From Flavobacteriaceae bacterium (GTDB lineage Bacteria > Bacteroidota > Bacteroidia > Flavobacteriales > Flavobacteriaceae), in NCBI GenBank assembly GCA_002702875.1, contig PACV01000024.1, positions 1 through 52,717 of the forward strand: DNA of 52,717 nt. The letters are read 5' to 3'. Below the pieces are notes generated by a model. The model made no database searches, had not been told where the DNA came from, and saw nothing but the letters and a program-made list of their open reading frames with translations. Made by a program: the position numbers and the translations under genes. Positions 1 through 52,717 of this stretch are shown here, piece after piece; the stretch's first letter is position 1, and each line of letters begins with the position of its first letter.

Positions 1-932
1 AAAGACTTCTAACAACTCCAAAAAGTTATGCTTATTTAAAAATTTCGGAGGGATGTAATAGACCGTGTTCTTTTTGTGCTATCCCTCTAATGAGAGGCAA
101 ACATAAGTCAAAACCTATAGAATCAATTGTTAACGAGGCTAAAAAATTATCAAAAAACGGGGTAAAAGAGTTAATTTTAATTGCTCAAGATCTTACTTTT
201 TATGGTTTAGATATTTATAAAAAAAGAAGTTTAAAAGAGCTTTTGATTGAATTGGTTAAAATTAAAGGTATTGAATGGATAAGATTACATTATGCTTTTC
301 CTTCAAATTTTCCTATAGAAGTTATTGATTTAATGAGTAAAGAAAATAAAATCTGCAATTATCTTGATATTCCACTTCAACACATTTCTGATTCTATTTT
401 GAAGTCAATGAGACGAGGGATAACCTCAAAAAAAACAAATTCTTTGATTAAAAATATAAGAAGCATTTTACCTGAAATTAATATAAGAACAACTATCATT
501 GTAGGTTATCCTGGTGAAACAAAAGAAGATTACAACATTTTAAAAAAATGGATTAAGGAGATGGAATTTGAAAGACTTGGATGTTTTAAATACAGTCATG
601 AAGAAAATACTCATGCTTATAAGTTAACAGATAATGTATCTGAAAATGAGAAAAATAGAAGGTTAGAGGAAATAATGGAAATTCAAAAAAATATATCTTT
701 AAAAATAAATCAAAAAAAAGTAGGAAAAAAAATTAGGTGTATTATTGACAGATTGGAAGGAAAATATTTTATTGGAAGGACAGAATTTGATTCTCCTGAT
801 GTTGACAATGAGGTTTTGATTGACTCTTCGAAATTTTATTTAAGAATTGGAGATTTTGCTGACTTACACGTTGTTGGAGCTACTGATTTTGATCTATATG
901 CAGAACCCTACAATAACAAAAAAAATATTTGA
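1..932 (+). CDS. rimO: Ribosomal protein S12 methylthiotransferase RimO, 3' part
   Basis: The gene enters from the left edge (first full codon at base 3), so the N-terminal UPF0004 domain is missing. The radical SAM cluster motif is visible at bases 54-77 as C-N-R-P-C-S-F-C (CX3CX2C), upstream of the first in-window ATG at 90; that ATG is therefore internal, not the start. The radical SAM core (YLDIPLQHISD, GYPGETKEDY) and a C-terminal TRAM-like region follow. RimO adds a methylthio group to a conserved aspartate of ribosomal protein S12 using two Fe-S clusters. MiaB is the alternative family member; the PLMRGKHKSK and TDFDLYAEP segments favour RimO. bshC follows after 14 bases on the same strand. 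Confidence 0.93.
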   Translation, partial: RLLTTPKSYAYLKISEGCNRPCSFCAIPLMRGKHKSKPIESIVNEAKKLSKNGVKELILIAQDLTFYGLDIYKKRSLKELLIELVKIKGIEWIRLHYAFPSNFPIEVIDLMSKENKICNYLDIPLQHISDSILKSMRRGITSKKTNSLIKNIRSILPEINIRTTIIVGYPGETKEDYNILKKWIKEMEFERLGCFKYSHEENTHAYKLTDNVSENEKNRRLEEIMEIQKNISLKINQKKVGKKIRCIIDRLEGKYFIGRTEFDSPDVDNEVLIDSSKFYLRIGDFADLHVVGATDFDLYAEPYNNKKNI

Positions 933-946
933 ATTTAATTTTATAA

Positions 947-2584
947 ATGAAATCTTATAATTTTTCATATCGCAATGTAAATAAAACTTCTCAGCTATTT
1001 AATGATTATGTTGAGGGTGCAAGTGAATTGAGAAGTTTTTATAATTTAAGACCTAATTTAAATAATTTCAAGATTCAGTTAAATTTAAAATCTAAAAATT
1101 ATATCAAACAAAATAGAGAGACTTTATATTCTGTAATTAATGATCAATACAAATCAATCAAGAATTTAAATAATTCCGTAAAAAAAAATATTGAATTATT
1201 GAAACTGGATAATACTTATACTGTATGTACTGGACATCAGCTATCCTTATTAACAGGTCCAATCTATTTTATTTATAAAATCATAAGTACTATCAATTTA
1301 ACTAAAATTCTAAATAAGAAATATCCAGAATTTAATTTTATTCCTATTTTTTGGATGGCAACTGAAGATCATGATTTTGATGAGATTAGTTCTTTTAATT
1401 TCAATGGTGTTAATTATAAATGGAATAAAAAAAAATCTGGCCCAGTTGGATTATTTGATATCAAGGGGCTTGAAAGGTTATTTGATTTATTTTTTGAAAA
1501 ATTAGAGAAGGATAATTTAAACTCGAAGTACTTAATTGAATTAGTTAAGGATAGTTATTTAAAGTCATCGAATTTAGCCGATGCAACTCGAAAACTTGTA
1601 AATACTATATTTGGAAATAAAGGTATTGTGATAATTGATTCAAATGAAAAAAGGTTAAAGAAAATATTTGAGCCATATTTATTAGAAGAAATTAGAAATA
1701 AAACTTCTAATAGAATAATTAATTTAACTATTGAAAATTTAAAAAAAAAATATGGTAAGAGTTTTAAAGCTCAAGTAAATCCCAGAGAAATTAATTTATT
1801 TTATCAAACTAAAACAAATAGAGAGAGAATTGTAATCGAAAAAAATTTGTATAAAATTAAAAATTCAAACATCAATTATGATCTTGATGGAATCAAAAAA
1901 ATATTAAAAACGAATCCTGAATTTTTTTCCCCAAATGTTTTGTTAAGACCTCTATATCAAGAAATAATTTTACCAAATATATGTTACATTGGTGGTCCTT
2001 CAGAAATATCTTATTGGTTGTTGTTAAAAGATTTTTTTGAAAGTCAGAATGTAAATTATCCAATTTTATTAAATAGAAATTCAGCATTAATTATTGATTT
2101 TAAGTTGTCAAAAAAAATTAAAAATTTAAATATTGACCTTAAAGATCTTTTTATGGAAAAAAATAGTTTGATTAATAAAAAAGTTAGAGAAATTAGTAAT
2201 ATTGATTTGGACTTATCTTTTTTAAAAAATAAACTTGATAAACAATTCAAATATTTAAATGAACTAGTTGAAAAAACTGATTATTCATTTAAAGGTTCTG
2301 TTGATTCAGAATTTAAAAAACAGACAGCTAGTATTAACAAATTGGAGAAAAGATTATTAAAAGCTCAAAGAAAAAAATTATCAGATCATGTATCAAGACT
2401 TTCCGTTATTTACGAGAAACTATTTCCTAATGGCTCTATTCAAGAAAGAAAAGTAAATTTCACAACTTTTTTTCAAATTTATGGAGAACAATTTATAAAT
2501 GAATTGTTTAAAATTTTAGATCCTTTGTCTAATAAGTTTGATGTCATTATTTTTGATGAAGAAATAGATAATAAAAATGTTTAG
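947..2584 (+). CDS. bshC: Putative cysteine ligase BshC (bacillithiol biosynthesis)
   Basis: A 545-residue protein of the BshC family. BshC is assigned to the last step of bacillithiol synthesis, joining cysteine to glucosaminyl-malate; bacillithiol is the low-molecular-weight thiol of many Firmicutes and Bacteroidota. The family's most conserved blocks are visible: [17 protein letters not shown] at about residues 95-111 and [16 protein letters not shown] at about 135-150, followed by a lysine-rich coiled-coil stretch around residues 400-480. Length is normal (usually about 530). Its last 8 bases overlap the guaA start, suggesting translational coupling. bshA and bshB are not in this window. 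Confidence 0.93.
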
Positions 2585-4106
2585 TAAAGTACTCATAGTT
2601 GATTTTGGATCTCAATATACTCAGCTGATTGCTAGAAGAGTAAGAGAATTAAATATTTTTTGTGAGATTTTTCCTTTTAATAATTTACCAAAAAAAATTT
2701 TTTCTTTTGAAGCAATTATTTTATCTGGATCTCCATTTTCAGTAAAATCTAATGATTCACCTACATTTAATTTTAAAAAATTTTACGGAAAACTGCCAAT
2801 TTTGGCTATATGCTATGGAGCCCAATATATTGCCCACAATTTTGGGGGAATTGTTAGTGCATCAAATAAACGAGAGTATGGAAGGGCCTTGTTAAGCAAA
2901 ATAAATGAAAAAGATCCTTTTTTTAATTCCGTTAAAAATAAAAGTCAGGTTTGGATGAGTCACTCTGACACAATTCAAAAACTTCCAAAAGATTTTGAGT
3001 GTATAGCTAGTACTGATGATGTAGAATTTGCAGCTTTCAAGTCCTTAAAAAATATTCTATATGGAATACAATTTCACCCTGAAGTTTTTCATTCTGAAGA
3101 TGGTAGACAAATTTTTTATAATTTTTTTATTAAAATTTTGAAATTTAAACAGAATTGGACTTCAAAATCTTTTATTAATGAGACAGTTTCAAATATTACT
3201 AGTAAAATAAAATCTGATAAAGTTATTTTGGGTTTATCTGGAGGAGTGGACTCTACAGTTGCAGCAGTTTTAATAAATAAAGCAATTGGGGAAAATTTGA
3301 ATTGTATCTTTGTTAATAACGGTTTACTGAGAAAAAATGAATACACTTCAGTTTTAAATTATTATAAAAAAATAGGATTAAAAGTTAAAGGAGTAGACGC
3401 ATCAGATTTGTTTTATAAAGAATTAAAAGGTGTAGTTGATCCTGAGATGAAGAGAAAAATAATAGGTAAAATTTTTATTGATGTATTTCAAAATGAGTCA
3501 AAATTGATTTGTAATGCAAATTGGTTAGGTCAAGGTACAATTTATCCTGATGTAATTGAATCAATTTCAGTAAAAGGTCCTTCTGCTACAATAAAATCTC
3601 ATCACAATGTAGGCGGAATCCCCTCTGATATGAAATTAAAAATAATTGAACCATTAAAAATGTTATTTAAAGATGAGGTTCGAAAAGTTGGTTTAAATCT
3701 AAAAATTGATAAGAATATAATTAATAGGCATCCTTTTCCTGGACCTGGGTTAGCAATAAGAATTTTAGGAGAAGTAACAAAAGAAAAAGTAGAATTATTA
3801 CAGGATGTAGATGATATATTTATTTCTGAACTTAAACGAAACAATTTATATAAAAAAATTTGGCAAGCAGGAGCAATTTTACTTCCAGTAAATACAGTAG
3901 GTGTCATGGGTGATGAAAGAACATATGAAAGTTGTGTCGCTTTAAGAGCTGTAACATCTACAGACGGAATGACTGCAGATTGGGTAGATTTACCTTATAA
4001 AATATTACAAAAAATATCCAATGAAATCATTAATAAAGTTAAAGGTGTTAATAGAGTAGTTTATGATATTAGTTCAAAACCACCAGCCACAATTGAATGG
4101 GAATGA
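2577..4106 (+). CDS. guaA: GMP synthase (glutamine-hydrolysing)
   Basis: Converts XMP to GMP using glutamine and ATP in the cytoplasm. The N-terminal class I glutamine amidotransferase domain has its nucleophile in ICYGAQ (Cys79) and the His/Glu pair in FHPEV (His167, Glu169). The ATP-pyrophosphatase P-loop SGGVDST lies at 221-227. The dimerisation domain carries [15 protein letters not shown], and the protein ends with the typical KPPATIEWE. At 509 residues it is full length and looks intact. It overlaps bshC upstream by 8 bases and the LysM gene downstream by 10, so the three are probably one transcript. Confidence 0.98.
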
Positions 4107-5668
4107 AGTTTTTAAAAAAAATAATCTTATCATTTAGTTTAATTGTTTTTTCAGCAAATTGTCAATATGATTCAATTAGTTTTATAAACCATAAGGTAAA
4201 AAAAAAGGAAACTTTATTTTCATTATCAAAAAAATATAACCTATCTGTAAATGATATAAAAAAATACAACCCAGTATTAAATAATACCATTTTAAAGAAA
4301 AAAATGGAGCTTAGAATCCCAGTATTTTATATATCAGATAAGAAAATTGATTCTTTGAAATATCATATACATAGCGTTAAAGTCAATGAAACTCTTTGGT
4401 CAATATCTAAGAAATATAATATAGAAATAGATTCATTAAATTACTATAACCCAGAATTATTAAAATATAATTTAAGACAAGGATCAAAAATTAAATTGCC
4501 AATTTCATATGTTAAAAAATTAATTAATGATGAATTTAATGAAGAAATTCAAATTTATAGTTTAAAAGATTCAGTTAAACAAAAAAAAGAGATTAAAATT
4601 GGGCTTTTTTTGCCATTTAAAACTAATCAGTTTGACTTTGATTCTATCATTAAAATTAAAGAAGATTTAAAAAAAAGAAACTTAAAAACAATTTCTTTAG
4701 ATTTTTGTTTTGGTGTTATTCTAGCTTATAAAGAAGCATCTAAACTTGGAATAAATTGTGAAGTTGAATTTTTTGATACAAAAAATGACATCAGTCATTT
4801 AAATAAAATTATAAAAAAAGTAAAACCAAACAAATTTGATGCAATTATTGGTCCATTAATACCAAAAAATTTTAATTATTTAAGTTCATTGGGGTATTTT
4901 AGAGATACACCTCTTATAGCTCCTTTATCTACAAAGCCAGTAAAATTTGTTAAAAACGTTTATCAATCTGTAACTAGTAAAGAATTTTTGAGAAAAAAAA
5001 TGTATAAATATTTAGATAAAATAATTGATTCAACAAAAAATACATTAATAATAGCTGATACACTAAACAGGGAAATAGAAAAAGAATTAAATTTAAGGTT
5101 TCCCTATTCAAAAATAATTAGACCAGAAGCAGAAGGTTACATGTCAACTGAACTTGTTGACTCCTTAATAACTGATTCATTACCTAATAAGATTATTTTT
5201 GAGTCTGAAAATCTCGCTTTAATTTCCAATGTTACTTCATTACTAAATTCTATTTCAAGTGAAGAACGGGAAATTCATTTGATTACAACTAAAAGGGAAA
5301 AGGTTTACGATAATTTTAATATTTCAAGGAAACATCTAGGTAATATTAATTTTACTTATGCTGATGGATCAGCAACATTTGAAAATGAAAATACTATAAA
5401 TTTTGAAAGGAAGTATTTAGATACTTTCAACAAATTACCAACTTTTGAATCTTTAAGAGCATATGATTTAACTCTTGACATCATATTAAGATTAGCTTAT
5501 TCAAAAAAAATATTTTTTAAAAAAAATAATTTAACTAAATATTTGAAAAATTCTTTTGACTATAAAAAAATTGATAAAAGTGGTTACAGTAATGAGGCTT
5601 TTTATTTATTAATGCATGACGGTTATAGTGTTAAAGAAATTAATAAATCAGAATTTTTAAGTAAATAA
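4097..5668 (+). CDS. LysM protein with periplasmic-binding-protein-like domain
   Basis: A 523-residue exported protein. A hydrophobic signal segment ([14 protein letters not shown]) is followed by two LysM modules at about residues 32-75 and 92-138, each with ETL.S[LI]SKKYN and a YNP turn; LysM binds peptidoglycan glycan strands. After a linker, residues 165-520 resemble the type 1 periplasmic-binding-protein fold ([32 protein letters not shown]). Similar fusions are common in Bacteroidota; their ligand is unknown and I do not assign one. A second ATG two codons downstream, giving MKFLKK, is an equally good start. It overlaps the end of guaA. Confidence 0.85.
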
Positions 5669-5680
5669 TTATACTTTTTG

Positions 5681-5688
5681 TATTTTTG
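5681..5688 (+). promoter_or_regulatory. Candidate -7 element for pyrG
   Basis: TATTTTTG fits the Bacteroidota -7 consensus TAnnTTTG and lies 32 bases before the pyrG ATG. No TTG or TTTG is found at the usual 19-22 base spacing upstream, so support is partial. A transcript starting here would begin close to the first TCCGGA repeat. Confidence 0.35.
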
Positions 5689-5690
5689 AG

Positions 5691-7337
<1,647 letters not shown>

Positions 7338-7350
7338 TATTAAAATAAAT

Positions 7351-9162
7351 ATGATAGAAGAAAATAAATTTGATCCTTACCAATTTATTGGTTTTATTTT
7401 AATAGCTATAATATTAACCTGGATGTTTTATAATCAACAACCAGTTAGTGAAGAATCACAAAAAATTCAAACAGCTGAAAAAGAAATTGGCAATGACTCA
7501 GATGATGAGAAAATAAAATTAAGTGAATTAGAAAAATTTGGTGAATTTTCATCTGTCCTATCCAGCGAAAATGAATCAAACATTCAAACAATAGAAAATG
7601 AAAAGTATGTAATTAAAGTTAATTCTAAAGGAGGTAAAATTGTAGAATTAAAACTTAAGGATTATTTTAATCATAACAATCAAGAGATATTTCTAATAAA
7701 TAAAAACAATGAATTTAATTTAAAATTTATTACTATAGACGGAAGGATGATTAATACATCAGATATTAATTTTAGTCCTGTTTATTCAACTAAGAATTCA
7801 AAACAAGTTCTAACAATGCTTGCATCATTAGAAAGTGGAAAAAGTATTTCGATAATCTATGAGTTTAACCCAACTGATTTTATGTTAAATTTTAAAGTGA
7901 GATCTGAAGGTTTTAGCTCAATACTTAATAAAAGAGAGCCATTAAATTTATCATGGTCCTTAAAGTGTTTCAGGAATTCTAAAAGTATTGAATATGAGAA
8001 TAGATATACTGAATTAACTTATGGTTATGACAATGATAAAATGTCATATTTGTCTGCTACCAGTGACGATGAAGATGAAATTGATAATGTTAAATGGATA
8101 GGTTATAAACAACATTTTTTCAATTCAATTTTAATTCCTGAAAATAAAATTGAGAAGGTTAATTTCAAATCTGAAAATCTTGTTCAAAGTGAGGATAAAG
8201 ATCAATTATTTACTAAAAAATATTATTCAGATTTTGATGTTAAAAATTCAAATGAAATTAATTTAAATTTTAAGTGGTACTTTGGACCATCAGAATATAA
8301 TATTTTAAAATCTTATGATTTAGGTATTGAAGATTCAATATATTTTGGATGGGGTATATTTGGTTGGATTAATAAATTTATTTTTACTCCACTTTTTAAT
8401 TTTTTAAGTTCAATTTTCCCTCACGGTATTTCAATAATTCTAATGACAATTTTAGTCAGATTAGCTATGTCTCCTGTAACATACAAGTCATACGTTTCTC
8501 AAGTTAAAATGAAAACGCTAAGACCTGAGGTTGATGAGATAAATAAAAAATTTAAAAATGATGCTGTCAAAAGACAACAAGAAACTATGGGCTTATACAA
8601 CAAGGCAGGAGCAAACCCAATGTCAGGATGTTTACCAGCATTACTTCAGTTGCCAGTATTTTATGCATTATTCATGTTTTTTCCTGTTGCTTTTGCTCTT
8701 AGGGAACAAAGTTTTTTGTGGGCAGATGATCTTTCGTCATATGATTCAATTTTGGATTTGCCTTTTAGTATTCCATTTTATGGTGACCATGTGAGTCTTT
8801 TTCCAATATTGGCTTCAATTGCAATTTTTATTTACACTATGATGACTATGGGTCAGCAGCCAGCACCAAGCCAACCTGGTATGCCTAACATGAAAATAAT
8901 AATGTACATAATGCCACTTATGATGTTATTTTTCTTTAATAATTATGCCAGTGGCCTAAGTTTATATTATTTTGTTTCCAATATAATTACAATTCTATTA
9001 ATGCTAGTTATTAAAAATTTTATAATTGATAACGAGAAAATAAGATTACAAATTGAGGAAAATAAAAAGCGTCCAAAAAAAACTGGTGGATTTTCAGCTA
9101 GACTGCAAAAAGCTATGGAACAGGCAGAGAAGCAGAGAAAACTTCAGAAAAGATCTAGGTAA
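7351..9162 (+). CDS. yidC: Membrane protein insertase YidC (Bacteroidota type)
   Basis: Inserts and folds inner-membrane proteins, alone or with SecYEG. There is one N-terminal membrane helix (about residues 12-27), then a large periplasmic beta domain (about 70-330), then the five-helix YidC/Oxa1 core from about 350 onward, including HGISIILMTILVRLAMSPVTYKS, in which the arginine of LVRLAMSP is the conserved groove residue. GCLPALLQLPVFYALFMFF and the PSQPGMPNMK loop are typical. The tail is strongly basic (KKRPKKTGGFSARLQKAMEQ), fitting ribosome contact. At 603 residues it has the usual Bacteroidota length. mnmA begins 20 bases downstream. Confidence 0.97.
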   Translation: MIEENKFDPYQFIGFILIAIILTWMFYNQQPVSEESQKIQTAEKEIGNDSDDEKIKLSELEKFGEFSSVLSSENESNIQTIENEKYVIKVNSKGGKIVELKLKDYFNHNNQEIFLINKNNEFNLKFITIDGRMINTSDINFSPVYSTKNSKQVLTMLASLESGKSISIIYEFNPTDFMLNFKVRSEGFSSILNKREPLNLSWSLKCFRNSKSIEYENRYTELTYGYDNDKMSYLSATSDDEDEIDNVKWIGYKQHFFNSILIPENKIEKVNFKSENLVQSEDKDQLFTKKYYSDFDVKNSNEINLNFKWYFGPSEYNILKSYDLGIEDSIYFGWGIFGWINKFIFTPLFNFLSSIFPHGISIILMTILVRLAMSPVTYKSYVSQVKMKTLRPEVDEINKKFKNDAVKRQQETMGLYNKAGANPMSGCLPALLQLPVFYALFMFFPVAFALREQSFLWADDLSSYDSILDLPFSIPFYGDHVSLFPILASIAIFIYTMMTMGQQPAPSQPGMPNMKIIMYIMPLMMLFFFNNYASGLSLYYFVSNIITILLMLVIKNFIIDNEKIRLQIEENKKRPKKTGGFSARLQKAMEQAEKQRKLQKRSR

Positions 9163-9181
9163 TTTGATTTTACGATTTTAA

Positions 9182-10369
9182 ATGAAAAAAACAGTTGTTG
9201 TTGCAATGTCTGGTGGTGTTGATTCAAGTGTTGCGGCTTATCTTTTAAAAGAAAAAAAATATAATGTTATAGGACTATTTATGAAAAACTGGCATGATAC
9301 CTCCGTTACTGTTAGTGACGAGTGTCCATGGCTTGAGGATAGTTATGATGCAATGACTGTTGCTGAAAAACTTAATATACCATTTCAAAGTATTGATTTA
9401 AGTGTTGAATACAAATTGAAAATAGTGGATTATATGATTAAGGAGTACAAAGAAGGAAGAACGCCAAATCCAGATGTTCTTTGCAATAAAGAAATAAAGT
9501 TTGATATTTTCTTAAAAAAAGCGTTATCCCTTGGAGCAGACTTTGTAGCTACTGGTCATTATGCAAGAAAAACTAAAACTAAGAGTGGTAAGAAAATTAT
9601 ATATAAGTTGTTTTCAGGAAAAGATAGTCTTAAGGATCAATCATATTTTTTATGTCAGTTAAACCAAGGTCAAATTTCAAAAATTTTGTTTCCAATTGGG
9701 GAATTGGAAAAATCCAAGGTTAGATATATTGCAAAAAAACAAAATTTAATAACTGCTGAAAAAAGAGATTCTCAAGGGTTATGCTTTATTGGTAAAGTGA
9801 AGTTGCCAGATTTTTTAAAACAAAAACTGATTGAAAAAAAGGGAAAAGTAATTTTAATTGAAAAAAAATTATTTCTAAAAAGAAATAAAGAATATTTTCA
9901 TAAAACATTTGATGCTTTTTTGGATAATAATTCAAAGCCATTAATTTTTAGTTTAGAAGATGGAAAAACTATAGGTTATCACAATGGAGCACATTTTTAT
10001 ACTGTTGGACAGAGAAAAGGTTTAAGTATAGGAGGAGCCAAAGAGCCATTGTACATTTTAAAAACTGATGTTAAAAAAAATATTATTTATGTTGGGGAGG
10101 GAAGTAATCACCCTGGATTATTTAGAAGAGGTATTTCAATAAATAGAGAAAAAGTCCATTGGGTAAGAGAGGATCTGAAACTTAGTGAAAATAAATTTCT
10201 TAAAGTCAAATCTAGAATAAGATATAGACAAAAGCTCAAGAATTCTTATCTGTACATGAGAAATAAAAAATTATATATCATTTTTGATTCTCCAATTTCA
10301 TCAATTTCTGAGGGGCAATTTATTGTATGGTATTTAAAAAACGAGTTAATAGGTTCAGCAGCAATATAA
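9182..10369 (+). CDS. mnmA: tRNA-specific 2-thiouridylase MnmA
   Basis: Thiolates U34 of Lys, Glu and Gln tRNAs using sulfur passed from cysteine desulfurase. The PP-loop ATP motif SGGVDSS is at residues 10-16; the two catalytic cysteines are in NPDVLCNKEIKF (Cys101) and QGLCFIG (Cys201). The later segment YTVGQRKGLSIGGAKEPLYI is also diagnostic. The insertion after residue 38, rich in acidic and aromatic residues (HDTSVTVSDECPWLEDSYDA), is usual for Bacteroidota MnmA. At 395 residues it is complete. It ends 7 bases from the convergent lysA. Confidence 0.97.
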   Translation: MKKTVVVAMSGGVDSSVAAYLLKEKKYNVIGLFMKNWHDTSVTVSDECPWLEDSYDAMTVAEKLNIPFQSIDLSVEYKLKIVDYMIKEYKEGRTPNPDVLCNKEIKFDIFLKKALSLGADFVATGHYARKTKTKSGKKIIYKLFSGKDSLKDQSYFLCQLNQGQISKILFPIGELEKSKVRYIAKKQNLITAEKRDSQGLCFIGKVKLPDFLKQKLIEKKGKVILIEKKLFLKRNKEYFHKTFDAFLDNNSKPLIFSLEDGKTIGYHNGAHFYTVGQRKGLSIGGAKEPLYILKTDVKKNIIYVGEGSNHPGLFRRGISINREKVHWVREDLKLSENKFLKVKSRIRYRQKLKNSYLYMRNKKLYIIFDSPISSISEGQFIVWYLKNELIGSAAI

Positions 10370-10376
10370 ATTTAAA

Positions 10377-11582
10377 TCAAAAGTTTAAAATCACTTGATT
10401 AGAAATTAAATCATTAAAGTCTTCTTGTTTCCTAATTAAGTTTGCCTTATTGTTGTACCAAAGTATTTCAGCTGGACGATATCTAGAATTATAGTTATTA
10501 GACATTGAATAGCAATAAGCTCCAGCATTTTTAAAAGCTAAAATATCATTCTCTTTAATCTCAGGTATTTTTCTGTTACTCGCAAATGTGTCTGTTTCAC
10601 ATATATAGCCAACAACTGAATAAAATCTTTCATTACCTTTCGGATTAGATAAATTTAAAATTTCATGATAAGAGCCGTAAAACATTGGTCTTAAAAGATG
10701 ATTAAATCCTGAATTAATTTGAGCAAAGACTGTAGATGTAGTTTGTTTGATAGAATTAACTCTAGTTAAAAAAAATCCAGCTTCACTTATTAAGAATTTC
10801 CCAGGTTCAAAATATAGATCAAGTTTTTTTCCGTAATCTTTGCAAAAATCTGTAAATCTGGAGGATAATTTTTTCCCAAGTTCCTCAATGTTTGTCTCCA
10901 AATCACCTTTTTTATAAGGAACCTTAAACCCGCTTCCAAAATCTATAAATTCTAAATTTTTGAATTCTTTTGCAGCGCTGAATAAAATTTCTGATGCATT
11001 AAGAAAAACATCGATATCTAATATATCACTACCTGTATGCATGTGAATTCCATTAATCTTCATTTTAGTGTTATTTACTATCCTTAATAAATGTGGTATT
11101 TGATGAATTGAAATACCAAATTTTGAATCAATATGTCCAACAGATATATTATTATTTCCGCCAGCCATTATGTGAGGATTAATTCTAATACAAACAGGAC
11201 AGTCAGGGTATTTACTTCCAAATTGTTCAAGTACTGATAGATTATCAATATTGATTTGAATATTTTTTTTTGAAGCTTCTTCAAGTTCTTCAATATTAAT
11301 ACCATTCGGCGTAAAAATTATTTTTTTAGGATTAAAACCAGCTTTAAGACCTAATTCAACTTCTTGAATTGAAACTGTGTCTAAACCAGCACCTAAATTA
11401 TTTAAAAATTTCAGGATTGATATATTAGGAGAAGCTTTTACAGCATAGTTTATTCTTAAATTATGTATACTTTTAAAAGCATTTTTTAACCTAAAAAATT
11501 GGCTTTTAATTTTGTCAGAATCATAAACGTATATTGGGGTTCCAAACTGTTCTGCGATATTTATTAATTCAATATTTTTCAT
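10377..11582 (-). CDS. lysA: Diaminopimelate decarboxylase
   Basis: Last step of lysine synthesis: PLP-dependent decarboxylation of meso-diaminopimelate. The protein is a fold-type III enzyme (alanine-racemase-like barrel plus beta domain). The PLP lysine is in INYAVKASPN (Lys49). HMHTGSDI, FIDFGSGFKVPY and EPGKFLISEAG are the cofactor- and substrate-binding blocks, and GYICETDTFA holds the active-site cysteine. At 401 residues it is full length. It stands alone between convergent mnmA and divergent sucC. dapD and dapB are elsewhere in the window. Confidence 0.96.
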   Translation of the reverse strand: MKNIELINIAEQFGTPIYVYDSDKIKSQFFRLKNAFKSIHNLRINYAVKASPNISILKFLNNLGAGLDTVSIQEVELGLKAGFNPKKIIFTPNGINIEELEEASKKNIQINIDNLSVLEQFGSKYPDCPVCIRINPHIMAGGNNNISVGHIDSKFGISIHQIPHLLRIVNNTKMKINGIHMHTGSDILDIDVFLNASEILFSAAKEFKNLEFIDFGSGFKVPYKKGDLETNIEELGKKLSSRFTDFCKDYGKKLDLYFEPGKFLISEAGFFLTRVNSIKQTTSTVFAQINSGFNHLLRPMFYGSYHEILNLSNPKGNERFYSVVGYICETDTFASNRKIPEIKENDILAFKNAGAYCYSMSNNYNSRYRPAEILWYNNKANLIRKQEDFNDLISNQVILNF

Positions 11583-11591
11583 AATTTTTTA

Positions 11592-11599
11592 CAAAAATA
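11592..11599 (-). promoter_or_regulatory. Candidate -7 element for lysA
   Basis: On the minus strand this reads TATTTTTG, matching TAnnTTTG, and lies 10 bases before the lysA ATG, implying a leader of only a few bases. No clear -33 TTG is visible at the expected spacing. The rest of the 113-base lysA-sucC gap is AT-rich and shows no convincing sucC promoter; TATATTTA at 11660-11667 is one mismatch from consensus. Confidence 0.35.
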
Positions 11600-11695
11600 A
11601 TAATAATAAGTAACTAATAATTGTAAGTAATAGAATATATTAAATATCACAAATTATGTTATATTTAAAACAAATAAGATTCTTTAATAAAAAAT

Positions 11696-12883
11696 ATGAA
11701 TTTACACGAGTATCAGGGCAAAGAGATTTTACAAAATAATGATGTGCCAATTCAAAGAGGAAAAGTTGCAAGTTCAGTTAGTGAGGCAATTTCTGTCGCC
11801 AATGAATTAAAAAAGTTTAACAAAGGGGTTTTTGTAATAAAAGCTCAGGTTCATGCTGGAGGTAGAGGTAAAGGAGGAGGAATAAAACTTGCAAAAAATA
11901 TTTCTGAAGTTGAAGAGGTTTCAGATAAAATTTTAGGAATGAAGCTGGTAACACCTCAAACCACATCTAAAGGGAAGCTAGTTAGGAAAGTTTTAATTGC
12001 TGAAGATGTTTACTATCCAGGAGAAAGTGAAACAAAGGAGTTTTATGTTTCAATTTTATTAGATAGAGGTAAAGCAAGAAACATTATTGTTTATTCAAAA
12101 GAAGGAGGAATGGATATTGAGCAGGTTTCTGAAGAGTCTCCACATTTAATTTTTAAGGAATTTATTGATCCCAGACTCGGAATTCAATCTTTTCAATTAA
12201 GAAATATAGCTTTTAATCTTGGTTTGTCAGGTGAGGCTTTTAAAGAAATGACGTTGTTTATAAAAAACCTATATAAAGCATATATTAATTCTGACGCATC
12301 TTTATTTGAAATAAATCCAGTTTTGAAAACATCTGATAACAAAATTATTGCAGTAGACTGTAAAGTATCCATTGATGACAATTCTATATTTAGACAAAAA
12401 GAATTATCTGAAAAAAGAGATTTAGATGAAGAAAATCCTGTTGAAGTTGAAGCTAAAAGTTTTGGTTTAAGTTATGTTGATCTTGATGGTAATGTTGGTT
12501 GTATGGTTAATGGGGCAGGTTTAGCGATGGCAACAATGGATTTAATAAAACATGCAGGAGGTGAACCTGCAAATTTTTTGGACGTTGGAGGAACCGCAGA
12601 CCCAAAAAGAGTTGAGGCCGGTTTTAGAATAATTCTTAAAGATCCTAACGTAAAAGCTATTTTGGTTAATATATTTGGGGGTATTGTTAGATGCGATAGG
12701 GTAGCTGAGGGAATAGTTTCCGTCTTTAAAAAAATGGGAGATGAGATAAATGTTCCTATTATTGTTAGATTAGAAGGAACAAATTCGAAAATTGCAAAAG
12801 AAATTATAGATTCATCTGGATTTAATGTTATAAGTGCAAAAGGTTTTCAAGAAGCTGCAATTAAGGTTCAGCAGAACATATAA
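11696..12883 (+). CDS. sucC: Succinyl-CoA synthetase (ADP-forming), beta subunit
   Basis: TCA-cycle enzyme that interconverts succinyl-CoA and succinate with nucleotide phosphorylation, together with SucD. The N-terminal ATP-grasp domain begins MNLHEYQGKEIL and includes VIKAQVHAGGRGKGGG and LFEINPV. The C-terminal CoA-ligase domain has GAGLAMATMDLIKHAGG, NFLDVGGTADP and NIFGGIVRCDRVAEGI. At 395 residues it is complete. sucD is not adjacent, so the complex must be assembled from separate loci. The stop codon is followed within 3 bases by a palindrome and a T-rich tract. Confidence 0.97.
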   Translation: MNLHEYQGKEILQNNDVPIQRGKVASSVSEAISVANELKKFNKGVFVIKAQVHAGGRGKGGGIKLAKNISEVEEVSDKILGMKLVTPQTTSKGKLVRKVLIAEDVYYPGESETKEFYVSILLDRGKARNIIVYSKEGGMDIEQVSEESPHLIFKEFIDPRLGIQSFQLRNIAFNLGLSGEAFKEMTLFIKNLYKAYINSDASLFEINPVLKTSDNKIIAVDCKVSIDDNSIFRQKELSEKRDLDEENPVEVEAKSFGLSYVDLDGNVGCMVNGAGLAMATMDLIKHAGGEPANFLDVGGTADPKRVEAGFRIILKDPNVKAILVNIFGGIVRCDRVAEGIVSVFKKMGDEINVPIIVRLEGTNSKIAKEIIDSSGFNVISAKGFQEAAIKVQQNI

Positions 12884-12885
12884 AT

Positions 12886-12896
12886 GACATAATGTC
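12886..12896. promoter_or_regulatory. Palindrome GACAT-A-ATGTC upstream of hsp20
   Basis: An 11-base perfect palindrome just after the sucC stop. Its centre is 32 bases, about three helical turns, from the centre of a second palindrome (12917-12929) that uses the same GACA/TGTC half-sites. It could be a distal operator for hsp20. A T-rich tract follows, but the stem is too short to make a strong terminator. Confidence 0.35.
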
Positions 12897-12916
12897 TTGT
12901 TTTTTTCAATTTTTCA

Positions 12917-12929
12917 TGTCAATTTGACA
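12917..12929. promoter_or_regulatory. Operator-like palindrome TGTCAA-T-TTGACA at hsp20 promoter
   Basis: A perfect 13-base palindrome that contains the -33 TTTG of the hsp20 promoter, a position where a bound repressor would block RNA polymerase. It does not match the CIRCE element (TTAGCACTC-N9-GAGTGCTAA), so HrcA is not implied. The regulator is unknown. Confidence 0.5.
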
Positions 12930-12955
12930 CTATTATATAGCTGGAATTATTTTTG
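12923..12955 (+). promoter_or_regulatory. hsp20 promoter (Bacteroidota -33/-7 type)
   Basis: TTTG at 12923-12926 and TATTTTTG at 12948-12955 are 21 bases apart, a full match to the Bacteroidota consensus TTTG-N19-22-TAnnTTTG. Transcription would start near 12960, about 30 bases before the ATG at 12992. This also shows that the in-frame TTG at 12953 lies inside the promoter and cannot be the start codon. Confidence 0.7.
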
Positions 12956-12991
12956 TACTATTTGAAATGTATAATTTTAAATTTAATAAAT

Positions 12992-13408
12992 ATGAATATA
13001 ATAGAATATAAACCAAATTTATTTTCATCTATTTTTGATGAATTTTATTTACCTGATTTTTTTAATCAAACTTATAATGAATGTAAAATACCCGATATTA
13101 ATATAATAAATAATGAAAATTTATATTCAATTCAAGTTGCAATTCCAGGAAAATCAAAAGAAAATTTTTCAATTAAATTAGATGATAACATTTTGTCGAT
13201 AAGTTTAGATGACTCTAAGGAAATTGAAAATGCTAGTAATTATTCTTTAAAACAGTTTTCATATAATTCATTTTTAAGAACCTTTAAGTTACCTGACGAC
13301 GCTAATTTAGGAAAAATAAAAGCAAATTACACTAATGGAGTTCTTAATGTAGAATTACCGAAAAATAAAATAAAACAAAAAAAAACAAAAGAGATTATTA
13401 TTTCTTAG
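12992..13408 (+). CDS. Small heat-shock protein, Hsp20/alpha-crystallin family
   Basis: An ATP-independent chaperone of 138 residues. A short N-terminal arm (NIIEYKPNLFSSIFDEFYLPDFF) precedes an alpha-crystallin domain running from about residue 38 (NLYSIQVAIPGKSKENFSIK) to the diagnostic GVLNVELPK near residue 122. A short lysine-rich tail follows, ending EIIIS, where EIII resembles the I-x-I anchor. ATG 12992 was chosen because the longer frame opens with TTG inside the -7 promoter element and adds a non-homologous hydrophobic stretch. It is monocistronic: own promoter, own terminator, flanking palindromes suggesting stress control. Confidence 0.93.
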   Translation: MNIIEYKPNLFSSIFDEFYLPDFFNQTYNECKIPDINIINNENLYSIQVAIPGKSKENFSIKLDDNILSISLDDSKEIENASNYSLKQFSYNSFLRTFKLPDDANLGKIKANYTNGVLNVELPKNKIKQKKTKEIIIS

Positions 13409-13418
13409 AACATAAAAA

Positions 13419-13462
13419 AAATAAACTAAAGCAGTTATTTTCTTGATTGCTTTAGTTTATTT
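13419..13462. terminator. Bidirectional terminator of hsp20 and uvrB
   Basis: A perfect 14-base inverted repeat, AAATAAACTAAAGC (13419-13432) and its complement (13449-13462), around a 16-base loop. T-rich tracts follow the stem on both strands, so it can end hsp20 rightwards and uvrB leftwards. The right arm lies inside the last codons of uvrB, whose stop codon (13435-13437) is in the loop. Confidence 0.75.
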
Positions 13463-15447
13463 AATTTTTGTTTATACAAGTTTAAAAGATCCCTATTTTT
13501 CGCTGCTAGGATAAAATCAAGATTTTTTGCAGCATCCTCCATTTCTTTTCTAATGTTTTTTATATTTTTTTCTATTTCACTTTTAGAAGAAATGTTTTCA
13601 ATTTTATTTTCTAAAATATCAATATTTTTTTCATTTTCGGAATTTTTAATACTTTCCCTAACAAGTATGTTATGAATTGACTTTTTTAATGGTTTAGGAG
13701 TTATATTATTTTTTTTATTGTAAATAATTTGTTTGGCTCTTCTATCTTTTGTTTTATTAATTGTATCTCTCATACTTCTTGTAACTCTATCAGCATACAT
13801 TATGGCTTTCCCGTTTATGTTTCTTGCTGCTCTACCAATTGTTTGAGTTAAAGATCTATTACTTCTTAAAAACCCTTCTTTATCTGCATCTAAAATTATA
13901 ACTAGGGATACCTCAGGTAAATCAAGTCCCTCTCTAAGTAGGTTAACTCCAACTAAAACATCAAATAATCCCTTTCTTAAATCATGCATAATATCTACTC
14001 TTTCTAGGGTATCAATATCACTATGGATATATTTACTTCTGATATTAAGTTTTAAGAAATATTTTGCTAACTCTTCAGCCATTTTTTTTGTTAATGTAGT
14101 TATTAGCACTCTCTCATCTAACAAAACCCTATTATTAATTTCTTCAATTATATCGTCAATTTGATTTTTTGAAGCCCTTACTTCAATTACAGGATCAAGA
14201 AGTCCCGTTGGTCTTATAATTTGTTCAGTGAAAATACCATCTGATTTATTTAATTCATAATCAGCTGGTGTGGCACTAACATATAAAACTTGATTTTGTA
14301 GTTTTTCAAACTCTTCAAATTTTAAAGGTCTGTTATCCATTGCAGCAGGTAATCTAAATCCATATTCAACAAGGTTAACCTTTCGACTTCTGTCTCCTCC
14401 GTACATTGCGTGAACTTGGGGTATGGTTACATGACTCTCATCTATAACCATCAAAAAGTCATCTGGAAAATAATCTATGAGGCAAAATGGTCTTGTTCCA
14501 GGTTTTCGTCCATCAAGATACCTCGAATAATTTTCAATACCAGAACAGTAACCTAATTCTTTTATCATTTCAATATCAAAAAGAGTTCTTTCTTCGAGTC
14601 GTTTAGCCTCAAGTTTTTTACCATTTTTTTTAAAAAAATCAACTTGATTTGTAAGATCTATTTGAATTTCATCTATAGCATTTGATATTATTTTGGGAGT
14701 TGTAACAAATATATTTGCTGGATATATATTTATTTCTTCGTATTTTTCAATGATATCTTGGGTATCAATACAGAAAGAGAATATATCCTCAATTTCGTCT
14801 CCAAAAAATAAAATTTTTATTGGATTATCAGAGTAAACTGGAAAAATATCAATTACATCTCCAATTAATCTAAAATTCCCTTTTTTTAAATCATCAATTG
14901 ATCTTGTATATAAACTTTGAACAAAATATTTAAGTAATTTTCTCTTTGATAAATTTTGTGTCAATTTAATATTTATTATATTTTCTTTAAATTGAACTGG
15001 GTTTCCAATTCCATATAAGCAAGAAACAGAAGCGATAACAATTACATCTCTTCTTCCTGATAATAATGAAGATGTAGTTCTTAATCTAAGTTTTTCAATT
15101 TCATCATTAATTGATAAATCTTTTTCAATATAAGTTCCAGTCACTGGAAGGTATGCTTCGGGTTGATAGTAGTCATAGTATGATACAAAGTATTCAACAG
15201 CATTTTCAGGAAAAAATTGTTTAAATTCAGTGTAAAGTTGAGCGGCTAGAGTTTTGTTATGAGCTAAAATTAATGTTGGTTTCATTAATTTTTGTATCAC
15301 ATTAGCTACTGTGAATGTCTTACCTGATCCTGTAACTCCTAATAATGTCATGAATTTTTCATTTTGTTTGAATCCATTATATAACTCCTGAATTGATTCT
15401 GGTTGGTCACCTGTTGGTAAAAAATCTGATTTTAATGAAAAATTCAT
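13435..15447 (-). CDS. uvrB: Excinuclease ABC subunit B
   Basis: Damage-verifying helicase-like subunit of nucleotide excision repair; acts with UvrA and UvrC. The Walker A motif GVTGSGKT is at residues 37-44. The beta-hairpin region YYDYYQPEAYLPVTGTYIEKD, the DESHVTIPQ box, GVNLLREGLDLPEVSLV and QTIGRAARN are all present. A C-terminal UVR motif (residues about 630-665, EMEDAAKNLDFILAAKNRDLL) mediates contact with UvrC. At 670 residues it is normal. It stands alone between convergent hsp20 and the divergent kinase-like gene. Confidence 0.98.
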   Translation of the reverse strand: MNFSLKSDFLPTGDQPESIQELYNGFKQNEKFMTLLGVTGSGKTFTVANVIQKLMKPTLILAHNKTLAAQLYTEFKQFFPENAVEYFVSYYDYYQPEAYLPVTGTYIEKDLSINDEIEKLRLRTTSSLLSGRRDVIVIASVSCLYGIGNPVQFKENIINIKLTQNLSKRKLLKYFVQSLYTRSIDDLKKGNFRLIGDVIDIFPVYSDNPIKILFFGDEIEDIFSFCIDTQDIIEKYEEINIYPANIFVTTPKIISNAIDEIQIDLTNQVDFFKKNGKKLEAKRLEERTLFDIEMIKELGYCSGIENYSRYLDGRKPGTRPFCLIDYFPDDFLMVIDESHVTIPQVHAMYGGDRSRKVNLVEYGFRLPAAMDNRPLKFEEFEKLQNQVLYVSATPADYELNKSDGIFTEQIIRPTGLLDPVIEVRASKNQIDDIIEEINNRVLLDERVLITTLTKKMAEELAKYFLKLNIRSKYIHSDIDTLERVDIMHDLRKGLFDVLVGVNLLREGLDLPEVSLVIILDADKEGFLRSNRSLTQTIGRAARNINGKAIMYADRVTRSMRDTINKTKDRRAKQIIYNKKNNITPKPLKKSIHNILVRESIKNSENEKNIDILENKIENISSKSEIEKNIKNIRKEMEDAAKNLDFILAAKNRDLLNLYKQKLNKLKQSRK

Positions 15448-15509
15448 TTTTATATTTTATAAGTTTACTTCAAATAAATCATTTTTTATTTCTTGTTAAT
15501 TTAATTTAT

Positions 15510-16586
15510 ATGAGGAAAAAGCTAATTTCTAAAAAAAAACCTTTTTATCCAATCAATGAATTATTAAAAAAATATTTGATTTCAAACAATAGGTGGTTTG
15601 AAATAAATATTTTATATAATGATCTACTCAGGTTTAAAGGTTCTGTAGTAGTTTATGATAAAAATAATAACGATACACTTTGGGTGAGATTATTTTACAA
15701 CGAAAATGAAAACTTTGAAATTGAGCAGTATTTAAAAAAGATTTATGCTAGGCTACATTCTGATGGTAATGATGATCAGTTTGAATTTTTGAAAATTGAT
15801 GCAATTGACTATTGTACATTTGGTAATTCAAAACCTTTCAGAATAAAAATTAGAAATATTTTAAATGATAATTTCATTTATTTCTATATAAAAAAAACTG
15901 ATGCTTCTAGAGTGTATGGATTGGAATTTGAGCATATGCTATCACCATATAATATAAATTTTTTGGTAAATGATTCAATATTAATTGAAGAGCACATCTC
16001 AGGAATTCCTGGTGATATATTTATTAAAGAAAATTTAAAGGATTGTTCGAATATGGAGAAAGCTCAATTAGCAAAAGAATATGTTAAATTTAATGAAAGA
16101 TGTATGATAAGATTGCTTGGTGATATGAGATCATATAACTATGTTGTTGTTCCAATTCATGATTTTGACAAAGTTGTATACAGAATAAGACCAATTGATT
16201 TTGACCAGCAATGTTTTGAAGGTAAATTAAAAATTTACAGACCCCAATTTTTTGAGGAAAATTTAAAACTTATGAATCTAATTAGAGATAAGTTAAATCA
16301 TGATTCAGTTTTACAATACAAAATTGAAGAGAGATCGATAATTGCTAAAAGAATTATAGGATCAGAAAAAAGATTAAGTAAAATTATTGATATTATGAAA
16401 AAAGATAAAATTACAATAAAAGAGAATTTAATTCAGCTTAGGGAAGAGATCTTTAATTTTACTTCTGATGAATCATTTCGAAATAGTAAAAGTATGGGAT
16501 CTGTTATGGAATCTTCTTTTAATTATGTTAGGAATCATTATGAAAATCTAAATTTATCTAAGTTAATAAGAGATTATAATCAATAA
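15510..16586 (+). CDS. Conserved hypothetical protein with kinase-like motifs
   Basis: A 358-residue soluble protein I cannot name. Its motif order resembles the protein-kinase/aminoglycoside-phosphotransferase fold: FYIKK (Lys128/129, beta-3 lysine-like), GLEFEHM (Glu139/141, helix-C-like), ILIEEHISGIPGD (158-169, hinge-like), LGDMRSYNYVV (Asp205 and Asn210, spaced as in HxDxxxxN) and RPIDFDQQ (Asp230/232, DFG-like). No signal peptide or membrane helix is visible. The C-terminal 90 residues are helical and charged. I start at ATG 15510 because the longer frame is a hydrophobic extension antisense to the uvrB 5' end. Substrate and role are unknown; the kinase reading is inference from motif spacing. 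Confidence 0.7.
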   Translation: MRKKLISKKKPFYPINELLKKYLISNNRWFEINILYNDLLRFKGSVVVYDKNNNDTLWVRLFYNENENFEIEQYLKKIYARLHSDGNDDQFEFLKIDAIDYCTFGNSKPFRIKIRNILNDNFIYFYIKKTDASRVYGLEFEHMLSPYNINFLVNDSILIEEHISGIPGDIFIKENLKDCSNMEKAQLAKEYVKFNERCMIRLLGDMRSYNYVVVPIHDFDKVVYRIRPIDFDQQCFEGKLKIYRPQFFEENLKLMNLIRDKLNHDSVLQYKIEERSIIAKRIIGSEKRLSKIIDIMKKDKITIKENLIQLREEIFNFTSDESFRNSKSMGSVMESSFNYVRNHYENLNLSKLIRDYNQ

Positions 16587-16604
16587 GGTTTAAAAAATAT
16601 AATA

Positions 16605-17006
16605 TTAATTACTATTCTTTAAGGAGATTTCTCCTTCAGAGAAAATAATATTTGGATATTTTGTATTTGGAATAGCTTTACAAACCTCCACTAGTTCAAT
16701 GAAAAATGTATTAAGATTTAGGTAATCATAAACGTATAATAGTTTACTCTCTTTTAATGTAAGTAATGAATCAATTTTTAAAGATTTCATTGATTCTAAT
16801 TCATTATCAAAATTAACTAATGGAATTTCATGAATAAATTCCCATTTTTCATTTGATTTGTAAAATGAAGCCAATTCATTTCCTACTATTCCAAATGATT
16901 CAAGAATAATTTTGTGAAATTTTTCCAAATTAGTTGACGACTTTAATTCAATATCTCTTAAAATGTCTTTATCATTATCAAAAATTATTCGAACTCTATA
17001 AATCAT
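16605..17006 (-). CDS. Plasmid pRiA4b ORF-3-like family protein
   Basis: A 133-residue acidic protein matching the N-terminal part of the pRiA4b ORF-3-like family: YRVRIIFDNDKDILRDIELKSSTNLEKFHKIILESFGI, then ELASFYKSNEKWEFIHEIPL, then the helical LLYVYDYLNLNTFFIELVEV. The biochemical function of the family is not established. Despite the plasmid name, chromosomal copies are common in Bacteroidota and I see no mobile-element ends here. It begins 3 bases downstream of the second half of the heme A synthase and probably shares its transcript. Confidence 0.75.
   Translation of the reverse strand: MIYRVRIIFDNDKDILRDIELKSSTNLEKFHKIILESFGIVGNELASFYKSNEKWEFIHEIPLVNFDNELESMKSLKIDSLLTLKESKLLYVYDYLNLNTFFIELVEVCKAIPNTKYPNIIFSEGEISLKNSN
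16621..16636. terminator. Short hairpin AAGGAG-ATTT-CTCCTT in a convergent gap
   Basis: A 6-bp stem with a 4-base loop, relatively GC-rich for this DNA, inside the last codons of the pRiA4b-like gene and 35 bases after the kinase-like gene's stop. No T-tract follows on the plus strand, and one follows only at a distance on the minus strand, so terminator function is uncertain. The hairpin may reflect codon choice only. Confidence 0.25.
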
Positions 17007-17009
17007 AAA

Positions 17010-17429
17010 TTAAATTTTAAAAATTTTAAAAACCAAATACGATTGCAGTCCAAATAAAGCCGATGCCAAAACCAGATGAATTGGTTGGGAACTAAATGGA
17101 AAGTCAAAATAGAACATGATTGCACCAGTAGTAATCTCTAAAATAATAATTAATAATACTAAATTTATTAATATTAGTGAGTAATTATTTCTTTTTAAGA
17201 TCAAGTATATCAAAAAATTTAAAAAAATTATAAAAATTGAAAAACTTCTATGAATATAAAATTTTATAGGGGCTGGGTCCAGCCAAATATTCTTTAACTC
17301 ATTACCTAAATTTTTATTTTGAATATCGATAAATTGCCTTACAAGAGATCCTAAAAATATTTGTAGAATAGTACAAATAAATGAAAATAAAACTAAATAT
17401 TTGATCCCGTTATTTAAATTCCCTTTCAT
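17010..17429 (-). CDS. ctaA: Heme A synthase, C-terminal half (frameshifted COX15/CtaA)
   Basis: About 139 residues forming helices 5-8 of COX15/CtaA, which oxidises the C8 methyl group of heme O to a formyl group to make heme A for cytochrome oxidase. Two conserved histidines are visible, IHRSFSIF in helix 6 and IHLVLASALFG in helix 8. VRQFID and WLDPAPIKF are typical of the Bacteroidota family. The frame is +1 relative to the first half. An ATG at 17429-17427 sits exactly at the junction and could start a separate protein; a TTG at 17450 would give 146 residues. With one A fewer in the A7 run the two halves would read as one protein of about 342 residues. Confidence 0.85.
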   Translation of the reverse strand: MKGNLNNGIKYLVLFSFICTILQIFLGSLVRQFIDIQNKNLGNELKNIWLDPAPIKFYIHRSFSIFIIFLNFLIYLILKRNNYSLILINLVLLIIILEITTGAIMFYFDFPFSSQPIHLVLASALFGLQSYLVFKIFKI

Positions 17430-18039
17430 TTTTTTCAAACACCCTAACAAGATATAATAAATAAATTAAAATGAATACTATAACTAGTGCCATCATCATG
17501 TGAATAGATATTTTAACAGGCTGTAAATTTGAATCTACAACAGTTTTTCCTAGCCATGCTTGAAACAAAATAAACAAAATAGATACAAAAGAAAAAATGA
17601 CTATTTTTCTTTTGGTTTTCCAAAAGCTTAACGAAAAAATAAATGTAATTAGAGTTGATAATCCTGCTAAAGCTCCTAAAAGTCTGTTTAAAAATTCTAT
17701 CCATGTATGTTTTACGTCAAATGTGGAGTAGTCATGGACTTTGTATTCTGTCCAATTATTTAGATTAATATTATTTTTTGACATAAAATCTTCATTGGCA
17801 TAAAAAAGTTTATCCTTATAAATAATCATTTGTTTTTTTGTGTACTGATATTCTTTTTTCCAAAAAAGATCAGATTTTTTAGTTGGAGGAACTAAATATC
17901 CAAAACATTTTGGCCAGTCAGGGCAACCCATACCACTACCAGTCATTCTTACAAATGCCCCTGCAGCAATAACTAAATAAATTAGTATGATTGTAATAAT
18001 TAAAGAAAATTTAAAATATTTTTTGTTTATGTTATTCAT
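17410..18039 (-). CDS. ctaA: Heme A synthase, N-terminal half (frameshifted COX15/CtaA)
   Basis: A 209-residue product covering helices 1-4 of COX15/CtaA: GAFVRMTGSGMGCPDWPKCFG after helix 1, HTWIEFLNRLLGALAG in helix 2, FQAWLGKTVVDSN in helix 3 and IHMMMALVIV in helix 4. The two histidines of this half are present. The frame ends (stop at 17412-17410) soon after an A7 run at 17435-17429, while homology continues in the +1 frame. Either a one-base insertion or sequencing error has broken a single gene, or the protein is made as two pieces. It overlaps the end of cca by 4 bases (ATGA-type junction). Confidence 0.88.
   Translation of the reverse strand: MNNINKKYFKFSLIITIILIYLVIAAGAFVRMTGSGMGCPDWPKCFGYLVPPTKKSDLFWKKEYQYTKKQMIIYKDKLFYANEDFMSKNNINLNNWTEYKVHDYSTFDVKHTWIEFLNRLLGALAGLSTLITFIFSLSFWKTKRKIVIFSFVSILFILFQAWLGKTVVDSNLQPVKISIHMMMALVIVFILIYLLYLVRVFEKNEREFK
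17429..17435 (-). other. A7 homopolymer at the ctaA frame break
   Basis: Seven consecutive A on the coding strand (T7 on plus) at the point where the ctaA frame changes. Removing one A joins both halves; adding one creates an immediate TGA. This makes polymerase slippage, genuine indel mutation or sequencing error the plausible explanations, not -1 ribosomal frameshifting. Confidence 0.8.
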
Positions 18040-19460
18040 AGATCTAAATCATTTCCAAGTAAAATCATCATTTTTTTAGCATGACTAAATTCATTCGGTA
18101 TTTTACCGTCAAGAATAGCATTTTTTATTTTTTCCTTAATTATTCCGATTTCTTTACAAGGTTTAATTTTAAAATAATTCATTATATGCTCACCTGTAAT
18201 TGGTGGCTGAAAATTTCTTAATTTATCTCTATTTTCAACTTCTTCAATTTTTATTCTTAAAGTTTTAAAATTTTCACGATAAAGTTTAAGCTTATTAATA
18301 TTTTTTGTTGTTATATCTGCTTCACATAATGTAATTAAGTCATCAATGTCATTACCTGCATCATAAAGTAGTCTTCTTATTGCTGAATCTGTAATATTAT
18401 CTTCAGTTAGTGAAATTGGTCTTGAGCTTAGATATACAATTTTTTTTACATATCTCATCTTTTCATTTAATGGTAATTTAAATCTTTTAAAAATTTCATA
18501 TACCATTTTTGAACCTACATGCTCGTGTCCATGGAATGTCCAACCAATTTTTTTGACGAATTTTTTTGTTTTACTTTTTCCTATATCATGGAGCAATGCT
18601 GCCCATCTAAGCCATAGATTATCTGTTAATTTTGAAATATTATCAAGAACTTCTAATGTATGATTAAAATTATCTTTATGTTTTTGTCCAAATATTTCTT
18701 CAACACCCTTTAATTCAATAAGTTCAGGAAAAAGTATTTTTAAAATTTCAAGATCATCTAATAAGAAAAATCCTCTTGAGGGAGTTTCTGATAAAATAAT
18801 TTTATTTAACTCATTAATAATTCTTTCTTTTGATATGATCTCAATTCTTTTTGAATTTAATTTAATGGCTGCCATTGAATTTTGATCTATTTCAAATCCC
18901 AACTCACATGCAAATCTTATAGCTCTTAATATTCTAAGAGGATCATCTTTATAAGTTATTGATGGATCTAATGGTGTTTTAATTATTTTATTTTTTAAAT
19001 CATCGATGCCATTAAAGGGATCAAGTAGGTTTCCAAAAAAGTTTGAATTTAGTTGAATGGAAATTGAATTGATAGTGAAATCTCTTCTCTTGTGATCATC
19101 AATTATTGAACCTTTTCTAACTTTAGGATTTCTAGAATTTATTTTGTAAGATTCTTTTCTTGAGCTTACAAATTCTATGTTAGTAGATTTATAATTTATC
19201 ATTGCAGTTCCAAACTTTTTAAATATTGAAACTTTATTTTTTATTTTTAGTTTTCTATTAACTAAAGTTGCTAACTTTTCAGATGAACCAACTGTTACTA
19301 TATCTATATCATTTTTATCAATATTCCTATTTAGCAAAATATCTCTAACAAATCCACCTATGAGATATGTAGGTTGATTTATTTCATCTGCAGAACTAGC
19401 AATTATATTAAATAATTTATTATTAGTTTGAGATTTAAATATTTTAGATTCAAACATCAC
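18036..19460 (-). CDS. cca: CCA tRNA nucleotidyltransferase with HD domain
   Basis: Adds or repairs the 3' CCA end of tRNAs. The class II nucleotidyltransferase head has GGFVRDILLNR and the metal-binding DID (residues about 36-60); RRDFTINSI and DPLRILRAIRFACELGF follow. A C-terminal HD domain carries LLHDIGKSKTKK and GHEHVG, as usual in Bacteroidota. At 474 residues it is full length. Poly(A) polymerase belongs to the same superfamily but is less likely given this domain set. It overlaps tsaC upstream and ctaA downstream by 4 bases each, so the three are translationally coupled. Confidence 0.93.
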   Translation of the reverse strand: MMFESKIFKSQTNNKLFNIIASSADEINQPTYLIGGFVRDILLNRNIDKNDIDIVTVGSSEKLATLVNRKLKIKNKVSIFKKFGTAMINYKSTNIEFVSSRKESYKINSRNPKVRKGSIIDDHKRRDFTINSISIQLNSNFFGNLLDPFNGIDDLKNKIIKTPLDPSITYKDDPLRILRAIRFACELGFEIDQNSMAAIKLNSKRIEIISKERIINELNKIILSETPSRGFFLLDDLEILKILFPELIELKGVEEIFGQKHKDNFNHTLEVLDNISKLTDNLWLRWAALLHDIGKSKTKKFVKKIGWTFHGHEHVGSKMVYEIFKRFKLPLNEKMRYVKKIVYLSSRPISLTEDNITDSAIRRLLYDAGNDIDDLITLCEADITTKNINKLKLYRENFKTLRIKIEEVENRDKLRNFQPPITGEHIMNYFKIKPCKEIGIIKEKIKNAILDGKIPNEFSHAKKMMILLGNDLDL

Positions 19461-20014
19461 CCTCTAATTTGAAAAACTCTGTTATCAGTTATACTTATGA
19501 TTCTGGAGGGATTTTTAAGATTAGATTTCTTTTTCAAATCCACAATATAATCAACCCCATTTGTAATTTTTGCATCTATTTGGGAAAAGTTTTCGGGTGT
19601 AATTTCGTCATTTATATTTGCAGAAGTTGAAACAATTGGCTTTCCAAATTTCTCGATTAATTTTTTACAAAAAATATCTTTCACTAGTCTTATTGCAATT
19701 GATCCATTTGAGGAAAATAATTTATTGGAAATATTTTTACCACTTTTGTATATTAAGGTTGTAGGTTTTTTCTCGTTTTCAATTAGTTTAATTATTTTTT
19801 CAGGAATTTCACCAACTATATTTTCTAATAAAAATAAATTTGATACAAGAGTTATAAATGGTTTATTTAAACTCCTTTTTTTTAAACTATAAATTTTCAT
19901 TATAGCGTTTGAATTTGTTGCGTCACAAGAAATACCCCAAATAGTGTCAGTTGGCATTAATATTAACCCCCCTTTATTTAAACAATCTATTGAATTAGTT
20001 AATTCAGTCTCCAA
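19457..20014 (-). CDS. tsaC: L-threonylcarbamoyladenylate synthase (YrdC/Sua5 family)
   Basis: Makes threonylcarbamoyl-AMP from threonine, bicarbonate and ATP, the first step of t6A37 tRNA modification. The YrdC core is clear: GGLILMPTDTIWGISCDATN near the N-terminus, IYSLKKRSLNKPFITLV, AIRLVKD and PIVSTSANINDE. At 185 residues it is the short form without the Sua5 C-terminal domain. The start codon is TTG at 20014; no ATG fits and a stop precedes shortly upstream. It overlaps cca by 4 bases and lies 14 bases after dapD. Confidence 0.93.
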   Translation of the reverse strand: METELTNSIDCLNKGGLILMPTDTIWGISCDATNSNAIMKIYSLKKRSLNKPFITLVSNLFLLENIVGEIPEKIIKLIENEKKPTTLIYKSGKNISNKLFSSNGSIAIRLVKDIFCKKLIEKFGKPIVSTSANINDEITPENFSQIDAKITNGVDYIVDLKKKSNLKNPSRIISITDNRVFQIRG

Positions 20015-20028
20015 AATTAGATATAGTT

Positions 20029-20835
20029 TTAAACAGATACATTATATTCTCTGAGAGCATTATTTAATGATGTTTTTTTATCAGTGCTCTCTTTCCTTTT
20101 ACCAATTATTAATGCACAGGGAACATTATACTCTCCAGCATTAAATTTTTTTTTGTAACTACCAGGTATAACAACAGATCTTTTTGGGACGTATCCTCTG
20201 ATTTCTTTGGGATTACTTCCCGATACATCAATTATTTTAGTTGAACCTGTTATTACTACGTTTGCACCTAAAACAGCTTCTTTTTCAATTCTTACTCCTT
20301 CAACAATTATAGATCTTGATCCTATAAAACAATTATCTTCAATTATTACAGGAGACGCTTGTACTGGCTCTAAAACCCCACCAATTCCAACTCCACCACT
20401 TAGATGAACATTTTTTCCAATTTGAGCGCAACTTCCAACTGTTGCCCATGTGTCAACCATTGTACCTGAGTCAACGTAAGCTCCAATATTCACAAAGCTT
20501 GGCATTAAAATAACACCAGGAGAAATAAAAGATCCAAACCTTGCAACTGCATGAGGGACAACTCTAATATTTTTATTTTTGTAATTATCTTTTAGTGGTA
20601 TTTTATCATAAAATTCAAGAGGACCAGCGTTTGATTTTTCCATTTTACTTATTGGAAAATATAATATAACAGCTTTTTTAATCCAATCATTAATAATCCA
20701 CTTTTCTTTTATTTTTTCTGCAATTCTTATTTTTCCCTCGTCGAGATTTTTAATTGCAAATTTAATTGCATCTTGAGATTCTGAATTGTTTAAAAGTTCT
20801 CTATTATCCCAGATATTTTCAATTATTTTTTTCAT
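20029..20835 (-). CDS. dapD: Tetrahydrodipicolinate N-succinyltransferase
   Basis: Succinylates tetrahydrodipicolinate in the succinylase branch of lysine/diaminopimelate synthesis. The middle is a left-handed beta-helix of hexapeptide repeats (VNIGAYVDSGTMVDTWATVGS, AQIGKNVHLSGGVGIGG, VLEPVQASPVIIEDNCFIGS), with ARFGSFISPGVILMPS and the C-terminal CALIIGKRKESTDKKTSLN block typical of DapD. At 268 residues it is full length. It is first in a minus-strand run with tsaC-cca-ctaA and has its own -7 element. Confidence 0.96.
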   Translation of the reverse strand: MKKIIENIWDNRELLNNSESQDAIKFAIKNLDEGKIRIAEKIKEKWIINDWIKKAVILYFPISKMEKSNAGPLEFYDKIPLKDNYKNKNIRVVPHAVARFGSFISPGVILMPSFVNIGAYVDSGTMVDTWATVGSCAQIGKNVHLSGGVGIGGVLEPVQASPVIIEDNCFIGSRSIIVEGVRIEKEAVLGANVVITGSTKIIDVSGSNPKEIRGYVPKRSVVIPGSYKKKFNAGEYNVPCALIIGKRKESTDKKTSLNNALREYNVSV

Positions 20836-20849
20836 TTTCTTTATTTTTT

Positions 20850-20857
20850 CAAATTTA
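20850..20857 (-). promoter_or_regulatory. Candidate -7 element for dapD
   Basis: On the minus strand this reads TAAATTTG, the same octamer as at ndk, nrnA and fur, 14 bases before the dapD ATG, so the leader would be about 10 bases. No TTG lies at the expected -33 position. The divergent ruvX side has only a weak candidate (TTG at 20878, TTTG at 20899). Confidence 0.45.
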
Positions 20858-20909
20858 ATACTTTATAGTGATTTTAATTGTATTAATTTTATAGATTGTT
20901 TGAGTAGAA

Positions 20910-21329
20910 ATGTCAATTATTTTAGGAATAGATTATGGTAAAAAGAGAACTGGGATTGCTGTCACTGATCCTCTTAAAATTATTGCCTCTTCATTCCAAA
21001 CTATTGAAACTAAGCTGCTAATTGATTTTCTAAGAAAATTTGTTGAACAAAATAATGTCGATTCTATTGTTATTGGTTTACCAAGACAAAAAGATCACTC
21101 ATTTTCAGATATTGAGAATGAAATTCAAATATTTATTTCTAAGTTAAAAAAAATACTACCTAACCTAAAAATTTTTCGACACGATGAAAGATATACATCA
21201 AAAATGGCAAAAAAAATAATTTTGAATGTTAAAACTAAGAAGAGTTTAAGGATGAAAAAAGAGCTTGTTGATTCAGTTAGTGCTACAATTATTTTGCAGT
21301 CATATTTAGAAAAAAAAAATAAATCATGA
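20910..21329 (+). CDS. ruvX: Putative Holliday junction resolvase YqgF/RuvX
   Basis: An RNase H-fold nuclease family protein implicated in junction resolution or pre-16S rRNA processing. ILGIDYGKKRTGIAVTDP (Asp8) gives the first acidic catalytic position; VIGLPRQKDHS, the HDERYTSKMA block and VDSVSATIILQSYL complete the family pattern. At 139 residues length is normal. First of three tightly coupled genes: its stop overlaps the def start as ATGA. Confidence 0.94.
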   Translation: MSIILGIDYGKKRTGIAVTDPLKIIASSFQTIETKLLIDFLRKFVEQNNVDSIVIGLPRQKDHSFSDIENEIQIFISKLKKILPNLKIFRHDERYTSKMAKKIILNVKTKKSLRMKKELVDSVSATIILQSYLEKKNKS

Positions 21330-21904
21330 TTTATTCAATACTTTCATATGGTAATCCTCTTTTAAAAAAATCTACAAAAGATATAGATGAAAAATATAAT
21401 GATTTGGATACGATTATCGATAATATGTGGAAAACAATGTATAATGCTAAAGGAGTTGGATTAGCGGCACCACAAATTGGCTTATCTATTAGTTTATTTG
21501 TAGTTGATGGTACTCCATTTGTAGAAGACGAAAACATTAATGAATTTGACAAAACACAACTAAAAAACCTTAAAAAAGTCATCATAAATCCAATTCTAAA
21601 TGAATTTGGAGAAAATTGGATTTTCAATGAGGGATGTTTAAGTATACCGAATATAAGAGAAGATGTTTCAAGGAAAAATTCAGTTAATATCAAATATTAC
21701 GACCAAAAATTCAATTTTCACGAAGAGGTTTATTCGGGTTTGGCGGCTAGAATTATTCAACATGAGTATGATCATTTGAAAGGAATATTGTTCATTGATA
21801 AATTATCTCAATTAAAAAGGCAAATGATAAAAGGTAGGTTAAATAAAATATCTAAAGGAAAAATAGAAACTGACTATTTGATGAAATTCTATAAGGGTAG
21901 ATGA
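21326..21904 (+). CDS. def: Peptide deformylase
   Basis: Removes the N-formyl group from nascent proteins. All three metal-site motifs are present: GVGLAAPQIGLS (residues 43-54), EGCLSIP with Cys104, and HEYDH with His146, Glu147 and His150. At 192 residues it is a complete type I-like enzyme with the insertion around residues 64-85 (VEDENINEFDKTQL) usual for Bacteroidota. ATGA overlaps join it to ruvX and mazG. Confidence 0.97.
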   Translation: MIYSILSYGNPLLKKSTKDIDEKYNDLDTIIDNMWKTMYNAKGVGLAAPQIGLSISLFVVDGTPFVEDENINEFDKTQLKNLKKVIINPILNEFGENWIFNEGCLSIPNIREDVSRKNSVNIKYYDQKFNFHEEVYSGLAARIIQHEYDHLKGILFIDKLSQLKRQMIKGRLNKISKGKIETDYLMKFYKGR

Positions 21905-22680
21905 AAAAAAATCGTAAAAAACAATTGGAGAATTTTAGCTATTTACTTGATATAATGGATAATCTCAGGGAAAATTGTCCGTGGGATAAAGAACAAACAT
22001 TTAAAACATTAAAGAATTTAACAATTGAGGAAACATATGAGTTATCAGAGGCAATAATTTCAAATAATTTTGAGGAAATTAAAAATGAATTAGGAGATTT
22101 ACTTTTACATATAATTTTTTATTCAAAAATTGCATCTGAAAAAAATAAATTTGATATCAGCGATGTTATTTCAGGTATATGTGAAAAATTAATTAGAAGA
22201 CATCCTCATGTATTTGATAAAAAAGAAATTAATTCAAATGATGTAGAAAAAAATTGGGAGAATATAAAAATTGAGGAGGGTAATGATAGTGTTCTTTCTG
22301 GTGTTCCTGTCTCCTTACCCCCATTAATTAAAGCAAAAAGAATTCAAGAAAAAACATCTAATATTGGATTTGATTTTAAAAATGATAAACAAATCATAGA
22401 TAAAATTAAAGAGGAGATAATTGAATTTAATACCGAAGTAAGTAAAAACAAAAGAGATCTAATTGAAGAAGAGTTCGGAGACATTATCTTTTCTTTAGTT
22501 AATTATGCAAGAATCAACAATATTGATGTTTCATATGCATTAGAGCTATCAAATAAAAAATTTATCAAACGTTTTAAATATATTGAGAAGGAGGTAAGAA
22601 AATCAAATAAAAAAATTTCTGATCATAACGAAGATAAGTTAAATGACTTATGGAATAAAGCGAAAAAAAATTATAGGTAA
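21901..22680 (+). CDS. mazG: Nucleoside triphosphate pyrophosphohydrolase MazG
   Basis: Hydrolyses (d)NTPs to monophosphates and pyrophosphate, probably for nucleotide-pool cleaning. Two all-alpha MazG domains are seen: the first with CPWDKEQTFKTLKNLTIEE and ELGDLLLHIIFYSKIA, the second with KIKEEIIEFNTEV and EEEFGDIIFSLVNYAR, each carrying the EExxE/ExxD metal ligands. At 259 residues it is normal. Its 3' end overlaps the convergent DUF349 gene by 10 bases. Confidence 0.95.
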   Translation: MKKNRKKQLENFSYLLDIMDNLRENCPWDKEQTFKTLKNLTIEETYELSEAIISNNFEEIKNELGDLLLHIIFYSKIASEKNKFDISDVISGICEKLIRRHPHVFDKKEINSNDVEKNWENIKIEEGNDSVLSGVPVSLPPLIKAKRIQEKTSNIGFDFKNDKQIIDKIKEEIIEFNTEVSKNKRDLIEEEFGDIIFSLVNYARINNIDVSYALELSNKKFIKRFKYIEKEVRKSNKKISDHNEDKLNDLWNKAKKNYR

Positions 22681-24392
22681 TTTTTGATTACTTTATTCTT
22701 ACTTTTAATAAAATCAATTTGTGATATTATTTCTTTTACTTTGCCATTTACACTTTTCAAGATAGACTTTTTGGTGCTTGAATCCGTTATATATTCCAAA
22801 TTATTTTGTATTTGATTTAAATTAATAGTTAATTCTTTTATTTTTTTTGAATTGTGTTGGTATTCTTGATTTAATTTGGTCTTAGAATTTTTTAGAATAT
22901 AGATTTTTGTTTCAAATTTATTCATATCAATTGATTCGTTTTTATCTGAAATTTCATTCCATTTGTTTTCAAAAAAATTGCAAGTTTCGTCAATAATTTT
23001 TGATTTGATTTTTTCAGACGAACAGTTTATTGATTGAATTAAATCATCTATCTTATCAAAAAAGTATTTTTGAATTTCGTTAGTTTTTTTCGGAATTTTT
23101 GATTCAGGAAAATTTTTAAAGAATAAATTTTTTGTCTCTATTATCTTTGAATCTTCTTGACTAATTTTTTGTTTATCTTCTCTTATTTTTTTAAAATATA
23201 AATTACATAATTCATTGAATTCATTCCATAAATTACTTGAAATTTTTCTTGGTATTGGGCCAATACTTTTCCATTTCATTTGAATTTCTTTTACTTTTTT
23301 TAAATTACTTAAATGGTCTTCATTATTAATAATTTCTCTTACACTAATAATCATTTTTTTCTTTTCATCTACTAGTTTTTTAATTTCAATTTTTCTTTTT
23401 TTGTAAAAATTATTTTTTTTTAAGTTAATTTTTTTTAGTACCTCTCTAAATTCTGACCATATCTCTTTGTTGTTTGATTTAGGAACTTTTCCTATTTGTT
23501 GAAATTCTTCTTTTAATTCGTCTATTAATTTTATGTATTCTAGCCAATCTTTATGTTCAACAGGAGTAATCTCATTATTTTCCTTTAATTTTTTAATTAT
23601 ATTATTTTTTTTCTTTAGATTTTCTTTTTCTATCTCAAGCCTATTTTTATTGAATAAATTTATTTTAGAGTGAATTTTTTTTGATGCCTCTTGAAATCTT
23701 TTCCAAAGTAATTCGTTTTGATCTTTTGTAACAGGACCAAGGTCATTTTTCCATAATTTGTGAAGATAATTTAGCTCTCTGACCATAAAGTTTACATTGT
23801 ATTTTTCGGATTCAGAAATTGACTCAGCTTTTTTAATTATTTTGATCTTTTCATCATAATTATATTTAAAATTCATTTCTCTTAAATTCCTATTTAAATG
23901 AAGATAATCATAGAATTTTACTGAGTGATGTTTATAATTTTCCCAAATATTATGTTGATTTTTTATTGGAACTGGACCTATTAAATACCACTCCTCCTTT
24001 AGTTTTTTAAATTTATTGTAAGCAGTGTTTATATTAATATTAAAATCAACCAAAGATTTTATCTCTTCGATTATTTTTAATTTTTTTTTTAAATTTTCTT
24101 TTTTATGATCATCTATTTTTTTGTAAGCTTTCTTTTTAAAAGATTTTATTTCTTTCTTTAACAAATCATATTTTTGTATAATATCATTTTTTAGTAAACT
24201 ATTTTTTTTTTGAGATACTAAATCTTTATTTTTTTCTTCAAATTTTTCTACTAGCTTGTTTAAAACTGAAATTTTATTTACATCTTCAGAATTAATTATT
24301 TGTTGAATTTCACTAAGTATTTCATTTTTTTTAATATTATCAAGAAAAAATTCTTCAGTTAGAGAATCAATATTTACATTTTTTTCTTTCAT
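22671..24392 (-). CDS. DUF349-repeat protein
   Basis: A 573-residue, highly charged, helical protein with four DUF349 repeats about 80 residues apart, marked by WYLIGPVP (135-142), LWKNDLGPV (213-221), FQQIGKVP (297-304) and WKSIGPIP (374-381), each followed by an IW/LW..F/Y segment. Flanking parts are predicted coiled coil, very rich in Lys and Glu. The molecular function of DUF349 proteins is not known. It follows aroE by 72 bases, which include a T-rich tract but no clear promoter, and converges on mazG with a 10-base overlap. Confidence 0.88.
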   Translation of the reverse strand: MKEKNVNIDSLTEEFFLDNIKKNEILSEIQQIINSEDVNKISVLNKLVEKFEEKNKDLVSQKKNSLLKNDIIQKYDLLKKEIKSFKKKAYKKIDDHKKENLKKKLKIIEEIKSLVDFNININTAYNKFKKLKEEWYLIGPVPIKNQHNIWENYKHHSVKFYDYLHLNRNLREMNFKYNYDEKIKIIKKAESISESEKYNVNFMVRELNYLHKLWKNDLGPVTKDQNELLWKRFQEASKKIHSKINLFNKNRLEIEKENLKKKNNIIKKLKENNEITPVEHKDWLEYIKLIDELKEEFQQIGKVPKSNNKEIWSEFREVLKKINLKKNNFYKKRKIEIKKLVDEKKKMIISVREIINNEDHLSNLKKVKEIQMKWKSIGPIPRKISSNLWNEFNELCNLYFKKIREDKQKISQEDSKIIETKNLFFKNFPESKIPKKTNEIQKYFFDKIDDLIQSINCSSEKIKSKIIDETCNFFENKWNEISDKNESIDMNKFETKIYILKNSKTKLNQEYQHNSKKIKELTINLNQIQNNLEYITDSSTKKSILKSVNGKVKEIISQIDFIKSKNKVIKNYL

Positions 24393-24464
24393 TTAAAATG
24401 ATTAAAAACTAAATATAGTTATAATATTTTAAAGTTTTTTTTATTCATTTTTTGAATTTAAAAA

Positions 24465-25208
24465 TTATTTGTTCCAAAGTATCCATGATTTTTCAGCTTG
24501 ATTTGTTAGCATTTTTTCTCCATTAGATACTAGACAACCTTTATTAAATCCACTTTCCATAAATTTTGTTCTAACAGGATTATATATTAAATCAATTAAT
24601 ATATTATTTTTAGATAAAAAAGAATAGTTTATATCAGGAGATTCGTTTATGTTTGGATATGTTCCAACTGGGGTACAATTAATTATTAACTTATTTTTGA
24701 TTAAGATTTTTTTGTTAATTTCATGATAAGATATTTGGTTTCCCACTGGATTTCTTGAAACAAAAGTAGTTTTTATATTATGTTTATCTAATACATATTT
24801 AACTGCTTTAGAAGCACCCCCTGTTCCTAATACAAGTGCGTTATTTAAATTTTTTCTAATAAATGGCTTTAGTGTAATATCAAAACCGTAACAATCTGTA
24901 TTATACCCAACTGTTTTTCTTTTATTGTCAAAACAGATAGTATTTACAGCACCTATTTTTTCTGATATCGGATCAAGATCATCCAAGTATTCGATAATAG
25001 ATTCTTTATATGGTATTGTTACATTTAATCCATGAATATTTTTGGAATCTAAAATAGCATTTACTTCCTTAATAGATTTTATATCAAAGTTTTCATAGCT
25101 GCAATTTAAGATATTCTCTTTTTTGAATTTTTTCTGAAAAAAACTCTTTGAAAAAGAGTAACCTATTTTTTTTCCAATTAAACCAAATTTTTTATTTTTT
25201 TCTCGCAT
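24465..25208 (-). CDS. aroE: Shikimate dehydrogenase
   Basis: NADP-dependent reduction of 3-dehydroshikimate to shikimate in aromatic amino acid synthesis. KFGLIGKKIGYSFS opens the substrate domain; NVTIPYKES has the catalytic Lys68 and YNTDCYGF the Asp105 partner. LGTGGASKAVKY (128-138) is the nucleotide-binding glycine loop, with NPVG afterwards. At 247 residues it is complete. Its start overlaps the second DUF368 gene by 17 bases, so it belongs to the DUF368 operon. Confidence 0.95.
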   Translation of the reverse strand: MREKNKKFGLIGKKIGYSFSKSFFQKKFKKENILNCSYENFDIKSIKEVNAILDSKNIHGLNVTIPYKESIIEYLDDLDPISEKIGAVNTICFDNKRKTVGYNTDCYGFDITLKPFIRKNLNNALVLGTGGASKAVKYVLDKHNIKTTFVSRNPVGNQISYHEINKKILIKNKLIINCTPVGTYPNINESPDINYSFLSKNNILIDLIYNPVRTKFMESGFNKGCLVSNGEKMLTNQAEKSWILWNK

Positions 25209-26130
25209 ATAGTTCTATAAAAATCACAAATGTTAATCCGACAAATATTAAAAATATTGTTATGAAATTTTCATAAAAGTAACTATAATTCATTTTAAAT
25301 TCAGCATTTATATAATTCCAAGGCCAAGCTATATTTAAAGAACCTATGATAAAACCAATTAACAAACAAATTATACTTTCTTTATAATTTTTCAATAAGT
25401 AGCTTAGGATATTAGAAAAAGTTAATAATCCAAGTATGCTTCCTGAAGTAAATGTTAATAGAATTTTAAGCATATAAATTTTTTCAGGATCATTAAAAAA
25501 ATCAAAATTAAGTTTAAATACTGATATAATGCATTCGAGTAAATTATTAACTGAGTCGACCATAATTAATTTATAATTTCCCGCTAAAATTAAAAGATAT
25601 GATCCTGAAAAACCTGGCAAGGTCATCCCTGAAATACTTAAAACTCCACATATTAAAATAAAAATTAGAGAGTTTTTTTCAACCCCTGGTTCAATTAATG
25701 AAATCATGTATCCAACTATAAAACCAATTAAAATCAGAGATATTTTTTTTAAGTTTATATCAGATATCATTGATTTAATAGAGTAAATTGATCCTAAAAT
25801 CATACCAAAAAATAAACCCCAAACATTTTTTTCATACTTTATCAAAAAATAATCTAAAACAAGAGATGCAGTAAAAAAACTAAAAATAACACCGGAAAAT
25901 AAAAAAAATAAAAATTTAAAATTGATATAATATAAAAATTTTAAAATTTTACCAGAAAAAAAAAGTTTTAATGCCTTTCCATCGAATTTTTTAAAAGTAA
26001 AAATTAATTCTTCATAAAACCCACTTGCCAAAGCAACTATCCCCCCTGAAACTCCTGGAATCTTATTAGCTGTTCCCATAGCTATACCCTTTAAAATTAA
26101 AAGAAAAAAATCTTTTTTACTTCTTTTCAT
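25192..26130 (-). CDS. DUF368 family transporter, copy 2 (polyprenyl-phosphate transporter family)
   Basis: A 312-residue polytopic membrane protein with about 8-10 helices. The DUF368 signature appears twice in the chain, KIPGVSGGIVALASGFYEEL near the N-terminus and LPGFSGSYLLILAGNYKLI in the middle, as expected for an inverted-repeat transporter. Members of this family have been linked to recycling undecaprenyl phosphate across the membrane. It lies directly after a paralogue (14-base overlap) and overlaps aroE by 17 bases. The second signature is altered (GFSGSY instead of GISGGF), so the two copies may differ in substrate or pair with each other. Confidence 0.9.
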   Translation of the reverse strand: MKRSKKDFFLLILKGIAMGTANKIPGVSGGIVALASGFYEELIFTFKKFDGKALKLFFSGKILKFLYYINFKFLFFLFSGVIFSFFTASLVLDYFLIKYEKNVWGLFFGMILGSIYSIKSMISDINLKKISLILIGFIVGYMISLIEPGVEKNSLIFILICGVLSISGMTLPGFSGSYLLILAGNYKLIMVDSVNNLLECIISVFKLNFDFFNDPEKIYMLKILLTFTSGSILGLLTFSNILSYLLKNYKESIICLLIGFIIGSLNIAWPWNYINAEFKMNYSYFYENFITIFLIFVGLTFVIFIELYARKK

Positions 26131-27022
26131 AATTAATTTTTTTTGATTTTAATTCTAAAAGAGCCAACATCAAAAAACCAATAAAAATGAATAAAATTGA
26201 ATTAAAAAGATTGTAATTATTAATCATAGAATCATAAGTTTTTAAAGGCCATATTTCTGGGAGAGATCCGATCATAATACCCATTAGAATGGATAATGTT
26301 TTTTTTTCATGATTTTCAATTAGCCATTTTAAAATTTTAGAGAATAATTTTAGTCCTGTAATAATTCCAAGTATAATAATTATTAATTTATACAATATAT
26401 CATCAAGAGATTTAAAATCAAACTCTATTACTTTATTTGTAAAATCATTTATAGTTTTAATTATGTACTCATAAACCCCAAATAGTATAAAAATAAATCC
26501 TCCCGATATACCAGGTAAAATCATAGCAATTATTGCAACCATTGATGAAAAAAATAAATAAACTAAAGTTATTTCTTTTTCTGAGGGAGATATTAATGTT
26601 AAGAGATACGAAAAAATTGCTCCTAGTAAAATTAAAATTATATTTAATTTACTAAAAAGAGAATACTTTTTTATAAAGTAAATTACACTTGCTAAAATTA
26701 AACCAAAAAAAAATGACCAAATCTCAACTGAAAAATTTTTTAAAAGATATGCTATAAGTCTACTAAAAATTAAAATACTTGATATTATTCCTAGTGATAA
26801 TGAAAAAATAAAATTTCCATTTATAGATGTCCAAAAACTATGAAAATTTTTATTTTTAATTAATTTTAATTTAGAAAAATTTAGACTAGCTAAAGTATCT
26901 ATTAGTTCTCTATAAATTCCTGTAATAAATGCAATTGTACCACCTGATACACCTGGAATCAAATCTGAAAAACCCATTAAAAGGCCTTTTAAATAAATAA
27001 TAAGATATTTTATAGATGTCAA
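26117..27022 (-). CDS. DUF368 family transporter, copy 1 (polyprenyl-phosphate transporter family)
   Basis: A 301-residue polytopic membrane protein. LIPGVSGGTIAFITGIYREL near the N-terminus and LPGISGGFIFILFGVYEYI in the middle are the paired family motifs. The start codon is TTG at 27022: no ATG fits and an in-frame stop lies seven codons upstream. It overlaps copy 2 by 14 bases and lies 42 bases after the TPR gene. Role in lipid-carrier recycling is inferred from the family, not seen in this sequence. Confidence 0.9.
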   Translation of the reverse strand: MTSIKYLIIYLKGLLMGFSDLIPGVSGGTIAFITGIYRELIDTLASLNFSKLKLIKNKNFHSFWTSINGNFIFSLSLGIISSILIFSRLIAYLLKNFSVEIWSFFFGLILASVIYFIKKYSLFSKLNIILILLGAIFSYLLTLISPSEKEITLVYLFFSSMVAIIAMILPGISGGFIFILFGVYEYIIKTINDFTNKVIEFDFKSLDDILYKLIIIILGIITGLKLFSKILKWLIENHEKKTLSILMGIMIGSLPEIWPLKTYDSMINNYNLFNSILFIFIGFLMLALLELKSKKINYEKK

Positions 27023-27064
27023 TTTTGATTTAATTTTGGATTAAATTTAATCTATTTTAGAACA

Positions 27065-28429
27065 TTATTTTTTTTGAGTAATAGAAATTTCAGGAAATAA
27101 ATATTTTATTTTACTTGGTAAAGTACCGTTATTTTTTATGAAATTTTCTATGTAAACTTTCGCTTTGTATGTCTGACCTTTTTTTATTAAACAACCTGCA
27201 AGTCTGTAATCAATAAGATGATCTAAAGGAAAATATTTTTTAGCTTGAACTGCTATGTCAGTTGCACTATTCCAATTTTTCATAATCAATAAAGAATCAA
27301 TTAAATCAATCCAAGTATCATATTCTTTGTCCCCTAACTCAATTGCTTTTTTGTAAGCTTTTTCAGCTAAATCATATCTCTTGGTTTCTTTATAAACAAA
27401 AGCAATTTTTTTCCAATAATTCAAATTGTTTTCATTTATTCTTATTGCATTTTTTAGATGTAAGATTGCTTTTTTATAATTTTTATTTTTTATGCAAAAT
27501 TCGACTAGATTATCCCAACAACTATTGTTTGAAGGATCAATTATTACAGATTTTTCATAATAATTTCTTGCCTCTTGCTTATTTCCAATTTTCTCATAAC
27601 AATTTGCAATTCTGCTAATGATATATGCCGATTCATCCTCTATTTGTAAAGTAATTTGATAATTTTCAATTGCTTCAATTATATTACCTTTCTCTTCTAA
27701 AATTTTTGCTTTTTCAACGTAAGCACCTGAAAATTTTTCATCACTAATTATTGCAAATTCAAATGATGTTAGTGCTTCATTTTTTTTATTGATTTTTAAA
27801 TATTGCTTTCCTAACTCGTGCCAAGCTGACTCATTGTAAGGGTTTATATTCAAAATATAATTTAAAATTTCAATGGATTTTCCATACTCTTTGAGTTGAT
27901 CATTACAATATATTAAATTATATAAAGTTTGTATGTCTTCAGGATCAATATTTAAACACTTTTTAAAAAATTTCTGTGCTTCAGAATAATTACTAGTCAT
28001 CATATTTTCCATTCCAAGTAACAACCATACTTCAGAGGGATCATCAATAAAATTCAATGATTTTTCTAAAATTTTGATTGCTTTACCGTGTTGATTTTTT
28101 TTTGAGTATATAGTTGCTTTTTGAATTAATACCTCTTGATTATTTGGTTCAATGGATTCAATTTCTTTAAGTAATGAATACGAGTTGTCAATATCACCAT
28201 CTAAAATTAAAAGTTCAGATTTTAACAAAGTAAGTTGAATATTATTATTATGCTGATTAAGTCCTATTGAAACAGCCTTTCTAGCTAGATTAATTTCACC
28301 GCTGTCAATATAATGATGAATTATATTTTCAAAATCTTGCACATCAAAAAAAAGGGTTGAATTTGTCTTTAGCATTTGTTCAAATTTGTTTACCGGAGAA
28401 TCAAAATTGTTTGAAAATTCTATAGACAT
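27065..28429 (-). CDS. Tetratricopeptide repeat protein
   Basis: A 454-residue soluble protein made almost entirely of TPR helix pairs, about ten repeats, with alternating small and aromatic positions such as AWHELGKQYLKINKKNEALTS, ISRIANCYEKIGNKQEARNYY and WKKIAFVYKETKRYDLAEKAY. No signal peptide or membrane helix is visible, so it is probably a cytoplasmic scaffold. Partner unknown. First gene after a 73-base gap holding a weak hairpin, upstream of the DUF368 pair. Confidence 0.9.
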   Translation of the reverse strand: MSIEFSNNFDSPVNKFEQMLKTNSTLFFDVQDFENIIHHYIDSGEINLARKAVSIGLNQHNNNIQLTLLKSELLILDGDIDNSYSLLKEIESIEPNNQEVLIQKATIYSKKNQHGKAIKILEKSLNFIDDPSEVWLLLGMENMMTSNYSEAQKFFKKCLNIDPEDIQTLYNLIYCNDQLKEYGKSIEILNYILNINPYNESAWHELGKQYLKINKKNEALTSFEFAIISDEKFSGAYVEKAKILEEKGNIIEAIENYQITLQIEDESAYIISRIANCYEKIGNKQEARNYYEKSVIIDPSNNSCWDNLVEFCIKNKNYKKAILHLKNAIRINENNLNYWKKIAFVYKETKRYDLAEKAYKKAIELGDKEYDTWIDLIDSLLIMKNWNSATDIAVQAKKYFPLDHLIDYRLAGCLIKKGQTYKAKVYIENFIKNNGTLPSKIKYLFPEISITQKK

Positions 28430-28434
28430 AAACT

Positions 28435-28460
28435 AGAATATTTATTAAAGTTAATATTCT
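28435..28460. terminator. Weak hairpin in the aminotransferase-TPR gap
   Basis: AGAATATT (28435-28442) and AATATTCT (28453-28460) form an 8-bp, nearly all-AT stem around a 10-base loop, in the 73-base gap between the aminotransferase stop and the TPR start. It may weakly end the upstream transcript or sit in the TPR 5' leader. Low GC makes either role uncertain. Confidence 0.25.
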
Positions 28461-28502
28461 AATTAAGTTGTTCTCCTCAAAAGTAATTTTCTTTTTAACA
28501 AA

Positions 28503-29702
28503 TTAATTAACAAATTTAGATTGATATTTATTTAACGTATTAAGAATTATTTGGCAACCTAATTTTATTTGATTATTCTGAATTGTCAATGGTGGTGTGA
28601 TTCTAACAGCTTTTTTTTCCCATAGAAGCCAGAAAAGAATTAATCCGTTTTTAAGGCAATCTTTAACTAAATAATCAGCAATTGAACTTTTTTGTAAAAT
28701 TAAAGCAAGCATTAAACCTCTACCATTAATTTTTTTTATTAAAGGATGTTTTAAATATTTTCTAAATAATTTTTCCTTTGAATTTATTTTATTCATTATT
28801 TTTTTATCATACAATTCTCTTATAGCTGCATAAGATGCAGAAGAAATAACTGGGTTTCCACCAAAAGTTGATATATGTCCAAGTTTAGGATCAAAACTTA
28901 AAGAGTTCATAATTTTTTTTGAACTACAAAATCCTCCTATTGGTAAGCCACCACCAAATGCTTTTCCAAAAATTAAAATATCTGGTTCAACGTCATAATT
29001 TTGATATCCAAAAAGTTTTCCAGTTCTTCCAAATCCAGGTTGAATTTCATCTAGAATTAAAAGAGCACCAACCTCTTTACATCTTTTTTTTACTTTTTTT
29101 AAAAAATTTTTTTCAGGTAAAATGAAACCTGCTCCACCTTGGATTGTTTCTAAAATAACACATGCAGTATTTGAGCTTATTTTATACAAGTCCTTATCTT
29201 GATTAAAATTTATAAAATTAACCATTGGTAATAATGGTTGAAATTTTTCTTGCATATAAGTAACTCCAACTGTGCTAAGTGAACCGTGAGTGCTTCCATG
29301 GTATGAATTGTAAGCAGCGATTATCTCTTTTCTTCCAGTAAATCTTTTTGCTAATTTCAGCGAGCCTTCTACCGCTTCAGTACCAGAGTTAGTTAAAAAA
29401 ACAACCTCTAGATTTTTTGAAATTTTTGATACAATTTCTTTTGATAATTTAACTGACGGCTCTAGAGCAAATTCTCCATAAACCATGACATGCATGTATT
29501 TTTTTATTTGTTTTTCTATCGCTTTTATTACAACTGGGTTACTATGGCCAAGATTGCAAACTGACACACCCGCAATAAAGTCCAAATATTTTTTATTATC
29601 ACTGTCTACAATATGAGATCCAAAAGCATTTTTGATTTCAATTGATAATGGATGCGGTGTAGTTTTAGCTTGATATTTTAAAAAATCTTTAATTAGTTTC
29701 AT
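28503..29702 (-). CDS. Class III aminotransferase (ornithine/acetylornithine type, substrate unknown)
   Basis: A 399-residue PLP enzyme of the class III (subgroup II) aminotransferases. The PLP lysine is Lys247 in LIFGKAFGGGLPIGG; Asp218 in LILDEIQPGFGRTG contacts the pyridine nitrogen; FLTNSGTEAVEGSLKLAKR and the STFGGNP segment are also typical. The family includes ornithine, acetylornithine and beta-alanine aminotransferases, and sequence alone does not decide. It has no arginine- or proline-pathway neighbours. Its start overlaps the OstA-like stop by one base (TAATG). Confidence 0.88.
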   Translation of the reverse strand: MKLIKDFLKYQAKTTPHPLSIEIKNAFGSHIVDSDNKKYLDFIAGVSVCNLGHSNPVVIKAIEKQIKKYMHVMVYGEFALEPSVKLSKEIVSKISKNLEVVFLTNSGTEAVEGSLKLAKRFTGRKEIIAAYNSYHGSTHGSLSTVGVTYMQEKFQPLLPMVNFINFNQDKDLYKISSNTACVILETIQGGAGFILPEKNFLKKVKKRCKEVGALLILDEIQPGFGRTGKLFGYQNYDVEPDILIFGKAFGGGLPIGGFCSSKKIMNSLSFDPKLGHISTFGGNPVISSASYAAIRELYDKKIMNKINSKEKLFRKYLKHPLIKKINGRGLMLALILQKSSIADYLVKDCLKNGLILFWLLWEKKAVRITPPLTIQNNQIKLGCQIILNTLNKYQSKFVN

Positions 29703-31291
29703 TAATTATTTAGATCATTTACATTTTTCGGCATCTCGTTAATTCTCCATGTAAAACCCTCAAGAAATAATTGATTTTTATCAATCATTTTTTCAGGATT
29801 TACTTTCCCGTCAGGAAGAGTAAAGAAGGTAATTTCTTTAATTTCGTTTTTATCCATTTTCATTTCAATTGAACTACAAATAGTTTTATTAATACCAATT
29901 AATTCACTTTTTTCAGTATACATGTAGTATATTACTTCGGTATTTTTGTCGACTTTTATGTTTTTTAAATTTCCATTTTCAAAATTTCCATATAAATTTT
30001 TACCTTTAATTTGGTTGAACCCATTTTTATTTAACGTGTCCTCTTCTGCTATAAAGGTATTGTCAAAAATGAATATTGAATCAAGTTTACTATTAGAGGA
30101 ATCTGTTAACAGATGAATTAAATTTCCAGAAAGTTGACTTTTTTCGAACCATAAAATTGGATTTCTCATATTTTTTTGGTTTATATTTAAAATTTGGTTT
30201 TCCTTTCTAGTTAAAGGTTTTTTTATCAATTTTATCAATTGATCACTTTCCTTAAATGATAATGAATCAGATTTACCTTTTAAATCTGAATTTAAAATTT
30301 TAACATCATAATAAGCAGTTATGAGTCTATTTTTATCTTTTCCAGTTAAAATAATTGTATCAGCACTTATATATAGAGAATCATTTTCAATGATATTAAT
30401 TGCAATAGGATTTTTGGTAATTATTGCAGAATCTTTTGACTTAAATACTTCACCATAATTACCTCTAATTATTGAATTATTAATAGTATCAAAAATTTTA
30501 ACATTTTTTGATGCTGAGGCATATCTATTAACATTTTCAAAATATAAACTATCTCCTTTAATTATTTTGTTATTGTAATGAATAACAGCATTTTTTTTAA
30601 AGTTACCTTTTTCAATTTTTGAATTGTAATATCCGCTTTCACAATATATTTCATAATCTTTACCCACAATTTTTGATGGTCCATAAAAAAATGAATCTTC
30701 ATTTAAAACAAAATAGTCAAGTCTTGATGAATTTAAATTGTATTCTGGATTTTTTATCTTCACATTTTTTATAAATCTATATTTTTTTTCATCTAAAAAA
30801 TACGTACCCTCATTACTGTTTAATGTACTTGATTCATCAATTATTTTTCCGGGTGTTTTATAAAATGCAATGTTATTAATTCTATCTAAATATAAAGTGT
30901 CAGTGTATAGTTCCATTTCTTCATTTCTTAAATTGACATTACCCCAAGCTTTAATTTTTTTAATTTTTCCGTCATACTCTATGTGATCACTATTTAAAAA
31001 TAAACTATCACCTTGATTAAAAACTATATCTCCATTAGCACTAAAAAAATTTTTCTTAGGGTAAAAAAATGATGTGTTTGATTTAATCAATGCTCCCTCA
31101 TGATATAAGTGAACCCTTATATTATTCTCTTTTTTTAGTATGTTAGCTCCAGGAAAATTAAATTCATCTTTTGTGAATGAACCTGCTTGCTGTATCTCAA
31201 TTATTTTTGAATCTTGAGAAAAAATATATAAACCATAAGTAAAAAAAAATATAAAAAAAAATAGTTTATGTAATCTATATATTTTAATCAT
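29702..31291 (-). CDS. OstA-like (LptA/LptD-N-type) envelope protein
   Basis: A 529-residue exported protein: a hydrophobic signal segment (about residues 9-26, FFFIFFFTYGLYIFS) followed by a long series of short beta-strand repeats such as GDSLFLNSDHIEYDGKIKKIKAWGNVNL and GDSLYFENVNRYASASKNVKIF, the OstA/LptA jelly-roll pattern. Such proteins form a periplasmic bridge for lipopolysaccharide transport; the Bacteroidota version is longer than E. coli LptA. Its start overlaps the purA stop by 4 bases, and the aminotransferase overlaps its stop. Confidence 0.85.
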   Translation of the reverse strand: MIKIYRLHKLFFFIFFFTYGLYIFSQDSKIIEIQQAGSFTKDEFNFPGANILKKENNIRVHLYHEGALIKSNTSFFYPKKNFFSANGDIVFNQGDSLFLNSDHIEYDGKIKKIKAWGNVNLRNEEMELYTDTLYLDRINNIAFYKTPGKIIDESSTLNSNEGTYFLDEKKYRFIKNVKIKNPEYNLNSSRLDYFVLNEDSFFYGPSKIVGKDYEIYCESGYYNSKIEKGNFKKNAVIHYNNKIIKGDSLYFENVNRYASASKNVKIFDTINNSIIRGNYGEVFKSKDSAIITKNPIAINIIENDSLYISADTIILTGKDKNRLITAYYDVKILNSDLKGKSDSLSFKESDQLIKLIKKPLTRKENQILNINQKNMRNPILWFEKSQLSGNLIHLLTDSSNSKLDSIFIFDNTFIAEEDTLNKNGFNQIKGKNLYGNFENGNLKNIKVDKNTEVIYYMYTEKSELIGINKTICSSIEMKMDKNEIKEITFFTLPDGKVNPEKMIDKNQLFLEGFTWRINEMPKNVNDLNN

Positions 31292-32565
31292 AAATTTCTA
31301 AATATAGTCTGTTTTCTGTTTGGCCCTACTGATATAATACTTATTGGTATATTTAGTTCTTTTTCAATATAAGATATATAATTTTTAAAGTTGACCGGAA
31401 ACTCATTTTCATTTTCAATTTTTGTTAAATCTTCAAACCATCCTTTAAGCTCCTTATAAATGGGTATAACACTATGTTTTTCTATAGAGTAGGGGAAATA
31501 ATCTATTTTTTTACCGTCCATCTCATATCCAACACAAATTTTTATTTTTTCAATACCTGACAAAACATCACTCTTCATCATTATAAGTTTAGTTATACCA
31601 TTGATTCTGACAGCATATTTAAGAGAAACTAAGTCTAACCATCCACATCTTCTACTTCTACCAGTAGTTGAACCAAATTCATTGCCAATTTTAGCAATTT
31701 TTTTTCCAATTGAATTTGACAGCTCAGTAGGGAAAGGTCCACTTCCAACTCTTGTTGAATAAGCTTTAAAAATACCAATAATATTATTTAATTGATTTGG
31801 GGGTATGCCAAGACCAGTACATGCACCTGCAGCTGTTGTATTTGAGGAAGTAACATAAGGGTATGATCCAAAATCAATATCCAAAAGAGATCCTTGAGCA
31901 CCTTCAGCTAAAATATTAACATTAGATTTAATTTCATTATGAAGGAAAACTTCACTATCAATGATATTCATTTCATTGATTAAATCAATAGCTTGGAAAA
32001 ATTCTTTTTCAAATTTTTTCAAATCGAATTCAATTTTAACTTCATAGAAATTTAGAAGTTTTAAATGTTTTTCTTTAAGTTGATTATACTTATTTATCCA
32101 ATTTGATTTTTCAATATCACCAACTCTTATTCCATTTCTACCTGTTTTGTCCATATATGTGGGGCCTATACCTTTAAGGGTCGAACCAATTTTTTTATTC
32201 CCCTTTGATGCTTCAGATGCTGCGTCCAAAATTCTATGAGTTGGTAAAATTAAATGAGCCTTTCTCGAAATGAACAGTGATTTAGAGAAATTAATGTTGT
32301 ACTTATAAAGTGATTTAATCTCTTTCTCCAAAATTACAGGGTCAATTACAACCCCATTTCCAATAAGATTTATTATTGAGTTATGAAAAATACCTGAGGG
32401 GATTGTGTGAAGAACATGCTTAATTCCGTCAAACTCAAGTGTATGTCCTGCATTAGGTCCACCCTGAAATCTTGCAATTATCTTATATTGTTTTGATAAA
32501 ACATCAACTATTTTACCTTTACCTTCATCTCCCCATTGCAGTCCAAGAATTATATCAACTGGCAT
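31288..32565 (-). CDS. purA: Adenylosuccinate synthetase
   Basis: GTP-dependent condensation of IMP and aspartate, first committed step to AMP. The N-terminal GLQWGDEGKGK (Asp13 as catalytic base) and GGPNAGHTL (His41) are intact. GTTGRSRRCGWLDLV and the internal GIGPTYMDKTGRNGIRVGD block also match. At 425 residues it is full length. It starts 2 bases after the fur stop, tightly linked to fur upstream and ostA-like downstream. Confidence 0.97.
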   Translation of the reverse strand: MPVDIILGLQWGDEGKGKIVDVLSKQYKIIARFQGGPNAGHTLEFDGIKHVLHTIPSGIFHNSIINLIGNGVVIDPVILEKEIKSLYKYNINFSKSLFISRKAHLILPTHRILDAASEASKGNKKIGSTLKGIGPTYMDKTGRNGIRVGDIEKSNWINKYNQLKEKHLKLLNFYEVKIEFDLKKFEKEFFQAIDLINEMNIIDSEVFLHNEIKSNVNILAEGAQGSLLDIDFGSYPYVTSSNTTAAGACTGLGIPPNQLNNIIGIFKAYSTRVGSGPFPTELSNSIGKKIAKIGNEFGSTTGRSRRCGWLDLVSLKYAVRINGITKLIMMKSDVLSGIEKIKICVGYEMDGKKIDYFPYSIEKHSVIPIYKELKGWFEDLTKIENENEFPVNFKNYISYIEKELNIPISIISVGPNRKQTIFRNL

Positions 32566-32567
32566 AT

Positions 32568-33011
32568 TTACTTTTTATTTTTAGTACCATAAAAATAAAG
32601 AGAATGTTTGTGAATTTTTATATCAAACACCTCTTCAATTGTTTCTTTAATACTTTGAATCCTAGGGTCACAAAACTCTTTAACTTCTCCAGAGTCAGTC
32701 AAAATTACGTGGTCGTGTTGTTTGTCAAAGAATGATTTTTCGTATTGAGCTTGGTTTTTACCAAATTGATGTTTTCTAACTAATCCACATTCTAAAAGTA
32801 ATTCAATTGTATTATATAAAGTTGCTCTACTAACTCTGTAGTTTTTATTTTTCATCAAAATGTAAAGAGATTCAATGTCAAAATGATCTTCATTGTTATA
32901 AATTTCATTCAATATAGCAAACCTTTCCGGAGTTTTCCTATGTTTTTGTGAATCAAGAAAGTTTATAAAAACATTTTTAACTATTTCTTGGTGATTTTCA
33001 ATATGTGCCAT
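32568..33011 (-). CDS. Fur family transcriptional regulator
   Basis: A 147-residue metal-sensing repressor. The winged helix includes [15 protein letters not shown] and [20 protein letters not shown]; the dimerisation domain has QYEKS, HDHV and the C-terminal HSLYFYG, so the regulatory metal residues (Glu, His-x-His, His) are retained. Both cysteines of the canonical CxxC zinc site are replaced (ILTDSGE), so the structural zinc site is absent. The sensed metal or peroxide cannot be told from sequence. It has its own -7 element after rsh and is 2 bases from purA. Confidence 0.9.
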
Positions 33012-33027
33012 AATAATTTTAAAATTG

Positions 33028-33035
33028 CAAATTTA
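33028..33035 (-). promoter_or_regulatory. Candidate -7 element for fur-purA
   Basis: Minus-strand TAAATTTG, continuing TAAATTTGCAA, 16 bases before the fur ATG, in the 28-base rsh-fur gap. Any -33 element would lie inside the rsh 3' end; none is obvious. It implies that fur-purA-ostA can be transcribed independently of rsh. Confidence 0.4.
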
Positions 33036-33039
33036 ATTT

Positions 33040-35241
33040 TTATTCTCTTGTAATTTTATCTATTCCATTTATTTTATTCAACTTTTTAACTAATTTATCA
33101 ATTATTGAATTGTTTTTAACAAAAACATCTATTTCTCCAATAAATAGCCCCTCTTTAGTATTAAAATTTATTTGTTTAATGTTTACGTTCATATTACTGG
33201 ATATTATTTTTGTTACCTCGTTAACCAACCCTAGTGTATCCATACCTGAAAGTTTAAGCCTAACGCTAAACTCTTGTTCAGATGAATCAACCCAGGTTGC
33301 AGTTATTAATCTATTTGCGTAATTGGATTGTAAAATAATTGATTTATCACAGTCAGTTTTATGAACTTTTATGTCATCTTTAAGAGTTTTAAATCCAAAG
33401 ACTTTATCACCAGCAATTGGATTACAACATTTTGCTAAGGAATATTTTTGTTCTTCTTTTTCTTCTCCAAATAATAATTTGTCATATTTTGATGAAAAAT
33501 CATTTGCTTCAGTCAAAACAATATTTTTTTTCCTAGAAATTTTTTCTTTTAAAAAGTTAAAAATTTTGTTATTGTAAGAATTAGCAAAATCTCTAATTTT
33601 CTTATTATCTACACTACCATAACCAACTCTAAAATATAGATCTATAATATTTTTAACACCAAAAAAATTTATTAAACCTTTTATTGTTTTTTGATTTACA
33701 GAAATTTTTAAATGTTTTAATTTTCTATGTAATGACTTCTTACCTTGATCTGCAATTAATATTTTCTCTTCATTTAAAGAAGTTTTAATTTTTGATCTAG
33801 CTCTAGAGGTTACAACATAATCTAGCCAGTTTGGGCTTGGTTTTGAGTTTGGTGTTGTTATAATTTCTATTTGATCTCCACTTTTAAGTTTTTTACTTAA
33901 TGGAACTAATTTACCATTTACTCTAACACCTCTTGTTTTTAAACCAATTTCAGTGTGGATGTTAAATGCAAAATCCAAAGCAGTTGAATTTGCAGGCAAT
34001 GACTTTAACTCTCCCTTAGGTGTAAAAACAAAAATTTCATCGGCATATAAGTTTAGTTTAAAGTCCTCAACAAATTCTACAGCATTAGAACTATTGTTTT
34101 CCAAAATTTCTTTTAAGTGATTAAGCCATTTATCAATTTCACTTTCTTTTTTAAAGCCACTTTTATATCTGTGATGAGCAGCATAACCTTTTTCAGCTAT
34201 TTCATGCATCCTTTCAGATCTTATTTGAACTTCAACCCATTTATTATTTGGACCGAGAACAGTTATGTGAAGTGACTCATAACCGTTAGTTTTTGAGGAA
34301 GAAATCCAATCTCTTAATCTTGTGGGATTAGGAGTAAAAAGATCGGTGACAATTGAATAAATTTTCCAAGCTATAAATTTTTCGTTTTTGTTGGAGGACT
34401 TGTAAACAATTCTTATTGCAAATTTATCAAAAACATTATCATATGAAATGTTCTGTTTTTGCATTTTCTGATATATTGAATAAATGGATTTATTTCTTCC
34501 TTGAATAAAGTATTTTAATTTTTCTTTTTTTAATTTTTTGTTGATTAGGTTAGAAAATTTTGATATGTAAATACTTTGGTCAACTTGACTTTTATCAATT
34601 TTTTTACTTATGTAATCAAAACTTTTAAAATCTGTATATTTAAGACTTAAATCTTCTAACTCAGTTTTGATATTGTACATCCCAATTCTGTGAGCAATTG
34701 GTGCATAAATATAAAGTGTTTCTGATGCAGTTCTAATTTGTTTATATTCAGGCATTGAGTCCAGAGTTTGCATATTATGAAGGCGATCGGCAATTTTTAT
34801 AATTATAACTCTTATATCATCATTTAGAGTTAATAACATTTTTCTAAAATTTTCAGCCTGAAGGGAAATGTTAGTGTCCTTTTTTAAATTTGATATTTTA
34901 GTTAGACCCTCAACAATTTTAGAAACTTTAGATCCGAAAAGTTTTTTTATTTTACTTAAAGAGTATTTCGTGTCTTCAATAACATCATGTAAAAGTGCAG
35001 CTGAAATTGAAACTGCATCAAGACCTATTTGAGAAGAAACAATTTTTGCAACTTCAATTGGATGAAAAACATATAATTCTCCTGACTTTCTTCTTTGGTT
35101 TGAATGCGCGTCAACAGCAGTGTCAAATGCTAAACGAATTAACTTTTTGTCTTTATCATTTAATGTTTGATAACTATTTCTAAGTAATTCTTTGTATTGT
35201 TTAGCTAATTTTCTACTTTCAATATTTTTCTCAATAATCAT
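33040..35241 (-). CDS. rsh: Bifunctional (p)ppGpp synthetase/hydrolase, RelA/SpoT homologue
   Basis: Controls the stringent response by making and degrading (p)ppGpp. The N-terminal HD hydrolase domain has FHPIEV (His60), ALLHDVIEDT (His85-Asp86, Glu89-Asp90) and DRLHNMQTL. The synthetase domain has DKFAIRIVY, NGYESLHITVLGP, VEVQIRSERMHEIAEKGYAAHHRYK. Then come a TGS domain (IFVFTPKGELKSLP), a zinc-finger region (KCCNPIAGDKVFG) and a C-terminal ACT domain. At 733 residues it is a long-form Rsh; with the HD residues intact it should be bifunctional. Located between trmH-like and fur. Confidence 0.96.
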   Translation of the reverse strand: MIIEKNIESRKLAKQYKELLRNSYQTLNDKDKKLIRLAFDTAVDAHSNQRRKSGELYVFHPIEVAKIVSSQIGLDAVSISAALLHDVIEDTKYSLSKIKKLFGSKVSKIVEGLTKISNLKKDTNISLQAENFRKMLLTLNDDIRVIIIKIADRLHNMQTLDSMPEYKQIRTASETLYIYAPIAHRIGMYNIKTELEDLSLKYTDFKSFDYISKKIDKSQVDQSIYISKFSNLINKKLKKEKLKYFIQGRNKSIYSIYQKMQKQNISYDNVFDKFAIRIVYKSSNKNEKFIAWKIYSIVTDLFTPNPTRLRDWISSSKTNGYESLHITVLGPNNKWVEVQIRSERMHEIAEKGYAAHHRYKSGFKKESEIDKWLNHLKEILENNSSNAVEFVEDFKLNLYADEIFVFTPKGELKSLPANSTALDFAFNIHTEIGLKTRGVRVNGKLVPLSKKLKSGDQIEIITTPNSKPSPNWLDYVVTSRARSKIKTSLNEEKILIADQGKKSLHRKLKHLKISVNQKTIKGLINFFGVKNIIDLYFRVGYGSVDNKKIRDFANSYNNKIFNFLKEKISRKKNIVLTEANDFSSKYDKLLFGEEKEEQKYSLAKCCNPIAGDKVFGFKTLKDDIKVHKTDCDKSIILQSNYANRLITATWVDSSEQEFSVRLKLSGMDTLGLVNEVTKIISSNMNVNIKQINFNTKEGLFIGEIDVFVKNNSIIDKLVKKLNKINGIDKITRE

Positions 35242-35279
35242 CTATTTAATTTACATAAACTTTATTTAATTTAATAATA

Positions 35280-36104
35280 TTAAAAAATTTTTCTTTGTTT
35301 TAATGCTTCATATATAATTATTGATGAAGTAACTGAAACATTGAGGGAATCACTCTGACCAAACATGGGTATAATTATATTTTCGTTTGATTTTTTAAGC
35401 CATTTTTGAGAGAGACCTTTATCTTCTGATCCAAATGCTATTGCGAAACTTTTCAAAAAAGAAACTTTTGTAAATAATTTTGTTTCATTTGACAATGAAG
35501 TGCAATATAATTTTATTTTGTTTTTTTTTAAAAATCTAAAAATTTCATCATCATTAGATTCCGTAATTTTTAAATTGAAAATTGCACCTTCGCTTGATTT
35601 AATTATATTGGGATTATAAATATCAGTTTTTGGATTTGATATGATTATATAATCAATCTTTGTTGCATCAGCTGTTCTAAATATTCCTCCAATATTCCCC
35701 GGCTTTTCTATAGAGTCCAAAATTAGAATTATTTCATTTTTTTTTAAATCAAAACTTTTTAATGTTAGATTTTTTTGTTTGAATAGAGCAATTATTTTTG
35801 ATGACTTGGGCCTAAATAAAATAGACTCAAGTATTTTATTTTTTATTGTAATAACTGTCGATAAATCAATTGATTTAAATTTTTTATCAAAAGATATTTT
35901 ATTTAATTCATCTAATGTTGTGTATATTTTTTCAATCTTGAAACCAGATTTAATTGCTTTAAAAAAGTATTTTTCTCCTTCAACATAAAACAAACTATTT
36001 TTTTTTCTAAAACTTGATTTTGTTTTAAGGGAAGTCAAAAATTTAATTTCATTATTTCCAAAACTTGAGATATGTTTTTTTTCCAAATTAAATACTGAAT
36101 TCAA
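35280..36104 (-). CDS. TrmH/SpoU-family RNA 2'-O-methyltransferase
   Basis: A 274-residue SPOUT-fold methyltransferase that probably methylates a ribose in rRNA or tRNA. An N-terminal substrate-binding domain (LTSLKTKSSFRKKNSLFYVEGEKYF region) precedes the knot: motif 1 LDSIEKPGNIGGIFRTADA, motif 2 AIAFGSEDKGLS, motif 3 IPMFGQSDSLNVSVTSSIIIYE. The start codon is TTG at 36104; no ATG lies further upstream in frame before the neighbouring gene. Target nucleotide unknown. Confidence 0.92.
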   Translation of the reverse strand: MNSVFNLEKKHISSFGNNEIKFLTSLKTKSSFRKKNSLFYVEGEKYFFKAIKSGFKIEKIYTTLDELNKISFDKKFKSIDLSTVITIKNKILESILFRPKSSKIIALFKQKNLTLKSFDLKKNEIILILDSIEKPGNIGGIFRTADATKIDYIIISNPKTDIYNPNIIKSSEGAIFNLKITESNDDEIFRFLKKNKIKLYCTSLSNETKLFTKVSFLKSFAIAFGSEDKGLSQKWLKKSNENIIIPMFGQSDSLNVSVTSSIIIYEALKQRKIF

Positions 36105-36117
36105 AATTTTTTTTTGG

Positions 36118-37125
36118 TTACTTTATATCTACAAGTTCAACTTCGAAAATTAAAGTTGCGTTTGGAGGTATAACTCCTCCTGCACCAGATGAACCATAAG
36201 CTAATTCCGGAGGAATTATTAAAGTTGCAGAACTTCCTTTTTTAAGAAGCATAATACCTTCATCCCAACCTGGTATCACTTGACCTACCCCTAGAGTAAA
36301 TTCAATAGGGGTGTTTCTTTTAAAAGATGAGTCAAATTCAGTTTTGTCAAGTAATGTTCCTTTATAATGAACAGATACAGTTTGACCAATTGAGGGTTTA
36401 CTTCCACCACCAACTTTATTGATTTTATAGTATAACCCTGATTTAGTCTTACTGAAATCTTTTGTTAAATTTGAAATTATTTTTTTTTCCTCATCTATTT
36501 TTTTCTTTTTTTCAATTAGCATATTTTCAAAATAATCTGAAATAGTTTTAACTGCATTAAAGTTTTTAGCAGATTTTCCTTCACGAATTATAGAAATATT
36601 TATAATTGTGTCTTTTGATATTATTTTATTTACTATTTCCATTCCCTTTATTACTGAACCGAAAACAGAATGTTTGCCATCAAGCCAAGGTGTCTCTTTA
36701 TGAGTAATAAAAAATTGACTTCCATTAGTTGATGGACCTGCATTAGCCATTGATAACACTCCAGCTTTGTCATGTTTTAATGAACTAACAAATTCATCTT
36801 TAAATTTATAACCTGGACCGCCAGATCCAGTTCCAGAAGGGTCGCCACCTTGTATCATAAAATCATCAATTACTCTATGAAATGTTAAACCATCATAAAA
36901 TTTTTTATTTTTAAAATTTTCAGAAACATATGGGTTAGTACCTTCGGATAAAGTAACAAAATTCGAAACAGTCAATGGTGTGAGTTCATATTGAAGCTTG
37001 ACAATTATTTCACCTTTATTAGTTTTGAGCTTAGCAAATAAACCGTTTTCTTCCATATTTGATAAATTATTACATGAGATTATAAGTATTAAAAAAACCG
37101 ATAAAAAAATAAAAATATTTTTCAT
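36118..37125 (-). CDS. Dual-family immunophilin: cyclophilin-FKBP peptidylprolyl isomerase lipoprotein
   Basis: A 335-residue lipoprotein with signal peptide and lipobox LIISC (Cys18). A cyclophilin domain (about 30-195) has [44 protein letters not shown], with active-site Arg, Gln and Trp retained. After a charged coiled linker (about 205-225) a complete FKBP domain (about 235-335) carries [33 protein letters not shown] and [10 protein letters not shown]. Such cyclophilin-FKBP fusions are known from Flavobacteriia. It probably folds envelope proteins in the periplasm. gldI, another FKBP-like lipoprotein, is immediately upstream. Confidence 0.93.
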
Positions 37126-37159
37126 TTACTTTTTTTATAAATATATGATTTAGTATTGA

Positions 37160-37690
37160 TTAATCCTTAAAATGTTTTAATAAATTGATAATAATTATTA
37201 GTGGTTGATTGATTCCAATTTTATTAAAATCCCCCATGTAACCATAACATAAAAATGATGGAAACAAAAACTTAGCAGTTTCACCCTCACCTAATACTTT
37301 TACTCCCTCTCTTAATGCTGGCAAAATATCATCTTTATCAATTATATAATTTACATCTTGCAAGAAATTTTTGTCGTAAATAATATTACCAAATACGTCG
37401 TATATTTCATAAGAAAAAATAACTCTTTCACCTATATTTGGTTTTCTTTTATCATTTTTATTGATGAAACTATACCAAAATCCATTATTTGAATAATAAA
37501 ATTTTTTTTTCGAATTATTTATAATTTCTTTAAAAACATTTTCCTCTTTCAATCGAATTTTAATATTCCTTTTAATTGAAGATTTAAAAAAAGAATTCTT
37601 ATTATTATTTAGAGGTTTTCGTGGTTTAATTTCATTACATGAGAAAATATTCCATAGAAAAATAAATAGTAAAAACTTAATAATTTTCAT
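37160..37690 (-). CDS. gldI: Gliding motility-associated FKBP-type isomerase GldI
   Basis: A 176-residue lipoprotein: signal MKIIKFLLFIFLWNIFSC with lipobox Cys18. The FKBP-like domain runs from about residue 80 (GFWYSFINKND, VIFSYEIYDVFGNIIYD) to VKVLGEGETAKFLFPSFLCYGYMGD and the C-terminus. GldI is required for gliding and for the linked type IX secretion system in Flavobacterium johnsoniae. ATG 37690 is preferred to 37726 because it starts exactly at the signal peptide and reduces the overlap with nrnA from 50 to 14 bases. Presence of gldI alone does not prove motility. Confidence 0.88.
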   Translation of the reverse strand: MKIIKFLLFIFLWNIFSCNEIKPRKPLNNNKNSFFKSSIKRNIKIRLKEENVFKEIINNSKKKFYYSNNGFWYSFINKNDKRKPNIGERVIFSYEIYDVFGNIIYDKNFLQDVNYIIDKDDILPALREGVKVLGEGETAKFLFPSFLCYGYMGDFNKIGINQPLIIIINLLKHFKD

Positions 37691-38699
37691 TTTTAAATTT
37701 GTCCTTGTTTTCTTTAATTCTTTCAACTAGTTTTTTTGTAGTAGTATTTATGTCATCATATGATTTTCCTCCAGCTGCATTAATATGTCCTCCACCATTA
37801 AAATATTTTCTTGCAAATAGATTTACATCAAAATCCCCTTTAGATCGAAACGACATTTTAATAAAGTTTTCATTAATATCTTCAATTAAAATTACAGAGA
37901 GAATAATTCCTTTAATACTTAATCCAAAGTTAACAAACCCTTCAGAGTCACCTTTTTGAAAATTATATTTTATTAATTCATTTTTTGATAGCTTCATGTA
38001 AACAGCATTTATTTTATTTATTTTTTTTATGCTTGATAATGCCTTTGATAAAAGTTTAATTTTATTAATGCTATTTACATCATATATTTTTTCGTGAATA
38101 TCAGCTGGATTAATATTGTTTTTTAGAAGTTCAGATGTTATTTGGTGAGTTTTGTGAGTGGTAGAGGGGAATCTAAATGAGCCTGAGTCAGTCATAATTC
38201 CACAATATAAACACGTTGATATATTTTTATCAATTAATTTTTCATCAATTTCTGCTAAAACATTGTAAAGCATTTCACATGTTGATCCATAACTTGTATC
38301 TGAATATATTAAATCATAAATATTTTTAGGGTCAACATGATGGTCAATTATTACTTTTTTTGAATTAGATTTTTGAATTGGATGTTTAATTTTTTCAATT
38401 CTGTCAAAAGAATTAAAATCAAGCATAAAAATTACCTCTGATTTAGAAATTAAATTGTTTGAAAAAATTATATCATGATTATAATTAATAATATTTTTTT
38501 CTCCTGGAAGCCAATTCAAAAAACTTGGATATTCAGTTGGACTAATTATATAAGCTTGTTTGTTTTTTTTTTCTAAAAAAAGCCATAAAGCTAAACAGCT
38601 ACCAAGGGCGTCTCCATCAGGATTACTGTGAGGGACAATTACAAATCTATTCGATTCAGTTATTAATTTATTTAGTTTTTTAATAAAATCTTCAAACAT
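37677..38699 (-). CDS. nrnA: DHH-DHHA1 phosphoesterase (NrnA-like nanoRNase/pAp phosphatase)
   Basis: A 340-residue exopolyphosphatase-superfamily protein that degrades short oligoribonucleotides and/or pAp. DHH domain: IVPHSNPDGDALGSCLA, MLDFNSFDRIE, IIDHHVDP and GIMTDSGSFRFPST provide the metal ligands. The DHHA1 domain ends in YFNGGGHINAAGG. At 340 residues it is full length. It is the first gene of a minus-strand series with gldI and the immunophilin, and is divergent from ndk with a shared promoter region. Confidence 0.92.
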   Translation of the reverse strand: MFEDFIKKLNKLITESNRFVIVPHSNPDGDALGSCLALWLFLEKKNKQAYIISPTEYPSFLNWLPGEKNIINYNHDIIFSNNLISKSEVIFMLDFNSFDRIEKIKHPIQKSNSKKVIIDHHVDPKNIYDLIYSDTSYGSTCEMLYNVLAEIDEKLIDKNISTCLYCGIMTDSGSFRFPSTTHKTHQITSELLKNNINPADIHEKIYDVNSINKIKLLSKALSSIKKINKINAVYMKLSKNELIKYNFQKGDSEGFVNFGLSIKGIILSVILIEDINENFIKMSFRSKGDFDVNLFARKYFNGGGHINAAGGKSYDDINTTTKKLVERIKENKDKFKNENY

Positions 38700-38719
38700 T
38701 TTAAACTTAAATTTTAAAA

Positions 38720-38753
38720 CAAATTTAAATAGATATAAATTAATAATTGCAAA
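38720..38753 (-). promoter_or_regulatory. Promoter of nrnA-gldI (Bacteroidota -33/-7 type)
   Basis: On the minus strand TTTG (38753-38750), 22-base spacer, TAAATTTG (38727-38720). The predicted start is about 15 bases before the nrnA ATG. Its -33 element touches the -33 TTG of the divergent ndk promoter, forming the palindrome TTGCAA at 38747-38752. Confidence 0.6.
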
Positions 38754-38778
38754 TTATAATTTTCATTTCGTAAATTTG
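38747..38778 (+). promoter_or_regulatory. Promoter of ndk (Bacteroidota -33/-7 type)
   Basis: TTG at 38747-38749, 21-base spacer, TAAATTTG at 38771-38778. Only 7 bases separate the -7 element from the ndk ATG, so the mRNA should start within a few bases of the start codon (leaderless or nearly so). Confidence 0.65.
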
Positions 38779-38785
38779 TTACAAT

Positions 38786-39211
38786 ATGAGTAATACGACT
38801 TTTACAATGATCAAACCTGACGCGATTGAAGCTAATAATCATGGCTTTATTTTAGAGAAAATTTTAGCATCTGGTTTTAAAATTATAGCAATGAAGATGG
38901 TTTTACTTTCTAAATATCAAGCAAAAAAATTTTATAAAATTCATGATGGTAAACCCTTTTATAAAGATTTAATTGATTTTATAACAAGAGGTCCTGTAAT
39001 AGTAGCAGTTTTGAACAAAAAAAATGCAGTTGAAGATTTTAGGAGTTTGATTGGTGCAACAGATCCTAATAAGGCTGAAAATGGAACAATTAGAAAACTA
39101 TTTGCTAAGTCGGTAGGTGAAAATGCAATTCATGGTTCAGATAGTGACGACAATGCAAAAATTGAATCATCATTTCATTTTTCAACTAATGAAATTTTTA
39201 ATGAAACTTAA
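38786..39211 (+). CDS. ndk: Nucleoside diphosphate kinase
   Basis: Balances NTP and dNTP pools by phosphate transfer through a phosphohistidine. TFTMIKPDA at the N-terminus, GPVIVAVL and the catalytic-histidine block ENAIHGSDSDDNAKIES are present; the histidine is His118 or thereabouts. At 141 residues it is complete. It has a strong candidate promoter, is monocistronic, and its 3' end overlaps the convergent DUF721 gene by 14 bases. Confidence 0.97.
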   Translation: MSNTTFTMIKPDAIEANNHGFILEKILASGFKIIAMKMVLLSKYQAKKFYKIHDGKPFYKDLIDFITRGPVIVAVLNKKNAVEDFRSLIGATDPNKAENGTIRKLFAKSVGENAIHGSDSDDNAKIESSFHFSTNEIFNET

Positions 39212-39491
39212 TTTCTTTAATTCTTTCTTGACCTAATTCATCATTTAATAATTTTATAATGGTATCAGCTCTATAAACTAATTCATTTTTTAAAGGAGCA
39301 GATGACAGCTTTACAAAAATAATTTGCTTGTTAAGTGTTATATTAGTTGTAAAAGTGTTAATATTTTTTCCCATTACATTTTTCCAAGCATCTTTAATTC
39401 TTATTTCTAAAAGACCATTGTTGAGTTTTTTATTTAATAAAATTTTATCAATAACATTTTTAACTGAAACTGGATTTTTTTTCTTATTCAT
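39198..39491 (-). CDS. DUF721 (DciA-like) protein
   Basis: A small basic protein, about 97 residues from ATG 39491 (MNKKKNPVSVK). A TTG 15 bases further upstream is possible but would deepen the overlap with recF from 8 to 23 bases. The family core is visible: AWKNVMGKNINTFTTNI, KQIIFVKLSSAPLKNELVY and INDELGQERIKEIKFH-like C-terminus. DciA-type DUF721 proteins help load the replicative helicase in bacteria lacking DnaC; whether this short Bacteroidota form does so is unproven. It is coupled to recF, itself a replication-repair gene. Confidence 0.82.
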   Translation of the reverse strand: MNKKKNPVSVKNVIDKILLNKKLNNGLLEIRIKDAWKNVMGKNINTFTTNITLNKQIIFVKLSSAPLKNELVYRADTIIKLLNDELGQERIKEIKFH

Positions 39492-40575
39492 TAAAAGGTA
39501 ATTCAAAAATTTTAAATGTTGATTTTGTTTTTTTTATCGCAGAAGATGTTCTATCGTAGTGAGTGTCAGTAATGAACACCTGTCCAAATTTTTCGTCTTC
39601 AATTAAACTCATGATCAATTCAACTTTAATTTGGTCTAATTTGTCAAAAATATCATCAAATAGTATAATTGGATGAAATTTATTATTTTTCTTAATAAAA
39701 TCAAATTGAGCTATCTTTAGGGCAATTACAAAAGTTTTTTGTTGACCTTGACTCCCAAATTTTTTTATTGATTTACCATGTATTTTGAAAATCAAATCAT
39801 CTTTATGAATTCCACAGTTAGTATAATTGCTATATCTATCGTTTTCTAAATTATTTTTAAATAAACTAGTATAATCACTTTCATTTAGTTGACTTTTATA
39901 ATCAATTGAAATTTCCTCATCAGAGTGTGATAGAAGTTTATATTGAATTTTGAAAAATGAAATAAAATTTTTTAAAAATTTTTTTCTAGTTTCATATATA
40001 GGAATTCCAACAGATTCAATTTGTTGGTCATAAATTTTTAAAGTTTCTAGATCGAATCTATTTGAATTAGAAAAATTTTTCAGTAAAGTATTCCTTTGTA
40101 AAATTAACTTGTTGTAAGTAATTAAATTCTTTAGATATGATGGATTAATTTGACTGATTATTCCATCAATAAAACGTCTTCTGTAAAAACTTCCTTCAGA
40201 TATTAAATCTCTGTCGTATGGAGATATCATAATTAATGGGAAATAACCAATGTGGTCAGATATTTTTTTATAAATTTTTCCATTTCTTTTTAAAATCTTT
40301 TTCTTACCCTTTTTAAAACTACAATTGACTTTCTCTTCTTTTTTACTTCGAAGAAAATCACCTTCAAGCATAAAAAAATCTTTATTAAAGTTGATGTTTT
40401 GTGTTGAATTATTATTCAGATAGCTTTTACCAAGACATAAGTGATAAATTGAATCTAGTATATTTGATTTACCAGCTCCGTTATTTCCAATAAAACAATT
40501 TATTTTTTTATCAAAAAAAAGTTTTTGCTCAATTATATTTTTATAATTTAATATTTGGATTGAGTTTAATAACAT
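39484..40575 (-). CDS. recF: DNA replication and repair protein RecF
   Basis: SMC-like ATPase that helps load RecA at gaps with RecO and RecR. Walker A GNNGAGKSNILDS at about residues 30-42, FIDGIISQINPSYL, signature GSQGQQKTFVIALK and Walker B ILFDDIFDKLD are all visible. At 363 residues it is full length. It is not beside dnaA-dnaN-gyrB as in many bacteria; here it pairs with DUF721. Divergent from the TPR membrane protein across a 107-base AT-rich gap. Confidence 0.95.
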   Translation of the reverse strand: MLLNSIQILNYKNIIEQKLFFDKKINCFIGNNGAGKSNILDSIYHLCLGKSYLNNNSTQNINFNKDFFMLEGDFLRSKKEEKVNCSFKKGKKKILKRNGKIYKKISDHIGYFPLIMISPYDRDLISEGSFYRRRFIDGIISQINPSYLKNLITYNKLILQRNTLLKNFSNSNRFDLETLKIYDQQIESVGIPIYETRKKFLKNFISFFKIQYKLLSHSDEEISIDYKSQLNESDYTSLFKNNLENDRYSNYTNCGIHKDDLIFKIHGKSIKKFGSQGQQKTFVIALKIAQFDFIKKNNKFHPIILFDDIFDKLDQIKVELIMSLIEDEKFGQVFITDTHYDRTSSAIKKTKSTFKIFELPFNE

Positions 40576-40660
40576 TAAGATTTATTAATATTAAATTTAA
40601 AATAAGCTTTTTTTGTTTCAAAGTTTAATTTTATCATTTAATTTTTTAAAATAAAAAAAG

Positions 40661-40668
40661 TAATTTTG
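40661..40668 (+). promoter_or_regulatory. Candidate -7 element for the TPR-ribH operon
   Basis: TAATTTTG matches TAnnTTTG and lies 14 bases before the ATG at 40683. No TTG is seen 19-22 bases upstream. The rest of the 107-base recF gap is featureless AT-rich DNA. Confidence 0.4.
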
Positions 40669-40682
40669 AAAAAAAATTATGA

Positions 40683-41441
40683 ATGGCAACATATAAAAAA
40701 AGAGGCAGTTTAAAATCAAAAGTAGTAGTTGAAAATGATCTCAGTAATTCAAAAACTGCAGAGGTATTTCAAAACCTTGATTTAGGTGCCAGTAAAGCAG
40801 AAAATTTTGTAGCTAAATATCAAAATGGTATATTAATTTTTCTTGCAACAGTAACTATTTCTGTTCTTGCTTATTTAGGTTATAGAACATATGTTTTTAA
40901 TCCACTTAAAATAGAGGCATCCAGTGAAATAAGTCAAGCTCAATATTATTTTAATATAGCCTTAGACGATAAAGACTCTGACTCATTGTTTAAATTAGCT
41001 TTAAATGGTGGTAATGGAAAATACGGTTTTTTGGATATTATAGAAAATTATCCAGGAACTCCTGCTTCTGAGTTAGCAAAATATAGTGCTGGAATTTCAT
41101 TTATTAGACTCAAGCAATTTAATGAAGGAATAAGTTTATTAAAGGAATTTGAATCCGATGATAAAATCTTAACTAGTTTAGCAGCCGGCGTTATTGGTGA
41201 TTCTTATTTAGAGCTTAATGAATTGGATAATTCTCTTAAATTTTATGAAAAGGCTATATCAATTAATCAAAATTCATTTACAACTCCAAAGCTTCTTTTT
41301 AAAGCTGCAACTTTAGCCTCCCACATGAAAAAAAACCAAATTGCAGAAAAATATTATAAAGAAATTTCAAATTTATATCCTGATTTTGAGCAGATAAATT
41401 TTGTTAAAGCTGAGATTGGAAGACTTGAAAATTTAAGATAA
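40683..41441 (+). CDS. Membrane-anchored tetratricopeptide repeat protein
   Basis: A 252-residue protein with a charged cytoplasmic N-terminus, one membrane helix at about residues 51-68 (ILIFLATVTISVLAYLGY) and a periplasmic part with TPR pairs (TPASELAKYSAGISFIRLKQFNEG, GDSYLELNELDNSLKFYEKA, LASHMKKNQIAEKYYKEI). The layout is like that of YfgM, a periplasmic chaperone-network partner of SecYEG in E. coli, but sequence similarity by eye is only architectural. Precedes ribH by one base. Confidence 0.82.
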   Translation: MATYKKRGSLKSKVVVENDLSNSKTAEVFQNLDLGASKAENFVAKYQNGILIFLATVTISVLAYLGYRTYVFNPLKIEASSEISQAQYYFNIALDDKDSDSLFKLALNGGNGKYGFLDIIENYPGTPASELAKYSAGISFIRLKQFNEGISLLKEFESDDKILTSLAAGVIGDSYLELNELDNSLKFYEKAISINQNSFTTPKLLFKAATLASHMKKNQIAEKYYKEISNLYPDFEQINFVKAEIGRLENLR

Positions 41442-41442
41442 A

Positions 41443-41922
41443 TTGAATCAACAAAATAAAAATACAAATCATTTTAAAGAATTTGAAAATATAGAAAATT
41501 TAAATTTTGCCATTGTTACATCTGAATGGAATTTTAAAATTACAGATAGATTAACTAATGGACTTGAGAAAGAATTAAAAAAAAACGGTGTACTATCAAA
41601 AAATATAGACAAATACTCTGTTCCAGGAAGTTTTGAACTAATTCATGCGTGCAGTTCACTTATTAATAATTTCCAATATAGCGCAATAATAGTTGTTGGT
41701 TGTATCATAAAAGGTCAGACTTACCATTTTGAATGTATTTCAAATTCAGTTGCAAATTCCATTGGACATTTAAACTCTTTGGGTAGAACACCTGTTGTAT
41801 TCTGTGTTTTAACAGATAATAACATTCAACAATCTCTTAATAGAAGTGGAGGTAAATATGGAAATAAAGGAGAGGAGGCTGCCATTACTGCATTAAGGAT
41901 GGCAACTCTTAAATTTAAATAA
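41443..41922 (+). CDS. ribH: 6,7-dimethyl-8-ribityllumazine synthase
   Basis: Penultimate step of riboflavin synthesis; forms a hollow icosahedral or pentameric assembly. FAIVTSEWN (Trp29, Asn30) binds the aromatic substrate; VPGSFELIHAC, VVGCIIKGQTYHFE (His95 catalytic) and NRSGGKYGNKGEEAAITALRM match the family. At 159 residues it is full length. The start is TTG 41443, one base after the preceding stop; no in-frame ATG exists before the conserved core. Confidence 0.95.
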   Translation: MNQQNKNTNHFKEFENIENLNFAIVTSEWNFKITDRLTNGLEKELKKNGVLSKNIDKYSVPGSFELIHACSSLINNFQYSAIIVVGCIIKGQTYHFECISNSVANSIGHLNSLGRTPVVFCVLTDNNIQQSLNRSGGKYGNKGEEAAITALRMATLKFK

Positions 41923-41954
41923 ATCAAATTATAATTAACTTTATAATAAATGGG

Positions 41955-41962
41955 TATATTTG
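41955..41962 (+). promoter_or_regulatory. Candidate -7 element for the small membrane protein-mutL operon
   Basis: TATATTTG, 19 bases before the GTG at 41982. No good -33 partner is visible. It would let the small protein, mutL and the rhomboids be transcribed separately from ribH. Confidence 0.4.
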
Positions 41963-41981
41963 AAATATCTTAGAAAAAAAA

Positions 41982-42266
41982 GTGAATTTATTTAAGGTTT
42001 TTAATAAGAAAAATAAAAGATATAATTATACTCCAAGATATTACTCAGGTAAATCTAACGAAAGTCCATACAGTTTTGAATCTAAGTTTGAAAAATATAG
42101 AGATATAAATAATAAAAATGATTATAGGGGAAGTTGGGAGAAAGTCAGACTTGAAATGAGAAATAGAAAAAATGCGTCATCATCTCCTTTATTAATTGTA
42201 ATTTTCTTTATTCTTCTAATTATTTTTTTGATATTCATAGATTTTGATTTGTCAATTTTTTTTTAA
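41982..42266 (+). CDS. Small conserved membrane protein between ribH and mutL
   Basis: A 94-residue protein starting with GTG. A basic, tyrosine-rich N-terminal part (KRYNYTPRYYSGKS) and a central charged region precede one C-terminal helix (PLLIVIFFILLIIFLIFIDF) ending DLSIFF. This family sits between ribH and mutL in Flavobacteriia and is sometimes labelled riboflavin synthase subunit beta; nothing in the sequence resembles that enzyme, and the label probably comes from the neighbouring gene. Function unknown. mutL starts 9 bases downstream. Confidence 0.8.
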   Translation: MNLFKVFNKKNKRYNYTPRYYSGKSNESPYSFESKFEKYRDINNKNDYRGSWEKVRLEMRNRKNASSSPLLIVIFFILLIIFLIFIDFDLSIFF

Positions 42267-42275
42267 ATAATTGAT

Positions 42276-44024
42276 ATGAATGATGTTATTAATATTTTAC
42301 CAGATCATGTTGCCAATCAAATTGCTGCTGGAGAGGTTATAAATAGGCCATCCTCTGTTGTTAAAGAACTAATTGACAACTCCATTGACGCCAAATCAAC
42401 TGCCATTAAGATTTTAATTGAAAATGGTGGAAAAAAGTCTATCCAAATAATTGACAATGGTTTTGGCATGACTATCAATGATGCGAAAATTGCATTTAAG
42501 AGACATTCAACTTCAAAATTAAAATCAACTTCAGATTTATTTTCAATAAATACAAAAGGTTTTAGAGGTGAGGCACTATGTTCAATTTCTTCAATCTCAA
42601 TTGTTGAATTAAAAACAAGACAACTCAATGATGAATTTTCTTTAAATTTCATAATAGAGAATAATCTTTTTAAAGATGAAAAATTTGATTTAAGTCCTAA
42701 AGGGACTTCAATAACGGTCAAAAATCTTTTTTATAACGTTCCTGCTAGGAGAAAATTTTTAAAATCAGATTCGGTAGAACTGAAATATATAATTGATGAA
42801 GTACAGAGAGCTTCTATATCTCATCCTGAAATTCATTTTATTTTTTATAACAACAAAACTGAAATCTTTAACTTTAAACCTAAAAATCTAAAGTCCAGAA
42901 TTTTAGATGTATTTGGTAAAAAAATTGATGAGATGCTTGTTCCTATTTCGGAGAAAACTCCTGTTATTAATATTTCAGGTTATATTTTAAAGCCAGAATT
43001 TGCAAGAAAAAGTAAACCAATTCAATTTTTTTTCGTAAACAAAAGATTTATTAAAAGTTCATTTTTCAACCACTCTGTTCTCTCAGCATTTGAGGGTTTG
43101 TTGAGAGATGGTTATAGACCAGGTTATTTTCTATTTTTTGAGGTTAAGAATGATTCTATTGACATTAATATTCATCCAAATAAAATTGAGGTGAAATTTG
43201 AAAACGAACAAAGTATATATTCAATTCTAAAAGCTTCAATTAAACATAGTTTGGGAATTTTCAGTGTAATTCCAGCTATTGACTTTGATTATAAATCAGA
43301 ATTTGATTCAAGTAATAAAAAACTGCAAAAAAATATAAAACCACCAACAATTGAAATAAACTCAAACTTTAATCCCTTCATTTCAAAAGATAAGGAAATT
43401 AAAAATGAAACTTTTTTTAAAATTGAATCAAAGTCATTCAAAAATTTTGATGAAAAATTAGACAATACTAATACTAAAATATTTCAAATTATGGAAAAAT
43501 ATATAGTTTGTAATATACAATCAAAACTTTTAATAATCAATCAAGAACGAGCTCATCAAAGAATACTATATGAAAAATTTTTAAGAGAAATTACACAAGA
43601 AAGTATTTCAACTCAAAAACTTTTAATTCCTCTAAAATTTGAGTTCCCAAAATCTTTTCATTTAAATAAAATAAGAGTTGAACTTGAGGAATCAGGTTTT
43701 TTATTTGGAAATCATGATAATGAATCTTTTGAAATTACTGGAATTCCATCAAATATTGATAAAGAAAATACCGAAACCATTGTTTATGATATTATTAATT
43801 CAGTTGAAAATGAGAGTGAAACTGATAATACCAGTATTGTTGATATGATTGCTAAATCATTATCAAAAAAAAATGCTGTAGGTAAAAAAACCTTAAAAAA
43901 AGTTGAGCAAGAAAGAATATTAGATGATCTTTTTTGTTGTAAAGAAAATTTAATTTCACCATTTGGAAAAAAAATATTTTTTAGTCTTACAATTAATGAG
44001 ATTGACAATAAATTTAAAATATGA
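42276..44024 (+). CDS. mutL: DNA mismatch repair protein MutL
   Basis: Links MutS recognition to downstream repair. The GHKL ATPase is intact: VVKELIDNSIDAKS (Glu31, Asn35), IIDNGFGM, TKGFRGEALCSIS and KGTSITVKNLFYNVPARRKFL. A linker (about 330-400) leads to the C-terminal dimerisation domain. The endonuclease motif DQHA(X)2E(X)4E is not conserved: the equivalent is NQERAHQR beginning at Asn422, and CPHGRP is replaced by SPFGKK. At 582 residues it is normal for Bacteroidota. ATGA overlap with the first rhomboid gene. Confidence 0.95.
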   Translation: MNDVINILPDHVANQIAAGEVINRPSSVVKELIDNSIDAKSTAIKILIENGGKKSIQIIDNGFGMTINDAKIAFKRHSTSKLKSTSDLFSINTKGFRGEALCSISSISIVELKTRQLNDEFSLNFIIENNLFKDEKFDLSPKGTSITVKNLFYNVPARRKFLKSDSVELKYIIDEVQRASISHPEIHFIFYNNKTEIFNFKPKNLKSRILDVFGKKIDEMLVPISEKTPVINISGYILKPEFARKSKPIQFFFVNKRFIKSSFFNHSVLSAFEGLLRDGYRPGYFLFFEVKNDSIDINIHPNKIEVKFENEQSIYSILKASIKHSLGIFSVIPAIDFDYKSEFDSSNKKLQKNIKPPTIEINSNFNPFISKDKEIKNETFFKIESKSFKNFDEKLDNTNTKIFQIMEKYIVCNIQSKLLIINQERAHQRILYEKFLREITQESISTQKLLIPLKFEFPKSFHLNKIRVELEESGFLFGNHDNESFEITGIPSNIDKENTETIVYDIINSVENESETDNTSIVDMIAKSLSKKNAVGKKTLKKVEQERILDDLFCCKENLISPFGKKIFFSLTINEIDNKFKI

Positions 44025-44761
44025 GAGGTATTTCAGATTTAATTAAGCATTTAGTTATAATTAATGTAATTTTCTTCTTTTCAACTTTCATTTTTGGAAA
44101 TATTGTATACGATTTGTTTGCACTACATTATTTTGAAAATGAAAAATTTGAGTATTGGCAACTTTTGTCTCATATGTTTATGCACGGAAATATCAATCAT
44201 ATTTTATTTAATATGTTTGGTTTATGGATGTTTGGTTCTCCTCTTGAAAAAATGTGGGGTAAAAATAAATTTTTATTTTTTTATATCTCAGCTGGATTAG
44301 GAGCAGCTGCCCTGCAAATGATAATGTATTACGTCCAATTTTCTTCAATTAGTGATCAGATCATACAGTTAGGTTATGGCACAGACTCATTAAATAAGTT
44401 GTTAAATGAAGGTTTGTATGATCCTAGGATACTTGAGGTTGTAAATGAATCTGATTTAATTGATTTAATTAGAAATTACAATTCCTCGATGGTTGGTGCT
44501 TCAGGAGCAATATATGGTATTTTAGTTGCATTTGCATTGATCTTTCCAAATTCAGAATTATTTATTTTATTCTTACCTTTTCCAATAAAAGCAAAATTTT
44601 TGGTTCCAATTTTAATTCTTGGAGATATATTCTTTGGATTCAGTTCTTATTCAGTTGGTCCAATTGCACATTTTGCCCATATTGGTGGGGCATTAACTGG
44701 ATTTTTAATAATGTGGTATTGGAAAAAAAATCAATTTAATAAAAACAGGTGGGATCTATGA
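44021..44761 (+). CDS. Rhomboid intramembrane serine protease 1
   Basis: A 246-residue protease with six or more helices. The conserved HMFMHGNINHILFNMFGLWMFG begins at residue 51; the catalytic serine is Ser161 in VGASGAIYG and the histidine His220 in AHIGGALTG. An insertion of about 45 residues between helices 3 and 4 (SSISDQIIQLGYGTDSLNKL onward) is usual for this subgroup. Substrates unknown. Overlaps mutL upstream (ATGA) and the second rhomboid downstream. Confidence 0.93.
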   Translation: MRGISDLIKHLVIINVIFFFSTFIFGNIVYDLFALHYFENEKFEYWQLLSHMFMHGNINHILFNMFGLWMFGSPLEKMWGKNKFLFFYISAGLGAAALQMIMYYVQFSSISDQIIQLGYGTDSLNKLLNEGLYDPRILEVVNESDLIDLIRNYNSSMVGASGAIYGILVAFALIFPNSELFILFLPFPIKAKFLVPILILGDIFFGFSSYSVGPIAHFAHIGGALTGFLIMWYWKKNQFNKNRWDL

Positions 44762-45588
44762 ATTTAATAAATAGAGCATATTCAAGATTTGTATTATTAA
44801 ATATTGCTGAAAAGCTAATTGTTATAAATATTCTTTTTTTCGCATTTCCATATTTAATTAATGGAATAATATTTCTTTTTGGACAACAAGCCTTAATTAA
44901 TTTAAATTTTTTAAAACTTTCTCCTGAGTTTTCGAAAATAATTGTTCAACCCTGGTCTATTGTAACATATAGTTTTATTCATGGAGGATTTGGTCATATT
45001 TTATGGAATATGCTTCTGTTATATTTTTCTTCTCAATTCTTTTTTAATCTTTTTTCAAAACAAAAATTCATAAATACCTATTTTCTTGGAGTTATATTAG
45101 GTGGAATTTTATTTGTATTTAGTTATCATATTTTTCCTGTCTTTAAAGGTTTAAATGTTAATTTAATTGGATCCTCAGCTGGAGTAATGGCTGTGATTAT
45201 ATTTATTTGTACTTATACACCAGATCAAGAGATAAGAATACTATTTTTTAACTTAAAGTTAAAGTACATTGGTATTATTTTGATTACAATTAATGTTATT
45301 CAATTACCGTCCGGAAATGCTGGTGGAAATATTGCACATCTAGGAGGAGCATTGTTTGGTTTTCTTTATGCATTTAATCTAAAGAAAGGTATTGATATAG
45401 CTAATAGTTTTGAAACTTTTTTGAACTATTTTTCAAAATTATTTGTTGTTGAAAAAAAAGAAAAAAAATATATTAATAGTAATATTAAACAAAAAAAAAT
45501 TGACGAAATCTTAGATAAAATAAATAAGTCTGGATATGATAGTCTCACAAAAGAGGAAAAAGATTTTTTATTTAAAGCTGGAAAATAA
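44758..45588 (+). CDS. Rhomboid intramembrane serine protease 2
   Basis: A 276-residue paralogue directly after rhomboid 1. Catalytic Ser140 in IGSSAGVMA and His194 in AHLGGALFGF; YSFIHGGFGHILWNM is the helix-2 motif. It lacks the loop insertion of copy 1 and has a soluble C-terminal tail (KKIDEILDKINKSGYDSLTKEEKDFLF region) of the short helical type found at the end of many Flavobacteriia rhomboids. ATG 44758 overlaps the previous stop as ATGA; the GTG three codons earlier is less likely. Confidence 0.92.
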   Translation: MNLINRAYSRFVLLNIAEKLIVINILFFAFPYLINGIIFLFGQQALINLNFLKLSPEFSKIIVQPWSIVTYSFIHGGFGHILWNMLLLYFSSQFFFNLFSKQKFINTYFLGVILGGILFVFSYHIFPVFKGLNVNLIGSSAGVMAVIIFICTYTPDQEIRILFFNLKLKYIGIILITINVIQLPSGNAGGNIAHLGGALFGFLYAFNLKKGIDIANSFETFLNYFSKLFVVEKKEKKYINSNIKQKKIDEILDKINKSGYDSLTKEEKDFLFKAGK

Positions 45589-45594
45589 ATTTTA

Positions 45595-46608
45595 ATGAAA
45601 TTATCATTTTTAGATAAAATTATTTTAGCACTAAATCTAATCTTTTTGTTCTTTCAACTCAAAGATTTTGGGTTGTTGCCTAGATATTTAAATTTTTATA
45701 TAATTGATTTATTTTATCCCTATATAATAATTTTAAATATTTTATTTTTTTTATTCTGGATAATCAGATACAAATGGCCTTTTGTTCTGTTTATCCCGTT
45801 TACTCTTTTTTTTAATAATTGGTCATTGATATATAATTTTCCAAGTAATATAATAAGAAATAGTAATAACTCTTCAAAAATCATGAGTTATAATGTTAGA
45901 CTTTTTAACAAGTACTCTTGGATTGAAAATACAGATGTACCAGATGATATTCTAAGATTTATAGATTCTAAAAAACCAGATGTAATTTGCTTTCAGGAAT
46001 ATTCAGTAAAAGATGCACCTCATTTCAAACAATATCCTCATAAGTTTATTCACAAAACTAAAATTGGAGGCAATTCAGGTCTCGCTATATTCTCTAAATT
46101 TAAAATTGTAAATCAAGGATTTATAAATTTTGAAGACTCAAACAATGGTGCAATTTTCTCAGATATAATAATAAAAAATGATACAATAAGAATTTATAAT
46201 ATTCATTTAGAATCCTTAAGGATGAATCTTTCAGATAAAAATAAACTATCAATAGATGAATCAAATGATATTCCATTAAAATTAAATAGAGTATTTGACA
46301 AACAGATTGATCAAATAAAACTTTTTCAAACTTTTGATAAAAAAAATTTCTATCCAACTATAATATGTACCGATATTAATAATTCACAGTTTTCAGAAGC
46401 TTACAACAAAATTAAAGGCAAAAAAATAGATGGTTTTAAAAGTAAAGGGGTAGGGTTGGGATCAACATTTAATTATAAACTTTTTCCATTTAGAATAGAT
46501 TATATTTTTTTAGATCAAAAATTTAAAATTTATCAATTCAAAACTTTTTCTGAAGTTGATTATTCTGATCATAAACCAATAATGGCAGAATTTGAATTAT
46601 TGAATTGA
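45595..46608 (+). CDS. Endonuclease/exonuclease/phosphatase family membrane protein
   Basis: A 337-residue protein with two or three N-terminal membrane helices (about residues 8-90) and an EEP-fold domain: MSYNVRLFNKYSW, DVICFQEYS (metal Glu), YNIHLES, TDINNSQFSEAY and the C-terminal YSDHKPIMAEF (catalytic Asp-His). The substrate may be a phospho- or sphingolipid or a nucleic acid; it cannot be told here. Its stop overlaps the convergent wbqC-like gene by 12 bases. Confidence 0.88.
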   Translation: MKLSFLDKIILALNLIFLFFQLKDFGLLPRYLNFYIIDLFYPYIIILNILFFLFWIIRYKWPFVLFIPFTLFFNNWSLIYNFPSNIIRNSNNSSKIMSYNVRLFNKYSWIENTDVPDDILRFIDSKKPDVICFQEYSVKDAPHFKQYPHKFIHKTKIGGNSGLAIFSKFKIVNQGFINFEDSNNGAIFSDIIIKNDTIRIYNIHLESLRMNLSDKNKLSIDESNDIPLKLNRVFDKQIDQIKLFQTFDKKNFYPTIICTDINNSQFSEAYNKIKGKKIDGFKSKGVGLGSTFNYKLFPFRIDYIFLDQKFKIYQFKTFSEVDYSDHKPIMAEFELLN

Positions 46609-47193
46609 ATTAAGATAATTATTGCTTTCAGGACCTATATTGAAAATCAAGTCAAGTATGCTTAAATTTTTAATAAAACCATATTTGTATTCGAAAACTT
46701 GAGGATATTTTGGAAATTTTTTTTCATTTTTACCTTTTGTTTGTATAAGTTTTTCATTATCAGTAAAAACACCACTCATATTAAATTTTTTTTTAAAATC
46801 TAATTTATAATTTAATAAACTAATAATCTTCTCAGTTATAGCAATATTAAAATGAGAAAGCAGTTTATAATCCTTGAAAAAAATTTCTTTTATATCAGAA
46901 TAGTAAAAATCAAAAAAAGGAGAAGAGCTGTAACAATTTAAAATTGTTTTCCAATGTCTTAATCGCCATTTTTGGTCGTTACATATATACTTTTCGTTAT
47001 CAGTTTTACCATTTTTTTTAACAGGTATTGATAATCTAATTATTCCATTTGGTCCATAAAGAAAAGTTCTATTTCTATATGTTTTTTTTTTATAAAAACT
47101 ATTTAAATTCCAAGTTAATTCTTTATGTTTGACTAGTTCAGATATGTAAAAAATATTTGGAAAATAAACAGGATAAATATTTAAATTACTCAC
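46597..47193 (-). CDS. WbqC-like family protein
   Basis: A 198-residue protein of the WbqC-like family, often found in polysaccharide loci but, in Flavobacteriia, next to lep[66 protein letters not shown] match it. The activity is unproven. The start is GTG at 47193, overlapping the lepB stop as GTGA. The 3' end overlaps the convergent EEP gene. Confidence 0.85.
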
Positions 47194-48884
47194 TTAGAAA
47201 TTTTGAAATTAAAGTAGTATAAGATTTGCCAGACTAACAATAAAATCATAAAATAAGGAAAAAATGATATTGGTTTTCCTTCGCCATTAACCGTTGTCAT
47301 GACTCTGTCCCATCTAACTTTCCAATTTGATATACCGTCATTTATGCCTTTGATACTAAACCAAATTAAAACTGGTTTACCAACAATGTGATCTTCAGGA
47401 ACAAAACCCCAAAATCTACTATCTTCAGATTTATCCCTATTGTCTCCCATCATCCAATAATAATCTTGTTTAAATTTATATTCATCAGTTTTAATGTTAT
47501 TTATATAAAAATCACCATTTATTTTATCTAATGAATTTTTTTCATAGTCTCTTATTAATTTCTTGTATAAAAAAATATTTTTATCATTCAGTTTTATTGT
47601 AAAATTTTTTTTAGGAATAGTTATTGGTCCAAAATTATCTTCATTCCAACTATAACTTAAATTATTTGGAAAAAAAATAGAATTTGCCTGATTAGATGAA
47701 TTATTTTTTTTAATAATGCTGTCAAAAATTTTTAAATTTGAAAGTTTTTCATTTTGATTTTCAGTTAATGAAACTTTTTTTTGTGTTTCTAATATTTCAG
47801 AAATTTTTAATTTATTTTTTTTAATTAATTCAATTGGTATTCCATTAGCTTTAGTTAAAAATATTAAATTGTCTGGATTTGAATTTAGGTGGCTAATTAT
47901 ATAAGGTCTTATCGCATTATACGATTCTTGATTAATTTGATTTACTTTAAACTTTCTAGTAAACTCAGTTATACTATTGTTTAATAAAGTTTTAGATGAA
48001 ATACCCTTGGAGTTAAATATGTCATATGTATATTGAACTTTTGCTCTAAACCCTTCATTATTTTTTTTATCATTTATAAAAACAAAACCTTTTTTAATTT
48101 CCATATTATCCCCAGGCATACCAACACATCTTTTAACATAATTAGATTTTTTGTCAATTGGTTTTTTTACACCTTTTTCTTTGACAAAGAATTTTCTAAC
48201 AGTATCTGCAGGCCAACTAAATACGACTATGTCATTTCTTTTTATTTTTTGAAATCCTGGAAGTCTTAAATATGGTAATTGTGGATATTTTAAGTAAGAT
48301 CTTGTTTTAATTATTGGAATGGTATCATGAACCATTGGAAAAGATATAGGGGTAGTTGGAACTCTCGCTCCATAATGAAATTTACTCACAAACAGAAAAT
48401 CACCAATTAATAATGTTTTTTCTAAAGATCCAGTTGGAATTATATATGGTTGTATAAAATAAACATGAATTATTGTAGCTGCAATAATTGCAAATAAAAC
48501 TGCATTAATCCACTCACCAACAGCAGATTTGGGTCTAAGACTTCTGTTTTCAACAAAGTTGATTTTTTTTGAAAAATTTAAATAACTTACGTATAAACCT
48601 AGAGTTAAAAAACATAAAACCGTATCTAAATTATTATTTTTTCCAAAAGCTCTAATAATTTCAATTATTATAACGAAATACATGATTACATTTATAACTG
48701 GAATTAAAAGTAAAATAATCCACCACCATGGTCGATTAATAATTTTAATTAAAATAAAAATATTATAAAATGGAATAATTGCATGCCACCATTTAAAACC
48801 AGATTTTGAGAACAAATTAAAGGTTGAAATAAAAATTAAAGCGTTAACTGATATAAATATTAAAAAAAAATTAAGTAGGGTCAT
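47190..48884 (-). CDS. lepB: Signal peptidase I (large Bacteroidota type)
   Basis: Cleaves signal peptides of exported proteins at the outer face of the inner membrane. Residues 1-105 form a DUF5684-like multi-helix domain ([23 protein letters not shown]). The peptidase has Ser153 in [16 protein letters not shown] and Lys251 in [11 protein letters not shown] as the catalytic pair, plus [19 protein letters not shown] long insertion (about 265-440) separates the catalytic core from this last box. A C-terminal helix follows. At 564 residues it is much longer than E. coli LepB (324) but usual for Bacteroidota. 3 bases after dapB. Confidence 0.95.
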
Positions 48885-48887
48885 AAA

Positions 48888-49586
48888 CTATATTTTTAAA
48901 ACATCATTAAATGAAAAAACTCCAGTTTTACCTATAATCCACTCTGATGCAATTATTGATCCTAAAGCAAAACCTTCCCTAGATTTTGCGTCATGTTCTA
49001 TTTTAATTGTATCAATCGATGAATTGTATTTTACAATATGATTTCCTTTGACATCTCCAATCCTATTGACTTTTATTGGTAATTCGTCATGTTTATTTTC
49101 TTTTAATGTCCAAGACTTATAATTTGAGTTATTAATTATTTTTTCTGCCAAAGTTATAGCAGTTCCACTTGGACTATCAATTTTTTTTGTGTGGTGAGTT
49201 TCTTCAATAGAGGCCTTATAGTCATTATATTCGTTCATTAACTTTGATAGAATATCACTCATTTTAAAAAATATATTTACACCAATGCTAAAATTTGAAC
49301 TATACAAAAAAGCACCATTGTTTTTTTTACAAAAATTTGTTATAGTATTTATATCTTCTAACCAACCAGTAGTACCAGAAACAACAGGAATATTTAATTT
49401 TAAACTATTCAATATGTTTTCCTTAGCTGCTTTAGGGGTACTGAAATTTATTGAAACATCAGCATTTGATATTTCTCCTTTTGAAAAATTTTTATCTATT
49501 ATTGCAACAATTTCATGACCTCTTTTTTTTGATAACTTTTCTATTTCTTTACCCATTTTGCCATATCCAAGTAATGCTATTTTCAT
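48888..49586 (-). CDS. dapB: 4-hydroxy-tetrahydrodipicolinate reductase
   Basis: Second step of the diaminopimelate branch. LLGYGKMGKEI is the dinucleotide loop; VSGTTGW, YSSNFSIGVNIFF and the substrate motif ETHHTKKIDSPSGTA are intact. At 232 residues it is complete though slightly short, as in other Flavobacteriia. Its start overlaps the DUF5683 stop by 4 bases. Confidence 0.95.
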   Translation of the reverse strand: MKIALLGYGKMGKEIEKLSKKRGHEIVAIIDKNFSKGEISNADVSINFSTPKAAKENILNSLKLNIPVVSGTTGWLEDINTITNFCKKNNGAFLYSSNFSIGVNIFFKMSDILSKLMNEYNDYKASIEETHHTKKIDSPSGTAITLAEKIINNSNYKSWTLKENKHDELPIKVNRIGDVKGNHIVKYNSSIDTIKIEHDAKSREGFALGSIIASEWIIGKTGVFSFNDVLKI

Positions 49587-50140
49587 TTTTTATTAAAATT
49601 TATATTTAAAGAAATGCCCAAGTTAGGGCTATTGTAAATACTTTCATCTATTTTTGGAAAAATAGATAAATTTTCATTAACGTTAAATTGAAGCAAATGC
49701 GCACCTATATTTGCATCTAAAATATTGAGCAAGTAAAATCCCAATAAGAAAAGTGCAGAAAGATCTCTGTATCTTCTATGATATTTATAACCTTCAATTA
49801 ATTGTGACTCTCTGGGTATCCTTCCAAAAAATTCATCGTCAGTATAACCAGCTATTCTTTTTTTATAAGCAACTCTATATCTTTTCATTTCCTTATTGTT
49901 ATAATTAAAACCATATATTGACGAACCAATGGCCCCGTATATTAGAGGGAGTTTCCAGTATTTTTTTGTGTAAATTTGTCCAAGACCAGGTATAACAGCA
50001 GAATAAAATGCAGCTCTCGAAGGAACTAACGGGTCAATTTTAATTAAATCATTTCTTTCGATTGAATCTTTAGGTATTTCCTGAGTCATTAAAGAATTTG
50101 AAAATAATAATATTAAAAAAAAAAAAAATTTTTTATTCAT
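49583..50140 (-). CDS. DUF5683 envelope protein
   Basis: A 185-residue protein with a signal peptide (KFFFFLILLFSNSLMTQ) and a family core AAFYSAVIPGLGQIYTKKYWKLPLIYGAIGSSIYGF, then RYRDLSALFLLGFYLLNILDANIGAHL, with two or three hydrophobic segments. Function unknown; the conserved place between parB and dapB suggests a housekeeping envelope role. Overlaps parB by 8 bases and dapB by 4. Confidence 0.85.
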   Translation of the reverse strand: MNKKFFFFLILLFSNSLMTQEIPKDSIERNDLIKIDPLVPSRAAFYSAVIPGLGQIYTKKYWKLPLIYGAIGSSIYGFNYNNKEMKRYRVAYKKRIAGYTDDEFFGRIPRESQLIEGYKYHRRYRDLSALFLLGFYLLNILDANIGAHLLQFNVNENLSIFPKIDESIYNSPNLGISLNINFNKK

Positions 50141-51035
50141 TGTTTATTTTTTTAATAATTTCATCAAATTCTACTTTTGATTTAAAAGGTATAATTATCT
50201 GACCGCTACCTTTCTTTGATATTTTTAAATTAAAATTGATTCCAAATCTATCTTTAATTAAACTAATTTTTTTCTGGTATGCGTTGTTATTTAAATTATT
50301 ATAATCTAAAGAAGGTTTTTTTGTGTTTAGCCCTCTAACAATTTTTTCTGTTTCTCTGACACTTAATTTTTTTGAAATAATTTTTTCATACAAATCAAGC
50401 TGATTTTTATAACTCTTTATTCCTGACAACTCTCTGCCGTGGGCCATTGAAATAAATCCATCTCTTAATCCAGATTGAATAATTGGGTCAAGTTTTAGAA
50501 GTCTTAAATAGTTTGATATTGTAGATCTTTTTTTACCAACTCTATCACTTAATTTTTCATGTGTGATATTGATTTCTTTAATTAATCTATTATAGGTTAT
50601 TGCAATTTCAATTGGGTCAAGATCTTCTCTTTGAATGTTTTCAACCAAAGCCATTTCTAATTTTTCTGAATCTTTAACATCCTTAACAAATGCTGAAATT
50701 TTTTTTAATTGAATTAATTTTGAAGCACGGACCCTTCTTTCTCCTGAAATTAATTCAAAGTTATTTTTTGACTTCTCAAATACTGTAATTGGCTGAATAA
50801 CTCCAAAATTTTTAATTGATAGTGCCAATTCATTTAAACTTTCCTTATTGAATCTAGTTCTTGGTTGCATTGGGTTCAAAGTTATCTTATCAATGTCAAT
50901 TTCAATGGTTTTTCCAATTATTGATATATTCTTTGTAATTATATTTTCTATAATTGAATCTGTTTTATTATTTGAATCATCAAGTAATGAGTTAAGACCT
51001 CTTCCTAAAACAATTTTTTTTGATTTTTTATCCAT
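50133..51035 (-). CDS. parB: Chromosome partition protein ParB
   Basis: CTPase clamp that loads on parS and organises the origin region. N-terminal VLGRGLNSLLDD contacts ParA. The ParB/Sulfiredoxin domain has MQPRTRF, LALSIKNFGVIQPI, LISGERRVRASK (CTP-binding GERR) and ALVENIQREDLDPIE; the helix-turn-helix is VGKKRSTISNYLRLLKL. At 300 residues it is full length. No parS-like sequence was recognised by eye in this window. Overlaps parA by 8 bases. Confidence 0.96.
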   Translation of the reverse strand: MDKKSKKIVLGRGLNSLLDDSNNKTDSIIENIITKNISIIGKTIEIDIDKITLNPMQPRTRFNKESLNELALSIKNFGVIQPITVFEKSKNNFELISGERRVRASKLIQLKKISAFVKDVKDSEKLEMALVENIQREDLDPIEIAITYNRLIKEINITHEKLSDRVGKKRSTISNYLRLLKLDPIIQSGLRDGFISMAHGRELSGIKSYKNQLDLYEKIISKKLSVRETEKIVRGLNTKKPSLDYNNLNNNAYQKKISLIKDRFGINFNLKISKKGSGQIIIPFKSKVEFDEIIKKINNE

Positions 51036-51792
51036 TTTTTCTAATTATTTCCTGTGCCAAACTTAAATAATTTTCAGAACCTTTACTTGTAGCATCATAT
51101 TCAATTATATTTTTTCCAAAACTTGGAGCCTCAGATAGTCTTACATTTCTTTGAATTATTGTTTTAAAAACCATTTTACCAAAATGTTTTTTAACATCCT
51201 CAACAACTTGATTTGAAAGCCTTAATCTTCCATCAAACATAGTTAAAAGTAATCCTTCAATGTCAAGTTTTGAGTTATGTATTTTTTGAATGCTCTTTAT
51301 TGTATTTAAAAGCTTTCCTAGTCCTTCAAGAGCAAAATACTCACATTGAATTGGAATTAATATTGAATTAGATGCAGAAAAAGAATTAACAGTAATTAAT
51401 CCTAAAGATGGAGGACAGTCAATTAATATATAATCATAATGTTCATTTGTTTTTTTTAAGGCCTTTTTTAGCATTAATTCACGATTACTTTTGTCAACAA
51501 GTTCAATTTCAATTCCAACTAAATCAATACTTGAGGCGATAATATCTAAATTAGGAGATGAAGTTTTTTTTATAAGATTATCAATTTTTTTTGAATGTTC
51601 AAGTAGTTGATAAGTACCGAATTCTCCTTTATTTAAGTTGAATCCAAGACCTGAGGAAGCATTTGCCTGAGGATCAGCATCAATTAGTAAAACTTTTTTT
51701 TCAAGAATCCCAAGAGAAGCAGCCAAATTTACCGAGGTAGTTGTTTTACCTACTCCTCCTTTTTGATTTGCAATTGAAATAACTTTTGTCAT
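51028..51792 (-). CDS. parA: Chromosome partition ATPase ParA
   Basis: Deviant Walker ATPase working with ParB. ANQKGGVGKTTTSVNLAASL holds the signature lysine and Walker A loop; DADPQANAS, LIDCPPSLG and QCEYFALEGL complete the Soj/ParA pattern. At 254 residues it is a short, chromosomal-type ParA without an N-terminal HTH. Lies 18 bases after the divIC-like gene. Confidence 0.97.
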   Translation of the reverse strand: MTKVISIANQKGGVGKTTTSVNLAASLGILEKKVLLIDADPQANASSGLGFNLNKGEFGTYQLLEHSKKIDNLIKKTSSPNLDIIASSIDLVGIEIELVDKSNRELMLKKALKKTNEHYDYILIDCPPSLGLITVNSFSASNSILIPIQCEYFALEGLGKLLNTIKSIQKIHNSKLDIEGLLLTMFDGRLRLSNQVVEDVKKHFGKMVFKTIIQRNVRLSEAPSFGKNIIEYDATSKGSENYLSLAQEIIRKNG

Positions 51793-51810
51793 TATATGCT
51801 ATCTATAATT

Positions 51811-52059
51811 TTAATTTGTTTCAATTATATAAATTGTTTCATTTTCTTTTTTATATCCATAATTTTCTCTAGCAAAACTTTCTAAACTATCTATTTTTTG
51901 AAGCTTTTTTATAGATGCATTGTCCTCTTCAATCATTTTACTGATATTTTCTTTTTGATTTTCTAATTCATCAATCTCTTTATTGAGATTAAAATGGGTT
52001 TTTAAGGAGTGAGTATCTAGAAATATCATCCAAAAAATAAAAAAAAAACTAACAATCAA
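51811..52059 (-). CDS. Septum formation initiator (FtsB/DivIC family), start uncertain
   Basis: A small bitopic division protein: membrane helix (IVSFFFIFWMIFL), then a periplasmic coiled coil (FNLNKEIDELENQKENISKM) and the C-terminal ARENYGYKKENETIYII motif of FtsB/DivIC. As given (TTG 52059) it has 82 residues and almost no cytoplasmic part. The frame is open for about 25 more codons upstream, to 52137, encoding a basic stretch ending FKFHRSFY that resembles the usual N-terminus, but without ATG, GTG or TTG. Either TTG is real or a rare start such as ATC at 52116 is used. Confidence 0.8.
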   Translation of the reverse strand: MIVSFFFIFWMIFLDTHSLKTHFNLNKEIDELENQKENISKMIEEDNASIKKLQKIDSLESFARENYGYKKENETIYIIETN

Positions 52060-52126
52060 ATAGAAGGATCTATGAAATTTAAAATGAGATATAAGATTTT
52101 TGAATTTATTTTTGATCTTTAGAAAA

Positions 52127-52516
52127 TTATTTAATTTTTAAAACTTCTTCATATGTAATTAATTTATCATATGAATTTCCCCATGAATTTAAAATATAGT
52201 TCATAACGTCAGCTACTTCCTCATCGTCTAGTCCAGGGCTTTCCATAACATTATTATACTTAACATTATTAACTATAATTTCTCCTTTCATTCCGTTTTT
52301 TACAACATGAATACTGTTTTCAATATCATTAAAAAGATAGTCAGATTTAGCTAAAGGCGGAATTCCTTTTGAACCCTCACCTTCAGACATATGGCATCTG
52401 AGACAAAAATCTTGATAGATTTCATATCCATCTTTAATACTTTGCTCCTTAGTCTTAAAACTTTGACTTAAAAAAAAGAAGGAGGTTATAAAGTAAATTA
52501 TAATTAAAAACTTCAT
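52127..52516 (-). CDS. Exported c-type cytochrome
   Basis: A 129-residue periplasmic monoheme cytochrome c. Signal segment FLIIIYFITSFFFLSQS; heme motif CLRCH (Cys38, Cys41, His42) followed by MSEGEGSKGIPPLAKSDYL; a likely Met ligand in NNVMESPGLDDEEVADVMNYI. It begins 6 bases after the sugar dehydrogenase stop, so it is probably that enzyme's electron acceptor. Confidence 0.9.
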   Translation of the reverse strand: MKFLIIIYFITSFFFLSQSFKTKEQSIKDGYEIYQDFCLRCHMSEGEGSKGIPPLAKSDYLFNDIENSIHVVKNGMKGEIIVNNVKYNNVMESPGLDDEEVADVMNYILNSWGNSYDKLITYEEVLKIK

Positions 52517-52522
52517 TTGTAA

Positions 52523-52717
52523 TTAATTAGGTAAAATTTTAATAATTCCTTTTCCATCAACTCCTATATATAAAAATCCATTTGGACTTTCAACAACATT
52601 TCTAACTCTTCCTATTTTATCTAAAACTTTAATCCTTTCAACTACTTTTGAACCGTCTAAAACAATTCTTTCTAAGTATTCGAATATAAGAGATCCTACA
52701 AATAAATTATTTTTCCA
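52523..52717 (-). CDS. PQQ-dependent sugar dehydrogenase family, C-terminal 64 residues
   Basis: The 3' end of a gene running off the right edge. The visible part, WKNNLFVGSLIFEYLERIVL then KIGRVRNVVESPNGFLYIGV and IIKILPN, matches the last blade of the soluble glucose/sorbosone dehydrogenase (aldose sugar dehydrogenase) beta-propeller. The catalytic residues are outside the window, so substrate and PQQ use are inferred from the family. Stop codon at 52525-52523, 6 bases before the cytochrome gene. Confidence 0.85.
   Translation of the reverse strand, partial: WKNNLFVGSLIFEYLERIVLDGSKVVERIKVLDKIGRVRNVVESPNGFLYIGVDGKGIIKILPN

Follow-up and report, generated by a model that had tools for sequence, protein, structure and literature searches.

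The protein-kinase-like superfamily is defined in the microbial kinome paper, as far as the excerpt used here extends, by six catalytic residues (G52, K72, E91, D166, N171 and D184) and four further key residues; all but one of the key residues have been lost in some family, and the kinship of the PI3Ks to the kinases was determined from structure (PMC1821047). Within the PI3Ks, the catalytic loop of PI3KC2alpha carries D1250, H1252 and N1255, and the loop histidine has been proposed as the base in the available part of the same source (PMC8930771). Among bacterial kinase-like proteins, Hip kinases were retained by Gerdes et al. only if a putative antitoxin gene was adjacent, according to the section of that paper considered here (PMC8262856).

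In this study, we analyzed a window of 52,717 bases, the whole of one contig from a 1.7 Mb Flavobacteriaceae assembly (G000). We propose that it probably encodes a member of an undescribed, Bacteroidota-wide protein-kinase-like family whose core is closest to PI3K/PIKK, and which passes phosphate to a fixed cellular partner in a chromosomal housekeeping role that involves no antitoxin. This is a new family within a known superfamily. The gene and its direct neighbors are organized as follows:

13435..15447, minus strand: uvrB (presumably, as named from its sequence), divergent upstream neighbor, forming no conserved unit with the kinase gene
15510..16586, plus strand: putative kinase-fold gene, 358 aa (protein P0001), from the ATG at 15510 to a stop codon that ends at 16586
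16605-17006, minus strand: PRiA4_ORF3-like gene (PF07929, E 5.9e-15), downstream of the kinase gene

The reading frame is open further 5', yet homologues start where the ATG at 15510 lies. With 62 bases to uvrB, 18 bases to the downstream gene and both neighbors oppositely oriented, there is no space for a partner gene in the window. Scanning the region for promoters and terminators revealed promoter-like sites no more often than in shuffled sequences. The next gene (17010-18039, minus strand), which we take to be COX15/CtaA-like, is split over two frames (209 and 146 aa), whereas relatives have it as a single ORF of roughly 348 aa; the split reflects either a frame break or an erroneous assembly.

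The protein had been described as an orphan in the earlier note, a view that is refuted by homologues in 55 of the 99 relatives searched, in 99 of the 395 genomes drawn from the phylum and at 586 or more loci confirmed in a genome-contig scan. Among the 99 relatives, the own genome is matched, as are 46 of 56 genomes from its family (one by a stretch of 49 residues only), 7 of 39 from its order and one of three from its genus, where both misses are 62-63% complete. The profile search of the 395 genomes yields a match in 37/41 genomes of the family (own included), 2/8 of the order outside the family, 32/49 of the rest of the class (one as fragments only) and 28/297 outside the class, the class and phylum denominators being tallied from the listing of the same genome draw. 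Tenacibaculum, Maribacter, Aquimarina, Arenibacter and Olleya are named carriers among the matches listed in the contig scan. The gene is single-copy in its own genome and nearly every other carrier genome likewise has a single match; genome G188 has two full-length matches. A mobile-element origin was considered and rejected, as the phages, plasmids and viral contigs searched gave zero family matches.

Two records stand apart. One genome within the class (G342, locus L170) holds two short gene pieces with stops and no full copy, probably a decaying copy. A contig titled Rhodospirillaceae MED667 (L052) carries a copy that shares 71% identity with the window protein, and the taxon name on this record is probably wrong.

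The neighbors of the gene differ between clades. The upstream gene lies on the opposite strand at 97 of 119 loci and the downstream gene at 97 of 117; in Flavobacteriaceae the kinase gene is mostly solitary, with a neighbor in the opposite orientation on either side. The position next to uvrB emphasized in the earlier note is real and divergent in the window, but does not hold generally: uvrB adjoins the gene in 16 of 119 loci only, and a link to DNA repair was rejected on this ground. No partner gene is conserved across clades among the loci mapped, so the context points to no substrate. We also rejected a toxin-antitoxin reading, since no small partner recurs in 70 loci at a threshold of ORFs of at least 80 codons, below which shorter ones would be missed.

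Conservation was assessed in a main alignment of 163 rows (161 distinct sequences, reducing to 130 at 90% identity and to 43 at 70%), in which the 19 most distant members show 36-48% identity. L084 (an unknown residue) and the repeats L001-L003 and L134-L136 were dropped, L001-L003 being the window plus two loci retrieved a second time with extended flanks. A held-out set comprised 37 of 40 fetched members that are absent from the main alignment, with a best identity to any of its rows of 58-97%; at L231, L252 and L256 no family ORF was recovered, probably lost to the overlap filter, and the profile search lists matches there. All five motifs formerly pointed out were confirmed with the same numbering: FYIKK (125-129), GLEFEH (137-142), ILIEEHISG (157-165), GDMRSYN (204-210) and PIDFD (228-232). 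They fall within or overlap the following elements, all on the plus strand:

15789..15857 (codons 94-116), plus strand: strand-loop-strand with loop TFGNSKP (103-109) and invariant N106, P109 and R111; from both models and invariance
15870..15896 (codons 121-129), plus strand: strand with invariant Lys128, the proposed ATP lysine; from both models and invariance
15903..15941 (codons 132-144), plus strand: helix with R134, G137 and E141, D131 just preceding it; from both models and invariance
15978..16004 (codons 157-165), plus strand: strand ILIEEH and turn into the C-lobe, with invariant E160, H162 and G165; from both models and invariance
16119..16139 (codons 204-210), plus strand: GDMRSYN, putative catalytic loop, D205 and N210 invariant; from the alignment
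16191..16211 (codons 228-234), plus strand: PIDFDQQ, proposed metal-binding DFG-like motif, D230-F-D-Q-Q234 invariant; from the alignment

In the 163-row alignment, 35 of the 358 positions are invariant. K128, D205, N210, D230 and D232 are all among them (hypergeometric p ~7e-6, merely a guide since the aligned rows are related). The supposition that the catalytic residues are invariant in homologues thus holds for Lys128, Asp205, Asn210, Asp230 and Asp232 (163/163, and 37/37 held-out members) but not for Lys129, which is Lys in 125 of 163 rows. Other invariant positions include D131, R134, G137, E160, H162 and the run D230-F-D-Q-Q234, of which D131, R134, Q233 and Q234 are likewise kept in 37/37 held-out members. 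E141 is Glu in 163/163 rows and in 36 of the 37 held-out members, with Asp in one. The catalytic loop itself varies between clades. All 144 rows below L151 carry Arg at position 207 and Tyr at position 209, and the ten rows from outside the class (L151-L160) all read GDMHxGN, with His 207 and Gly 209; His at D+2 is accordingly found in 10/10 of L151-L160, in 2/9 of L161-L169 and in 0/144 of the other rows.

Compared with the superfamily six, four residues are matched outright (K128, D205, N210 and D230 for K72, D166, N171 and D184), the helix Glu probably and the glycine not, the one-to-one equivalence being drawn from order and predicted secondary structure. E141 would be the helix C acid, segment 157-165 the hinge, and loop 103-109 may stand in for the glycine-rich or P-loop hairpin; its G105 is not invariant, leaving G52 without a counterpart. 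With this set of residues the family fits the superfamily description given in the excerpted part of the microbial kinome paper (PMC1821047).

Structure prediction is in agreement with this assignment. AlphaFold2 models were built for the window protein (mean pLDDT 84.6, pTM 0.84; 77 aligned rows) and for L126, its Olleya marilimosa homologue (mean pLDDT 86.3, pTM 0.85; 52 aligned rows), from alignments with different reference sequences that have most rows in common (alignments A1, A2 and A4 hold 23, 77 and 52 sequences, respectively). Both show the same order of elements in a two-lobed kinase-like fold. The predicted N-lobe consists of strand 94-102, the loop, strand 110-116, strand 121-129 (K128), helix 132-144 (E141) and strands to 162; in the predicted C-lobe, helices are followed by the catalytic loop at 205, by hairpin 209-230, which leads into D230, and by a helical C-terminal part. 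The best Foldseek rows against the PDB are eukaryotic kinases and pseudokinases (TYK2 JH2 included) for both models, with modest best E-values (1.9e-4 and 4.6e-4), TM-scores of 0.2-0.4 and large rmsd, and a viral structure search matched mostly kinases as well. Both models match kinases first in Foldseek and in VIA-align, which bears out the kinase fold formerly suggested from motif order, and we consider it very likely, on these predictions, that the protein has a kinase-like fold.

VIA-align places PI3K/PIKK structures first for the window model (Vps34 3ls8, Z 10.5, rmsd 4.7, 268 aligned) and for the Olleya model (3ihy best, Z 10.9, rmsd 4.8, 269 aligned), where every one of the 50 matches listed belongs to the PI3Ks or PIKKs, Tel1 and SMG1 among them. 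Among the matches listed for the window model, the next families are Bud32 (Z 6.7, rmsd 5.0, 180 aligned), WaaP (Z 6.3, rmsd 4.5, 177 aligned) and APH(2'') (Z 6.2, rmsd 4.8, 168 aligned). Bud32 and WaaP differ from the PI3K match by shorter alignments and lower Z. The program's documentation gives 7 to 8 as the usual best Z of models with no clear match; a Z of 10-11 over most of the chain thus exceeds background, though the match (Z 10.5-10.9 with an rmsd of about 5) is remote. We lean toward PI3K/PIKK as the nearest known branch.

Several features resemble those of this branch. Structurally, both models match PI3K/PIKK members (Vps34, p110 isoforms, Tel1/ATM, SMG1) best, over nearly the whole chain, the D-x-x-x-x-N loop with His at D+2 recurs in family members outside the class, and so does an IDFx metal motif in the family. 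The spacing of D, D+2 and D+5 in PI3KC2alpha equals that of D205, 207 and N210, going by the excerpt cited (PMC8930771). In p110alpha, Pro778 comes right after loop 771-777, as P109 does after the loop here, whereas the catalytic and metal aspartates lie 18 residues apart (915 to 933) versus 25 here, in the part of that source available (PMC4207468). Further differences are an identity of 7-11% with no PF00454 match, DFG there versus IDFDQQ here, and the format of a stand-alone bacterial protein of 358 aa. The catalytic His of PI3Ks is Arg in 144/144 rows below L151. As this His is the base proposed in the PI3K excerpt (PMC8930771) and is Arg in most class members, a lipid-kinase reading is disfavored.

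Named families were also sought by sequence. The earlier statement that the protein cannot be linked to a named family stands, as Pfam, NCBIfam, PADLOC, PHROGs and PDB sequences give chance-level matches only. Pfam returned no kinase-family match in 42 members (23 of A1 and 19 of A3) at E up to 10, and PF00454, PF07804 (HipA_C) and PF01636 (APH) were without a match in the same 42 members at that limit; no CotH Pfam is among the matches listed there either. A PADLOC 'Cas2b' match (E 0.0036) covers 54 C-lobe residues and is taken as chance. In the open-access literature searched, we found no description of the family, a weak negative.

The earlier note had suggested a comparison with HipA, APH and CotH kinases. 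HipA (PF07804) is a bacterial protein with a kinase-like fold, and the GDMHxGN ... IDFD arrangement of family members outside the class resembles APH and other small-molecule kinases (PF01636); the GDMHxGN form is typical of APH-type kinases. When the family was compared by hhalign with 30 HipA and 23 APH proteins from the phylum, using 60 column-shuffled controls each, the best alignments (15 columns for HipA, 33 for APH) set GDMRSYN over the catalytic D...N of both, in HipA over its D-x-H-x-x-N. These alignments are no better than those of shuffled columns, 20/60 shuffles reaching the HipA score and 43/60 the APH score. PI3K/PIKK structures score higher, the structural match to APH being weaker than that to PI3K and confined to the core with no profile match, and HipA shows no significant sequence match; the suggested comparison did not yield the closest relative. 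No HipA chain is among the VIA-align matches listed for either model, which is no evidence against a HipA-type fold. HipA also differs in that Hip kinases were retained only with a putative antitoxin gene adjacent (by the portion of PMC8262856 considered) and none is evident beside the family gene, and no antitoxin-type partner recurs in the neighbor maps (ORFs of at least 80 codons). That the family consists of HipA- or APH-type kinases diverged past recognition is in our judgment very unlikely.

Two other readings accept the fold and dispute the chemistry. A kinase fold may serve another transfer, and SelO is an AMPylase with a kinase-like fold. Likewise, SidJ performs polyglutamylation by a kinase-like fold, as reported in the excerpt of PMC6858067. 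The active site here is unusual enough to invite such a reading, with DFDQQ in place of DFG and both Q233 and Q234 invariant; the complete Lys/Asp/Asn/Asp set in its usual order, with no specific pointer to other chemistry, makes AMPylation or glutamylation unlikely nonetheless. A pseudokinase or non-catalytic ATP-binding scaffold would agree with a P-loop devoid of glycine-rich character and with the pseudokinases (TYK2 JH2) in the top Foldseek rows. Pseudokinases typically lose some catalytic residues, but Lys128, Asp205, Asn210, Asp230 and Asp232 are invariant (163/163 and 37/37), and we regard a non-catalytic role as quite unlikely. The earlier alternative between a new phosphotransferase and a pseudokinase would accordingly be decided for the former, which is preferred because every catalytic position is kept. 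Given a kinase fold, catalytic activity of some kind is highly probable.

For the phosphotransferase proposed here, the following mechanism can be envisaged. ATP-Mg would be held between the small lobe (loop 103-109, K128 and helix C) and the large lobe, gripped by loop 103-109 and by Lys128, which may pair with Glu141. Asp205 would act as catalytic aspartate, and Asn210 together with Asp230 and Asp232 would bind Mg2+. The gamma-phosphate would then pass to a partner gripped by the conserved helical C-terminal part. This would be one fixed, conserved cellular partner, a protein more likely than a drug or lipid. Four traits favor a fixed housekeeping substrate over a drug, a toxin target or a mobile function: the near-universal single copy in the family, strong conservation along the entire chain, the chromosomal location and the absence of a partner gene.

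Because the discovery of kinase-fold enzymes relies mostly on sequence, families so remote from every profile escape notice. The gene is near-universal in a major bacterial family, its active site is strictly conserved and it is nameless; a core phosphotransfer reaction of Bacteroidota has thus probably been overlooked. If the PI3K/PIKK-like core is real, the family would offer a small stand-alone bacterial relative for studying the origin of that kinase branch. Since the gene occurs in cultivable genera, deletion combined with phosphoproteomics is feasible.

Some local associations were observed among the neighboring genes, which were identified by scanning one member per cluster. Outside the class, a glycosyltransferase gene (Pfam glycosyltransferase), presumably bshA of bacillithiol synthesis, lies directly upstream on the same strand at 12 of 70 loci (at L151 as well by another gene count):

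bshA-like loci: L154, L156, L157, L159, L160, L253, L257, L258, L260, L265, L266, L267

The co-occurrence profile is uninformative, as bshC is near-ubiquitous (384 of 395 genomes) versus 99 of 395 for the kinase, and a bacillithiol link was rejected as the general function. At L164, L237 and L241, all of one family, the kinase gene has a flavodoxin gene on one side and RseC- and RnfB-like genes on the other, all in the same orientation, the RnfB-like label being our assumption. Further partners are DUF3817 (four loci), DUF2130 (three), pyruvate carboxylase (three) and aldolase (four), and at single loci pyruvate kinase, GAPDH with PPDK, malic enzyme, and clpP with clpX; pyruvate kinase and aldolase are presumed identities, named from sequence only. 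Central-carbon neighbors occur in separate lineages (L039, L040, L042, L043, L033, L167, L243, L244, L246 and L247). This central-carbon link is a lead, counted by eye in five lineages, picked after looking and taken without a background control. A more specific proposal, in which the protein is a bacterial protein kinase of PI3K/PIKK-like type that is native to the Bacteroidota, has been kept by vertical descent as a near-universal housekeeping regulator in several families and might act on central carbon enzymes, appears rather unlikely.

The second copy in G188 (L166:6022-7146, minus strand) is divergent, 36% identical to the window protein, and has its catalytic motifs intact. It is flanked by clpP, at a gap of 3 bases, and by clpX, both in its own orientation, a placement that possibly links this type of kinase to Clp proteolysis.
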